Source of the DNA: an uncultured Pelagibacteraceae bacterium
GTDB lineage: Bacteria; Pseudomonadota; Alphaproteobacteria; Pelagibacterales; Pelagibacteraceae
Direction: 5' to 3'
NCBI GenBank assembly: GCA_902631265.1
Contig: CACOXX010000001.1
Location: 1 to 64,000 of the forward strand
DNA length: 64,000 nucleotides
This document shows positions 1 to 64,000 of the stretch, in pieces. Both the position numbers and the translations under genes were made by a program. The notes under the pieces are model-generated. The model was given only the letters and a program-made list of their open reading frames with translations. It was not told the DNA's origin and made no database searches. The stretch's first letter is position 1. Every line of letters starts with the position of its first letter.

Positions 1-650
1 GGTAAAAAGCCTCCAGACGAAATTAGTGTTAAAGATAGGTTAAAAGAGTCAAATATTCTTATTCCTGAAGTTGATAGTAACAAAAATATAACAAAAGTTA
101 ATATAAGGTAAATAAAACTTATCTTGAATGATTGTTTTAATGTTTCACTGCTACTAAACGAAATGAAATTTGTCAGCGATTTTTTTAAATTTGCATCAAA
201 AATATCGATTAATAGGATTAAAGAAATTAAAAAATATAATCCACCAATCCACTGAGTAGAGGATCTCCACAATATTAAACTTTGATTAAGATGTTTTAAA
301 TTTTCAAATACCGTAAAACCAGTTGAGGTAAAACCTGAAACAGACTCAAAATATGCATCAAATAAGCTTAAGTTATTTAATATTAAATAATAAGGTATTG
401 CTAATAATATGGGTATGATTAAATAACCAGTAATTACTGTTAAAATTTTTTCAAATATAGATGTTTTTTTTAAATTTTTTTTTTTAAAAAAAATAAGAGA
501 ACCAAAAAAAAGTGTAATTAAAAAAACGAAAAAAAAACTACCAATATCTAGAAATAAATCAAAATAATAACAATAAATTATATTTAGAAAAGATAGGAAT
601 GATATAAACAAGGAAAATATACCAAGATAAAGCTGTGAAAAATTTAACAT
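1..650 (-). CDS. trkH: Trk-type K+ uptake protein TrkH, N-terminal part (runs off window start)
   Basis: Manual translation of the minus strand from ATG at 650: MLNFSQLYLGIFSLF...YFESVSGFTSTGFTVFENLKHLNQSLILWRSSTQWIGGLYFL..., open to position 1. P-loop and RSxTQWxGG motif typical of TrkH; directly follows trkA. Absent from the ORF track because it is open-ended. Confidence 0.88.
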   Translation of the reverse strand, partial: MLNFSQLYLGIFSLFISFLSFLNIIYCYYFDLFLDIGSFFFVFLITLFFGSLIFFKKKNLKKTSIFEKILTVITGYLIIPILLAIPYYLILNNLSLFDAYFESVSGFTSTGFTVFENLKHLNQSLILWRSSTQWIGGLYFLISLILLIDIFDANLKKSLTNFISFSSSETLKQSFKISFIYLILTFVIFLLLSTSGIRIFDSFNLSLTLISSGGFL

Positions 651-2024
651 TTAGATCGAACTAATTCTAAATAAATTTTCTACAACTGGTAACTGATCTC
701 TTTTAGCTAAAAAGACAACTGTATCTTTTTTTTTGAAAATAAATTTTGAGGTCGGAATTATTATATCGTTCTTTCTTAATACAGCCCCTATTCTAATATT
801 TTCAGGAAGATTTGTATTTTTAAGTTCTTTGTCAATTAATTCAGATGAGTCAATTATTTCTGCTTCAATCACCTCATAATCACCATTTGAAATACTATAG
901 GCAGTTTCAATTGTACCTTTATGGACATGTTTAAGTATGCTTGAAACTGTATTCATTCGTGGGTCTATTAAGTCATCTATTTTTAGTGAAGACTGGAGAA
1001 TCGAATAATTTGGTTTGTTAATTAATGCCATAGTCCTTTTGTCTTTCGAAAATTTTTCAACTAAAACGCTAACCATTAGATTATCTTCATCATCATTTGT
1101 TAAAGCTAAAACAGTTTCAGAGTCATCTATATTTGCTTCTTTAAGAACATCTTCCTCTAGTCCGTTGCCATTTATAACTAAAGAGTTATTGAGTTCGTTC
1201 GCTATATATTCAGCTCTTTCTTTATTTTTTTCTATTATTTTTATTCTTGCAGACTCAAGAGAATTTTCTAAATTTTTCGCTAAATTAAAACCTATGTTCC
1301 CCCCACCTATAATTAAAAACTTATTAGAAATTTTTTCATTATGACCAAAAGCATCTAAAGTTAATTGCATTTGTGATGAGTTAATTATTACATATGCCTT
1401 GTCGTTTAGTTTTAAAACATCATTTTTTTTTAAAATAATGAATTTCTCATCACGGACAACACCTAAAATATTAGCCTCAAGTTTTGGAAATTTTTTTGTA
1501 ATTTTATTTAACTCAATATTTATTAATGGACATTTTTCGTTAACATCTATTTCAAGTAAACGTATTTTGTTATCAGCAAAAGGAACGTTGTCAATTGCAC
1601 CTGGTGCTTCTAATTTTCTTTGTATCGACTTTGCAATTTCTACTTCTGGAGAAATAATCACATCAATAGGTAGATTTTCTTTATTATAAACTAAAGAAAA
1701 TTTAGGATTTAAGTAATCTTGAGATCTTATTCTTGCGATTTTTTTTCCAATTTTAAAGATAGAAAAAGCAATTTGACAGATTAACATATTAATCTCATCA
1801 TTTCTTGTGACTGCAATAATCATATCGGCATCTTCAGCATTTGCTTTTTCAAGAACTGACGGATATGTAGCTTTACCAACTATGGATTTAACATCTAAAT
1901 CATCATTAATTTTCTGAATATCTTCACTGGATTGGTCAATAACAGTGATGGAATGATCCTGTTCACTTAAAAGCTTAGCAATTGTATAACCTACTCTACC
2001 TGCTCCACAAATTATTATATTCAT
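651..2024 (-). CDS. trkA: Trk system potassium uptake protein TrkA (two RCK/TrkA-N domains)
   Basis: MNIIICGAGRVGYTIAKLLSEQ and a second GGGNIGFNLAKNLE Rossmann motif; 457 aa; next to trkH. Confidence 0.95.
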   Translation of the reverse strand: MNIIICGAGRVGYTIAKLLSEQDHSITVIDQSSEDIQKINDDLDVKSIVGKATYPSVLEKANAEDADMIIAVTRNDEINMLICQIAFSIFKIGKKIARIRSQDYLNPKFSLVYNKENLPIDVIISPEVEIAKSIQRKLEAPGAIDNVPFADNKIRLLEIDVNEKCPLINIELNKITKKFPKLEANILGVVRDEKFIILKKNDVLKLNDKAYVIINSSQMQLTLDAFGHNEKISNKFLIIGGGNIGFNLAKNLENSLESARIKIIEKNKERAEYIANELNNSLVINGNGLEEDVLKEANIDDSETVLALTNDDEDNLMVSVLVEKFSKDKRTMALINKPNYSILQSSLKIDDLIDPRMNTVSSILKHVHKGTIETAYSISNGDYEVIEAEIIDSSELIDKELKNTNLPENIRIGAVLRKNDIIIPTSKFIFKKKDTVVFLAKRDQLPVVENLFRISSI

Positions 2025-3376
2025 TAATTTAAGTCCTTAACGCCTAAACCTTTTAGTTTTCTATGAAGAGCTGATCTTTCCATCCCTACAAATTTTGCAG
2101 TTTTTGAAATATTTCCACCAAATTTTTTAAGTTGAGTAGTTAAATATTCTTTTTCGAAGTTTTCTCTCGCTTCTTTTAGTGGAACAGATAAATTATTATC
2201 TTTGATTGTTTCTATACCACCCTGTTTTATAGACTCTTTAATAATTGTCTTAATCTTATTCTGGTCATTATTTGACAAAATAGCAATTCTTTCTATCAAA
2301 TTTCTTAATTCTCTTACATTTCCAGGCCAATGATGGTTCATTAGATATGAATCTTCCTTATCAATATTAAGGTTCTTAAGGTTGTATGCTTTTGAGATAG
2401 TTTTAGAAAAATACTCAATTAAAAGAGGTATATCACTTACCCTGCTACTTAATGGTTCGATACTAATTTGAAAAACATTTAACCTATGGAATAAGTCCTC
2501 TCTAAAATTCCCGAGTTGAGTTTCATTATTAATATTTTTACTTGATGTGCAAATTATTCTCACATTTACCTTTATATCGTGATTGCTGTTTATTCTTTTA
2601 AACTTTTGATCAATTAAAACTCTCAATATTTTTGATTGTGTTTCAAGAGGTATTTCAGAAATTTCATCTATTAGCAAAGTTCCCCCAGAAGCTTTTTCAA
2701 GGGAGCCATACGTAATTGAGCCATTCTCTTTTTCTTCACCAAAAAGTTCTAACTCATATTTTTTAACATCTAATAATGCTCCATTTAAAATTATAAATGG
2801 ACCTTTGTTTCTTTTTGAAAGTTTATGAATTTTTCTAGCTATCAATTCTTTACCAGAGCCTGTTGGTCCATAAATAAAAATTCTACTCTCTGAGTTTGAA
2901 AGTTTTTCTATTTGTTCTTTTATTTTTTCAATATTTTGACTATTTCCTACTAAATCAAATGAATGAAAGAGTTTAGTTTCAAGTACTTTGTTTTCATTTT
3001 TTAATAAAAAGTTTTCTACAGCTCTTTTGACAAAATTCATTAATCTTTCTTCATCAAAAGGTTTTTCCAAGAATTCAAAAGCTCCTGACTTAAGAGATTT
3101 AATAGCCATCTCGATATTTGCATGTCCTGAAATAATTATTACTGGAATATCTTTATTCTTATTTTTTATATGGTTTAAAAGCTCAATACCATCATTGTCA
3201 CCTTTATCAAGCTTCACATCTATAATTGCAACGTCAGGTAATTTTTTATCAATTTCATTTAAAGCTTGATTGTAATTTGCAGCAATTCTGGTTTCATATC
3301 CTGCATCGGAAATTAAATCCTTAAGAATATTTCTTATATCCGGGTTATCATCAATTATTAAAATTTCAGTTGACAT
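2024..3376 (-). CDS. ntrX: Nitrogen-regulation-type response regulator NtrX (REC-AAA+-Fis HTH)
   Basis: Receiver domain (IIDDNPDIRN..DVKL..KP), Walker A GPTGSGKE, Walker B GGTLLIDEI, C-terminal Fis-type HTH; paired with ntrY. Confidence 0.93.
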   Translation of the reverse strand: MSTEILIIDDNPDIRNILKDLISDAGYETRIAANYNQALNEIDKKLPDVAIIDVKLDKGDNDGIELLNHIKNKNKDIPVIIISGHANIEMAIKSLKSGAFEFLEKPFDEERLMNFVKRAVENFLLKNENKVLETKLFHSFDLVGNSQNIEKIKEQIEKLSNSESRIFIYGPTGSGKELIARKIHKLSKRNKGPFIILNGALLDVKKYELELFGEEKENGSITYGSLEKASGGTLLIDEISEIPLETQSKILRVLIDQKFKRINSNHDIKVNVRIICTSSKNINNETQLGNFREDLFHRLNVFQISIEPLSSRVSDIPLLIEYFSKTISKAYNLKNLNIDKEDSYLMNHHWPGNVRELRNLIERIAILSNNDQNKIKTIIKESIKQGGIETIKDNNLSVPLKEARENFEKEYLTTQLKKFGGNISKTAKFVGMERSALHRKLKGLGVKDLN

Positions 3377-5147
3377 ATTTTGGTAATAAAATTTTTATTT
3401 TAGCTCCCTCTTTTTGTGAGATAAATTCAATAAATCCATTGTGATCGTTTAAAATTTTTTCTACTATAGAAAGACCTAAACCACTACCCTCTTTTTTTGT
3501 CGTGAAATAAGGTTTTGAAAGTGTTTTGAGGTCGTTATTCGTAAAACCTGATCCATTATCTTGTACAACGATGCTTATATAGTCATTAATTAATTGAATT
3601 TCTACATCGATTTTCTTCTTAAAATCACCTGTTTTTTGGTGTTTTTCTTTGAGACTTTCAATTGAATTTTTAAGGAGGTTAATAAAAACTCTATTTAATT
3701 GTTCAGTATCACTGTTTACATAATGAACTTCTTCAGTATTAAAATTTATAACTATATCTTTATCATTGGTTTTCATCAAATTTATTGAATCTTTAATAAT
3801 TTTGTTTAATTCGTTTTTTTTAAAAATAGGTTTAGGCATTCTTGCGAAGTCAGAAAATTCATTTACAAGTTTTTCAATAAGCTTGATTTGTTTATTAATT
3901 GTTTTAATTTTTTCCAAAAATGACTCTTTGTTTTTTTCATCAAACAATTCTGAATATTTTTTTCTCAGACTGTCTATGATGAGTTGTATCGGTGTTAAGG
4001 GATTCTTTATTTCATGAGCAATTTTTCTAGCAACGCTTTCCCAGGCTTCATGTCTTTCATTAGCTAGAAGTTTATTTTGTTGATATTTTAATCTATCTAT
4101 CATCTGATTAAAATTTTTATTAAGAACTTCAAGCTCTTTATCAGTCTTAATTTCAGGAACTTTTGAATTTAAATTACCTTTTCCAATATTAGTAGAGGCG
4201 GAAATCAAGTTATTAATGGATAAAAAGAATCTAGATGAAAATCTTATTGCTATAGAAATTGACAAGAATAAAAGGAGAGTAACAATTATTATATAGATAA
4301 TAGCAAATGAAAATTTAATCCCGGTTCTTTTATCCTGTACAGTATAATAAAAATCTAAAGCCTCACTTGACTCAGTTAAGTATTGAGAAATTTTGGGGTC
4401 TAAGTATTTTATTATATAAATGAAAGTATTATCATAGTTAGCCAGCCTCATTAGTGCAGCAGATGTATTTTTATATGCATTTAATATTTTTAGTGGTCTT
4501 TCATCATTAAGCACCATTTTTAACTGTTCAGTTGACGGTGGAATGTATTTAATCTGATTTCTATCAGTCGACATTAACAACTTACCAGAATTATCAATTA
4601 GAAAAATTGCATCTAATTTCCTTACTAGTTTTTGTGAATTTAAATAATTTTTAAACCTTTGTTTATTTTCATTAAAAATAGAAACGTTTTTATTTAAATC
4701 GAATGCAGCCAATACAATATCAGACTCAACTTTATTTCTAACTGTGCTAACATAATTAATTGCTAATTGATAAGAGTTACTTACAGCAGTAGTAATTTTT
4801 TTATCAAAATACTTTTCGAGTGCGAAAGAAAATAAAAATAAAGAAAAAACAGATATCAAAATAGAAGGTATTAATGTGAATAATGAAAAGAAAGTTATAT
4901 ATTTCCTATTTGCTCTAGATCCTTCTATTGCTATCTCATTTCTGATAGAATTTTTAATCTCAATAAAAATCATTGAGAAAAAAACCAGTAATAATAAAAT
5001 ATTCGATACTAACAAATATTGTAAATTCTCATCTGTAAGTTCAATAAAACTCTTATCAATGAAAGTTAAAAACGTTAAAAAACCAAGAAATAGTGTAATT
5101 ATAAATATTAAAATAATAAAAATATTTTTTCTTATAAATTTAAGCAT
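3366..5147 (-). CDS. ntrY: Sensor histidine kinase NtrY
   Basis: N-terminal TM helices, HAMP-like region, HisKA motif ARKIAHEIKNPLTPIQL, HATPase motifs NLLKNSIES / DNGSGF / GSGLGLSIV. Confidence 0.92.
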   Translation of the reverse strand: MLKFIRKNIFIILIFIITLFLGFLTFLTFIDKSFIELTDENLQYLLVSNILLLLVFFSMIFIEIKNSIRNEIAIEGSRANRKYITFFSLFTLIPSILISVFSLFLFSFALEKYFDKKITTAVSNSYQLAINYVSTVRNKVESDIVLAAFDLNKNVSIFNENKQRFKNYLNSQKLVRKLDAIFLIDNSGKLLMSTDRNQIKYIPPSTEQLKMVLNDERPLKILNAYKNTSAALMRLANYDNTFIYIIKYLDPKISQYLTESSEALDFYYTVQDKRTGIKFSFAIIYIIIVTLLLFLSISIAIRFSSRFFLSINNLISASTNIGKGNLNSKVPEIKTDKELEVLNKNFNQMIDRLKYQQNKLLANERHEAWESVARKIAHEIKNPLTPIQLIIDSLRKKYSELFDEKNKESFLEKIKTINKQIKLIEKLVNEFSDFARMPKPIFKKNELNKIIKDSINLMKTNDKDIVINFNTEEVHYVNSDTEQLNRVFINLLKNSIESLKEKHQKTGDFKKKIDVEIQLINDYISIVVQDNGSGFTNNDLKTLSKPYFTTKKEGSGLGLSIVEKILNDHNGFIEFISQKEGAKIKILLPKYVN

Positions 5148-5180
5148 AATAATGTAGTACTTTAAAATTCATCATAATAT

Positions 5181-6296
5181 ATGAGTAATTGTTTTATAAT
5201 ATTAGCAGCTGGAAAAAGTAATAGATTTATTTCCAAAATACCAAAACCATATATTAAATATAAGGGTGATATACTAATTAATCATTCTATAAATAAGGCA
5301 ATTTTATCAAAAAAATTCTCTAAAATCGTTGTTGCAATCAATAAAGGTCACAAAAAATACATAAAAAAATTGAGTAAAAACAAAGTTCATTTTATAGAGG
5401 GAGGAAAATCTAGAGCTGATTCTTCTAGGTTATCTTTAAAATATCTGTCCAAATTTAAACCCAAAAATGTGTTGATACATGACGCTGCAAGACCAAACTT
5501 TTCAATAAAATTAGTAAATAAACTCTTTAAAAATCTTAAAAAATTTGATGGGGTTGTCCCAGTTTTGAAGACCACAAGTTCTATTAAATTAATTAAAAAT
5601 AAAAAAATTTTAAACTTAGATCGAAATAAAATTTTTTTATCACAAACGCCACAAGCTTTTAATTTCAAAAAAATATTCGACCTTCAAAAAAAAGGAAATT
5701 CAAAAATAACTGATGACGCTTCATTATTTATAAATAATCTAAACAAAATAAAAATGGTCAAAGGCGAAGAGGAAAATATTAAAATTACAACTAAAAATGA
5801 CATCAAAGAAAAATTAAAATATTATTTTGGTATTGGTTTTGATGTACATAGGTTGGTAAAAAATAAAAGAATGTACCTAGGTGGACTCAAAATTAATTCA
5901 AAATTAGGAACATTAGGACACTCTGATGGTGATCCTGTTCTCCACGCAATTACTGACTCAATTCTTGGTGCTTGCAGAAAAGGTGATATAGGACAAAAAT
6001 TTTCAGATAAAGATGCGAAATTTAAAAATATAAGATCAACAATTTTGTTGAGGAAAGTTATTAAAGAAATAGAGAAAAGTGGATTTTTTATTAATAATCT
6101 AGATATAAATATAATAACTCAAACTCCAAAAATTAGTAAATATAAAAAAAGGATGACTTCGATGATATCTAAATTATGTAAAATTAAAAAGGATCAAATC
6201 AATATCAAAGGTAAAACAGCAGAGAAACTTGGTGTAATAGGGAAAGAAAAAGCTATTGCTTGTGAAGTGATATCTTCAATTTTCAAATATGAATAA
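5181..6296 (+). CDS. ispDF: Bifunctional IspD/IspF (MEP cytidylyltransferase / MEcPP synthase)
   Basis: N-terminal AAGKSNRF and HDAARPNF (IspD); C-terminal GIGFDVHRLV...GHSDGDPVLHAITDSILGA (IspF). Confidence 0.96.
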   Translation: MSNCFIILAAGKSNRFISKIPKPYIKYKGDILINHSINKAILSKKFSKIVVAINKGHKKYIKKLSKNKVHFIEGGKSRADSSRLSLKYLSKFKPKNVLIHDAARPNFSIKLVNKLFKNLKKFDGVVPVLKTTSSIKLIKNKKILNLDRNKIFLSQTPQAFNFKKIFDLQKKGNSKITDDASLFINNLNKIKMVKGEEENIKITTKNDIKEKLKYYFGIGFDVHRLVKNKRMYLGGLKINSKLGTLGHSDGDPVLHAITDSILGACRKGDIGQKFSDKDAKFKNIRSTILLRKVIKEIEKSGFFINNLDINIITQTPKISKYKKRMTSMISKLCKIKKDQINIKGKTAEKLGVIGKEKAIACEVISSIFKYE

Positions 6297-6789
6297 AAAA
6301 ATTGGAAAAATGATTGTTACGATGTTTGGTGTTGGTCATATAAAATATTTTCCGGGTACTTTTGCTTCTTTAATAACAGCTTCGATGTATTATATTTTCT
6401 ATACGATTAAAATAAATTATTTTTTGTTAATATTTATTAACCTATTTTTATTTATTTATTCAGTTTGGATGATTAATAATTTGGAAGGTGAATTTGAAGA
6501 AATAGACTCAAAAGAAATCGTAATTGATGAATTTTTGGGTCAATCTATACCAATTATCTTCTTTTATATAATTTTTTACGAAGGATCTGTATCGACTAAC
6601 TTTTTTTTTATAATTGTTTTTTTATCTTTCATTGGATTTCGTTTTTTTGATATCTTAAAACCTTATCCAATTAATTATGTGGATAAGAACATGAAAAGTG
6701 GTTTTGGTGTTATTTTAGACGATCTTATAGCAGGTTTCTTCACGCTAATAGTGTTATATATCTGCATAATTTTTTATGGTCAAATTTAG
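6289..6789 (+). CDS. pgpA: Phosphatidylglycerophosphatase A
   Basis: PGTFASL...DEFLGQSIPI...GFRFFDILKPYPI..DKNMKSGFGVILDDLIAG typical of PgpA. Confidence 0.9.
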   Translation: MNKKIGKMIVTMFGVGHIKYFPGTFASLITASMYYIFYTIKINYFLLIFINLFLFIYSVWMINNLEGEFEEIDSKEIVIDEFLGQSIPIIFFYIIFYEGSVSTNFFFIIVFLSFIGFRFFDILKPYPINYVDKNMKSGFGVILDDLIAGFFTLIVLYICIIFYGQI

Positions 6790-7246
6790 TAAATTAATTA
6801 AGAAATTAAAAAAGAAAAAATTAAAGATTAGTTTTGCTGAGTCTTGTACTGGTGGATTACTCGCTCAATCTATAACCTCGATAAGTGGAGCTTCAAAGGT
6901 ATTTAATTTAAGTGTTGTTACTTATTCAAATAAATCTAAAAGTTCAATTCTTAATGTGCCAAAAAAGATAATTAATAAATTTGGAGCTGTAAGTGAGGAA
7001 TGTTGCCTAAGTATGGTAAAAAATTTAGCAAAAATAAGCAAAAGTCAAATAAATGTGTCTATTACTGGAATAGCTGGACCTAAGGGTGGCTCCAAGTTTA
7101 AACCAGTGGGTCTTGTTTTCATTGGAATTAAATATAAAGGTAAAAACAATATTTATAAATATTTGTTTGCAAATAAAACAAGGAAATCTATTCAAAATGC
7201 AAGTGCAAAAGCCGTGGTAAATAATTTACTAAACCTTATTAAATAA
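6776..7246 (+). CDS. pncC: CinA C-terminal-domain protein (nicotinamide-nucleotide amidase, PncC-type)
   Basis: KLKISFAESCTGGLLAQSITSISGAS...VSITGIAGPKGGSKFKPVGLVFIG; only the C-terminal amidase domain is present. Confidence 0.9.
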   Translation: MVKFSKLIKKLKKKKLKISFAESCTGGLLAQSITSISGASKVFNLSVVTYSNKSKSSILNVPKKIINKFGAVSEECCLSMVKNLAKISKSQINVSITGIAGPKGGSKFKPVGLVFIGIKYKGKNNIYKYLFANKTRKSIQNASAKAVVNNLLNLIK

Positions 7247-7678
7247 TTTCTCTGCCCTACTTTGGAACGCGTCAGCAATTTTATCAAGACCGTATTTAAA
7301 TGATTTATTCATAAAAATATTTAAGAATTTATTTTTTAATTCAAAATCCAGATCAAAAGTTACCTCTGTAAATTTCTCTTTTTGATCAAATTTCCACTTG
7401 TTTTCCAAATATTTTAAAGGTCCTTCAATATTTTTTACGTAAATAATACTCTCCTTTTTATCAAATTTAACATCACTCTTATAAGTGTCTTTAAAAGGAC
7501 CTTTGCCGATTGTTAAGTCAGCCTCGATATATTGGAAATTACCCACAGACTCATCTTTATATATGTGAGCATTTAAACAATATGGAATAAATTTTGGGTA
7601 TTCTTCAATATTGAGAACAAGATCAATTAAATCTTTTTTGGAACAATTAATGTTTCTCTTTATCGAAGCTTTTGGCAT
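7229..7678 (-). CDS. RatA/Coq10-type START-domain protein
   Basis: 150-aa START-like protein ([15 protein letters not shown]...[13 protein letters not shown]) next to lipA as in other alphaproteobacteria. Confidence 0.85.
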
Positions 7679-8597
7679 TAGAAGTTATTCTATTTTTTTT
7701 CAATTTAGCAAAGTCTTCGTCTGCATGATAAGACGATCTTGTTAGTGGAGACGAAGATACTAATAGAAAACCTTTTGCTTTAGCGATAACTTCTAAATCT
7801 TTAAATTCACTTGGATCATAGTATCGTTGAAGTGGAAAGTGCTTAACAGATGGTTGTAAATACTGTCCGATTGTTAAGAAATCAACATTAGCAGATCTTA
7901 AATCATCCATAACTTGTAAAATTTCATCTTTTGTTTCACCCATACCAACCATTATTCCAGACTTGGTAAAAGTTTCCTGATTTATTTGTTTAGCGTTTTT
8001 TAATAGTTCAAGAGATGAAAAATATCTAGATCCAGGTCTTACCTTTAAGTATAAACTTGGAACAGTTTCGATATTATGATTAAAAACATCTGGCATTGCT
8101 TCCAAAACTCTTTTGTAGGCTTCTCCCTTTCTTAAAAAATCAGGAGTTAAAACTTCAATTGTTGTTTCTGGATTAGCTTCTCTTGTAGACTTGATAGTTT
8201 CATAAAAATGATTTGAGCCACCATCTTTGAGATCATCTCTATCAACAGAGGTGATTACTACATGACGCAAGTTTAATCTTTTAACCGCCAAGGCTATTTT
8301 TTTTGGTTCAAAAGGATCCAATTTTTCTGGTCTTCCAGTTTTAACATCGCAAAAAGCGCAGGCTCTTGTACAAGTGTCCCCCATAATCATAAAAGTTGCA
8401 TGTCTCTTGCTCCAACATTCAGTAATATTCGGACAATTTGCTTCCTCACAAACTGTAACTAATTTTTGTTGGTTGACTATACTTTTTGTAAGAAAAAATT
8501 CTTTACTGTTTAAAAGTTTTGACTTAATCCAAGCTGGTTTTTTTTTAATTGGATTAATTTGATTTTTTTGTTTTTCTGGATGTCTTACTTTATTCAT
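7647..8597 (-). CDS. lipA: Lipoyl synthase
   Basis: [13 protein letters not shown] and [10 protein letters not shown] radical-SAM clusters. Track start is 8633, but MNKVRHPEK at 8597 gives an 8-nt ATGAATAA overlap with ftsB. Confidence 0.96.
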
Positions 8598-8886
8598 TTT
8601 CAATAATATAGGTATTCTCACCTTTTTTTCCAACTACAAATTTGTCCCTTATTAAAATTTCAAGGTAATCTTTGTCTAAATTCTCACCAATTAGACTATT
8701 AATTTTTTTCACCTTTATTATTTCATTAGTTAAAAACAGTTTTTTCTTTAAAAGATTTTCAAATTGATCTTTTTTATCTAAATAAGCAAATAAACCTCTG
8801 TTACCCCCAAGTAAATTTAAAGAAAAATAAATAATTAATATTATCGGAAGTATGAATATAATATTTTTTTTAATAGTATTTATCAT
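8590..8886 (-). CDS. ftsB: FtsB/DivIC-type septum formation initiator
   Basis: 98 aa, one N-terminal TM helix then coiled coil; located between eno and lipA. Confidence 0.8.
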
Positions 8887-10139
8887 TTCAATTTAGCCAT
8901 ATTATTGTTTTTTATAAGGTCAGCTTCTATTCTCAATAACTGATTAAATTTTGCAACCCTTTCTGATCTACATAATGAGCCAGTTTTTATTTGATTTGAA
9001 TTAGTTCCAACTGCTAAATCAGATATAAAAGTATCTTCTGAGTCGCCTGATCTATGAGAAATGATAGTTGTATAACCTATACTTTGAGCAAATCTTATAA
9101 CATCTAGAGTTTCAGATACTGTACCTATTTGATTCAACTTAATTAAAATAGAATTTGATGATTGATATAAAAAACCTTTTTTCAATCTTTGAAGATTAGT
9201 TACATAAAGATCGTCACCTACGATCTGAATTTTTTTTTCTTTTTTATATAAATCTGACCATGATTTCCAATCGTTTTCCGCGAAGGGATCTTCAATAGAT
9301 TTTATTTTAAATCTTTTAATTATTTTTGAGTAGAATAATATTGTATCTTTGTATGAGATATATTTCTTAGAATCTATTGCATATTTGTTATCTTTAAAAA
9401 GTTCATTTGCAGCAACATCTAAACATATTGATACATCTCTTCCGTTAACAAAACCTGCCTTTTTTATAGCGTTCGAGATTAGTTTTAATGCCTCCTCATT
9501 TTTTGAAATCATTGGAGCAAAACCACCCTCATCTCCAACAGATGTAGATAAATTTTTACTGATAAGTAATTTTTTCAAGCTTTGTATTACTAAAAAACAA
9601 ATATTCATTGCTTCACTAAAAGTTTTAGCTTTATCTGGCCTAATCATAAATTCTTGAACTTTTAATCCATTATCGGCATGCGCACCCCCATTGATGATAT
9701 TCATGAGGGGAAAAGGTAATTTAAAATTTTTTTTTATCAAAAAGTTCTTATACAATGGTATCTTTTTCAACTTTGCTGATAATTTTTTAACCGCAATAGA
9801 AACAGATAAAATTGCATTTGCACCTAATTTATTTTTTTGCTTCGTACCATCTAATCTTATAAGAATTGAGTCAATCAATTCTTGATTGTGAACATTTTTA
9901 TTTAGAATTTTTTTTGAAATTATTTTATTTACATTTGATACAGCAGAAAAAACACTTTTTCCTAAATACTTCTTATTTGTGATGTCTCTTTTTTCAAAGG
10001 CCTCATATGAACCAGTCGACGCACCAGAAGGACAGATAGCTTTTGAAGAAACTTTTCCACAAAATATTTCTGTTTCGATTGTTGGTATGCCTCTACTATC
10101 AAATATTTGCCTTGAAACTACTTTTGTAATTTTTGACAT
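8883..10139 (-). CDS. eno: Enolase
   Basis: SRQIFDSRGIPTIETEI, SGASTGSYEA, GDDLYVTN, KLNQIGTVSETL, SHRSGDSEDT. Confidence 0.98.
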   Translation of the reverse strand: MSKITKVVSRQIFDSRGIPTIETEIFCGKVSSKAICPSGASTGSYEAFEKRDITNKKYLGKSVFSAVSNVNKIISKKILNKNVHNQELIDSILIRLDGTKQKNKLGANAILSVSIAVKKLSAKLKKIPLYKNFLIKKNFKLPFPLMNIINGGAHADNGLKVQEFMIRPDKAKTFSEAMNICFLVIQSLKKLLISKNLSTSVGDEGGFAPMISKNEEALKLISNAIKKAGFVNGRDVSICLDVAANELFKDNKYAIDSKKYISYKDTILFYSKIIKRFKIKSIEDPFAENDWKSWSDLYKKEKKIQIVGDDLYVTNLQRLKKGFLYQSSNSILIKLNQIGTVSETLDVIRFAQSIGYTTIISHRSGDSEDTFISDLAVGTNSNQIKTGSLCRSERVAKFNQLLRIEADLIKNNNMAKLK

Positions 10140-10150
10140 TAAATAATAAC

Positions 10151-10975
10151 TTAGTTTTTAATTAGTTTATCAATCTCAAGCAATTTATTTACCAAACTGT
10201 CCATTTCATTCAATGGAACCATATTTGGACCATCAGAAGGAGCATTATTTGGATCTTGATGCGTTTCAATAAAAACAGCAGCTATCCCAACAGCGACTGC
10301 CGCTCTAGATAAGTGTGAAACAAATTTTCTTTCACCCCCACTTTTATCACCCATTCCTCCAGGTTGTTGGACTGAGTGGGTTGCATCGAAAACTATAGGA
10401 TATCCTGTTTGTGCCATTATTGGTATTGATCTCATATCAGACACTAATGTGTTATAACCAAAACTCGCTCCTCTTTCCGTAATTAAGATATTGCTATTTC
10501 CTGTATCTGATATTTTCTTTATTACATTTGACATATCCCAAGGAGCTAGAAATTGACCTTTTTTAACATTAATAACCTTATTTGTTTTGGCGGCAGCTAC
10601 TAACAAATCAGTTTGCCTGCATAAAAATGCTGGAATTTGAAGTACATCAACATAATTTGCAACAACAGAACATTGCTCTACATTGTGAATGTCGGTTAGA
10701 ATTGGGACATTTATTTGTTTTTTAATTTTATCAAATATTGGTAAAGATTTTTCTAAACCAACACCTCTTTTACTTTTAAGACTAGTTCTGTTAGCTTTGT
10801 CGAAAGATGTTTTATAAATAAAACCTATATTATATTTTTTTGAAATTTCTGATATTTTTCCTGCCATATCAAGAGCATGCTGCTCGTTCTCAAGTTGACA
10901 AGGTCCTGCAATTAAACATATCTTTTCTTTGTTTGAAATTTTTACTCCATCACAATTTACTGTAATATTTTTCAT
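10151..10975 (-). CDS. kdsA: 3-deoxy-8-phosphooctulonate (KDO-8-P) synthase
   Basis: IAGPCQLEN, TSFDKANRTS, TDIHNVEQC, FDATHSVQQPGG motifs. Confidence 0.97.
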   Translation of the reverse strand: MKNITVNCDGVKISNKEKICLIAGPCQLENEQHALDMAGKISEISKKYNIGFIYKTSFDKANRTSLKSKRGVGLEKSLPIFDKIKKQINVPILTDIHNVEQCSVVANYVDVLQIPAFLCRQTDLLVAAAKTNKVINVKKGQFLAPWDMSNVIKKISDTGNSNILITERGASFGYNTLVSDMRSIPIMAQTGYPIVFDATHSVQQPGGMGDKSGGERKFVSHLSRAAVAVGIAAVFIETHQDPNNAPSDGPNMVPLNEMDSLVNKLLEIDKLIKN

Positions 10976-12591
10976 TATGTTTTTTTCGCAGCCCCAATAA
11001 ATGATGAGAATAATGGATGAGGTTGCAAAGGTCTAGATTTAAATTCTGGGTGAAATTGAACTCCAATAAACCAAGGATGATTTTTAATTTCAACGATTTC
11101 AGGTAAGTTGTTGTCAGGGGACATTCCTGAAAAATTTAAACCGTGTATTTCAAATTTTTTTCTCAAATTGACATTAACCTCATATCTATGTCTATGTCTT
11201 TCTTTAATTAGACCAGACTTGTAAATTTCTTTTATTAAGGAATTGTGTTGTAATTTAGCTGGATAAAGACCTAATCGCATAGTTCCACCTAAATTTTTCA
11301 CAGTTCCTTTAATTTTTCTACCGTTTTTGTTCCATTCTTCAATAAGGCCAATTACCGGGTAGCAATTTTTATCAAACTCACTAGAACCAGCATTTTTAAT
11401 TTTAAGTACATTTCTAGCAAATTCAATTACTGCCATTTGCATGCCAAAACAAATCCCTAAAAAAGGAATTTTTTTAGTCCTTGCATAATTTATACATGCT
11501 ATCTTTCCTTCGGTGCCTCTTTTTCCAAAACCTCCAGGAATTATTATTCCAGAAACATTACTTAATTTTTTTTGAACATCTGTGACTTTCAATAAATCTG
11601 ATTCTATTCTAATTAAATTAATCTTTACGTTATTATGAATACCTCCGTGAACTAGCGCTTCATCTAATGATTTATATGCATCTTTTAAATCAACATATTT
11701 TCCAACAATTGCAATATTTACAGTCCTAATATTTTTGTTTGTTACAATTTTAGTTACATCTTTCCACGGTTTTAAATTAATCTTTTTCCTCGGCTTAATA
11801 TTGAAATATTCAAAGACTTGTTTATCTAAGCCCTCGTTAAAAAAACTTATTGGTGCTTCATAAATTGTCTTAACATCTACTGTCTCTATAACCCTTTTGA
11901 TTGGTATGTTGCAGAATAATGAAATTTTTTTTCTTTGATCAAGAGGTATAGATTGTTGAGATCTGCAAATAACCATATCTGGTTGAATTCCAATACTTCT
12001 TAATTCTTTAACAGAATGTTGTGTTGGTTTGGTTTTAATTTCATCAGATGATTTTAAAAATGGAACTAATGTTAAGTGTATAAATAAAGTTTTTTCTTTA
12101 CCTATGTCGTTAGCAAATTGTCTTATAGCCTCTAGAAAAGGTAGACTCTCAATATCGCCAACTGTTCCTCCAATTTCACAGATAACAAAATCTTCATTTT
12201 TAATTCCATTTTTAATAAACTCTTTAATTCTATTAGTAACATGTGGAATTACTTGAACAGTTTTACCAAGGTAATCACCCTTCCTTTCTTTAGTTATAAT
12301 ATCACTATAAATTTTTCCAGTTGTAATATTATCATTTTTTGTAGATGCTATATCAGTAAATCTTTCATAATGACCTAAGTCTAAGTCAGTTTCTGCTCCG
12401 TCATCTGTTACAAAAACCTCACCATGTTGAAATGGACTCATTGTTCCTGGATCAACATTTAAATAAGGATCCATTTTTCTTACTCTTACTTTAAAGCCTT
12501 GTGATTTAAGTAGATAAGCTAATGATGCTGATGATAAACCTTTTCCAAGTGATGATACCACGCCGCCAGTGACAAAAATATATCGCGCCAT
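10975..12591 (-). CDS. pyrG: CTP synthase
   Basis: MARYIFVTGGVVSSLGKGLSSASL; glutaminase GICFGMQ and GVQFHPEF. Confidence 0.98.
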   Translation of the reverse strand: MARYIFVTGGVVSSLGKGLSSASLAYLLKSQGFKVRVRKMDPYLNVDPGTMSPFQHGEVFVTDDGAETDLDLGHYERFTDIASTKNDNITTGKIYSDIITKERKGDYLGKTVQVIPHVTNRIKEFIKNGIKNEDFVICEIGGTVGDIESLPFLEAIRQFANDIGKEKTLFIHLTLVPFLKSSDEIKTKPTQHSVKELRSIGIQPDMVICRSQQSIPLDQRKKISLFCNIPIKRVIETVDVKTIYEAPISFFNEGLDKQVFEYFNIKPRKKINLKPWKDVTKIVTNKNIRTVNIAIVGKYVDLKDAYKSLDEALVHGGIHNNVKINLIRIESDLLKVTDVQKKLSNVSGIIIPGGFGKRGTEGKIACINYARTKKIPFLGICFGMQMAVIEFARNVLKIKNAGSSEFDKNCYPVIGLIEEWNKNGRKIKGTVKNLGGTMRLGLYPAKLQHNSLIKEIYKSGLIKERHRHRYEVNVNLRKKFEIHGLNFSGMSPDNNLPEIVEIKNHPWFIGVQFHPEFKSRPLQPHPLFSSFIGAAKKT

Positions 12592-12631
12592 GGAAGTATG
12601 TTATAAGCTTTTTTTTGTAAAAATAAAAGAA

Positions 12632-12937
12632 TTAATTGTTGTTATCGGGTATTTTTGGTGCGTCTTTATCTGAATTTTCGTCCACTGTATCAATTAATGA
12701 TTTTTCAGGACTTAATTTTTGATTCGATAAAATAGTTAGGCCTAAACTACAAATTATAAATAATGTTGCTACAATAGCTGTACTTTTGGTCAAAAAATTG
12801 CCTGCAGTTTTGGAAAACATATAACTTTCTTGTGATACACCAATTCCTAATGCGCCACCCTCTGATTTTTGAAATAAAACAAGAATTACTAAAATAATAG
12901 CAAGGACTATGTTTATCGTTAGCAAAATATTTTCCAT
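12632..12937 (-). CDS. secG: Preprotein translocase subunit SecG
   Basis: Two TM helices, VLVLFQKSEGGALGIG core, between pyrG and tpiA. Confidence 0.92.
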   Translation of the reverse strand: MENILLTINIVLAIILVILVLFQKSEGGALGIGVSQESYMFSKTAGNFLTKSTAIVATLFIICSLGLTILSNQKLSPEKSLIDTVDENSDKDAPKIPDNNN

Positions 12938-12942
12938 GGGGA

Positions 12943-13683
12943 CTAATTATACGTTTTTTTCACTATATCAATAAATTTTTTGGAGTTTTGTGAAGCTCCG
13001 CCGATTAAAAAACCATCAAGGTTAGTTATTTTTTTTAAATTTCTTATATTTTCGGAATTTACAGATCCACCGTATAAAATTTTTGGTAATTTACCCTTAA
13101 ATTTTTTTTTTATGAATTCAACTGTTTGCTCAAGTTCATCTATTTTAGGAATTTTTCCAGTGCCAATTGACCAAACTGGCTCATAAGCAACAAATATATT
13201 AGACTTTTTTTTTATCTTTTTTAAACCATGTTTAATTTGTTTTGATAAAATTGATTTTGTTTTTTTTCTCTTTTTTTCAGCCAAAGTTTCGCCAATACAA
13301 AAAATAACCTTTAATTTTGATTTAATAGCGCTTTTAATTTTGAGATTAATAAGTTTGTCAGTTTCGCCTTTTTGTCTATTTTCTGAATGACCTAAAATTA
13401 CATAATTGGCACCAGAGCTTTTAAGCATTTTTGAATTTACAAAACCTGTATGTGAACCATAATCTTCACTCTCATGACAATTTTGACCTCCGATGTCTAT
13501 TAAACAATTTTCAAACTTTTTCAAAAAGGAAGAAATTAAAGTGTATGGAGGACAATAAATTAATCTTCCTTTCTTAATTTCTTTAGATTTTGAAAATTTA
13601 ATAACTTTATCCAACGTATTTAATGATTTTATATTTCCATACATCTTCCAATTAGCAATGAAATACATAATTTTGTTTGTCAT
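12943..13683 (-). CDS. tpiA: Triosephosphate isomerase
   Basis: IANWKMYG, GHSENR, VAYEPVWSIGTG, LYGGSVN, GFLIGGAS. Confidence 0.97.
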   Translation of the reverse strand: MTNKIMYFIANWKMYGNIKSLNTLDKVIKFSKSKEIKKGRLIYCPPYTLISSFLKKFENCLIDIGGQNCHESEDYGSHTGFVNSKMLKSSGANYVILGHSENRQKGETDKLINLKIKSAIKSKLKVIFCIGETLAEKKRKKTKSILSKQIKHGLKKIKKKSNIFVAYEPVWSIGTGKIPKIDELEQTVEFIKKKFKGKLPKILYGGSVNSENIRNLKKITNLDGFLIGGASQNSKKFIDIVKKTYN

Positions 13684-13739
13684 AGTTCCTTTTTTAATCT
13701 ATAGATTTGTTTTTATAGATCAATAAATAATCATATATA

Positions 13740-15167
13740 ATGTTAAATAAGTTTAAAAATTTCTCGAAAAGTAAACTTGGAGCAGTTGTGGTATTTATTG
13801 TTGCCTTGCCTTTTGTATTCTTTGGGATGGGCAGTGTTTTTCAAAATAAGGACACAAATAACATTGCTAAAATTGACAATTATAACATTTCAACTAAAAA
13901 TTTTACTGATCATATAAGTTCTTTGGGTATTAGTTCTGAGGTGATAAGAAATAATTTAGATCAAAATATTTTAGAAGAAATATTAAGTGATTTACTAGCT
14001 AAAAAATTTATTGAATTAGAAATAGATTATTATGATATATCAATTTCAGATGAGCAATTGGTAAGGATTATCAAGAAAAATAAAAATTTTTTAGATGAAA
14101 AATCCAAATTTGATCGAATTAAATATGAAAAGTTTTTAATCGAAAATAATATTAACGCCTCAGATTTTGAAAAAAGATTAAAAAATAGAGAATTAGAAAA
14201 AAAACTTTTTTTCCTCTTAAACGGAGGTATCAATACTCCAGAATTTATCGTAAAAAAATATTATAAATATGAAAATAGTAAAATTGATTTAAGATTTATT
14301 AATCTTGATAATTTTTATAAAAAAGAGAGTCAATTTTCTGAGTCAGAAATCGCAAATTATATTGAAAATAATAGTGTCAGTTTACAACGAGATTTTATAG
14401 ATTTTGATTATGTGAAAATAACACCTAAAAACTTAATCGATGCAAATGAATATAGTGAAACATTTTTCTCAGAAGTAGATAAAATTGAAAATAATATCTC
14501 CAATTTTTCAGATCTTAAAAATCTTTTGAGTAATTATGAAAATATTAATTTAGAAAAAAAAACAAATTATACACTTGTTAATAATGACGATCCTTTTAAA
14601 GAGGTCTATGACAATAGATTTGATAATGGTATTCAGATAATAGATAAAAATGACTATATTCTTCTATTTCAAATCAAGAATATTGAAAATAAAATTCCAG
14701 AAATAACAGATAAAAATTTTAAAAACTTTATTTTAACATCACTTGTTGAGAAAGAAAAATTTGATTATAACAAAAAAATTTTTGATAAAATAAGTGCCAA
14801 TAAATTTTCAGATGCTGATTTTGAAAATATTAGTAGTGATAAATCTTTATTTAAAAATATTCAGTTAAACTCCGTTAAGGATAATAATTTTTTTGAAATT
14901 AATTCAATTGAGTATATTTATGCACTTCCTGAAAAAAGTTTCCTATTAGTCTCTGATGAAAAAGGCAAAATATACTTAGCCAAAATAGATAAGATTAAAA
15001 CACAAAATATTGATAGTAAAAAAAAAGATTTTGATACTTATTACAATAAAACCAATGAAAAATTAAAGAGTGATGTTTTTTCTACTTATGATTTATACTT
15101 AAATAAAAAATATAATGTAAAAATTTATTCAAGGACAATCGAAAGATTAAGAAACTATTTTAAATGA
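13740..15167 (+). CDS. PpiD/SurA-N-like membrane-anchored periplasmic folding factor
   Basis: N-terminal TM anchor KLGAVVVFIVALPFVFFGMGSVF and SurA_N-like helical region; upstream of trpE as in other alphaproteobacteria; no clear parvulin motif. Confidence 0.75.
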   Translation: MLNKFKNFSKSKLGAVVVFIVALPFVFFGMGSVFQNKDTNNIAKIDNYNISTKNFTDHISSLGISSEVIRNNLDQNILEEILSDLLAKKFIELEIDYYDISISDEQLVRIIKKNKNFLDEKSKFDRIKYEKFLIENNINASDFEKRLKNRELEKKLFFLLNGGINTPEFIVKKYYKYENSKIDLRFINLDNFYKKESQFSESEIANYIENNSVSLQRDFIDFDYVKITPKNLIDANEYSETFFSEVDKIENNISNFSDLKNLLSNYENINLEKKTNYTLVNNDDPFKEVYDNRFDNGIQIIDKNDYILLFQIKNIENKIPEITDKNFKNFILTSLVEKEKFDYNKKIFDKISANKFSDADFENISSDKSLFKNIQLNSVKDNNFFEINSIEYIYALPEKSFLLVSDEKGKIYLAKIDKIKTQNIDSKKKDFDTYYNKTNEKLKSDVFSTYDLYLNKKYNVKIYSRTIERLRNYFK

Positions 15168-16621
15168 AATTAAATGTAAGTCTAAAAGAATTTAAAAAAA
15201 AATATAACCAAAAAAAAAATCAAGTTTTATACTATAAAATTAAATCCAAAAGTTCTTTTGAGATTGAAAATTTGATTAATAACTTTCTAGAAGAAAAGAA
15301 TAGTTTTATTTTTGAGTCTGTAGAAAAAGGTAAAATAAAGGGTAGATACACAATTTTTGGCAAAGAACCAGATAAAATATGGGAGTTCAATCAAAAGAGA
15401 GTTTCTTCAGTTATATCTGGAAGGAAAAAAATAATTAAAGGTGATCCAAAGATTATATTAAGTGAAATAATAGATGATTTTGAATTTAATATCCCATCTT
15501 CATTACCGCCTATGTGTAGTATGATAGCTGGATACTTTTCTTATGATGCAATTAGATATATAGAAAAAATTAAAAATTCTTGTAAGAACGATCTTAAATT
15601 GCCAGATATTAGATTGATTAGACCTACTACTCTAATAATACATGACAATGTTAAAAAGGAAATTTTTTTCGTCAAAAATATTTTTTCTGATATTAAAATT
15701 AATAACTTAAAAAAAAAGTATTTTGAAATACAAGATGAAATCAATAGTTTATTGATAGGTTCAAAGGTTTCTAAATTTCAAAAAGATAACTCAAATAAAA
15801 AGTTTAGCGTAAAATCAAACATTTCTAAAAAAAGGTTTTTCCAAATTGTAAACAAAGCCAAAGAATATATAAAGAAAGGTGACATATTCCAGGTTGTTTT
15901 AAGCCAAAGATTTGAGTCAAAACTTACAAAAAAACCAATTGAAATTTATAAGAAATTAAGGGTTACTAATCCCTCACCATTTATGTTTTTCTTTAATTTT
16001 AATGACTTTCAAATTATTGGAGCAAGTCCAGAAATATTGGTTAGATTAAGAAATAATGTAATTACTGTAAGACCAATTGCAGGAACAAGACCTAGAGGAA
16101 GAAATAATAAAGAGGATAATTTATTAAAAAAAGATCTAATTAATGATAAAAAAGAATTGTCTGAACATCTTATGCTTCTAGACTTAGGCAGAAATGATGC
16201 CGGAAAAGTTTCAAAGATAAATACGATAAAAGTTACTGAAAAATTTAAAATTGAAAAATATTCACACGTTATGCATATCGTATCTAATGTGACAGGTGTC
16301 TATGATAAAAAATTCTCAAAATTTGAGGCCTTAATGGCTGGGTTTCCAGCTGGCACAGTTTCTGGGGCACCTAAAATAAGAGCGATGGAAATAATTGATG
16401 AACTTGAAAAAAATAGTAGAAAAATTTACGCAGGAGGGATTGGTTACTTTTCTGCAAACGGAGATTTCGATACTTGTATAGCTCTAAGAACAGCAATAAC
16501 AAAAAATAAAAAATTTTATGTTCAGGCGGGCGCTGGAATTGTTGCGGATAGCAAGCCAATAAATGAATATAATGAAACAATTAATAAAGCAAAAGCTTTA
16601 ATAAAGTCTTTAGAAAAATGA
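15164..16621 (+). CDS. trpE: Anthranilate synthase component I
   Basis: FQVVLSQRFE, PSPFMFFF, IAGTRPRG, GFPAGTVSGAPKIRAMEIIDE, QAGAGIVADS. Confidence 0.96.
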   Translation: MKLNVSLKEFKKKYNQKKNQVLYYKIKSKSSFEIENLINNFLEEKNSFIFESVEKGKIKGRYTIFGKEPDKIWEFNQKRVSSVISGRKKIIKGDPKIILSEIIDDFEFNIPSSLPPMCSMIAGYFSYDAIRYIEKIKNSCKNDLKLPDIRLIRPTTLIIHDNVKKEIFFVKNIFSDIKINNLKKKYFEIQDEINSLLIGSKVSKFQKDNSNKKFSVKSNISKKRFFQIVNKAKEYIKKGDIFQVVLSQRFESKLTKKPIEIYKKLRVTNPSPFMFFFNFNDFQIIGASPEILVRLRNNVITVRPIAGTRPRGRNNKEDNLLKKDLINDKKELSEHLMLLDLGRNDAGKVSKINTIKVTEKFKIEKYSHVMHIVSNVTGVYDKKFSKFEALMAGFPAGTVSGAPKIRAMEIIDELEKNSRKIYAGGIGYFSANGDFDTCIALRTAITKNKKFYVQAGAGIVADSKPINEYNETINKAKALIKSLEK

Positions 16622-17193
16622 AAATACTTCTTATTGATAACTACGATAGTTTTACATATAATTTGTATCACTACTTGTCTGCTCTAAAAACTAAAGTAGA
16701 AGTCTATAGAAATGATAAAATAAATTCCTCAGAAATTATCAAGAAAAGATTTGATAGAATTGTTATTTCTCCGGGACCAGGGAATCCAAATCAATCTGGA
16801 AATTGTTTGAAAATTGTAAAAGAATTTCATAACAAATTACCTATACTTGGAGTTTGCCTCGGACATCAAATAATAGGTCAAGTTTTTGGATCTAAAATAA
16901 TTCAAGCAAAAAAATTGATGCACGGAAAAACAAGTAGAATAATATCTAAAAAAACTGGAATACTGAAAAATTTACCTAAAAACTTTGAAGCAACTAGATA
17001 TCACAGTTTGATAATTGACAAAAAAACACTGTCAAAAGACCTGGAAATCACTGCAGAAACAAAGGACGGTTTAATAATGGGAGTTAAACATAAAAAACAT
17101 AATGTGCATGGGGTGCAATTTCATCCTGAAAGTATTAAAACAAAACTTGGAATAAAAATTTTAAAAAACTTTATTAGATTTAAAAACAAATGA
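16618..17193 (+). CDS. trpG: Anthranilate synthase component II (glutamine amidotransferase)
   Basis: LIDNYDSFTYNL, ISPGPGNP, GVCLGHQ, GVQFHPESI; ATGA overlap with trpE. Confidence 0.96.
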   Translation: MKILLIDNYDSFTYNLYHYLSALKTKVEVYRNDKINSSEIIKKRFDRIVISPGPGNPNQSGNCLKIVKEFHNKLPILGVCLGHQIIGQVFGSKIIQAKKLMHGKTSRIISKKTGILKNLPKNFEATRYHSLIIDKKTLSKDLEITAETKDGLIMGVKHKKHNVHGVQFHPESIKTKLGIKILKNFIRFKNK

Positions 17194-18182
17194 AACAATT
17201 CATAGACAAAATAGGAGCAAAACAAAATTTAAGTTTTTCAGAAAGTAAAGAAGCTTTTAAAATAATAATGGAGGGAAAAGCTAATGATCAAGAGATATTT
17301 GATTTTTTAACTCTGTTATCAAATAAAGGGGAGTCTTCTGATGAAATAGCAGGAGGTGTTTACGTATTAAGGGAAAAATCAAAAAGGGTAAATGTAGAAG
17401 ATTGTATTGATACATGTGGTACGGGTGGAGATGGTATGAACACTCTAAATATATCTACCGCGTCAGCTCTATTATTGGCTAGTATGGATATTAAAGTAGC
17501 AAAACACGGTAACAAAGCTGTTTCATCAAAATGTGGATCAGGTGATGTATTGGAGGCACTCGATATAAATATTAATTTAGATTCAAATGAAATTGAACAA
17601 CAAATAAATAAAAACAATTTTGGTTTCATGTTTGCACCTAACTACCACAGCGCAATGAAATTTGTCGGGCCAACAAGAAAAAAGATTGGAAAAAGAACAA
17701 TTTTCAATATGATCGGACCATTAAGTAGCCCTGCACTAGTAAAAAAACAAGTTATTGGTGTATTCGATAAAACACTTTTAGAGATATTTGCAAATGCTTT
17801 AAAAAGTTTAGATATTAAGTTTGCATGGATTGTAAACAGTGATGATGGCTTAGATGAAATATCACCATATGCAAAAACTAATGTGATGCAATTAAAAGAT
17901 AATGAGATTACTGAAATTACAATAGACCCAAAAAAATTAGAAATAAACGCTGATAAATTTGAAAATCTTGTAGGGCAAGATGCTAAATTTAACGCTGATA
18001 AAATGATAGATATTTTTAAAGGTGAAGACAATGATTTTTCGAAAGCAGTATGCTTGAATGCTGCTGCGGGATTAATTGTATCGGAAAAATATGAAAATTA
18101 TGAAGAAGCATATAATTATTCAAGAGATTTCATAAAGTCAGGAGCTACATATAAACACTTAGTAAAAATACAAAATGTCTGA
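17190..18182 (+). CDS. trpD: Anthranilate phosphoribosyltransferase
   Basis: DTCGTGGDGMNTLNIST, KHGNKAVSSKCGSGDVLEALG-like, FMFAPNYHSAMK. Confidence 0.97.
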   Translation: MKQFIDKIGAKQNLSFSESKEAFKIIMEGKANDQEIFDFLTLLSNKGESSDEIAGGVYVLREKSKRVNVEDCIDTCGTGGDGMNTLNISTASALLLASMDIKVAKHGNKAVSSKCGSGDVLEALDININLDSNEIEQQINKNNFGFMFAPNYHSAMKFVGPTRKKIGKRTIFNMIGPLSSPALVKKQVIGVFDKTLLEIFANALKSLDIKFAWIVNSDDGLDEISPYAKTNVMQLKDNEITEITIDPKKLEINADKFENLVGQDAKFNADKMIDIFKGEDNDFSKAVCLNAAAGLIVSEKYENYEEAYNYSRDFIKSGATYKHLVKIQNV

Positions 18183-18966
18183 AAACATTCTTGAAAAAAT
18201 AATTAAAAACAAAACTGAGAAAATAGAAAAACTCAAAAAAACTATCTCATTAGAATCCTTAAATGATTTAATTAAAACAAATAGTACTTTTGTAAATTTT
18301 AAAGAAAAAATTGAAAATAATGTCAAAGAAAATAAATTTTCTATTATAGCTGAAATTAAAAAAGCTAGTCCGTCAGCGGGTATAATAATAAAAGATTATG
18401 ACCCTGTTGAAATTGCATCTACATATAACAACAATAGGGCGACATGCTTATCTGTTTTAACTGAAGAAGATTTTTTTAATGGAAATTTAATTCATATAAG
18501 CAAAATTAAGCAGAAAATAAAATTACCAATCCTTTGTAAAGATTTTTTTATCGACAAATTTCAAGTATCTCTAGCCAAAAGTTACGGAGCGGATGCAATA
18601 TTAATTATTTTAGCTGGGGTAACTGATAAGGTGGCAAATGAATTGTACGAAGAAGCACTTAGATTAAATATGTCAATTATTGTCGAAGTTCATACTGTGG
18701 AGGAAGCTAAGCGAGCATTAAAATTCAAAAATTCATTGATTGGAATAAATAATAGAAATCTTAAAACTCTTAAGACTGAAATAAATACAACTTACGATAT
18801 TCATGAAGTTTTGGTCACTCATCCTGGACCTTTAATTTCTGAAAGTGGAATAAAAACAAAAGACGAACTATTTGAAATCTCAAACAAAACCTCCATTAAA
18901 ACTTTTCTTATTGGTGAATCACTATTAAAAGATTTAGACAATAATTCTATTTTTTCAGTATTGTAA
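18175..18966 (+). CDS. trpC: Indole-3-glycerol phosphate synthase
   Basis: AEIKKASPSAGII, VLTEEDFFNG, CKDFFIDKFQ, GINNRNLKT, SESGIKT. Confidence 0.96.
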   Translation: MSENILEKIIKNKTEKIEKLKKTISLESLNDLIKTNSTFVNFKEKIENNVKENKFSIIAEIKKASPSAGIIIKDYDPVEIASTYNNNRATCLSVLTEEDFFNGNLIHISKIKQKIKLPILCKDFFIDKFQVSLAKSYGADAILIILAGVTDKVANELYEEALRLNMSIIVEVHTVEEAKRALKFKNSLIGINNRNLKTLKTEINTTYDIHEVLVTHPGPLISESGIKTKDELFEISNKTSIKTFLIGESLLKDLDNNSIFSVL

Positions 18967-19017
18967 CATTTAAAAACCCCTTATTTCCTCTATTTTTTAT
19001 CTATTGTTAATTGATAA

Positions 19018-19032
19018 GAACTTTTGTAGAAC
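19018..19032. promoter_or_regulatory. Alphaproteobacterial-type LexA/SOS box
   Basis: GAAC-TTTTGTA-GAAC = GAAC-N7-GAAC (reverse complement GTTC-N7-GTTC), 22 nt before the lexA ATG at 19055. Confidence 0.88.
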
Positions 19033-19054
19033 ATAAATGTACGTAATTTGTTCT

Positions 19055-19726
19055 ATGCTAACTAAAAAACAAAAAAACTTATTAATGTTCATCAATAAGA
19101 AGCTGAGAAGCAGTGGTGTTTCTCCTTCCTATGAAGAGATGAAAAGCTCCTTAAATCTTAAATCTAAGTCAGGAATACATAGACTAATAAGCGCATTAGA
19201 AGAAAGAGGTTTTATTAAAAGGTTGGCTCATAAAGCACGAGCATTAGAGGTTGTAAAACTACCTGAAACAGCTTCAGCAAATGATATTTATAACTCATTT
19301 TCACCAAGTGTAATAAAAGGAGGACTTGATGAAACGGCAAACAATGAAAATGAAATTCCAGTTTTAGGGAAGATTGCAGCCGGTACACCAGTTGAAGCTA
19401 TTCAAAATGAAGTGAGTAGAATTCCCCTTCCAGCAAATATTGAAAAAAATGGAGAATTTTTTGGTCTTAAGGTTCAAGGAGATTCTATGATAGAAGCTGG
19501 AATAAATAATGGTGATACGGTTATTGTAAAAAAAGCTGACACTGCCGAAAATGGAAAAATTGTGGTTGCATTAATTGACGACCATGAAGCAATGCTGAAA
19601 AGAATTAGAAGAAAAGGCAAAACTATAGCGCTTGAGAGTGCAAATAGAAATTACGAAACTAAAATTTTTGGTCCTGATAGAGTAAAAGTTCAGGGTGTTC
19701 TGGTATCTTTATATAGAAACTTCTAA
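19055..19726 (+). CDS. lexA: LexA SOS repressor
   Basis: HTH plus S24 peptidase: GKIAAGTP (Ala-Gly cleavage site), [23 protein letters not shown]. Track start is 19037; [10 protein letters not shown] at 19055 matches the family start. Confidence 0.96.
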
Positions 19727-19748
19727 AAAAATAGTCTAAACATTATTA

Positions 19749-21149
19749 ATGTCAAAAGTAGCAACAAGATTTGCTCCATCACCTACGGGGCCGCTTCATA
19801 TAGGTGGTGTGAGAACCGCTCTTTTCAATTGGTTATTTGCAAAAAATAAGGGTGGAAATTTTCTTCTAAGAATAGAAGATACAGATAAAGAAAGATCAAA
19901 AAAAGAATACCAAAATCAAATTATTCAGTCCTTAAAATGGATTGGTATAAATTACGATAGCGATGAATACATACAATCAACCAAAATAAGTAGTCATGTT
20001 AAAATTGCAGAGGATCTATTAAAAAAAGGAAACGCTTATAAATGTTATTGCTCAAATGAGGAAATTGAAGAACAAAAGACGAGAGCTAAACAAAAAAAAA
20101 TTCCATATATTTACGACAGAAAATGGAGAGATAAAAACGAAAATGAGGCTCCAAAAAACATCAAACCAGTAATTAGATTTAAAAGCAAGATAGATGGTAA
20201 ATCTAAATTAAAAGATTTAGTACAAGGTGATGTTGAGATAGATAATAATACAATTGAAGATTTTGTAATTTTGAGAAATGATGGTACCCCGACATATAAT
20301 TTATCAGTAACCGTAGACGACCATGATATGAAAGTGACACATATCATCAGGGGAGATGATCATAAAATAAATACTTTTAAACAAATACAGATATATGAGG
20401 CTATGAATTGGGATCTACCTGAATTTGCCCATATACCTTTAATTCACACAAAAGAAGGTAAAAAATTATCAAAAAGGGATAAAGATTCTACACTAGATGA
20501 TTATTCAAAAATTGGAATAATGCCTGAAGCTTTAAGAAATTATTTGTTAAGATTAGGGTGGTCTTTTAAAGATAAAGAAATTTTTAATTTGGAAGAAAGT
20601 ATCAAACACTTTAATTTAGAAGGTGTTGGAAAATCTCCCTCTAAATTAGATTTAAACCGTATTTTATCTATGAATGAGTATTATATTAAGAATATGAAAG
20701 AGGATAATTTATTTGATCAATTAAAAGGATTTTGTGAAAATTATAAAGAAAAAATACCTCCTGAAAAAGAAGATCAAATAAAAAAATCTCTTATATTTCT
20801 CAAAAATAAAGCAAAAACATTAGAAGATATTTTTAATAATTCAAAATACTTACTTTCTGAAAAAGTTCAGTTCAATAATGAAGATTTAAAATTAATAGAT
20901 GATACATCAAAAAAAATAATAGCTGAATTTACTAATAGAATAAAAAATCTATCTAAATTTGACCGAGAGAATTTAGAACCATTGGTAAATGAATTGATTA
21001 AGTCTAATAATACAAATTTTAAAGGTGTTGGCCAACCATTAAGAATTGCATTAACAGGATCAAAATATGGACCAGGTATTTATGATATAATTGTTTCTTT
21101 AGGTAAAGACGAGGTTCTTAAAAGGTTAGGAAATAAGATATTCATTTAA
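19749..21149 (+). CDS. gltX: Glutamyl-tRNA synthetase
   Basis: RFAPSPTGPLHIGGVRTALFNWLFA, LRIEDTD, KLSKRD. Confidence 0.97.
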   Translation: MSKVATRFAPSPTGPLHIGGVRTALFNWLFAKNKGGNFLLRIEDTDKERSKKEYQNQIIQSLKWIGINYDSDEYIQSTKISSHVKIAEDLLKKGNAYKCYCSNEEIEEQKTRAKQKKIPYIYDRKWRDKNENEAPKNIKPVIRFKSKIDGKSKLKDLVQGDVEIDNNTIEDFVILRNDGTPTYNLSVTVDDHDMKVTHIIRGDDHKINTFKQIQIYEAMNWDLPEFAHIPLIHTKEGKKLSKRDKDSTLDDYSKIGIMPEALRNYLLRLGWSFKDKEIFNLEESIKHFNLEGVGKSPSKLDLNRILSMNEYYIKNMKEDNLFDQLKGFCENYKEKIPPEKEDQIKKSLIFLKNKAKTLEDIFNNSKYLLSEKVQFNNEDLKLIDDTSKKIIAEFTNRIKNLSKFDRENLEPLVNELIKSNNTNFKGVGQPLRIALTGSKYGPGIYDIIVSLGKDEVLKRLGNKIFI

Positions 21150-22256
21150 GACTTTTGCAGCCTCCTCGCCAGAAGAACTAAGAGGTCTTATCTGATCAAG
21201 GGTTTTTGAACATTCTTCAACTTGATTTTGCGCAAATTTTGGATTTTTTAAAAAGTATACAGTTGATTTATAAATTTCTTTAGCATTACATTCATTTTGT
21301 AAGAGTTCTGGAATAACTTCTCTTTTATTTATTATATTTATAATATTAGCGAACTTAACTTTTACGAGAGACTTCATTATTAGGTAATTAACATAATTAA
21401 TCTTATAAATAATAATTGAAGGTACTTTTGCATTACAAATTTCTAATGACACCGTTCCTGATTTAGATACAGCGAAAATTGAATTAAGTAGTACTTCAGA
21501 CTTAACATCTTTATCAACCACTATATCACAATTATCTAAATTTGATTTTTCTAGTTTTTCGGTAATAAAATTTATATTTTCTAATGTTGAATGAAACACG
21601 AAAACAAAATCTTTATATTTTTTGTTCATTAGCTTTATGAATTCGATTAAAATTGGTAAAAGTACTTTTAGCTCTGACATTCTACTTCCTGGGAATATAG
21701 AAATTATTTTTTTTCCTCTAGAAATATGAGATATATCAACTTTAGATTTATTTTTTTCTAATAAAGGATGCCCTACAAATGTGTTTGGGATATTTTCTTT
21801 ATCAAAATATTTTCTTTCAAAATCAAACAATAATAAAAAATGATCAATAAATTTCTTGAATTTTTTTACTCTTCCTTCTCTCCAAATCCATACTTGAGGA
21901 GCAACGTAATGAATAGTTTTAATTTTAGGATTAATTTTTTTTACTCTTTCAGCAACTCGTAAAGTAAAATCTGGGCTATCAACACTAAATAATATATCAG
22001 GGTCAAATTTAATAATTTCTTTAACAGTGAAATCAATTTTTTTTTTTATTTTAAAAATATTAAATAAAACACTTGTAAATCCCATATAAGTAATTTGTTC
22101 AATATTGAAAATTGAATTTATGCCCAAACTTGCTAAATTTGATCCACCAACAGATAAAAACTTAAGATCATTATTTCCTTTTTGAATTTTTTCAATTACT
22201 GTTGTTGCTAATTTATCTCCTGATGCTTCTCCTGTTAAAATAAAGATTTTTTTCAT
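21126..22256 (-). CDS. lpxB: Lipid-A-disaccharide synthase
   Basis: FILTGEASGDKLA, SVDSPDFTLR, HYVAPQVWIWREGR, FVGHPLLE, PGSRMSE. Confidence 0.96.
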   Translation of the reverse strand: MKKIFILTGEASGDKLATTVIEKIQKGNNDLKFLSVGGSNLASLGINSIFNIEQITYMGFTSVLFNIFKIKKKIDFTVKEIIKFDPDILFSVDSPDFTLRVAERVKKINPKIKTIHYVAPQVWIWREGRVKKFKKFIDHFLLLFDFERKYFDKENIPNTFVGHPLLEKNKSKVDISHISRGKKIISIFPGSRMSELKVLLPILIEFIKLMNKKYKDFVFVFHSTLENINFITEKLEKSNLDNCDIVVDKDVKSEVLLNSIFAVSKSGTVSLEICNAKVPSIIIYKINYVNYLIMKSLVKVKFANIINIINKREVIPELLQNECNAKEIYKSTVYFLKNPKFAQNQVEECSKTLDQIRPLSSSGEEAAKVLNEYLIS

Positions 22257-23041
22257 TTTACTAATATAAACATCTTATTTTTAATGGCAAAGTTAATGCA
22301 TTTGTTTTTTTCTAGAAAAATATTTTGTTTATCTTTAAGCACTATTCCTTTCAGACCTGCTTTTTTACAATCTTTTAAAGTATCTAAACCTATAGTAGGT
22401 AAATCAACTCTCATATCTTGTTTTTTTTTTGGATATTTAATTAACACACCACTTTTAATTTTTGTTTTTTTTATTTTTTTTATTAAATTTTTAGTACCCT
22501 TTGAGGTTTCTTTTAAAATTGAATTTTCCCTTACAATAATTGCTTGAGTATGATCAAAAGCATTAATTTTTTTAAGAATATTTTCACCTTTCTTAATATC
22601 AGCTAAGTCATCTTTTGTGGGCTTATTTTTTGTATAGTTGCCTTTCTTTAATGATAGTCCTGGAGTAAAAAATGTAGATTTAATAACCTTTATGTTTTCT
22701 AAAGCTAAAATATTTATTAATTCTTTTAATATAGCAGCATCCCCTTTTTTATAAGCTTTGATAATTCTTGGAAGATAGTAAATTCCAGTCATATCAAGTT
22801 TTAATTTTGACAAATTTGGTTTATCTATTTTACCTGCAAATATTACTTTATTGCATTTATTCTCTCTCAATAATTTCAAAATAGATCCAAACCGTCCTAT
22901 GTTTACTCTGAATGACTTTGAGTCTTTTTTAAAAATATTTTTTCTTGATAAATCTAAGATAAGATATTTTTTTTTAATCTTTTTTAGTCTTTTTAAAATT
23001 AATTTTGGAAAATCAGTGTCTCCAAAGAATAAACCTATCAT
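22253..23041 (-). CDS. lpxI: UDP-2,3-diacylglucosamine pyrophosphatase LpxI (DUF1009)
   Basis: VIFAGKIDKPNLSKLK, GDAAILKELI, LPTIGLDTLKDCKKAGLKGIVL; between lpxA and lpxB. Confidence 0.9.
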   Translation of the reverse strand: MIGLFFGDTDFPKLILKRLKKIKKKYLILDLSRKNIFKKDSKSFRVNIGRFGSILKLLRENKCNKVIFAGKIDKPNLSKLKLDMTGIYYLPRIIKAYKKGDAAILKELINILALENIKVIKSTFFTPGLSLKKGNYTKNKPTKDDLADIKKGENILKKINAFDHTQAIIVRENSILKETSKGTKNLIKKIKKTKIKSGVLIKYPKKKQDMRVDLPTIGLDTLKDCKKAGLKGIVLKDKQNIFLEKNKCINFAIKNKMFILVK

Positions 23042-23042
23042 T

Positions 23043-23825
23043 TTATTTACTTAATGGCGTGCAAATTGGCCTTTTTTTATCATGGTTAATAAAGTCTACC
23101 ACTTCTCTTACGTAAGAGTTTATCTTAAGTTTTTCACTTAGTTTTGCTAAATTTTCATGTAAAGAATTTGTTTTAAAGATTTCTTTATAAGCTTCAGAAA
23201 GGGCTAAAATTTCTTTATTTGAAACTTTTTTTCTTCTTAAACCAACAAGATTTATCCCTTCAAGATAGTTTCTATTACCAAATGATAATCCATATGGAAT
23301 TACATCTCTAGAAACTCCTGACATACCACCTATCATTGCCATTCTACCTATTCTTGTGAATTGTTGTATACCACAATTTCCACCGATTATTACTTCATCT
23401 GAAATTTTCGCATGTCCAGCAATAGCTGCGCTGTTTGCGATAACTACATTATTACCGACTATGCAATCATGCGCTATATGAGCTCCTATCATTATAAGAT
23501 TGTTATTGCCTATTTTTGTTATTCCACCCCCTCCATCTGTACCTGTGTTTATTGTTACATGTTCTCTTATTATGTTATTACTTCCGATTTCTAATTTCGT
23601 TTTCTCTCCTTTATATTTTAAATCTTGCGGATTTGTTCCTATAGAGGCAAACGGAAAAATTTTTGTATTATTACCAATAATTGTATTTCCTGTAATATTT
23701 GCATGAGATTGAATTTCTGCACCATCGCCTATTTTAACATTTGGACCTACGATACTATAAGGTCCTATTATAGCTTTTCCTGATATTTCTGCTTTTTTAT
23801 CTACAATTGCTGTTTTGTGAATCAT
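23043..23825 (-). CDS. lpxA: UDP-N-acetylglucosamine acyltransferase
   Basis: Hexapeptide repeats; [32 protein letters not shown]. Confidence 0.97.
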
Positions 23826-24814
23826 AAATTTTTTTTTTTATTCTCTTTAATAAATTCTTTTAAATCTTTTGCTGGATATCCCATTACTCTACTGTTATCT
23901 GGGATGTCTTTTATAACCCCACTGCCCCCACCAATTTTGATGTTGTTTCCTATATTAAGATGTCCTGAGATGCCTGCTTGACCACCAATCATAACATTAT
24001 TACCTAAGATTGAAGATCCTGCAAAACCAACTTGACCTGCAATTATACAATTGTCTCCAATCTTAACGTTGTGGGCAATATGTATTTGATTATCAAGATA
24101 AGTATTTTTACCAATTATTGTATTTGATATGGAACCTCTGTCAATTGTTGATCCACATCCAATTTCTGAATAATCATTAATTAAAACTATTCCTATTTGA
24201 GGAAATCTATAGTTATTTCCATCTTTAGGGAAGAAACCAAATCCTTTTTTGCCTATTACACAACCATCTAAAACTTTAATATTGGTTTTCAAAATTGTGT
24301 TTCTTATAATTGTATTTGATCCAATTGAGCAATTATCTCCAATTATGACATTTTTTTCAATTATAGTATTGTGACCAATCGAACAATTATTCCCAATTTT
24401 TACATTTGAGCCAATGAGAACATTTTTTCCAAACTTTACTTTATTTTTAAATTTAGTTTTTGAAATTTCTTTTACAGTATCATCAAAATCATCATTAACA
24501 GAGTCAGGATAAAAAATTTCCGTCACTTTAGCAGTACTTATCAAAACGTTGTCTACAATAATTTTTTCGCATTTATCTGGAAGAATATGCTGCAAATTTT
24601 TGGTAGTAATACATGCTGCTGCTTTTGTAGTTGATGCTTGAGGTTTATATTTGTTTGAGTGAAAAAAAGTAATGTCTTTGTTCGAAGCAGAGTTTAAATC
24701 TTTAATATCAAAAACTTTGGTTTTTTTAATATTATTATGACTCTTTATCTTTAAAGTCTCGTAAATATCTTTTAAGTTTAGAGGTCCATAACTTTTGAAA
24801 AAAGGATTTGTCAT
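23822..24814 (-). CDS. lpxD: UDP-3-O-acylglucosamine N-acyltransferase
   Basis: Long hexapeptide-repeat region, [48 protein letters not shown]. Confidence 0.95.
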
Positions 24815-24868
24815 TAAATTGTTAATAACAAATACTTGTGATTATTACTTATCAAGTTTTATTGCTAA

Positions 24869-25330
24869 TTATTTCCTATCAACGATAGTCGCAGACCAAA
24901 TAGCATCGGCCATTTTCACATTTTTAACAAATGCATCGCCTTTGTATTTCCAAACTCTTCCATGAGATCTAACTGCCTCAATTTTAAGCTCAAGCTTACA
25001 GTTAGGTATGACAGGACTTCTAAATCTAGCTTTTTCTATACTCATCAAAAAAACTAACTTATTTTCATAGGTAGACTTATCTAAGCCATGAGCTGTTAAT
25101 GCTGCTGCGGCTTGACCAAATGCTTCAACAATAAGTACTCCAGGCATTACAGGTTGTCCTGGAAAATGACCTTGAACAAAAAAACTTTCTTTTGTGACGT
25201 TCACGATGGCTGTAGCAGAATGTAATTTTTTAATATCAACCAGCTCATCTAGTAATAGCATTGGATCTCTGTGGGGCAAAAGTTCTTTTATTTGGTCTTT
25301 AGTTAGGCTAGTAGACATATTTCTAATCAA
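24869..25330 (-). CDS. fabZ: 3-hydroxyacyl-[ACP] dehydratase FabZ
   Basis: LLPHRDPMLLLDE, GHFPGQPVMPGVLIVEAFGQAAA. Start may instead be MSTSL at 25318. Confidence 0.96.
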   Translation of the reverse strand: MIRNMSTSLTKDQIKELLPHRDPMLLLDELVDIKKLHSATAIVNVTKESFFVQGHFPGQPVMPGVLIVEAFGQAAAALTAHGLDKSTYENKLVFLMSIEKARFRSPVIPNCKLELKIEAVRSHGRVWKYKGDAFVKNVKMADAIWSATIVDRK

Positions 25331-25841
25331 TTTTAATATTCTTAATTTTTTGATTTACAAGATCCAAGATATCCCCTGTTATATCGTCTTCTTTCTTTCC
25401 CATCACAATGTGTTTTTTTTGAACAATAATCCTTATAGAATTTTTTTTGGAATATTCTTCTAAAATAGGGGTAAGTTTATTTATTAAATTTGTAGATGCC
25501 TTAACTCTTTTTTTTGTAATATTGTTAAAATCTTTATTTCTATCTTTATGAAAATTTGATATTTCTTTTCTTAAATCTATAAGACTTTTCTCAAATTCCT
25601 CTTTGCTTAGAAGATTTTTTTGAGCTATCAATTTTTTTTCTTTCTCAATAATTTCTTTTTCCCTTTTTTTAAATTTAGTTATTGAAGAGTCGCTTTTTTT
25701 TTTTAATTGTCCAATAATTGACTTACCAGCAGTTGATTCTTGCATAATTTTTTCCAGATCAAGATAAACTACTTTTTCACTTGAATATGACGGTAAAGAA
25801 ACCAAAAAAAATAACAAAATGCTTATAAGTTTCTTTTTCAT
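25323..25841 (-). CDS. OmpH/Skp-type periplasmic chaperone
   Basis: Signal peptide, Lys/Glu-rich coiled coil, directly downstream of bamA. Confidence 0.85.
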   Translation of the reverse strand: MKKKLISILLFFLVSLPSYSSEKVVYLDLEKIMQESTAGKSIIGQLKKKSDSSITKFKKREKEIIEKEKKLIAQKNLLSKEEFEKSLIDLRKEISNFHKDRNKDFNNITKKRVKASTNLINKLTPILEEYSKKNSIRIIVQKKHIVMGKKEDDITGDILDLVNQKIKNIKID

Positions 25842-25846
25842 TAACT

Positions 25847-28075
25847 CTAAAATGTTGTACCAATATTAAATTGAAAACTCTGGGTTTTGTCGGTATCTAC
25901 TTTTGATATTGGTTGAGCTAACGTAAAAGTGAATGGTCCTATTGGTGAAAACCACTCTAGACCCACTCCAGTTGAGCTCCTAATTTGACTTGAGTCACCA
26001 ATAGAATTTGAGTAATCCACTCCCCAAACATTACCTACATCAAAAAAATAATTAAAATCTACAGTCTGAAAACTTGAAAATAGAAAAGGTAAATTTGATT
26101 GAAAGTTGAGAGATGCAGCATAATTGCCTCCAATGTGGTCATTGTTATCAACTGGACCTATCCTTCCAGACTCAAATCCTCTTAATCTCTTTCTTGGTAA
26201 ATTTACTCTTTCAGATATTCTTACATCATCAGATAATCCTGTAACAGATCTTAAATATAAACCTAAACTTGCTGTTATATCATTATATGTATGATATGTA
26301 TCAAATTGGTAACCGTTTAAAAGCGTATTGCTCTCAGATATCAAAGGTATGTTTTGAATAAACTTGGATTGAAATCCATCAGTTGTTTGAAACCTTTGAT
26401 TTCTTTTATCTAAATCAAGAGTATAACCTACATCCGTAGTAAAATATGTACCTTCCTGTTTCTTTAAATTAGCACTAGCTGATGAGTTTGTAGTAAGTTG
26501 TTCATAAACTGTTCTGAAAGTAGGTTTAAAGAAAAAATCATCATATTGTTCAAAGGCCGTTCCGAAAGAGAAACCTGCATTTGAAGATTTATAACCTGAG
26601 TCTTTTAATTTATCTGTGTCTGTAATAAAAATATCTGTGGAGAGAGACTTATCTGAATAATTGAAATTTGGATTTGTGACAGTAAAATTTCCTCTTATAC
26701 GTTCTTCACTTACTCTTAAACCAGTTGAAAGTTTAATTCCTTTTCCTAGAAAGTTATTTTCTGAAACCGAAAATTGTGCGGTACCACCTTCAGAACCCAC
26801 GCCTGCTCCTACAAGTACTTCACCTGTTGCTTTTTCTTCAACAGTGATATTTATATTTTTTAAATTCGAATCTGGTGTATCAACAATTTCAGATTTCACA
26901 TCTTGAAATATATTTCTTGCTTTCAAATTATTTATAGACTTTGCATGTAATAATTTATTAAAAGGATCTCCCTCATCTACTTCTAACATATCTCGTAGTA
27001 CTCTTTCTTCTGTAATATTATTACCTATAATATTTATTCTTTTTACGTAAAATTTTTCACTTTCTTTCACTTCAAAAGTTATATCTAATTTGTCATTTTC
27101 TACTATCTCAGTTTCAATGGAGGCATCTAGGAAATCATATAGTCTGGAAACTGAAATCTTATCAATTTTCTTAACAACTTTATTTAACTTATTTAACGAA
27201 TATTTTTGATCTTTTAAATCTTTTAAGATCTTTTCTACTTCTTTAAAATCTTTATCATCAAAATCGTCTGGTAAAATAAGTTTTGAGTTTCTAATTGTGT
27301 AAACGTTTCCTGAGTCGATATTATAAATCAAATTAAAATGGTTGTCATTGAAAACTGCAGATGAATTTTTAATCTTAACGTTATAAAAACCCTTATTCAA
27401 ATAAAATTTTTCTAATAGTCTAAGATCAAGATTAATTTGATTAGGATTTAAATATTTCTTATTAGAAATAAATTTCCAAAATTTACTTTCTTCACTAACA
27501 ATAATATTTTTTAATTTTTTATCTTTATAATATCTATCGCCTGTAAAAATAATTTTCTTAATTAAAGCTTTTTCTCCCAAATTTATATCATATATTAGGT
27601 CTACTGTTTCATTAGGATTGTCTTTAATTGTTACATCAACTTTATTAAAATAATAGCCAGCAGTGTTTAAAGAATTTTCAATTTTTTTAATGTCTTGTTT
27701 TGCTAAAAACTTAACATATGGGCTTTTTTCTCTCAGACTCAAATTTTTTAAAATAGAGTTTTTTGTTTTTTCAGCCTTTATTCCATTTAGTATAATCTGT
27801 TGAACTATTTTTCTCTCCTTGACTTCTACTATCAAAATATCACCCTGAACATCAAATTTGATGTCTGAAAAAAAATTTGTACTGTAAAGTTCTGATAAAA
27901 TATTATTTAACTGTTCTTCTGAATAGTCTTTACCTAATTCAATTCCACCGAATGTAATTATGGTTTCGCTTGTAATACGATTATTATTTTTTACCTGAAT
28001 GCTGTTAATGACATCAGCATTAGAGTAAGTGAATGCAAATTTTAAAAATATTAAAATTAAAAATAAGTATTTCAT
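25847..28075 (-). CDS. bamA: Outer-membrane assembly factor BamA
   Basis: POTRA repeats and C-terminal barrel with LRGFESGRIGP...SNLPFLFSS..GVGLEWFSPIGPF and terminal FQFNIGTTF. Confidence 0.96.
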   Translation of the reverse strand: MKYLFLILIFLKFAFTYSNADVINSIQVKNNNRITSETIITFGGIELGKDYSEEQLNNILSELYSTNFFSDIKFDVQGDILIVEVKERKIVQQIILNGIKAEKTKNSILKNLSLREKSPYVKFLAKQDIKKIENSLNTAGYYFNKVDVTIKDNPNETVDLIYDINLGEKALIKKIIFTGDRYYKDKKLKNIIVSEESKFWKFISNKKYLNPNQINLDLRLLEKFYLNKGFYNVKIKNSSAVFNDNHFNLIYNIDSGNVYTIRNSKLILPDDFDDKDFKEVEKILKDLKDQKYSLNKLNKVVKKIDKISVSRLYDFLDASIETEIVENDKLDITFEVKESEKFYVKRINIIGNNITEERVLRDMLEVDEGDPFNKLLHAKSINNLKARNIFQDVKSEIVDTPDSNLKNINITVEEKATGEVLVGAGVGSEGGTAQFSVSENNFLGKGIKLSTGLRVSEERIRGNFTVTNPNFNYSDKSLSTDIFITDTDKLKDSGYKSSNAGFSFGTAFEQYDDFFFKPTFRTVYEQLTTNSSASANLKKQEGTYFTTDVGYTLDLDKRNQRFQTTDGFQSKFIQNIPLISESNTLLNGYQFDTYHTYNDITASLGLYLRSVTGLSDDVRISERVNLPRKRLRGFESGRIGPVDNNDHIGGNYAASLNFQSNLPFLFSSFQTVDFNYFFDVGNVWGVDYSNSIGDSSQIRSSTGVGLEWFSPIGPFTFTLAQPISKVDTDKTQSFQFNIGTTF

Positions 28076-29241
28076 TTTTTGTGGGATATTACACTTAAAG
28101 TTCTTGTTTTCAATCTTACAAACTCATTTAATTTTTCAATTTGAGCTAAATTTTTTGGTTTTTGAAGCTTATATTTTGAAAAAAGTGGCAAATTAACTAA
28201 ATGACAAATTTTTGATGATATATCTAAAAAGTCAATTTTATTTTTTAAAAAAAGACTCACGAGTTCATCGTTAATTGAAACTAAAACTGTATCAAATAAA
28301 CTATTTTTTTTTGATAATCTATTTAAAATCTTTATCACAGGAAATTTTTTAGTATTAACATTTTGTAAGCTTAGCGTGTTAAGAATATTTAAATCAATTT
28401 TTTTTGATTTGATAAATTTATTATTAGCACTACCCATATATATTGAGTTACAAATAGGTATTTGCATATCAGTATCATGTGCAATTATTTTTATTAGTCC
28501 ATTTTTAAGTTTTACTATCGCATGTATGTAAGACTTAGGATGAATTAAGATATCAAATTTTTTTAATTCAATATCAAATATTTTTTTTGCCTCTATTATT
28601 TCAAAAATTTTATTCATTAGAGTCGCTGAATCAACTGAAATCTTTTTACCCATTTGCCAATTAGGATGGTTCACCGCATCCTTTATCTTTATATTTTTTT
28701 TTATCTTTTTATTTAGAAAAGGGCCTCCAGAAGCAGTCAAAATTATTTTTTCTATATCTGATTTGTTATAATTTCTGATCACTGACCAAATGGAAAAATG
28801 TTCTGAATCCACAGGAATAAATTCAGTTTTGTGCTTTTTAAGTTCTTTTTGAATTAATTCCCATCCACAAATTATTGACTCTTTGTTTGCTATAGCAATA
28901 CGTTTAGTCTTTTTTATGATTTTTAATGTTGGGTACAAACCTTCTAAACCTGAGATTGCAGACATTGCATAATCAGCCTTGCCCTTTATTTTTTTGTCTA
29001 CACTATTAAAATTAGGATAAATATTTATTTTTCTTAATTTTTTTTTTAAAATTTCGTATTTTTTATTATCGGAAACAACAACATTTTTTACATTAAAAAT
29101 TTTTATTTGTTTTAATAAAAGATCAATATTTTTATCTGTTGATAACAAAATGATTTTAAAGTTTTTTTTATCTTTTTTTATAATTTCTAATGTTTGTTTA
29201 CCTATTGATCCAGTAGATCCTAATATGATAATTTTTTTCAT
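28072..29241 (-). CDS. dxr: 1-deoxy-D-xylulose 5-phosphate reductoisomerase
   Basis: ILGSTGSIGKQTLEII, ANKESIICGW, PVDSEHFSIW, TASGGPFL, HPNWQMGKKISVDSATLMNK. Confidence 0.97.
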   Translation of the reverse strand: MKKIIILGSTGSIGKQTLEIIKKDKKNFKIILLSTDKNIDLLLKQIKIFNVKNVVVSDNKKYEILKKKLRKINIYPNFNSVDKKIKGKADYAMSAISGLEGLYPTLKIIKKTKRIAIANKESIICGWELIQKELKKHKTEFIPVDSEHFSIWSVIRNYNKSDIEKIILTASGGPFLNKKIKKNIKIKDAVNHPNWQMGKKISVDSATLMNKIFEIIEAKKIFDIELKKFDILIHPKSYIHAIVKLKNGLIKIIAHDTDMQIPICNSIYMGSANNKFIKSKKIDLNILNTLSLQNVNTKKFPVIKILNRLSKKNSLFDTVLVSINDELVSLFLKNKIDFLDISSKICHLVNLPLFSKYKLQKPKNLAQIEKLNEFVRLKTRTLSVISHKK

Positions 29242-29244
29242 TAT

Positions 29245-29901
29245 TTATAAAAGAGATATTATAATAAAACCAATTGGCAAAGCAAAAATTGTTCCATCAA
29301 TTCTATCCAACAATCCTCCATGCCCAGGAATAATATTTCCAGTATTTTTAACTTTAGCTTTTCTTTTATAAAAGGAGATAAATAAATCTCCCAGCTGGCA
29401 AAATGACGATATAAAAAAAGGTATGAAGACTAAAAGTTCAATTTCTAATCTTACAAAGAGAAGATCATTAAAATAAAAATATATCACAAAAAAACCAACA
29501 TATGATAAAACAAATGAACCGATTGATCCAGATACAGTCTTGTTGGGACTAATCTTAGTTAATTTTTTTCCACCGAAAGTCTTTCCAAACACATATCCTC
29601 CAACATCTGAAAAAACACAAATCATTAATATTGATAAAAAGAAGTATTTATCAATAACAAAAACGTTAAAACAAACTATAAACGCCATTAAAAGATATAT
29701 CAAAAAAAGTATAATATGAATTATACGATAAATTTTTTTGAGTCTTATTTTTTCAATAATATTTATCCATTCAATCCAGCTAAATATTACAACTATGAAT
29801 AATATACTCAAAAAAATATAATCGTTTATAAAAGCACTTAAAAATACTGAACACATTAAAAAAAGAGATGAGATAGTTCTTTTGAGTAGTTCTGATTCCA
29901 T
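29245..29901 (-). CDS. cdsA: Phosphatidate cytidylyltransferase
   Basis: Multi-TM; SPNKTVSGSIGSFV, KNTGNIIPGHGGLLDRIDG signature. Confidence 0.94.
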   Translation of the reverse strand: MESELLKRTISSLFLMCSVFLSAFINDYIFLSILFIVVIFSWIEWINIIEKIRLKKIYRIIHIILFLIYLLMAFIVCFNVFVIDKYFFLSILMICVFSDVGGYVFGKTFGGKKLTKISPNKTVSGSIGSFVLSYVGFFVIYFYFNDLLFVRLEIELLVFIPFFISSFCQLGDLFISFYKRKAKVKNTGNIIPGHGGLLDRIDGTIFALPIGFIIISLL

Positions 29902-30572
29902 TATATTTTTCCAAAATTTCTTTTTATTTTGCTAAATCTTTTCATGATTTTATTTAAATCTTCATTCTTAAAATCTGGCCACAGTTTTTTTTCAAAAAAT
30001 ATTTCTGTATACGCAGCCTGCCATAAAAGAAAATTGCTAAGTCTTTGGGTGTTTCCTGTTCGTATAAGAATTTCAGGATCTGGAATATTTTTTGTATATA
30101 AACTATTGTTAATATCATTTTCTGAAATCCTTTTTTTTTTCTTTATTTTATTAAAAGCATAAACTAATTCTTTTTTAGATCCGTAATTTAACGCTAGATT
30201 TATTTGCATTCTTGTATTTTTTAATGTCTTTTTTTCAGCAAAATCCAAAAGTTTGTTAAGTCTTTTTGAGAAATTTTTTTCTCCTAAAATTTTAATTCTT
30301 ATTTTCTCTTTATGTATTTTTTCTAGTTTTTCTTTAATATAAATTTCTAAAAGATTAAAAAGATAATTTCGTTCTTTTAAAGGTCTTTTCCAATTCTCGG
30401 TAGAAAACGCGTACAAAGTTAAAAATTTAACTTGATTTTTGATACAATATCTCATCACCATTTCTACAGTCTTTAGTCCTTCTTTATGTCCTAGATTTCT
30501 TGACTTTCTATGTTTTAAACCCCAACGACCATTACCATCCATTATTATGGCCATGTGTTTAACAGAGTTCAT
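29901..30572 (-). CDS. uppS: Undecaprenyl diphosphate synthase
   Basis: AIIMDGNGRWG, LTLYAFSTENWKRP, PDPEILIRTGNTQRLSNFLLWQAAYTE. Confidence 0.96.
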   Translation of the reverse strand: MNSVKHMAIIMDGNGRWGLKHRKSRNLGHKEGLKTVEMVMRYCIKNQVKFLTLYAFSTENWKRPLKERNYLFNLLEIYIKEKLEKIHKEKIRIKILGEKNFSKRLNKLLDFAEKKTLKNTRMQINLALNYGSKKELVYAFNKIKKKKRISENDINNSLYTKNIPDPEILIRTGNTQRLSNFLLWQAAYTEIFFEKKLWPDFKNEDLNKIMKRFSKIKRNFGKI

Positions 30573-31120
30573 ATTGTCATTATTTCTTTTTCTTTTAATG
30601 AGACTTTTTCATCAATTTTTTTTACAAAATTATCTGTGTAAGTTTGAACTGTTTTTTCAAATTTTTTTTCATCGTCTTCGCTAATTTCTTTTGATTTGAG
30701 TTTTTTTTTTAAATCGTCGTTTCCTTCTCTCCTAATATTTCTTATCGAAACTTTACATTTTTCACCCATTGTTTTAATCACTTTTTTAATTTCTATTCTT
30801 CTTTCTTCGCTTAAATCTGGAATTGGGAGTCTAATTAACTGTCCATCAATTTGCGGGTTTAAACCTAAATCTGATTTTTTAACTGCAGAATCTATTAATG
30901 CAACGTTATTAGAATCCCAAACTTGAATATTAATTACTCTTGGTTCAGGAGTTGTGATAGTTGCTAACTGATTAATTGGCATTTTTTGTCCATAAACATC
31001 AACTTTAATTAAATCAAGCATACTTGCATTAGCACGGCCTGTTCTTAAAGATGATAATTCTTTTACAAAAACATCAAATGTTTTTGTCATTTTTTGGTTA
31101 TATAATTCTTCTTTAAACAT
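30569..31120 (-). CDS. frr: Ribosome recycling factor
   Basis: ELSSLRTGRANASMLD, QLATITTPEPRVINIQVWD, RREGNDDLKK. Confidence 0.97.
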   Translation of the reverse strand: MFKEELYNQKMTKTFDVFVKELSSLRTGRANASMLDLIKVDVYGQKMPINQLATITTPEPRVINIQVWDSNNVALIDSAVKKSDLGLNPQIDGQLIRLPIPDLSEERRIEIKKVIKTMGEKCKVSIRNIRREGNDDLKKKLKSKEISEDDEKKFEKTVQTYTDNFVKKIDEKVSLKEKEIMTI

Positions 31121-31971
31121 TATTCACCAATTTTAATCCTAATAAAATCTTTTATCTTTAAGCTTTTTGAGTCAACTTTATTTAAAACATCTTTGACCTT
31201 AAGTTTAGGATCCATAACCCAGTCTTGGGTAAGTAAGCTATTGTCCTCTTTAAACTTATTAATTTTACCAAGACTTATTTTTTCGGCGATTTCTTGTGAT
31301 TTACCAAGATTTTTTAGTTCCTCCTTTATTATTTCTTTTTCTTTTTCGATAATATCGTTTTTAATATCTTCTTTCTCTATAACCATTGGGTTTAATGCAG
31401 CAATATGCATTGAAATTTGTTTTCCAAATTGCTCAATATCTTTAGAGTTCTGTTCAAATTCTAAACTTACAACAACACCAAGTTTGGATAGACTATCTTT
31501 TACTACTGAATGGTTGTAAGTGAAAATTTTAGACTTAGGACTTTCGAATGTTTTTGACCTTCCTATAGTAATTTTTTCTCCTATTTTTGCTATCAAATCA
31601 ATTAAATTTTGAGATACGGTTGATCCATTTTTCATTTTAGTATTATTAAGTTTTTCTAAATCAGAACTTACAGAATTATTTATCTCTCCAATTTCTTTAG
31701 TAAAATTCAAAAAATCATCATTTTTAGCTACAAAGTCTGTCTCACAATTAATTTCAATTATAGACGTTTTTTTTTCATCTCCACAAATAAATACGAGACC
31801 TTCGTTAGCCTCTCTGGACATTTTTTTTGAAGCTTTTGAAACACCTTTTATTCTCAAAATTTCAATTGCTTTTTCTAAATTTCCTGAAGCCTCCTTTAAC
31901 GCACTATTGCAATCTTTAAAACCTGCACCAGTTGTACTTCTTAACTTTTTAACACTTTCCAGATCACTCAT
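31120..31971 (-). CDS. tsf: Elongation factor Ts
   Basis: [43 protein letters not shown]. Confidence 0.97.
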
Positions 31972-31975
31972 TTAA

Positions 31976-32746
31976 TTAATTAGTCTTTTTTTTTAATGGA
32001 GAAGAAGGATTTTTAGGTGTAGTCAATTTTTGTTCACCATTTTTTTTAACATCTTCAGGAATATTTTTCTTAGCATTATTGATTGTCTCTTTTACTAAAG
32101 AACAGTAGAGATCGATTGACCTTCTGGCATCGTCATTGCCTGGTATCGGGAAATCAATACCGTCGGGATCTGAATTCGTATCAAGTATAGCAATTATTGG
32201 AATATTTAATTTTAAGGATTCTTTTATAGCAAGTGACTCATAGTTTGTATCAATAATGAAAACTAAATCTGGAATTTTTTTCATATCAGATATACCCCCT
32301 AAAGATCTTTGAAGTTTATCTCTTTGAATACTCATTTTTAAAAGTTCCTTTTTTGTAAAACCTCTATTTTCTGATTTTAAGTCTGTATTAATTTTTTGAA
32401 GTTTTTTAATTGAATTTGATATTGTGCCCCAGTTGGTCAACATACCCCCCAACCATCTATAATTTACAAAATATTGATCTGTTGATTTTGCTAATTCAGC
32501 GATAGCCTCTGAAGCCTGTTTTTTTGTTGAGATAAATAAAATTTTACCATTATTTGAAATAGTTTCATAAATTTTTTCTAAGGCTTTATTAGTAAGCTCA
32601 AGGGTTTGAGTTAAATCAATTATATGAACAGAGTCCCTTTTGCCAAAAATATATTTCTTCATTTTCGGATTCCATCTAAGAGTTTTATGACCTAGATGTA
32701 CGCCTGCTTCTAAGAGTTGTTGTATAGATAAGTTAGGTATCTTCAT
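31976..32746 (-). CDS. rpsB: 30S ribosomal protein S2
   Basis: MKIPNLSIQQLLEAGVHLGHKTLRWNPKMKKYIFG...YRWLGGMLTNW. Track start is 32782, but MKIPNL (ATG at 32746) matches the family start. Confidence 0.97.
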   Translation of the reverse strand: MKIPNLSIQQLLEAGVHLGHKTLRWNPKMKKYIFGKRDSVHIIDLTQTLELTNKALEKIYETISNNGKILFISTKKQASEAIAELAKSTDQYFVNYRWLGGMLTNWGTISNSIKKLQKINTDLKSENRGFTKKELLKMSIQRDKLQRSLGGISDMKKIPDLVFIIDTNYESLAIKESLKLNIPIIAILDTNSDPDGIDFPIPGNDDARRSIDLYCSLVKETINNAKKNIPEDVKKNGEQKLTTPKNPSSPLKKKTN

Positions 32747-32832
32747 AATTTTTTCCGGTTGTACCACCAAAGCTATTTCCATTTAAGGACCGGAGGTTAT
32801 TAACCAAAAGCTTTGTGCGTATTTTTTAGAGC
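32747..32832 (-). ncRNA. Candidate structured rpsB mRNA leader
   Basis: Intergenic region upstream of rpsB in a genome with almost none. Minus strand has hairpin GGTTA-A-TAACC (32795-32805) and a stem CCGGT (32789-32793)/ACCGG (32755-32759) ending just before the start codon. Cis-regulatory leaders of S2 have been reported in Cand. Pelagibacter ubique (Meyer et al. 2009, from memory). Confidence 0.55.
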
Positions 32833-32861
32833 GTTTTATTAATTTATTGAGGTAAAGGCAA
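32833..32861 (-). promoter_or_regulatory. Putative sigma70-type promoter for rpsB
   Basis: Minus strand TTGCCT-N17-TAAAAC just downstream of the dnaE stop. Confidence 0.35.
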
Positions 32862-32869
32862 GGGATAAA

Positions 32870-35800
32870 TCAATGAATTGTGGTTGAAATTCCTTGATTC
32901 TTAATGAGATTTACAGTTTTTCTATCGATTAAACGCTTATCTTTAAGTTTTACTTTGTAAGCCTTGTCACTTGATACAATATTAATGTTTACCTCAACAT
33001 CTCCACCCTTTTTTAACATTTTGGACAGCATATCAACTTCATCAACACTTTTAACTTTAAAGCTTATTGAATAAATCGGTTTATTAATAAGATCGTCTAA
33101 TGAAATTATTTTTTTGACATTTAACCTCGAAGATTGAGGCTCATTTTGTTTAGTAATTTTCTGTATAGTCAAAATTACCGAATTTCCTTCTTTAATCTTA
33201 TTTCTATTTAATTCGAAAGTGTCAGAAAAAACAAATAATTCAAATATGCTTGATTGATCAGAAAATTTAATTATTGCATATGACGTTCCTTTTTGTGTTT
33301 TCTTCTCTTGGATTTTAAGAATAGTTGCGGCTACTGATCCCTCACTAATTTCTTTATCATCATTAATATTTTTGTAAGAAAGAATGTTAAATTCTTTAAA
33401 TATATCTTGATATTGGTTAAGTGGATGATCCGATATAAAAAAACCAACAGTTTCAAATTCTTTTGCCATTTTTTCCTGAAAACTCCATTCACCAAGATTG
33501 TCTACTACTTCGATGTTATTTGTTTCTTCAGTATTAGCAAATAGATCGATTTGATTTAAGGCCTTATTTTCAAAAATATTTTTTGATTTAGATATTAAAT
33601 TAGGTATTGACTCAAAAATTGATTTTCTATCTTTAAAAATATTATCAAATGCACCTGCTTTTGTAAGAGCTTCCATTTGAAGTTTGTTTATATCTTTCGG
33701 ATTAACTCTATTTATAAAATCATTTAAGGATTTAAATTTGCCATTTTTTTCTCTTTCCTTAACTATGTTTGAAATAGCCTCATATCCAACATTTTTTAAT
33801 GCCCCTAAAGCATAATAAAAATTTTTTGTATCAGAATAAAAATCACTCTTACATAAATTTATATCAGGAGATATTATATTTATGTTTAATCTTTTTAGCT
33901 CCTCATAGAATTCTCCTAATTTTTTTTGATTTGACATTTCCATTGACATTGATGCGGAAAAAAATTCATTGGTAAAATGAGTTTTTAAATATGCTGTTTG
34001 ATAAGCAATTATAGCATAAGCTGCAGCATGACTTTTATTAAAACCGTATTCCGCAAAGGGTTCGATTTTTAAAAAAATGCTTGCAGCAACATCTTTGGGA
34101 ATACCATTTTGATAAGCGCCATCTATAAATCTAGCTTTCTGTTTTTCTAGCTCTGCTCTCTTCTTTTTTCCCATTGCACGTCTTAGAATATCTGCTTCAC
34201 CTGCAGTGAAACCTGATAAGACTTGTGCAATTTGCATAACTTGTTCTTGGTAAATAATTACGCCATATGTTGATTTCAAAATGTTTTCTAATTTGGGATG
34301 CAAATAGTCTGGTGTTCTTTTTCCATGTTTGCAATCATTATAAATAGGAATATTGCTCATAGGACCTGGTCTGTATAAAGCGACTAATGCTATAATATCT
34401 TCTAATCTATTTGGTTTCATTTGAGTGAGAGCATCTCGCATTCCGGAACTTTCTAGTTGAAACAAACCAACTGTTTTACCTGAAGACAATAGGTCAAAAA
34501 CTGTTTGATCTTCATAATTAATTTTCTCTATATTAAAATCAATTTTTTTCTTATTTAAAAGTTTTATAGTTTTGTTGATAACAGTAAGTGTTTTTAAGCC
34601 CAAGAAATCAAATTTAATCAGACCAGAGTTTTCAGCTGAATACATATCAAACTGAGTGGAAGGCAAAAGTAAATTAGATGAGCTATCTTTATATAACGGA
34701 ACAGTATCAATTAATTTTTTGTCTGCAATTACTACGCCAGCTGCATGTGTCGCAAAATTTCTATTTAAACCTTCAAGTTTAAGAGACAGTTTAATAAGTT
34801 TATCTACTCTCCTATCCTCATTTATGATTTTTTGTAATCTAGGTTCTGAATTTATACATTCAGTTAAACTCATTGGTCTTGAAGGATCGAATGGTATCAT
34901 TTTACAAATACTGTCTACAAAACCATACGGAAGGCCCATTACCCTACCAACATCTCTAATAACCATCCTAGCTTTTAATTTGCCAAATGTAATGATGTGA
35001 GCTACTGAGTCTTTATATTTTTTGTTAAGATATTCAAAAACTAAATCACGTTTTTCCTCACAAAAGTCAATATCAAAGTCAGGCATAGAAATACGATCTG
35101 GATTTAAAAATCGCTCAAAAATTAAGTTAAAATAAATTGGGTCTACGTCAGTAATTTGTAGACACCATGCTACTAATGAACCAGCACCAGACCCTCTGCC
35201 TGGTCCAACTGGAATATTGTTGCTTTTAGCCCATATGATATAATCAGATACAATTAAAAAATAACTAGAGTAATTCATCTGACAAATAATATTAATTTCG
35301 TGATCTAATCTTTTCTTATATTTCAAAAATTTTTCACCTTTTAAATCCTCACCCTCAAATCTTTCCTTAAACTTTTGAATTAGTCCATCATTTGCATCTT
35401 TTTTTAATTGATCATTAGAAGAGATATCACTATTAGTGTTTATATCAGGTAATAGTGGTTTAGAATATTCAGGTCTAAAACTACATCTTAAAGGTAAGTT
35501 ATAATTGTTTTCTAAAGCTTCAGGAAGGTCATGGAATATTTTTTTCATTTCATCATCACTTTTAAGATAATGATTGTCTGTTAATTTTAGTCTTTGTTTA
35601 TCATTAATGTAGTTTTTAGAACCAATACAAAGTAATGCATCGTGTGCTTCACTCATATCCTTGTGTAAATAATAAACCTCATTTGTCGCAATGATTGGAG
35701 CATTAACTTTTTTTGATATAGAAAGATTAAAACTTTCAAAATTTTTTTCATATAAGTCACCATGTCTTTGAATTTCAATATAAAAGTTGTCACCTGAATT

Positions 35801-36277
35801 TTTGTTCAAAGAAAAGTAAAGTTTTTCAAGTTCATCTAATCTATCTTTTTGAAAGAGAGAACCTGATAAATTATTAATTCCTCCTGAGAGAATTATAAGA
35901 TTTTCTGAACATTTAAATAATAATTCAATATTGCAATGTGGTTCTTCTAAATTTGTGTTCTCAAGAAAAGATTTAGAAGACAAATTTATAAGTTCTTTAT
36001 AACCCTCACTATTTTTGGCAATAATAGGTAATGATCCAATTATATCGTTGAATTTAAACTTAATCTGGGATCCGATTATAGGCTGAGTTTTAGACTTTGA
36101 AATTTGTTCTGAGAATTCTAGAGATCCACACAAATTTGATGTATCTGACATTCCAATCGCTTTAATCTTATTTTCTTTGCAATATTTACTAAGTTCATCG
36201 ATTTTTATGGCACCTTCGCAAATAGAATATTGGGTATGTATTTTTAAGTGATTAAATGTTTTTTTAGATTTTTCCAT
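32870..36277 (-). CDS. dnaE: DNA polymerase III alpha subunit
   Basis: PHP N-terminus, PVGPGRGSGAGSLVAWCLQITDVDP, PDFDIDFCE, ATHAAGVVI, ALYRPGPM, YGVIIYQEQVMQIAQVLSGF. Track start 36298; MEKSKKTFNHLKIHTQYS at 36277 is more typical. Confidence 0.97.
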   Translation of the reverse strand: MEKSKKTFNHLKIHTQYSICEGAIKIDELSKYCKENKIKAIGMSDTSNLCGSLEFSEQISKSKTQPIIGSQIKFKFNDIIGSLPIIAKNSEGYKELINLSSKSFLENTNLEEPHCNIELLFKCSENLIILSGGINNLSGSLFQKDRLDELEKLYFSLNKNSGDNFYIEIQRHGDLYEKNFESFNLSISKKVNAPIIATNEVYYLHKDMSEAHDALLCIGSKNYINDKQRLKLTDNHYLKSDDEMKKIFHDLPEALENNYNLPLRCSFRPEYSKPLLPDINTNSDISSNDQLKKDANDGLIQKFKERFEGEDLKGEKFLKYKKRLDHEINIICQMNYSSYFLIVSDYIIWAKSNNIPVGPGRGSGAGSLVAWCLQITDVDPIYFNLIFERFLNPDRISMPDFDIDFCEEKRDLVFEYLNKKYKDSVAHIITFGKLKARMVIRDVGRVMGLPYGFVDSICKMIPFDPSRPMSLTECINSEPRLQKIINEDRRVDKLIKLSLKLEGLNRNFATHAAGVVIADKKLIDTVPLYKDSSSNLLLPSTQFDMYSAENSGLIKFDFLGLKTLTVINKTIKLLNKKKIDFNIEKINYEDQTVFDLLSSGKTVGLFQLESSGMRDALTQMKPNRLEDIIALVALYRPGPMSNIPIYNDCKHGKRTPDYLHPKLENILKSTYGVIIYQEQVMQIAQVLSGFTAGEADILRRAMGKKKRAELEKQKARFIDGAYQNGIPKDVAASIFLKIEPFAEYGFNKSHAAAYAIIAYQTAYLKTHFTNEFFSASMSMEMSNQKKLGEFYEELKRLNINIISPDINLCKSDFYSDTKNFYYALGALKNVGYEAISNIVKEREKNGKFKSLNDFINRVNPKDINKLQMEALTKAGAFDNIFKDRKSIFESIPNLISKSKNIFENKALNQIDLFANTEETNNIEVVDNLGEWSFQEKMAKEFETVGFFISDHPLNQYQDIFKEFNILSYKNINDDKEISEGSVAATILKIQEKKTQKGTSYAIIKFSDQSSIFELFVFSDTFELNRNKIKEGNSVILTIQKITKQNEPQSSRLNVKKIISLDDLINKPIYSISFKVKSVDEVDMLSKMLKKGGDVEVNINIVSSDKAYKVKLKDKRLIDRKTVNLIKNQGISTTIH

Positions 36278-36947
36278 TAATGGTTTTGATTTTACCATTA
36301 CTTAAGGAAATTTTATAGTCTGCTTTATTAGCAAAAAATCTATTATGAGTTGCAAATATTATAACACGATCATTGTTTTTTAGTTTAAAGAGTAAATTAA
36401 ATATTTGATTTGCATTTTCATGATCTAAACTTCCTGTCGGTTCATCAGCTAGTATTATTCTAGGTTTATTTACTATTGCTCTCGATATAGCAATTCTTTG
36501 CATTTCTCCTCCTGATAACTCTGATGGATAATGATTAGCCCTATCTTTTAAGCCGACTTTTTGAATTATCTTTAATGATTCTTGTTCTGCTATTTTGTGA
36601 TTATCATTAGCAGCTAAGCTGGCTATGCAAACATTTTCAATAGCCGTGAAATCAGGCAATAAGTTTTTCTCTTGATAAACAATCCCAATATTACTAGATC
36701 TAATTTTGTCGTTAATCTCAATTTCATTATGATTTATATTTCTATTATCAATTTTAATATTTCCTGATGATGGCCTATCTATTAAAGATAATAAATTTAG
36801 TAAGGTTGATTTTCCAGATCCAGAAGGTCCAGATAATGAATAAATTTTTCCTTTTTTAAATTTGAAATTTAAATTTTTAAGGACAGTGATTTTTTTTTTA
36901 TTATCAAATGTCTTTGAAATATTGTTTAATTCTATAATATTACTCAT
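36264..36947 (-). CDS. lolD: Lipoprotein-releasing ABC transporter ATPase LolD
   Basis: Walker A GPSGSGKST, LSGGEMQRIAISRA, ADEPTGSLD; adjacent to lolC/E permease. Confidence 0.92.
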   Translation of the reverse strand: MSNIIELNNISKTFDNKKKITVLKNLNFKFKKGKIYSLSGPSGSGKSTLLNLLSLIDRPSSGNIKIDNRNINHNEIEINDKIRSSNIGIVYQEKNLLPDFTAIENVCIASLAANDNHKIAEQESLKIIQKVGLKDRANHYPSELSGGEMQRIAISRAIVNKPRIILADEPTGSLDHENANQIFNLLFKLKNNDRVIIFATHNRFFANKADYKISLSNGKIKTINGKI

Positions 36948-38169
36948 ATTTTAAGGATTTAATTGTATCTAATTTTGCTGCTTTATTTGCAGGATATATT
37001 GAGACTATACAAGTCATTATAATTGAACAACTTGAAATTAAAAATATTGACCAAAAATCTATTTGATATGGAATAGTGCTTAAAAAATATATCTCCTCTG
37101 GAAATAAACTTATATTAAAGACATTGCTAATTAAAATTCTTACTTCCTCAATATAAAGAGAAAAAGTTATACCAAATACAACTCCCATAATTGTTGCTAA
37201 AAACCCTATTAAAAATCCAATAAAAAAAAATATTTTTCGTATGGAAAAGTTAGAAACACCAATTGATTTTAATATTGCGATTTCCCTAGTTTTATTTTTT
37301 ACTAAAATAGTAAGTCCCGAAATGATGTTAAAAGCAGCAACTATGATTATTAAAGATAATATTATGAACATAACATTTCTTTCTACTTTTAAGGCGGAAA
37401 ATAATGGTTTGTTTAAATCTGACCAGGTAAATATATATTCGTCGGTAAAAATCGACATTAGTTTTTCACGATAAATCTCAATTTTGTCAGCTTTATATAA
37501 ATAAACCTCTAAGAAATTATTTTCTTTTTTTAAATCAAATAAGCCTTGTAGATCTTTAAGATTAATAAACACAACAGAATTATTAAACTCAGCAAACCTA
37601 CTATCAAATATAGAACTTATTTTAAAAGTTTTTTGTCGAGGTATGGATCCAATGAGTGTATTTTCACCAGAAGGTGAAATTATTGAAATTCGGTCACCAA
37701 TTTTTAATTCGAGGTCATAACTTAAATCGCTTCCTATCGATATATTATTCTCTAAGATCTTTTTATCGCCTCTAAAATATTTATTATTTACAATATTCAG
37801 TTTTTGAAAGTCATTTTCAGAATAGCCTCTTACTAAAATACCTTTAGTAATTTCATCATTTAAAAGTATTCCCTCTCCATTATTACTTAATATCAAATTT
37901 GAAGATATATTTTGTAAAAACTCGTTATCTATTTTTTTTTGCTCTATTTTCTTATCATAGGGTTTTACGATTACATGTGCGTTGAAATTAGTTATTTTGT
38001 TTATTAACTCTGACCTAAACCCGTTCATTACAGACATAACTATAATTAAAACTGCCACACCCAAACTTATGCCTAAGAAAGAAAACAAAGTGATAATATT
38101 TAAAAAACCATCTTTTTTTCTAGTTTTAAGATATCTAAAAATTATTTTTTTTTCTAAAGTTGAGATCAA
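36940..38169 (-). CDS. Lipoprotein-releasing ABC transporter permease LolC/E family
   Basis: YLKTRKKDGFLNIITLFSFLGISLGVAVLIIVMSVMNGFR; FtsX-like C-terminal TM domain. Confidence 0.93.
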   Translation of the reverse strand: MISTLEKKIIFRYLKTRKKDGFLNIITLFSFLGISLGVAVLIIVMSVMNGFRSELINKITNFNAHVIVKPYDKKIEQKKIDNEFLQNISSNLILSNNGEGILLNDEITKGILVRGYSENDFQKLNIVNNKYFRGDKKILENNISIGSDLSYDLELKIGDRISIISPSGENTLIGSIPRQKTFKISSIFDSRFAEFNNSVVFINLKDLQGLFDLKKENNFLEVYLYKADKIEIYREKLMSIFTDEYIFTWSDLNKPLFSALKVERNVMFIILSLIIIVAAFNIISGLTILVKNKTREIAILKSIGVSNFSIRKIFFFIGFLIGFLATIMGVVFGITFSLYIEEVRILISNVFNISLFPEEIYFLSTIPYQIDFWSIFLISSCSIIMTCIVSIYPANKAAKLDTIKSLKYE

Positions 38170-39494
38170 TTTATTTTTTTGGATTTAATGAAATTAAGGG
38201 CTTCTTCAAGACTTACCATCTTACTATCGTTCCCTACTTCTTTAAACTCAACTTTATTTTTATCAGGATTTTTTCCAATTAGAATTTGAAAAGGTATTCC
38301 AATTAAATTAAATTTTTTTAACTTTCCTGAAAAATTTTCGTCTGAATCGTCTAAAACTGTTTCAATATTATTCTGTTCTAAAAAATTATTAACTTTAATA
38401 CCCATTTCGATACTTGTGGTATCATTTTTAGATACAAAACAAATAATTGCACATTCAAAAGGAGAAACTGATACTGGCCATTTCATAACTTCATTTTTCT
38501 CATCAAAATTTGCCTCAATTAAGGCACCAACTAATCTTGAAACTCCAATTCCATAAGAACCCATTTTTACAAAAATTTTTTTACCATCTTTATCAACAGC
38601 AGCATTCATTGGTTTTGAATACTTATCACCAAAGTAAAAAATATGACCGACTTCTATACCTTTGGTCTCTAACTGATTTTTTTTATCAACCTTATTGTTG
38701 AACTCCTTGTTGTCAATTTTCTCATCTGTGACAGCGTAAAATTGGTCATATTCAAGTCTAAGTTTTTTTAGAGACTCTTTTTCTAATTTATAATTATCGT
38801 GATTTACCTCAAAAATTCTTTTGTCAGTATAAATTTTACTTTCACCTGTCTCAGCTAAGATAATAAATTCATGTGACAAACTCCCACCAATTGGTCCTGT
38901 TTCAGCTGTCATCGGTATTGCTGATAGTTCTAATCTCTTAAAAGTTTTTAAATATGATAGAAAAAATTTGTTATATGAAAATTCTGCATCATCATCACTT
39001 AGGTCAAATGAATACGCGTCTTTCATAAAAAATTCTCTACATCTCATTATCCCAAATCTTGGTCTTAGCTCATCCCTAAATTTCCATTGAATATGATACA
39101 ATAATTGAGGAAGTGATTTATACGATTTTATACTGTTTCTAAAAATATCTGTGACTAACTCTTCATTAGTTGGGCCATATAAAATTTCTCTATTGTGCCT
39201 ATCTTTAATTCTAAGCATCTCTTCTCCATAATCTTCATATCTTCCACTTTCTTTCCAAATTTCAGAGGACTGTATAGTTGGCATTAATATTTCTTGAGCA
39301 CCTATCTTATTTTGTTCCTCCCTGACTATTTGTTCAATTTTTTTCATCACTTTAAAACCAAGAGGAAGCCAAGAGTAAATACCTGCTGATGATTGTTTAA
39401 TCATTCCTAATCGCAACATTAGTTTGTGTGATTTAATTTTTGCCTCGGAAGGATAGTTTTTTAATAATGGAATAAATGATTTTGATAAAAACAT
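38166..39494 (-). CDS. proS: Prolyl-tRNA synthetase, short alphaproteobacterial type
   Basis: 442 aa; class II motifs FRDELRPRFGIMRCREFFMKDAYSFD, GSYGIGVSRLVGALIE; no insertion (editing) domain. Confidence 0.95.
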   Translation of the reverse strand: MFLSKSFIPLLKNYPSEAKIKSHKLMLRLGMIKQSSAGIYSWLPLGFKVMKKIEQIVREEQNKIGAQEILMPTIQSSEIWKESGRYEDYGEEMLRIKDRHNREILYGPTNEELVTDIFRNSIKSYKSLPQLLYHIQWKFRDELRPRFGIMRCREFFMKDAYSFDLSDDDAEFSYNKFFLSYLKTFKRLELSAIPMTAETGPIGGSLSHEFIILAETGESKIYTDKRIFEVNHDNYKLEKESLKKLRLEYDQFYAVTDEKIDNKEFNNKVDKKNQLETKGIEVGHIFYFGDKYSKPMNAAVDKDGKKIFVKMGSYGIGVSRLVGALIEANFDEKNEVMKWPVSVSPFECAIICFVSKNDTTSIEMGIKVNNFLEQNNIETVLDDSDENFSGKLKKFNLIGIPFQILIGKNPDKNKVEFKEVGNDSKMVSLEEALNFIKSKKIN

Positions 39495-39742
39495 TATGTA
39501 ATTAGATTCCTTAAATTAAGATAATCATACTTTACTAATAGAAATATACCTATAAAAATTATTGATGTAATCAAAGTTGTATATATTAGTTTTTTTATTA
39601 ATTTGGGGTTTTCGGGAGCTCCAGGATCAACACCCTCAACAAAATTTTTTTTATTTCGATCTACATCTACTGGCAGCAATGAAAAGAAAATTATCCACCA
39701 TATAAGAACATATATAATAATCGAACCAGTTAAACTCATCAA
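39494..39742 (-). CDS. DUF1467 family membrane protein
   Basis: 82 aa, two TM helices, WWIIFFSLLPVDVDRNKK...GVDPGAPENPKLIKK; conserved location between rnj and proS. Confidence 0.85.
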   Translation of the reverse strand: MMSLTGSIIIYVLIWWIIFFSLLPVDVDRNKKNFVEGVDPGAPENPKLIKKLIYTTLITSIIFIGIFLLVKYDYLNLRNLIT

Positions 39743-41397
39743 ATTTGAACTATATTAATATTTGTAAAAGGTCTTTTTCCTACTTTATTTTTTGTATATT
39801 TTTTACAAACACTTTTAAAAGCATCGATAGCATTTTCTTGTTGTCTGCTATTCGTTAAAGAAAATGTTCTGGCTGTTTTTTCAATTTCATTTTCTAATCC
39901 AAATCTAAAGTCTTCAAAATCATTTATTGGGAGCCCCTTAACTGTAACAATTGGTCTATCATGAATATTTCCTTTTGGTGTGACTAGAATAGTTACTTCC
40001 ATCATTCCATTTATTGAGAGGTTTTTACGCTCTTTAATAGAATTTGAGTCCTCTTCAACACTGATGTTTCCATCTAAATATACTTTTCCTGCAGGTGCTT
40101 TATCATAAACAAAAGGTTTTTCAGCTGGAGCTAATTTAACAATATCCCCATTTATAACTCTAACTGGATTGGGTATTTTCATTTCTTTAGCAAAATTAAT
40201 GTGCTCCTGCATATGTCTGTATTCTCCATGAACTGGTATTACTGATTTTGGTCTTATCCAATTATACATATCTTTTAATTCTTCTCTATTAGGGTGACCG
40301 GATACATGTATAAATTCATCTTCTTCCGTAATTACTTCAATACCTTCAATAACTAATTGATTGTGTAATTTAGAAAGTTTTTTTTCATTTCCAGGTATTA
40401 TTTTAGATGAAAAAATTGCAGTGTCGCCATTTTCAATTGCTACATCTGGATGAGTAAAATTTGATATTCTGCTCATTGCTCCCATAGGTTCCCCTTGAGT
40501 TCCAGTGCATAAATAGACTATTTTATCTCTTGATATTTTTTTGGCATCCCTTGGATCAATAGGTTCAATTACATCTTTAAGATACCCACATTGTCTTGCA
40601 GCTTTAAAAATTCTATTCATAGACCTTCCCACTAAAGAAATCTGTCTTCCTGTTTTATGGGCACAAAAGAAAATAGATTCCATTCTAGCAACATTTGATG
40701 CAAAACATGTAGCTATTATTCTTTTTTTTAACCTTTCAAATATTTTAAGTAAATTTTTTCTTACATCCATTTCCGAACCTGATCTACCGATGCTGAATAC
40801 GTTTGTTGAGTCACATATCATCGCTAAAACTCCTTCATCACCAATTGACTTTAGTTTTTTGGTGTCTATTACGTCTCCAATTAACGGGTTTGGATCACAC
40901 TTCCAATCACCAGTATGTAATACACAGCCAAGTGGAGTTTTAATTTTTAGTCCGTTGGGTTCTAGAATGGAGTGAGTCATAGTTATCAGCTCTATATCAA
41001 ATGGTCCAAGTTTTATGTTACCTCTTAAATTTACTATCTTTAAAAAAGGATGAATGTCTATTTTCTTTTCCTTAAACTTTTCAGTTACTAAAGCTGCAGT
41101 AAATGGAGTGGCATATATATTGCATTTAAGATCTGGCCAGATATGTGAAATCGCTCCGATATGATCTTCGTGAGCGTGGGTAAGAACTATACCAAGTAAT
41201 GACTCTTTTTTATCAACGATAAAACCAGGGTCTGGATAAATTAAGTCAATTCCAGGAACTGTATCATCGGCAAAAGTAACACCAATATCTACAATGATCC
41301 ACTTATGATTTTCTGGTTTACCATAAGCAAACAGATTTAAGTTCATGCCAATTTCACCTGATCCACCTAGTGGACAAAATAATAATTCATCTTTCAT
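39739..41397 (-). CDS. rnj: Ribonuclease J family metallo-beta-lactamase
   Basis: LTHAHEDHIGAI, CDSTNVF, CTGTQGEPMGAMSRI, VSGHPNREEL, PVHGEYRH. Confidence 0.94.
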   Translation of the reverse strand: MKDELLFCPLGGSGEIGMNLNLFAYGKPENHKWIIVDIGVTFADDTVPGIDLIYPDPGFIVDKKESLLGIVLTHAHEDHIGAISHIWPDLKCNIYATPFTAALVTEKFKEKKIDIHPFLKIVNLRGNIKLGPFDIELITMTHSILEPNGLKIKTPLGCVLHTGDWKCDPNPLIGDVIDTKKLKSIGDEGVLAMICDSTNVFSIGRSGSEMDVRKNLLKIFERLKKRIIATCFASNVARMESIFFCAHKTGRQISLVGRSMNRIFKAARQCGYLKDVIEPIDPRDAKKISRDKIVYLCTGTQGEPMGAMSRISNFTHPDVAIENGDTAIFSSKIIPGNEKKLSKLHNQLVIEGIEVITEEDEFIHVSGHPNREELKDMYNWIRPKSVIPVHGEYRHMQEHINFAKEMKIPNPVRVINGDIVKLAPAEKPFVYDKAPAGKVYLDGNISVEEDSNSIKERKNLSINGMMEVTILVTPKGNIHDRPIVTVKGLPINDFEDFRFGLENEIEKTARTFSLTNSRQQENAIDAFKSVCKKYTKNKVGKRPFTNINIVQI

Positions 41398-42155
41398 TTA
41401 TTTAATATTTTATGAGCTTTTATTAATCCTTTTATTGTAAGATTTTTGTCAACCAAAACTTTAAAACTTATATTTGTTTTAAATAAATGCGCAAGACCTC
41501 CAGTTAAAATAATTTTAAAATTTTTTTTAGTAATTTTCGAAATTTTAAAAATTATTTTTTCTATAAGACCGCTATATCCCCAATAAAAACCAGACGCTAC
41601 TGCCTGTTTGGTGTTTTTTCCAATTACTATATTAGTTTTATTTAAATTGATTTTTGGAATTAATTCTGCCTTTGATATTAAATTTTTTAAAGAAAGATTA
41701 ACTCCTGGAGCGATTATACCACCCCAATAGACATCCCTTATGACAACATCAAAAGTAGTAGCTGTTCCAAAATCTACAACTATAAAATTGTTTTTTTTAT
41801 TAAAAACACTGATTGCATTTGCCAGTCTATCTGATCCAATTTGTTTTTTATCAACTTTCAATTTAATTATTTTTTTTTTATAAATATTCTTTAATTCAAT
41901 TATCTTAATTTTTAACTCTCGTTCAAATACCTTCTTAATAATTTTAAAATTAGATGGAACTACACTACAAAAAACAGCTTTATCTTTTATATTAAATTTT
42001 TTTAAAAATAAAACTTTTGATTTAATCTTACTATAAATCATTTCATTACTTTTTAAGGCAATTTTTTTTTCAATTTTATTATTTCTAAAAAAAATTTTAG
42101 TTTCAGTATTACCAATATCACCAACTAAAATATTATTTTTCTTAGATTGACTCAT
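41394..42155 (-). CDS. coaX: Type III pantothenate kinase
   Basis: VGDIGNTETKIF, GSDRLANAISVF, VVDFGTATTFDVV, GGIIAPGVNLSL, LTGGLAHLF. Confidence 0.93.
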   Translation of the reverse strand: MSQSKKNNILVGDIGNTETKIFFRNNKIEKKIALKSNEMIYSKIKSKVLFLKKFNIKDKAVFCSVVPSNFKIIKKVFERELKIKIIELKNIYKKKIIKLKVDKKQIGSDRLANAISVFNKKNNFIVVDFGTATTFDVVIRDVYWGGIIAPGVNLSLKNLISKAELIPKINLNKTNIVIGKNTKQAVASGFYWGYSGLIEKIIFKISKITKKNFKIILTGGLAHLFKTNISFKVLVDKNLTIKGLIKAHKILNK

Positions 42156-42648
42156 ATTTTAATTTAATTTCATTTAGGATTCTAACTCTATTAACTTTTT
42201 TATTAGTAATCTCATACAAACTTGTTGTTTTATAATTCTTTAATTTTGGACTCTTTAATAAGTTCAAGCCTACCCCGACTAATAAATATTTAAAATTCTT
42301 GTAAAAAATTGTTTCTTGCAGAATTCCACAAATTTTATACTGTTTAAACAAGATGTCGTTTGGTTTTTTTATTTTTAGATCGTTTTTTATATATCTTGAT
42401 AAAACCTTTTTTATTATAAGGCAATTTTTATAATTAAACTTATTTAAATTTAGATTATTTGAAATTGAAAAGAAAATAGTTACAAAAAGATTGCCCTTAT
42501 AGGAAACCCATTTATTTCCATGCCTGCCTCTGCCAGAGCTTTGTAGATCACTAGTAACTATTCCATTTTTAATACCTGACCTAATTTTTCTAATAGCAAT
42601 ATCGTTAGTGCTTTTTACTTTTTTGTATTTAAAAATTTTTAACTTCAT
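42142..42648 (-). CDS. birA: Biotin--[acetyl-CoA-carboxylase] ligase, catalytic core only
   Basis: STNDIAIRKI, SSGRGRHGNKWVSYKGNLFVTI, KKPNDILFKQYKICGILQE, GVGLNL; 168 aa; between nuoN and coaX. Confidence 0.85.
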   Translation of the reverse strand: MKLKIFKYKKVKSTNDIAIRKIRSGIKNGIVTSDLQSSGRGRHGNKWVSYKGNLFVTIFFSISNNLNLNKFNYKNCLIIKKVLSRYIKNDLKIKKPNDILFKQYKICGILQETIFYKNFKYLLVGVGLNLLKSPKLKNYKTTSLYEITNKKVNRVRILNEIKLKYESI

Positions 42649-44063
42649 TAAATTATAGTGATATTTGAGACAAAATTATTAATTATGTTTGGGTTTATGA
42701 AATAAATAAGAATAATTGTAGATGAGACCACAAGTATCATTTTAAGGCCAATGCTATGATTTAAGTCATATTTTTCTCTCTGCTCATCGAAGTACATTAC
42801 CTTTATTAATCTTATATAATAAAAGGCTGCTATTACCGTTGAGAGCAAACCTACAATTGCTAAAAAATACATAGACTTTTCAATTACAGCCGTAAAAATA
42901 TAAAACTTTGCAAAAAAACCTGCTAATGGAGGTATCCCTGCTAATGAGAATAAAATGATCATCATAGAAAGTGATAATAAAGGATGATTCTTTGATAAAC
43001 CCGAAAGATCTTCAACTTTATCGAAATATTGATTTTCTCTTTTAAGCATAAATAGACAACAGAAGAATGCTATATTCATTATTAGATATATAATTAAATA
43101 TATTATTGAATTTTGAATACCTTCGTTTGTTCCAACACTCAAACCAGCGAGTGCAAACCCCATGTGGCTTATTGAGCTATAAGCAATTAGTCTTTTCAAT
43201 TTTTTTTGTCCAATCGCAGCTACGGCCCCAAACACCATTGAGCCAATTGATAAAAAAATTATAACTGCTTGCCATTGGTCAAACATTTCAAGGAAAGGTC
43301 CGTATAAAAAATTAATAAACACTGTTAATGCAGCGATCTTTGGAAGAATTGCAAATATTACTGTGACAGATGTAGGTGATCCATCATAAACATCTGGAGC
43401 CCACATGTGAAATGGTACAGCAGTAATCTTAAATGCCAATCCAACTAAAACAAACACTATCCCAAAAATTATACCGTATTCAATTGACTCGCTGTTTTGA
43501 TAAATTAAATCAAAGTTTGTAGAGCTTGAAAAACCATATATTAAAGAGCATCCATACAGTAATAATCCTGATGACAGTGCGCTTAATATAAAATATTTTA
43601 AGCCTGACTCAGAAGAAAGAATATTATCTCTTTTGAAGGCTGCGAGCACATATAATGCTAGAGATTGAAGTTCCAGACCAACATAAAAAACTATTAAATC
43701 ATTAGAACTTACCATTACGAGCATACCAAGAATTGAAGATAAAATTAAAATTGGATACTCAATTTTTAAAATATCATTTTGTTTGACATAATTTAATGAA
43801 CAAAGCATTACAAGGAATGCCGAAATTAATATTATTGACTTGATTAAAGTCGTGAAATAATCGATTTTATAACTGTTATTAAATAGATCTATTGGGAATT
43901 GAGGATTTAAATTGATATTTATCGCAAGTCCCACAAGTAAAATTATACAAGAAAAATTATAAATAAATGATTCACTTTTTTTTTTAAATACACCAATCAA
44001 TAATAGAAATAAAATTGATAATGATAAGAATATTTCTGTGGATATAAAAAAAAGATTTATCAT
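42648..44063 (-). CDS. nuoN: NADH-quinone oxidoreductase subunit N
   Basis: Proton-pumping antiporter-like TM protein; last gene of nuo operon. Confidence 0.95.
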   Translation of the reverse strand: MINLFFISTEIFLSLSILFLLLIGVFKKKSESFIYNFSCIILLVGLAININLNPQFPIDLFNNSYKIDYFTTLIKSIILISAFLVMLCSLNYVKQNDILKIEYPILILSSILGMLVMVSSNDLIVFYVGLELQSLALYVLAAFKRDNILSSESGLKYFILSALSSGLLLYGCSLIYGFSSSTNFDLIYQNSESIEYGIIFGIVFVLVGLAFKITAVPFHMWAPDVYDGSPTSVTVIFAILPKIAALTVFINFLYGPFLEMFDQWQAVIIFLSIGSMVFGAVAAIGQKKLKRLIAYSSISHMGFALAGLSVGTNEGIQNSIIYLIIYLIMNIAFFCCLFMLKRENQYFDKVEDLSGLSKNHPLLSLSMMIILFSLAGIPPLAGFFAKFYIFTAVIEKSMYFLAIVGLLSTVIAAFYYIRLIKVMYFDEQREKYDLNHSIGLKMILVVSSTIILIYFINPNIINNFVSNITII

Positions 44064-45553
44064 TGATTTTGTAAGTTATAGCTATTTAGTTTATCATTAT
44101 ATTCGTTTAAAAAGTTCTCGACTGATACAGAATATGTATTTGAAAATGGATCAGGATAGAAGCCAAAAAAGATTATACTTAATGCTAATAACGTAAGAAT
44201 AGATAACTCAACTTTGTTTAAATCAATTATTTTTAATAATTTTTGATTTGTTAGTTCTCCAAATACAATTCTTTTGTAAAGCCACAACATATATGCTGCG
44301 CCTAAAATTACACCCAAACTTGCTATTGTTGCCACTAAGAAACTTTTTTTAAATGTTCCCATTAAAATCAAAAATTCACCAATAAAACCAGTTGTTCCTG
44401 GTAAACCCAAAGACCCTAAAGTAAATACCATTAATAAAATAGAATATTTTGGCATTACATTTACCAAACCCCCATAATCATTGATACGTCTCGAATGAGT
44501 TCTGTCATAAACAACACCTACTGAGAAAAAGAGTGCAGCAGATACAATGCCATGACTAATCATTTGAAATATTCCTCCTTCAACACCTTGTTGAGTGAAA
44601 GTAAACAAACCTAATGTTACAAAACCCATGTGAGCTACAGATGAGTACGCAATTAATTTTTTCATGTCGTCCTGCATTAAGGCAACTAACGAAGTATAAA
44701 TAATTGCAATTAAACTAATAACAAAAATAAATGGAACAAAATATTCTGACGCAACAGGAAATAGTCCAATTGAAAATCTTATAAATCCATATCCTGCCAT
44801 TTTAAGTAAGATAGCTGCTAATAAAACTGAACCTGCGGTTGGTGCTTCAACATGGGCGTCGGGCAGCCATGTATGCACTGGCCACATTGGTGTTTTTACT
44901 GCAAAAGATGAAAAGAATGCTAACCAAAGTAAGTTTTGGTATTTTGGATCAATGCCCAACTTATAAAGTTCTTCTACATCGGTCGTGCCTGCTATCCAAT
45001 AAATAGATATTACCGCTATTAACATTAAAACTGAGCCAAGAAGAGTAAATAAAAAAAACTTGAATGCAGAATACACGCGTCTTTCTCCACCCCAAATACC
45101 AATGATTAAAAACATTGGTATTAAACCTCCTTCAAAAAATAAGTAGAAAATTACCAAATCTAAAGAGCAAAAAACTCCAATCATTAAAGTTTCCATTAAT
45201 AAGATTGCTATTAAAAACTCTTTAAGTCTATTCTTTATAGATGAGTTAACTGACAAAATACAAAGTGGGGTTATGAAAGTAGTTAAAATGATAAATAATA
45301 TTGAGATTCCATCTACTCCGACTTTGTAATTGATAAAATCTTTTATCCAGACTCTACTTTCTACAAACTGAAATTCATAACTAGATTGATCAAAAATTAA
45401 CCATAAGTAAATAGATATTAAAAAATTAATGATTGATACAAATAAAGAAACATACTTGATGCCGGTAATATTTTTTGAATTAATGAAAAAAAGAAATAGT
45501 GCGCCAATTGACGGCAAAAGGATTAGTGAAGAAATAATTGGAAAATTCATCAT
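44060..45553 (-). CDS. nuoM: NADH-quinone oxidoreductase subunit M
   Basis: VGVDGISILFIILTTF, WLPDAHVEAPTAGSVLLAAILLKMAGYG. Confidence 0.96.
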   Translation of the reverse strand: MMNFPIISSLILLPSIGALFLFFINSKNITGIKYVSLFVSIINFLISIYLWLIFDQSSYEFQFVESRVWIKDFINYKVGVDGISILFIILTTFITPLCILSVNSSIKNRLKEFLIAILLMETLMIGVFCSLDLVIFYLFFEGGLIPMFLIIGIWGGERRVYSAFKFFLFTLLGSVLMLIAVISIYWIAGTTDVEELYKLGIDPKYQNLLWLAFFSSFAVKTPMWPVHTWLPDAHVEAPTAGSVLLAAILLKMAGYGFIRFSIGLFPVASEYFVPFIFVISLIAIIYTSLVALMQDDMKKLIAYSSVAHMGFVTLGLFTFTQQGVEGGIFQMISHGIVSAALFFSVGVVYDRTHSRRINDYGGLVNVMPKYSILLMVFTLGSLGLPGTTGFIGEFLILMGTFKKSFLVATIASLGVILGAAYMLWLYKRIVFGELTNQKLLKIIDLNKVELSILTLLALSIIFFGFYPDPFSNTYSVSVENFLNEYNDKLNSYNLQNQ

Positions 45554-47463
45554 TTGATAATCAAATAAGTCAGTATTAAAGAAAATCCAATCAACATTAT
45601 AAATGCATATTGATAAATAAAACCATTCTGAAATTTTACTGCTTTTATCGATAAGCCTTTTATAAGATTTGAAATACCATCTGGTCCAAATCTATCTATT
45701 GTTAAACCATCAATCTTTTTCCAAAAAAATAGACCTAATTTTTTACAAGGTTCTACAAAAATATAAGAATAAAGCTCATCAAAATACCATTTCTTTTTTA
45801 AAAAATTTATTAATGGATAATTAGTTTTTGTAAAATTTTCTAATACACTTTTGTCCTTCAAAAATAGGTAGTAAGAAATCGGTATGCTTAAAGTTACTAT
45901 AGTTGGGGTCAATAAAATAAACCACAGTGGAGGATGATCTTCACTCAATGGCTCTAAAAATTTAATAGACTCTCCCCAAAAATTAACACTACTTTGATTA
46001 CCTATTAATAGCTCTTTAAAAAAGAAACCTGCAAAAATTGAGCCTAAACCAAGAATTATAAGTGGCAAAACCATTACCGCTGGTGACTCGTGAACTTTTT
46101 CGTATTTGACTTCTTCATTGTTATAATTTCCATGAAAAGTTTTAAAAAATAATCTCCAAGAGTAAATTGCTGTTAACATAGCCGTAACAATTCCAATACC
46201 AGCAGCATACATACCTGTTACATTTCCCTTTAAATAAGCAAATTCAATAATTGCATCTTTAGAATAAAAACCAGATAAAAAAGGGAAGCCAGTTAAAGCT
46301 AATGTGCCCACCAGCATTAGGGCGTAAGTGTAAGGGATCTTTTTGTAAACCCCGCCCATTTTTTCGATATTCTGTTCGTCTTTAAAAGAGTGTATTACAG
46401 AACCAGCTCCTAAAAAAAGTAAAGCCTTAAAAAAAGCATGAGTAAATAGATGAAACATTGCAACGTTATATGCGCCTACACCAGTTGCAAAAAACATATA
46501 TCCAAGCTGGCTACATGTTGAATAAGCAATTATCTTTTTTATATCGGTTTGGACTAATGCAATTGTAGCAGCAAAAAAAGCTGTACTCATTCCAATAACA
46601 GTAATTATATTGAGTGCTAATTCTGAATATTCATAAATAGGGGAACATCTTACAACTAGAAAAACACCTGCAGTAACCATTGTTGCAGCGTGGATTAATG
46701 CAGATACAGGTGTTGGCCCTTCCATTGCATCGGGTAACCAAGTATGTAAAAAAATCTGGGCTGATTTTCCCATTGCACCTATAAATAACAATATACAAAT
46801 TAAATCTATTGATTTAAATTCAAAACCAAGAAAATTTATATTTTTTGCATTCAAAGTTTGAATTTGATTGAATACCTCATTGTAATTAACTGTTCCAAAA
46901 TAATAAAAAATTAAAAAAATACCAAGAGCAAAACCAAAATCTCCAACTCTATTTACTACGAAAGCTTTAATAGCGGCCGCATTTGCGGCTTTTTTTTTAA
47001 ACCAAAAACCAATTAAAAAATACGAACAAAGACCTACTCCTTCCCATCCAAAGAATAATTGTAAAAAATTGTCTGAAGTAACCAGCACTAACATTGCAAA
47101 TGTAAATAAAGATAAATAAGACATGAACCTTGGTTTGTGAGGATCGTGAGACATATAACCAATTGAGTAGATATGAACCAACGCTGAAACAAGCGTAACC
47201 ACAACCATCATGAGTGAGGATAATGCATCTACTTTTATGGACCAATTTACATTTAAAGTGCCTGAGTTTATCCAACTAGAGATTAATAAATTATTTGAGT
47301 ATCCATAATTTAATACTTTAAAAAAAACTATTATTGAAAGGATAGAAGAAATACTTACAAAAAGACTTGTCATAAATTGAGAATATTTTTGGTCAAATTT
47401 ATTTCCAAAAAAACCAGCAATAAATGCACCTAGCAATGGTAAAAAAATTATGAGATATTCCAT
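45550..47463 (-). CDS. nuoL: NADH-quinone oxidoreductase subunit L
   Basis: FFGWEGVGLCSYFLIGFW, HTWLPDAMEGPTPVSALIHAATMVTAGVFLV. Confidence 0.96.
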   Translation of the reverse strand: MEYLIIFLPLLGAFIAGFFGNKFDQKYSQFMTSLFVSISSILSIIVFFKVLNYGYSNNLLISSWINSGTLNVNWSIKVDALSSLMMVVVTLVSALVHIYSIGYMSHDPHKPRFMSYLSLFTFAMLVLVTSDNFLQLFFGWEGVGLCSYFLIGFWFKKKAANAAAIKAFVVNRVGDFGFALGIFLIFYYFGTVNYNEVFNQIQTLNAKNINFLGFEFKSIDLICILLFIGAMGKSAQIFLHTWLPDAMEGPTPVSALIHAATMVTAGVFLVVRCSPIYEYSELALNIITVIGMSTAFFAATIALVQTDIKKIIAYSTCSQLGYMFFATGVGAYNVAMFHLFTHAFFKALLFLGAGSVIHSFKDEQNIEKMGGVYKKIPYTYALMLVGTLALTGFPFLSGFYSKDAIIEFAYLKGNVTGMYAAGIGIVTAMLTAIYSWRLFFKTFHGNYNNEEVKYEKVHESPAVMVLPLIILGLGSIFAGFFFKELLIGNQSSVNFWGESIKFLEPLSEDHPPLWFILLTPTIVTLSIPISYYLFLKDKSVLENFTKTNYPLINFLKKKWYFDELYSYIFVEPCKKLGLFFWKKIDGLTIDRFGPDGISNLIKGLSIKAVKFQNGFIYQYAFIMLIGFSLILTYLIIK

Positions 47464-47464
47464 A

Positions 47465-47776
47465 TTAACCCTTTAGATTTTCAATTTCTTCTACTCTTAT
47501 TGTTCCTGCGTTACGATAATAGACTACGATTATTGCCAAACCGATAGCTGCCTCTGCTGCTGCAACAGTCAAAATAAATAAAGTAAATATCTGGCCAGAT
47601 AAGTCTTGAAGAAATATTGAGAAAGATACTAGATTAATATTTACTGCTAGTAATATTAATTCTATACTCATTAAAATAACAATTACATTTTTTCTATTTA
47701 AAAATATCCCAATTACACCAATAGTAAAAATGATTGCCCCTAATGTAAGATAATGTCCAAGAGAAACTTCAAACAT
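47465..47776 (-). CDS. nuoK: NADH-quinone oxidoreductase subunit K
   Basis: [39 protein letters not shown]...[15 protein letters not shown]. Confidence 0.96.
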
Positions 47777-48401
47777 CTATTTTAACTCCCTCATTTGATT
47801 TAACTTCTACTAACTCAACACCTTGATTTTTTTCTCTAGATATTTGGCTAAAATAATTTTGTCTTTTAACTCCTTCTCTTTTTCTAAATGTGAGAACGAT
47901 TGCTCCAATCATGGCTACGAGTAATATCATCCCTGAAATTTGAAATAGATGAATATATTCTGTATATAAAACACTCCCAATGGTATGAGTATTTGTAGGA
48001 TTAGAAATCAGATTATCAGAAAAGTTTTCGATAATGTCAGGTTTGTACTTCCATCCTCCAATTACAATAATCAATTCAAAAAAAATTATCAAACTTACAA
48101 TTAATCCTATAGGTATGTGAGTACTTGTATCACTTGATTTAAACCATTGATTTTTTTGCTGAGCAACGTTCAGCATCATTACAACAAATAGAAATAAAAC
48201 TGCAACAGCCCCAACATAAACAATTAACATTATCATTCCTAAAAATTCCGCACCTATCATAATAAAAAGGCACGATATCGATATAAAATCCAATATTAAA
48301 AAAAAAACAGAATGAACTGTATTCTTAGACACAGTTACCATTATTGCAGAAATTATTGCAACAAATGAAAAAAAATAAAAAAATATAGCGTGTGCTAACA
48401 T
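47769..48401 (-). CDS. nuoJ: NADH-quinone oxidoreductase subunit J
   Basis: [51 protein letters not shown]. Confidence 0.95.
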
Positions 48402-48407
48402 TTGCTA

Positions 48408-48893
48408 TTATCTATAAGGGTTATCAGCTTTTATATTTGCAGCTAAAACATTCTCCCATCTGTCTCCATTTTCTAAAAGCTTTTCTTTGTTGTAATAAAG
48501 CTCTTCCCTAGTATGTGTTGCAAATTCAAAGTTAGGACCTTGCACTATAGCATCAACCGGACACGACTCTTCACACAAACCACAATAGATACATTTTAGC
48601 ATATCAATATCGTATCTAGTTGTTTTTCTACTTCCGTCTTCTCTTGCTGTAGACTCTATTGTTATTGCCTGAGCTGGACAAACAGCTTCACAAAGTTTAC
48701 ATGCTATACATCTTTCCTCGCCGTTTGGGTATCTTCTTAAGGCGTGCTCTCCCCTATATCGTGGTGAAATCTTGCCTTTTTCAAAAGGATAATTAAGCGT
48801 TTTTTTTGGTTTAAATGACTCCTTTAAAGCTATCAACAAACCTGTCAAAAAATCTATTAAAAATACTGTTTTAAATATTCGAATTATATTCAT
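48408..48893 (-). CDS. nuoI: NADH-quinone oxidoreductase subunit I (2x[4Fe-4S])
   Basis: [12 protein letters not shown] and [17 protein letters not shown]. Confidence 0.97.
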
Positions 48894-48896
48894 AGT

Positions 48897-49895
48897 TTAA
48901 TATACAGGTAATAAGTCAAAATATAATAAATAACCAGAAGTTAATACCACCCAAATTAACGAGAAAGGTAGAAAAACCTTCCATCCAAGCCTCATAAGTT
49001 GGTCATATCGATATCTTGGCACAATAGCTTTAATTAGTGCAAACAAAACAAACAAAAATAAAATTTTTAATATTAGCCATACTGGTGGAGGTACCATTTC
49101 AAACAATGGGGTATCCATTGGTGCTAACCAACCTCCCAGAAAAAGAATTGACCCAAGTGCACACATAAGCAAAATATTTGCATATTCACCCAACCAAAAC
49201 ATTGCATACATCATACCGCTATATTCTGTTTGATAACCCGCAACTAATTCAGCCTCTGCTTCAGGTAAATCAAATGGTGGTCTATTTGTCTCTGCAAGCG
49301 ATGAAATAAAGAAAATTACAAACATTGGGAATAAAGGAATTACAAACCAAATTTTCTCTTGAGCTAAAACTATATCACTTAAGTTTAACGAACCAACGCA
49401 CAATAAAACATTGATGATTATCACTCCAATAGAAACTTCATAAGAGACCATTTGTGCAGCAGATCTTATTGAGCCTAAAAATGGATACTTTGAATTTGAG
49501 GCCCAGCCGCCCATTATTATTCCATAAACACCCAAAGAAGAAATTGCAAATATGTAAAGGATACCAACATTAATGTCAGCCAAAACATAATCTTCACTAA
49601 AAGGAATTACTGCCCATGCAATAAGAGCTAAAGTCATTGTAACTATTGGGGCTAAAATAAAAATGACTTTATTCGAACTTGCGGGTATTATAATTTCCTT
49701 AAAGATATATTTAAGCGCATCTGCCAAAGTTTGAAATAAGCCGAAAGGACCTACTACATTTGGCCCTCTTCTTTTTTGAACAAAAGCCCAAATTCTTCTA
49801 TCAAGCCACACAATCATTGCTACTGATACAAGAACAGGAATTAAAACATAAAGTATTTTGTAGATTTCAGAAAATAATAAATTTATGTATTCCAT
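48897..49895 (-). CDS. nuoH: NADH-quinone oxidoreductase subunit H
   Basis: [51 protein letters not shown]. Confidence 0.97.
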
Positions 49896-51908
49896 TTAAC
49901 CATCAGTTCCAGTTTTCAAAGAAACAAGTTTTAAATTTCTGCATTCTGCCATTGTCTTTGAAGATCTTGCTATAACGTTAGTGAAATAATAATCAATTTT
50001 ATCGACGAAAATTTCTTCGTTTGTAAAATCATTTTTTTCTATTTCAGCGGTTTTTTTTGTTTTTTGATTGAGATAATTTAAAAGGTTATCTATAAGTTCT
50101 TGTTTATTTGTATAAAGACTTTTGCCCTTAAGTTTCTTTGATAATTCATTAACAATTTCCCAATCTTCCTTTGCTTCACCAGGTGGATAGGAAGCCTTAA
50201 AAGCTAATTGTAAGTTACCCTCAAGATTAGTGAAATATCCATCTTGTTCTGTATATGCCGCGCTAGGCAATATTAGATCTGCCATTTCAGCTCCCCTGTC
50301 ACCATGAGTTCCTATATAAACAATAAATTCATTTTTCTTTTTGATATTCAAATTATCCTGACCAAATAAGAAGACTAATTCAAATTGATTTGATAACACA
50401 TTATCTATAGTTTCATTGTCTAAAATATCCAAATCATATGCACCAACAGTTGATGCATTATTAGAAAGGACGTTTAAAGCATTCCAATCATCGTTTATTT
50501 TATTATTTTCTGATAAAAATTTTTTCATTCCCTCAAATAAGTACTCTGAGGAGTTAAGTTTAAGAGCTGATTGTCCAAAAATAACAATAGGATTTTTTGC
50601 AGAAATTATTTTTTTTGAGATTTCGTGTTCATTTAAAATTATTTTTTTTAACTCATCAGTGTTGCTTGATATTACTTTATATGGATATGTTAAATCCCCA
50701 ACATCATTCAAAGAATAAATTTCCATATTATTCTTTAAATAACTTTTTCGTATTCTTGAATTCAAAATTGTTGCTTCATGACGTGGATTAGTCCCAACCA
50801 AAAGAATAAAATCTGATTTCTCTATATTTGAAATTTGGGTATTAAAAATATAATTGGTTCGTGAACTATTATTTACATAAGTTTTTACAGGTCTTGAGTC
50901 CAAGTTTTTACAGTTCAAAATTTTATTAAAAAACTCTTTAACAGAAAATAGAGTTTCCATATTCGTAAGATCACCAGTTATACATCCAATTTTATCAGAA
51001 TTTGTGCTTTTAATTTTATCAGTTAAGATCCCATAAGCATCCTCCCATGAAATTTTTTTAAATCCATCATTAGATCTTGTATAAGGAGTATCAAGTCTTT
51101 GATATTTTAAGCCATCGCATGCATAACGAGTTTTATCTGATATCCACTCCTCATTAATGCTTTCATTAATTTTTGGAAGTATACGCTTCACTTCCCAACC
51201 ATATGTATCAATTCTTATATTTGAACCAACTGCATCCATAACATCGATCGACTCTGTTTTTTTTAATTCCCATGGTCTAGCTTCAAAAACATATGGCTTC
51301 GATGTTAATGCGCCAACTGGACACAAATCAATGACATTGCCTGATAGCTCTGACTCCATAGATTTTTCTAAATATGTAGTTATTTGAGTATCTTCGCCTC
51401 TACCAATTGCTCCAATTTCAGAAACACCAGCAACTTCAGTTGCAAATCTTATACACCTTGTACAGTGAATGCATCTAGTCATTTGAGTTTTGATAAGAGG
51501 ACCCATATATTTTTCAGGAACAAATCTTTTATTTTCTTTAAATCTTGATTTATCAATTCCATAAAACATTGATTGATCTTGTAAATCGCATTCACCTCCT
51601 TGATCACAAACTGGACAATCGAGTGGGTGGTTTGCTAATAAAAATTCCATAACGCCTTTTCTTGCTTTTTCAACAAACTCAGTATTTGTTTTAATATTCA
51701 TTCCATCCGCTACAGGCATTGCACAAGATGCAACCGGTTTTGGGGATTTTTCAATCTCAACTAGGCACATTCTACAGTTTCCTGCAATTGAAAGTTTTTC
51801 ATGATAACAAAATCTTGGTATTTCAGCTCCAGCTTGTTCACATGCCTGCAAAACTGTTAAGCCATCTTCTACTTCTAATTCGTTATTATTAACTTTTATT
51901 TTGGGCAT
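49896..51908 (-). CDS. nuoG: NADH-quinone oxidoreductase subunit G
   Basis: [61 protein letters not shown]. Confidence 0.96.
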
Positions 51909-53232
51909 TATCTTTTTCTAATAAGTGTTGATCTACTAGGTATGGGATATCTTTATTTGACTTAATTAATGGATCAAAATTATTTCTTTTTATAATCTCT
52001 TTTTTGAAATTTCTTAAAAGACCTTGAACTGGCCAAGCAGATCCTTCTCCAAAAGCACAAATGGTATGACCTTCAATCTGTTTTGTAACATCAAATAACA
52101 TTTCAACTTCCTCTCTCGATGCTTCTCCTTTAGCCATTCTTTCTAAAATTCTCCACATCCAACCTGAACCTTCTCTACAAGGAGTACATTGACCACAACT
52201 TTCATGTTTATAAAATCGCGCTATTCTTGCAAAACATTTAATAATATCTTGATCTTTATTAATTACGACTATTCCTGCGGTCCCTAACCCACTTTTATTT
52301 TCAACCAATGCGTCAAAATCCATAGTTATCTTTTCTGAAATTTCTTTATTTAACAAGGGCATTGAAGAACCACCTGGTATAACTGCTTGTAAATTTTCCC
52401 ATCCACCTACTACTCCACCTGCGTGGGTTTCAATTAAATCTTTCAAAGGAACTCCCATTTCCTCTTCAACATTACAAGGTTTGTTTACATTTCCAGAAAT
52501 ACAAAAAATTTTAGTTCCAGTATTTTTTGGTTTGCCTAATGATGCGAACCATTTAGAACCTTTTCTTAAAATTGTAGGAACAACCGAAACAGTTTCAACA
52601 TTATTAACTATAGTTGGACAACCATATAATCCAACTAGCGCAGGAAAAGGTGGTTTTAATCTTGGTTGACCTTTGTTACCCTCAATACTTTCAAGCAAAG
52701 CTGTTTCTTCGCCACAAATGTATGCTCCAGCCCCGTAATGAATGTAAATATCTAAATCCCAACCAGTTCCAGAAGCATTTTTACCAATTAAATTATCTTT
52801 ATAAGCCTCATCAATTGCTTTTTGCAATTCTATGCCCTCGTTATAATATTCACCCCTTAAGTAAATATAACATTTATGTGAATTAACTGCGTAAGCTGCA
52901 ATCAAACAACCTTCTAAAAGTTTGTGAGGCTCAAATCTTAGAATATCTCTATCTTTACAAGTGCCTGGTTCAGACTCATCTGCATTAATTACAAGGTAGT
53001 GAGGCCTCGACCCAACTTCTTTGGGTGCAAAAGACCATTTTAAACCTGTTGGGAAACCTGCGCCACCTCTCCCTCTTAATTCTGATTTTTTTATTTCATC
53101 AATAATCCAATCTCTCCCTTTTTCACATAAATCTTTAGTATTTGTCCAGTCACCTCTTTTTTTTGAAGAGATTAAGTCAGCTCCCAAATCATTATACAAG
53201 TTTTTAAATATTCTATCCTCGTCCTTAAGCAT
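51889..53232 (-). CDS. nuoF: NADH-quinone oxidoreductase subunit F
   Basis: [61 protein letters not shown]. Confidence 0.97.
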
Positions 53233-53833
53233 TTTTTAAATCCAATAATGTTTTTCTGTTGTTTTCAGGTTCTGAGTTAATTCTTCCTCTATAAGATCCT
53301 GGTTTTGGTTTTTTACCCGTAAGCACTTCATCGATAATTTTTTCACTTTGTTTAATATCTAAATCTTCATAATAATCATTGTTAATTTGCATCATTGGAG
53401 CGTTAATACAGGCACCAAGACATTCTACCTCTGTCCAAGAACAATTACCATTCTCAGACAATACATTTTCTTTTTCAGATATTTTTTTTTTACATATATC
53501 TACAATCTTATATGCCCCTCTGATCATACAAGGAGTTGTAGTGCAAATTTGGACATGAAAATTTCCTACAGGTGAAAGATTATACATTGAGTAGAAAGTG
53601 GCTACTTCGTAGACTTTGATATAGGGCATATTTAAAAACTTTGCGATATATTTAATTGCTGATAAAGGTATCCAGTTATTGTGTTGCCTTTGAGCAATAT
53701 ACAATAAAGCCATCACAGCACTTTTTTCTTTTCCCTTCGGATAATTTAATAAGATTTTTTTTGCTGCTTCCAAACTTTGTTGACCAAATTCAAATTTTTC
53801 AGGTTGATCTTTTGAAATTTTTTTTAAACTCAT
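53225..53833 (-). CDS. nuoE: NADH-quinone oxidoreductase subunit E
   Basis: [44 protein letters not shown]. Confidence 0.96.
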
Positions 53834-55005
53834 CTGTCAATTTCCCCGAACACGATGTCTAATGAACCTAATACAGCTGGTACATCAGCTAACATATGTC
53901 CTTTAATTAAATAATCCATTGCTTGAAGATGAGAGAATCCAGGTGCTCTAATTTTACATTTATATGGTTTACTAGAACCATCAGAAATTAAGTAAACACC
54001 AAATTCACCCTTGGGTGCTTCTACTGCAGTATAAATCTCATCTTTTTTTACTCTGTAGCCTTCTGTAAATAGTTTAAAATGATGAATTAATGCTTCCATC
54101 GACTCTTTTATTTCTTTTTTAGGTGGAGGAGTGATCTTGTTATCTTGAGATTTTACAGGTCCTTTTGGTAACTGTTCTAAACATTGTTTAATTATTTTTA
54201 CACTTTCCCTCATTTCCTCAACTCTACAAAGATATCTGTCATAACAATCTCCATTTTTTCCAATTGGCACTTTAAATGATAACTGTTCGTAACAATCGTA
54301 GGGTTGGGATTTTCTTAAATCCCAAGCAACACCTGAACCTCTCATCATTACACCTGAAAATGAATAATCTAATGCATCATCTTTTGAAACTATTCCAATA
54401 TCGACATTTCTTTGTTTAAAAATTCTGTTATCAGTAAGTAAAGTCTCTAAATCATCTATAATTTTTGGAAACTCATTACAAAATTTTAAAATATCAGCAT
54501 CTAGACCTCTTGGTAAGTCTTGGTGTACACCTCCTGGTCTAAAATAATTTGCATGTAATCTCGATCCTGAGACTCTCTCATAAAATTCCATAAGTTTTTC
54601 TCGCTCCTCGAAACCCCATAATGAAGGAGTTAAGGCGCCTACATCTAAAGCTTGGGTAGTAATGTTTAATATGTGGCTTAATATTCGACCAATCTCACAA
54701 AATATAACTCTAATGTATTGACCTCTAATTGGGACTTCGATATCTAAAATTTTTTCTATAGCTAAAGCAAAAGCATGCTCTTGATTCATTGGTGCCACGT
54801 AATCAAGTCTATCAAAATAAGGTATTGCTTGAGAATAGGTTTTATTCTCAATCAATTTTTCTGTACCTCTATGAAGCAAACCAATATGGGGGTCAGCTTT
54901 TTCTACAATCTCTCCATCTAACTCTAATATCAATCTTAAAACTCCATGCGCAGCCGGGTGTTGTGGTCCAAAGTTAAGATTAAGTGTCTTTGTTTGTTTA
55001 CTCAT
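53830..55005 (-). CDS. nuoD: NADH-quinone oxidoreductase subunit D
   Basis: [37 protein letters not shown]. Track start 55062; [17 protein letters not shown] at 55005 is the likely start. Confidence 0.96.
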
Positions 55006-55594
55006 TGTTTTTTTTAATTTCTTTAATGTATTCAGTTCCTTGCCATGGACTATTATAATCAAAATTTCTATAGTCCTGTTCTAGTTTTACTGGTTCATAA
55101 ATTACCTTTTTTTTCTCCTCGCTATATCTAACCTCTTTATGCCCAGTGATTGGAAAATCTTTTCTTAATGGATATCCTTCAAATTCATAGTCTGTCAAAA
55201 TTCTTCTGAGGTCTGGATGATCTTGAAAATCAATACCATACATGTCAAAAACTTCTCGTTCCATCCAATTTGCTGATGGAAAAATACCTGTGATTGAAAA
55301 AACTTTTTCATTTTCGTTTAACGGAAAATCAACAACTATTCTTTTGTTAAACTCATGGCTAAGCAACAAATAAATCATTCTAAATCTATTTTTTTTATTT
55401 GGGTAATCTACTGCAGTTATATCTATCAACTGCTTAAATTTCATATCAGGATTTGATTTTAAAAATAAAAGAACTTCTTTAAGATCATCTTTTTCTATAG
55501 AAACATTTAATGTTTCGTGTACAATTTTTGATGAACTCACTTTAGTATTAAGTTCTGAATTTATTTTTTTTTCTAAATCTGTAATATTTAACAT
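54998..55594 (-). CDS. nuoC: NADH-quinone oxidoreductase subunit C
   Basis: [63 protein letters not shown]. Confidence 0.96.
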
Positions 55595-56115
55595 TATCTG
55601 CTTATTGAACCTTGGTCTCTTATCTTTTTTTGTAATTGCATAATCCCGTATAATAAAGCCTCAGCTGAGGGAGGGCATCCTGGTACATAAACATCAACTG
55701 GGACAACTCTATCGCATCCTCTAACAACAGAATATGAATAATGATAGTAGCCACCACCATTTGCGCAGCTTCCCATAGATATCACATATCTTGGTTCAGG
55801 CATTTGATCATAAACTTTTCTTAACGCGGGAGCCATTTTATTAGTTAAAGTTCCAGCAACAATCATTACATCTGATTGTCTTGGTGAAGCTCTTGGTGCA
55901 GCTCCAAATCTCTCAAGGTCATATCTTGGCATAGATGTTTGCATCATTTCTACTGCACAACAGGCAAGTCCAAATGTCATCCAGTGCAACGAACCTGTTC
56001 TAGCCCAGTTTACCAAATTATCTAAAGAAGTTGTTATAAAACCTTTATCCGCAAAATCTTTTGCAAGTTGTTTAAATTCTTTTGGAATTTGATCTTCTTT
56101 CTCTTTTAAGTTCAT
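55594..56115 (-). CDS. nuoB: NADH-quinone oxidoreductase subunit B
   Basis: [48 protein letters not shown]. Track start 56142; MNLKEKE at 56115 gives an ATGA overlap with nuoA. Confidence 0.96.
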
Positions 56116-56486
56116 TCCCAGTCCAAAGCCCCTTTCTTCCACTCATAAATAAATCCTACAGTTAAAATAAACAAAAATATCATCATTGACACAAAGCCAA
56201 ATATTCCAATTTTTCCTAAAGAAATTGCCCATGGAAAAAGGAAGGCTATTTCTAAATCAAATATTATAAATAATATTGCCACTAAATAAAATCTAACATC
56301 AAACTCCATTCTGGAATCATTAAAAGGTTCGAAACCACACTCATAAGCAGATAATTTTTCCGGATCAGGGTTTTTAGGCGCAAACACAAAATTTAGGAAA
56401 ATGAACCCAATACTTAGAAGTAGAGCAACTCCAAAAAATATAATAATTGTCAGATAGTTATTTAAAAAATCTCCGTACATATTCAT
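56112..56486 (-). CDS. nuoA: NADH-quinone oxidoreductase subunit A
   Basis: [41 protein letters not shown]. Confidence 0.96.
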
Positions 56487-56566
56487 TTATATATAATCTT
56501 TTTAATTAAATGAAAGTGCAGTTAAGTCACGTTATTGGGGGCTAATTTGTTGAAAGATTTGTGTTA

Positions 56567-56583
56567 TTGATAATTATTATCAA
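56567..56583. promoter_or_regulatory. Perfect 17-bp palindrome matching the Fur-family 7-1-7 operator
   Basis: TTGATAAT-T-ATTATCAA; inner 15 bp = TGATAATnATTATCA; lies between tRNA-Asp and nuoA. No T-run follows it on the transcribed (minus) strand. Confidence 0.6.
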
Positions 56584-56588
56584 AAAAC

Positions 56589-56665
56589 TGGCGGGAGTGA
56601 CGGGACTCGAACCCGCGACCTATCGCGTGACAGGCGATCGCTCTAACCAACTGAGCTACACCCCC
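56589..56665 (-). tRNA. tRNA-Asp(GTC)
   Basis: Minus: GGGGGTGTAGCTCAGTTGGTTAGAGCGATCGCCTGTCACGCGATAGGTCGCGGGTTCGAGTCCCGTCACTCCCGCCA; full cloverleaf, 7-bp acceptor (one G-T), encoded CCA. Confidence 0.97.
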
Positions 56666-56676
56666 ATTTCTAATTT

Positions 56677-56752
56677 TGGTGGGCGGTAAAGGACTCGAAC
56701 CTTTGACCCCCTCGGTGTAAACGAGATGCTCTACCAACTGAGCTAACCGCCC
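56677..56752 (-). tRNA. tRNA-Val(TAC)
   Basis: Minus: GGGCGGTTAGCTCAGTTGGTAGAGCATCTCGTTTACACCGAGGGGGTCAAAGGTTCGAGTCCTTTACCGCCCACCA; anticodon loop TTTACAC, encoded CCA. Confidence 0.97.
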
Positions 56753-56809
56753 TTACCAAAAACAATGTTTTTTATATCTTTTAGTACCAATACGTCAAGT
56801 TATATTAAT

Positions 56810-58267
56810 TTAATTTATTAATCTTTTTATATCTTTTTTTACTTCATTAAAAACAGTAAACCAATCATCTTGTGTTTTTTGTCTATATATTTTTATAGAG
56901 TTATACCATGGTGAATAGTTGACATCATGTAACCATCTCCATTCACAATTTTTTTGCAAAAGTAAAAAAGTTTTTTTACCAAGTGCACCTGATAAGTGAG
57001 CAATCGAAGTATCACAAGTAATTACTAAATCTAAATTTTCGATGATAGCGGCCGTATCTACAAAAGGTACATCTTCGTCAAAATTATCTATAACATTTAA
57101 TTTAATTTGATTACTTAATTCATTTATTTGGCTTAGACCATTAATCTTTTGTAAACTATACAACTTTATCTTATTAATTAATGAAATATCATTAAAATAT
57201 TTTAGTTTGAAAGATCTTCCTTTATCAAAATCAGGATTTGGACTAGCCTGCCAATTAATTCCAATATTTAAAAACTGATGATCGAAAGTTTTTTTCCATC
57301 TAGCAATCCTTTTTTTATTTGCAAAAAAATATTTATTATTAAATGGAATATTTTTTAGAGTGGTAGAAAATTTAAATGGTAGGGAAAGTAAAGGACAATG
57401 AATATCAAAGTCAGGGAGATTTTCATTATTTGAAAAAATATAACTATCAAAATTTGACTCTTTAAATAATTGAACTAATCTTTTATCGACTTGTAATATA
57501 GCTTTTTTTGCCTTCGATTTTATTAAATTGAAATATCTCACAAAATGAATATTATCACCTAATCCCTGCTCCCCATGAATTAAAATAATTTTATTATCTA
57601 AATTATCAATTCCATTCCAGCATGGTTGATTGAATTCTCTTTTTGGAGATGGAAAGTTTGTTGTTCCCCAACGATGTTCATAATTTTTCCATCCGTTTTT
57701 ATAATCACCAATTTTTAATTGTGTTAAAGCTTTAAAAAATAGAGAATTTGAATATTTTGGAGTTATCTTTAGAGCTTCATCAAAATCTTTAATTGCATCA
57801 TTAAATTTAAATAGCAAGCTCTTTACCACGGCCCTGTTGTGATATGCGGTATAATGATTTTTATTAATTGAAATTGCCTCATTTAAATTTTCAATTGACT
57901 GATCTAGCTTATTAATTTCCTTGTATAAAATCCCAAGATTAAAAAAGGCATTATAGTTATTTTTATCAATTGAAATCGCTTTTTTATAGTCGGAGATAGC
58001 ATTTTCTATATTATTTAGTTTAAAATTTACAACACCTCTATTTGAATAACATTCAGAGTTATTTGGATTTACTTGTAAAGATTCATTAAATAATTTTAGA
58101 GACAAATCATAATTTTTCTCATCTGACTCAATTATTCCAAGAAGTCTTAAAATTTGCGGGTTTCTATCTATTTTAAGTAAATTAATATAAATTTTTTTAG
58201 CTTCATGAGGTTTATTTTTTTTTTGAAGATCAACCGCTTTTAAAGCTAGTTTATTAAAATCGTCCAT
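56810..58267 (-). CDS. TPR-repeat protein with C-terminal glycosyltransferase-like domain (GT9/GT41-type fold suspected)
   Basis: About six TPR-like motifs (NPNNSECYSNRGVVNFKLNNIENAISDYKKAISIDKN...), then IILIHGEQGLGDNIHFVRYF and LVITCDTSIAHLSGALGKKTFLLLQKNCEWRWL. Confidence 0.82.
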   Translation of the reverse strand: MDDFNKLALKAVDLQKKNKPHEAKKIYINLLKIDRNPQILRLLGIIESDEKNYDLSLKLFNESLQVNPNNSECYSNRGVVNFKLNNIENAISDYKKAISIDKNNYNAFFNLGILYKEINKLDQSIENLNEAISINKNHYTAYHNRAVVKSLLFKFNDAIKDFDEALKITPKYSNSLFFKALTQLKIGDYKNGWKNYEHRWGTTNFPSPKREFNQPCWNGIDNLDNKIILIHGEQGLGDNIHFVRYFNLIKSKAKKAILQVDKRLVQLFKESNFDSYIFSNNENLPDFDIHCPLLSLPFKFSTTLKNIPFNNKYFFANKKRIARWKKTFDHQFLNIGINWQASPNPDFDKGRSFKLKYFNDISLINKIKLYSLQKINGLSQINELSNQIKLNVIDNFDEDVPFVDTAAIIENLDLVITCDTSIAHLSGALGKKTFLLLQKNCEWRWLHDVNYSPWYNSIKIYRQKTQDDWFTVFNEVKKDIKRLIN

Positions 58268-58321
58268 CTCAACATAATAATAAACAGAATAAGCTAATTT
58301 ACTAATTAAAAATTACGAAAA

Positions 58322-60712
58322 TTACTGAATACTTGCTTGAGTTTTTTCAGATTTTTTGTTTTCTGAAATTTTATCTACCTCGACCCAGTCAGTTGGTTTA
58401 AGTTCTTTAGTCAGTGCAATTTTTAAAACTTCGTCAGCTGTATTCACGGGAGTTATTTTTATATCGTCAATTACTTTTTTAGGAATATCTACTAAATTTT
58501 TTTCGTTATCTTTTGGAATTAATACTTGTTTAATGCCAGCTCTGTGCGCCGCTAAAAGTTTCTCTTTTAATCCACCAATTGGTAAAACCTGACCTGTAAT
58601 TGTAACTTCACCAGTCATTGCAATTTCTCTTTTAACAGAAATTTTAGTAATTGATGAAACAATTGATGTTACCATAGCTATGCCGGCAGATGGACCATCT
58701 TTGGGTGTAGCGCCTTCCGGAACATGAATATGAAAATCTTTTTTCTCAAATGTTGGAGGAATAATTCCAAATTCTAAGCATTTAGATCTTACAAAAGATT
58801 TTGCTGCTTTAACTGACTCTTGCATTACATCGCCTAATTTACCAGTAATCTGCATACGACCTTTTCCAGGCATATTAACAGTTTCAATTTTCAAAATCTC
58901 ACCACCAAACTCTGTCCAAGCAAGACCTGTTACTATTCCAACTTTATTTTGCTCTTCAAGCTCACCAAATTTAAATTTTTTGACACCTAAAAAGTCACCT
59001 AAATTTTTATCATTAACAGTCACTTCATTACTCTCATTATTAACAACCTTTTTAACAACCTTTCGGGTAATTTTAGAAATTTCTCTTTCAAGATTTCTTA
59101 CTCCTGACTCTCGTGTATAATATCTAATTATATCCTTTATAGTACCGTCAGATAAATTCATTTCTCCATCCTTAACACCGTTATCTTTAATTTGTTTAGG
59201 TAGTAAATATTTATTAGCTATATTGATTTTTTCATCTTCGGTATATCCTGGTATTCTTATAACTTCCATTCTATCTAATAGAGGTGGAAGTATATTTAAG
59301 GTATTTGCTGTTGTTACAAATAAAACATCAGATAAATCATAGTCCACTTCTAAATAGTGATCATTAAAAGCCGTATTCTGCTCTGGGTCTAAAGCTTCCA
59401 ATAAAGCTGAAGATGGATCACCTCTGTAGTCATTTCCAACTTTGTCTATTTCATCAAGTAAGAACAATGGATTTTTTGTTCCTGCTTTTTTCATCATTTG
59501 AATAATCTTTCCAGGCAAAGAACCAATGTAAGTTCTTCTATGACCGCGCACTTCCGCCTCATCCCGTACTCCGCCTAGTGACATTCTTACAAATTGTCTA
59601 TTGGTTGCTTTCGCTATTGATTTTCCTAGAGATGTTTTTCCAACCCCTGGGGGCCCAACTAAACACAATATAGGGCCTTTTAATTTATTCATTCTTTTTT
59701 GAACAGCTAAAAATTCAATAATTCTTTCTTTAACTTTTTCAAGACCAAAATGATCTTCATCTAAAACTTTTTGGGCCTTATTTAAATCTATTTCAATTTT
59801 ATCTTTTTTAAACCATGGTAAATCTATCATCCAGTCCAAATAATTTCTAACAACTGTAGCTTCAGCAGACATCGGGCTCATATTTTTTAATTTTTTAAGT
59901 TCAGATAGACATTTTTTTTCAACATCCTTTGGCATTTTAGCTTTAAGGATTGCTTTATTTAAGTTTGATGTTTCATCTTTTCCATCTTCGATTTCTCCCA
60001 ACTCTTTCTGAATTGCTTTTAATTGCTCGTTCAAATAATACTCTCGCTGCGTTTTTTCCATCTGCGTCTTAACACGACCTCTAATTCTTTTTTCCACTCC
60101 AATAATACTTGTTTCATTTTCCATAATCTTAATAATTAGATTCAATCTTTTCTTGACATCTTGAGTTTCGAAAATTTGTTGTTTTTCAGAAATTGATGTA
60201 TTTAAATGAGATGCGATATTATCTGCAATTTTTGATGGGTCTTTTAAAACTTTAATGTTATTAATTGTTTCGCTTGAAATTTTTTTATTAATTGATGTCA
60301 ACTTTTCAAGTTTTTTTACAGCTGATAGGGCTATTGGCATTAAATCATCTTCTTTATCTATTTGATCATTCACTTTTTCATATGAGCAAGTTATAAAATC
60401 TTTGTTATCGCTATAATTAGTTATTTTCACACGATTAATTCCCTCGACAAGTACTTTAACAGTACCGTCTGGTAGTTTTAAAAGTTGAAGTATGTTGCTT
60501 TCGCAACCATAAGTAAAAACATCATTTTTGGTTGGATCGTCAACTTCTGAATTTTTTTGAGTTATTAAAATAATTTTCTTCTCTTTTTTCATCACCTCAT
60601 TGAGAGCATTAATTGATTTATCTCTCCCTACAAATAATGGAATCACCATATTTGGAAATACTACAATGTCTCTCAAAGGTAATAACGGTAAATTAAATTT
60701 TACTTCCATCAT
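58322..60712 (-). CDS. lon: ATP-dependent Lon protease
   Basis: LPLLPLRDIVVFPNMVIPLFVGR, GPPGVGKTSLGKSIA, Ser-Lys protease motif GATPKDGPSAGIAM. Confidence 0.98.
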   Translation of the reverse strand: MMEVKFNLPLLPLRDIVVFPNMVIPLFVGRDKSINALNEVMKKEKKIILITQKNSEVDDPTKNDVFTYGCESNILQLLKLPDGTVKVLVEGINRVKITNYSDNKDFITCSYEKVNDQIDKEDDLMPIALSAVKKLEKLTSINKKISSETINNIKVLKDPSKIADNIASHLNTSISEKQQIFETQDVKKRLNLIIKIMENETSIIGVEKRIRGRVKTQMEKTQREYYLNEQLKAIQKELGEIEDGKDETSNLNKAILKAKMPKDVEKKCLSELKKLKNMSPMSAEATVVRNYLDWMIDLPWFKKDKIEIDLNKAQKVLDEDHFGLEKVKERIIEFLAVQKRMNKLKGPILCLVGPPGVGKTSLGKSIAKATNRQFVRMSLGGVRDEAEVRGHRRTYIGSLPGKIIQMMKKAGTKNPLFLLDEIDKVGNDYRGDPSSALLEALDPEQNTAFNDHYLEVDYDLSDVLFVTTANTLNILPPLLDRMEVIRIPGYTEDEKINIANKYLLPKQIKDNGVKDGEMNLSDGTIKDIIRYYTRESGVRNLEREISKITRKVVKKVVNNESNEVTVNDKNLGDFLGVKKFKFGELEEQNKVGIVTGLAWTEFGGEILKIETVNMPGKGRMQITGKLGDVMQESVKAAKSFVRSKCLEFGIIPPTFEKKDFHIHVPEGATPKDGPSAGIAMVTSIVSSITKISVKREIAMTGEVTITGQVLPIGGLKEKLLAAHRAGIKQVLIPKDNEKNLVDIPKKVIDDIKITPVNTADEVLKIALTKELKPTDWVEVDKISENKKSEKTQASIQ

Positions 60713-60770
60713 CTAAATATGGATATTAAATTAAAATTTGCAATACTTATTTATTGTTTGTTAACTATAT

Positions 60771-62045
60771 TTATGCTGCAGATGTTTTAGACTTTTCTTT
60801 ATCTTTATCTTTTTGAGCATTTTTAGAATGGACAATAATTGGCTGGCTCTGCCCTTTGGCCGCACCTAAGTCGATTATAACCTCATTTACATTATCCATA
60901 CTTGGTAAATCAAACATTGTTTTTAAAAGTATACTTTCTAGAATCGATCTTAACCCTCTCGCTCCTGTTTTTTTATTAATTGCTTTTTGAGCAATTTCTT
61001 TAATTGCTGTATCTTTAAATATAAGTTTAGCTCCTTCTAACTTAAACAACTCTTGATATTGTTTAATTAGAGAATTTTTAGGTTCTTGTAAAATTTTTAT
61101 TAAAGATTTTTCATCTAAATCCTCTAAAGTCGCTATTATTGGCAGTCTTCCTATAAACTCCGGTATCAATCCATATTTTAATAAATCTTCTGGCTCCAAA
61201 CTTTTCATCCATTCACCTGTTTTTTTATCTTCGGTATTTTTAACTTCTGCCCCAAATCCTATTGAAGATCCTTTATCTCTTTGTGAAATTATTTTATCTA
61301 GACCCGCAAAAGCTCCTCCGCAAATAAATAAAATATTTGTTGTATCTACTTGTAAAAATTCCTGTTGAGGATGTTTTCTTCCACCTTGGGGTGGTACGCT
61401 TGCGATTGTGCCCTCCATTATTTTTAATAATGCCTGTTGAACACCTTCTCCTGAAACATCTCTTGTAATAGAAGGGTTTTCTGATTTTCTGCTAATCTTG
61501 TCTACTTCATCAATGTAAACTATTCCTCGTTGAGCCTTTTCAACATTATAATCAGCAGCCTGTAAAAGTTTTAAAATTATATTTTCAACATCTTCTCCCA
61601 CATATCCAGCTTCAGTTAAAGTTGTTGCGTCTGCCATTGTAAAAGGAACATCTAATATTCTTGCTAATGTTTGTGCCAGTAAAGTTTTTCCACATCCAGT
61701 TGGGCCAATTAATAATATATTTGATTTAGCTAATTCAACGTTTTTACTTGTTTTGTTTTCGTAATTTAATCTTTTGTAATGATTGTGAACAGCTACAGAT
61801 AAAACTTTTTTTGCAAGTTGTTGGCCAATTACATAATCATCTAGAACTGAACAAATTTGTTTTGGAGAAGGCAAACCATCTTGATGTTTTACAAATGTAT
61901 CTTTGTTCTCCTCTTTAATTATGTCCATACATAATTCAACACATTCATCACATATGAAAACTGTTGGCCCTGCAATTAATTTTCTTACTTCGTGTTGGCT
62001 TTTGCCACAAAAAGAACAGTATAAAATGTTTTTACTACCTGACAT
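60771..62045 (-). CDS. clpX: ClpX, ATPase subunit of Clp protease
   Basis: Zinc finger CSFCGKSQ...[35 protein letters not shown]. Confidence 0.98.
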
Positions 62046-62146
62046 ATTTTTTTAAATTGTTAAAACGAATCATTACTACTACTTTATTATAAAATGTGTT
62101 TATGAGGCAAGTGTAGTGTTTAGATTGAGCTATATCTTGTGGAATA

Positions 62147-62758
62147 CTACGATCTTTTTTCAACAACTTGATCTATCAAACCAAATTCTTTAGCATTTTC
62201 GGACGTCATGAAATTATCTCTTTCAAGAGCAATTTTAATTTCATCCTCGCTTTTTCCAGTGTGTTTGGAATATATTTGGTTCAATCTTTTTTTAAGAGAA
62301 AGAACTTCATTCGCATGTATTTCTATATCTGTTGCCTGACCTTGAAAACCTGCAGATGGTTGATGGACCATTATTCTTGAATTAGGAAGAGAAAATCTTT
62401 TTCCTTTTTCGCCTGCAGCCAAAAGAAAAGATCCCATTGATGCAGCTTGACCAATACATAATGTTGAAACATCTGGTTTTATATATTGCATAGTATCATA
62501 AATACCTAATCCAGCAGTTACTAAACCACCAGGACTGTTAATGTATAAGGAAATTTCTTTTTTAGGATTTTCAGACTCAAGAAACAAAAGTTGTGCAGTT
62601 ACTAATGATGCAACGTTATCATTAATTGGACCAACTAAAAAAACAATTCTCTCTTTTAATAATCTTGAGTAAATATCATAAGCTCTTTCACCTCTACTTG
62701 ATTGCTCAACAACCATTGGGATCAGAGTATTCATTTGTTCTAAGATTTTTTCACTCAT
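62147..62758 (-). CDS. clpP: ClpP protease subunit
   Basis: [43 protein letters not shown]. Confidence 0.98.
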
Positions 62759-62790
62759 AACTTCGAATCAATCACTTATACAACTTGGAA

Positions 62791-64000
62791 TTACTTTTTG
62801 CTAACTTTTTTTGCTTTTTTTTTAATTGGGGCTTTTTTTGGTTTCTTTTCAGATGTCTTAGGCTTCTTTTCAGTGACATCAGTAGATGATTTGACTTTTA
62901 GATTTTTTTCGTTTTCTTCTTTTAAAATTTTCTCTGCTTCTGATTTATCAATTTCTTTGACAGTTTTTTTAGCCTTTGATTTGATAAAATCAATTATCTT
63001 TTGTTCATAAATATTACCTCGTAATGAAGCTGCAGCTTCAGGATTTTTTTGATAATAATCCATTACAAGTTTTTCTTGTCCAGGCATCATACCAATTTGT
63101 TTTTGAATTTCAGATTGAATCTCTAGATTTTCAACTTTAATATTATTTTCTTCACCAATTTGATTAAGGATTAAGCCAAGTTTAATTCTTTTTTTTGCGT
63201 TTTTTAAATTTGTGCTTTTGTTTTTCTCTATTGTCTCTTTATCAAGACCTTGATTAAGAATGTTTAATTCTTGATCAATTAATGTACTTGGGATCTCATC
63301 AATTTTAAAATTTTCAATCTCCTCTAAAATTTGATTTTTTGAAATTTGATCTAGAGAATTTTTATATTGATCATTTAATTGTTTTGAAACTAGGTTTTTT
63401 AAATCATTTAAATCTTTAGCTCCAAGTTTTTTTGCAAACTCATTGTCAATAGGTAAAGGCTTGTGTTTCTTTACCGAAATAATCTTGCACATGAATGTTG
63501 CTTTTTTTCCAACTAACTCCTTTTCTGGAAAAATTTCTGGTAAAACTGCTTCAACTTTTATTTCCTCATCTTTTTTTGCTTTTAATAATTGTTTATCAAA
63601 ACCTTTTATGAATAAATCTTTTCCTAACTCTAATTGTGTGTTTTTACCTTCACTTCCTTTAAATTCTTTTCCATCTACAGTTGCTTTGTAATCAAATGTA
63701 ACTAAATCACCTTCATTAGCAACCTTTGCTGCATCAACTTCAACAAAATTTTTTTGATTTGATGCAATTTCCTTAATTCTTTTGTCTGTCTCTTCTTTAG
63801 ACAAATTTACTTTATATTCTTTAAATTTGATATTATCTAAAGTATTTAATTTTACTTTAGGCATCTCTGTAACGCTAATTACATATTCAAGATCTTTGCC
63901 TTCTCCAAATTGTTTTAAATCAATCTTGGGCTGAAGCGCAGGTTTAATTTTCTTTTCATCTAATGCTTTAGTGGTAGTTTCTTTTAAAATTTTATCTATA
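62791..64000 (-). CDS. tig: Trigger factor (N-terminus beyond window end)
   Basis: Track starts at 63864, but the frame stays open to 64000: ...IDKILKETTTKALDEKKIKPALQPKIDLKQFGEGKDLEYVISVTEMPKVKL..., i.e. ribosome-binding domain then FKBP domain GDLVTFDYKATVDGKEFKGSEGKN. Confidence 0.95.
   Translation of the reverse strand, partial: IDKILKETTTKALDEKKIKPALQPKIDLKQFGEGKDLEYVISVTEMPKVKLNTLDNIKFKEYKVNLSKEETDKRIKEIASNQKNFVEVDAAKVANEGDLVTFDYKATVDGKEFKGSEGKNTQLELGKDLFIKGFDKQLLKAKKDEEIKVEAVLPEIFPEKELVGKKATFMCKIISVKKHKPLPIDNEFAKKLGAKDLNDLKNLVSKQLNDQYKNSLDQISKNQILEEIENFKIDEIPSTLIDQELNILNQGLDKETIEKNKSTNLKNAKKRIKLGLILNQIGEENNIKVENLEIQSEIQKQIGMMPGQEKLVMDYYQKNPEAAASLRGNIYEQKIIDFIKSKAKKTVKEIDKSEAEKILKEENEKNLKVKSSTDVTEKKPKTSEKKPKKAPIKKKAKKVSKK

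Follow-up and report, generated by a model that had tools for sequence, protein, structure and literature searches.

Very probably, Fur docks at a 17-bp palindrome upstream of the complex I (nuo) operon in this Pelagibacteraceae genome. We put the probability at roughly 0.7 that it is the operator by which an iron-loaded Fur dimer would control nuo, with activation as the predicted outcome. Both Fur as the binder and activation as the sign of control are inferred from comparative sequence analysis of the 64,000-nucleotide stretch of DNA (hereafter, the window) and of related genomes.

The preliminary description of this DNA had reported a perfect 17-bp inverted repeat, and both its sequence (TTGATAATTATTATCAA) and its coordinates (56567-56583) are exact. 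Arms of 8 nt lie on each side of one central base. We annotated this stretch, without assigning a strand, as a putative Fur-type operator on the basis of shuffles, conservation and matrix scores; it consists of the 7-1-7 inverted repeat TGATAATNATTATCA and one flanking pair. As had been proposed, the TGATAATNATTATCA core is a perfect match to the 7-1-7 consensus of the Fur family, and the TGA-N9-TCA spacing is also present in the 17-mer. The 17-mer has TTGAT-N7-ATCAA and not the TTGAT-N4-ATCAA of an FNR-type box. The location given earlier is right as well: the site is 81-97 nt upstream of nuoA, counted from the ATG at 56486 on the minus strand, and lies between tRNA-Asp and the nuo operon, both of which are on that strand. 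The order on the minus strand is tRNA-Val (TAC; 56677-56752), tRNA-Asp (GTC; 56589-56665), the palindrome, a promoter-like region and nuoA (56112-56486), the first gene of the complex I operon. The tRNAs were called by ARAGORN and as Rfam tRNA, nuoA was taken from the ORF list and from relatives found by tblastn, and the ORFs after it were named nuoB, C, D, E and F from their sequence and order. The site starts 5 nt beyond the CCA end of tRNA-Asp.

Palindromes as such are not informative in this DNA. The window has 28.5% GC and contains four perfect 8-1-8 palindromes, whereas shuffled versions contained a mean of 4.57 and a maximum of 10, so we rejected the significance of the palindrome in itself. 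Matches to the 17-mer with up to three mismatches numbered 8 in the window versus 3.4 expected, which is only a mild excess. The classical 19-bp Fur box is matched at 16 of 19 positions at 56563-56581 and was set aside as non-discriminating because one other place in the window scores equally. The 7-1-7 Fur core TGATAATNATTATCA occurred in none of 100 dinucleotide shuffles of the window.

To follow the site in relatives, we collected NuoA homologs from contigs of named genomes by tblastn and from 60 related genomes, which yielded 101 distinct upstream regions; the tRNA-Asp/nuoA order is common to 72 of these. The conservation of the palindrome, which had been suggested as a check, is borne out: a degenerate 7-1-7 site, TGANAANNNTTNTCA, is present in 38 of the 72 SAR11 tRNA-Asp/nuoA spacers compared with a mean of 0.04, and at most 1, in shuffled spacers. 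The site stays while the other upstream sequence of these spacers diverges. Sites in other regions, for example L185, L042, L203 and L206, are one step from the TGANAANNNTTNTCA pattern, and the single mismatch in the nearest relative, L185, affects a key position (TGAGAATGATTATTA). The site is missing from about half of the SAR11 spacers, being absent or decayed in many lineages, and one single-contig genome (G012) encodes Fur and has no site at nuo (L200). When mapped on a NuoABC tree, the state of the site is clustered and needs 12 changes, indicating that the site was lost or regained repeatedly. The nuoA regions that we examined from another family of the order had neither such a tRNA-Asp nor the site.

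We also searched 61 genomes with the pattern TGAKAAYNRTTMTCA and read the flanking genes. Sites of this pattern precede nuoA in the window and in L005, L118, L172 and L174, and they precede fbpA/sfuC, which encodes a periplasmic iron-binding protein. They are also found before rubrerythrin, in the family where the rubrerythrin gene follows irr, and in one genome each before the FTR1 permease (L116) and iscR (L180). Thus, sites related to the one in the window do precede iron genes across genomes, a second check that had been suggested. A Fur box was upstream of fbpA in all 46 rows that we read, representing about 40 distinct loci, with some boxes having one mismatch. In the genome that the window comes from, fbpA is preceded by two boxes 16 bp apart (L162 1501-1531). 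Such pairs, 16 bp apart, occur before fbpA/sfuC in many SAR11 genomes, often after a TGCGAC motif (L214-L243). Many genomes of the genus to which the window belongs have a gene for a LysR-family regulator immediately upstream of fbpA (L162 575-1465 and relatives). The fbpA that bears a Fur box has a di-haem oxidoreductase gene (PF06537) beside it in another family of the order (L093, L166), and in L166 this oxidoreductase gene has its own box nearby.

With a broad pattern, the window's own genome has 15 sites versus 3 for a reversed-pattern control, and the only intergenic ones are at nuo and the fbpA pair. No sdh or acnA site was recognized among the intergenic sites in the part of this genome that is in the assembly. 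A Fur-like box over the start codon of hemB in the same genome (L155 1501-1515) is also seen in L177 and L183; we set hemB aside as a target because this box, which overlaps the start codon, owes part of its sequence to coding constraint (ATGATTATCA). With nuo excluded, a matrix made from sites at iron genes ranked the palindrome first in the window at 20.3 bits, and the next match in the window scored 12.3, or 8 bits less. The best score of the same matrix on 60 shuffles was 19.7 bits. The motif-bearing genes agree with the transcripts raised in iron-limited Candidatus Pelagibacter ubique, where sfuC increased 16-fold and transcripts for Fe-S assembly and rubrerythrin also increased; that study makes no mention of nuo or NADH genes (PMC2864753).

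These data bear on whether the palindrome is an AT-rich chance repeat with no function in this genome. The window has as many 8-1-8 palindromes as its shuffles and the nearest relative has a mismatch, as chance would predict, but neither the recurrence of the site in just over half of the spacers nor its independent match to a matrix made from iron genes would be expected from chance, and we regard this explanation as highly improbable. The conservation of the site and the occurrence of the same motif at iron genes support the iron- or metal-dependent control of complex I that had been proposed from the window.

Because the site is a perfect inverted repeat 5 nt beyond tRNA-Asp, we considered whether it is a terminator or processing hairpin of that tRNA with an accidental likeness to a Fur box. 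The fold of the site is unremarkable (z -0.66). The terminator scan called no intrinsic terminator at the site, where the stem is AT-rich and the T-run comes before the repeat and not after it, and Rfam found only tRNAs at the locus and no other RNA family. Among 40 sites, the bases at positions 4 and 12 are T-A in 21, T-C in 9, T-T in 6 and G-A in 2, so that 17 of the 40 have a mismatch there (T-C, T-T or G-A), and at positions 7 and 9 there is a C-A mismatch in 11 of 40. These variants break pairs without compensation, which argues for a protein site and not an RNA stem. They correspond to the half-sites GATAAT, GAGAAT and GAAAAT, as expected of Fur boxes. The same motif also occurs at iron genes where there is no tRNA. 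On these grounds we rejected an RNA hairpin or terminator, which has a very small chance of being correct.

We next consider which protein would bind. In most relatives there are up to three proteins of the Fur family, which NCBIfam models place as Fur-like, Irr-like and Zur-like, each scoring below the curated cut-off of its nearest model. The Fur itself is present in most relatives, members of the window's genus among them. The best PDB matches of the relatives' Fur are 5fd5/5fd6, which we take to be rhizobial Mur, and Magnetospirillum Fur (4ray and kin). Lys15, Tyr56 and Arg57 of Magnetospirillum Fur read DNA (PMC4506495), and the matching residues are kept in the alignment, as are an ATVYRTV recognition stretch and the loop lysine. 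In the assembly of the window's own genome, which is 72% complete, we found no fur gene and saw only a Zur-like gene. The most likely regulator is nonetheless Fur proper, rather than Irr, Mur or Zur. Elsewhere in the alphaproteobacteria, Irr is a haem-responsive regulator of iron-using genes. Most relatives have an Irr-like protein, and irr adjoins the motif-bearing rubrerythrin gene in one family of the order, so binding of the site by this second Fur-family protein deserves consideration. However, the motif belongs to the GATAAT type of Fur boxes and is found in front of fbpA, a classic target of Fur, while Irr boxes are of a different type (TTAGAA-TTCTAA). We therefore think that Irr is improbable as the binder.

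Downstream of the site, relatives share GTGAC-N7-CACTT followed by TATATA or TATAAA 36-39 nt after GTGAC, and this spacing holds even in lineages with some 100 nt of additional leader. Conservation of these elements despite the longer leader suggests that they are the nuo promoter. In the window, the conserved element GTGACTTAACTGCACTT, comprising GTGAC and the likely -35 region, is at 56514-56530 on the minus strand, where it is the single exact match; the likely -10 region (TTATATATAA), placed by conservation, is at 56487-56496 on the same strand. The promoter-like element is kept in nearly all SAR11 relatives that have the tRNA-Asp/nuoA order, including most of the lineages that have no site. 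Over the likely -35 (56514-56530, minus strand, in the window; L009-L049) there is a GTGAC-N6/7-(G)CAC element that is conserved more widely than the Fur site. It looks partly dyadic (GTGAC-N6-GTCAC in L011) and may be bound by a second regulator. In many lineages only a few bases separate the end of the likely -10 (56484-56496 in the window) from the nuoA start codon and, if this -10 is placed correctly, the nuo transcript would be leaderless or nearly so in these; other lineages have a nuo leader about 100 nt longer.

The centre of the site is 60-95 nt before the inferred nuo -10 (about 84 nt in the window). Measured from this -10, the site is upstream of the polymerase footprint and off the -35 and -10 regions. 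This is the arrangement found in Fur-activated genes of Neisseria and Caulobacter, and activation is favored for this reason. It is unlikely that Fur instead acts as a repressor of nuo, or as a block to transcription running on from the tRNA operon upstream, with nuo then rising in iron scarcity. That reading draws on the position of the site 3-6 nt after the CCA end of tRNA-Asp in several lineages, from which a bound protein could halt polymerase as it leaves the tRNA genes, and no intrinsic terminator was found after tRNA-Asp. Repressor sites normally overlap the promoter, though, and the distance from the site to the tRNA varies between 3 and 38 nt, yet the conserved promoter-like element remains downstream of the site. 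The known cases of Fur acting on nuo are also cases of activation (PMC6120978, PMC3788343).

If Fur activates nuo as we propose, then with sufficient iron Fe2+-Fur would bind upstream of polymerase and raise nuo transcription. Under iron scarcity, Fur would come off and nuo would be turned down, sparing iron from an enzyme with many Fe-S clusters. Loss of Fur would at the same time relieve fbpA/sfuC, an iron-uptake gene with Fur boxes close to its start. Distances between the site and the -10 fall in classes near 60, 71, 82-84 and 95 nt, with 7 class changes on the tree; these steps of about 11-12 bp suggest, in what is a weak statistic, a constraint to one face of the helix. We can offer only tentatively, and with rather less than even odds, a history in which complex I was in the ancestral SAR11 Fur regulon and was dropped from it repeatedly, in which lineages differ in cutting iron-rich respiration when iron is scarce, and in which the site shifts by about one helical turn against a fixed promoter. 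If that is true, such shifts would point to activation by Fur from one face of the helix.

Fur activation of nuo is of a known kind, with precedents in Caulobacter and Neisseria. In Caulobacter, nuoA-N is bound and activated by Fur (PMC6120978, citing da Silva Neto 2009; PMC3751524). The Fur control of nuoA-N, sdh and acnA in Caulobacter crescentus resembles what we propose in having an alphaproteobacterial Fur, the same target operon and a site upstream (PMC6120978, PMC3751524). It differs in that direct binding and activation with iron are known there from EMSA and expression, while our case is built on sequence, and in that sdh and acnA are Fur-controlled, whereas a site for neither was recognized among the intergenic sites in the assembled part of the window's genome. 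Another difference from Caulobacter is that the SAR11 relatives have Irr-like and Zur-like proteins as well. In Neisseria meningitidis, where nuoA, norB and aniA are Fur-activated, a Fur box is likewise upstream of nuoA, about 100 bp before the transcription start (PMC3788343); however, this is a betaproteobacterium, and we claim no common gene order around the site. A Fur box is also predicted upstream of nuoA-N in another alphaproteobacterium, Gluconacetobacter diazotrophicus (PMC9368920), but that is a matrix prediction in one genome, whereas the site described here is conserved across species.

Within SAR11, HTCC1062 had been searched before, and no classic Fur boxes were found (PMC3090418). 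Hogle (2016) reported that SAR11 7-1-7 Fur boxes always precede Fe3+ ABC transporters and FTR1 (PMC4771312). We recovered the same 15-bp 7-1-7 motif in the same bacterial group at fbpA and FTR1 but, unlike in that report, we found it also at nuoA, at rubrerythrin and, in one genome, at iscR. In the open-licence literature, to which our search was limited, complex I is not described as a conserved Fur target of SAR11.

SAR11, which rank among the ocean's most abundant bacteria, are regarded as having little gene regulation. If the conserved Fur box at complex I is what it appears to be, iron supply would also set the respiratory make-up of these cells. Our results suggest that SAR11 would tune iron-costly complex I to iron supply, as Caulobacter and Neisseria do, and the differences between lineages would offer a ready comparison of site-bearing and site-free strains in iron-poor waters.
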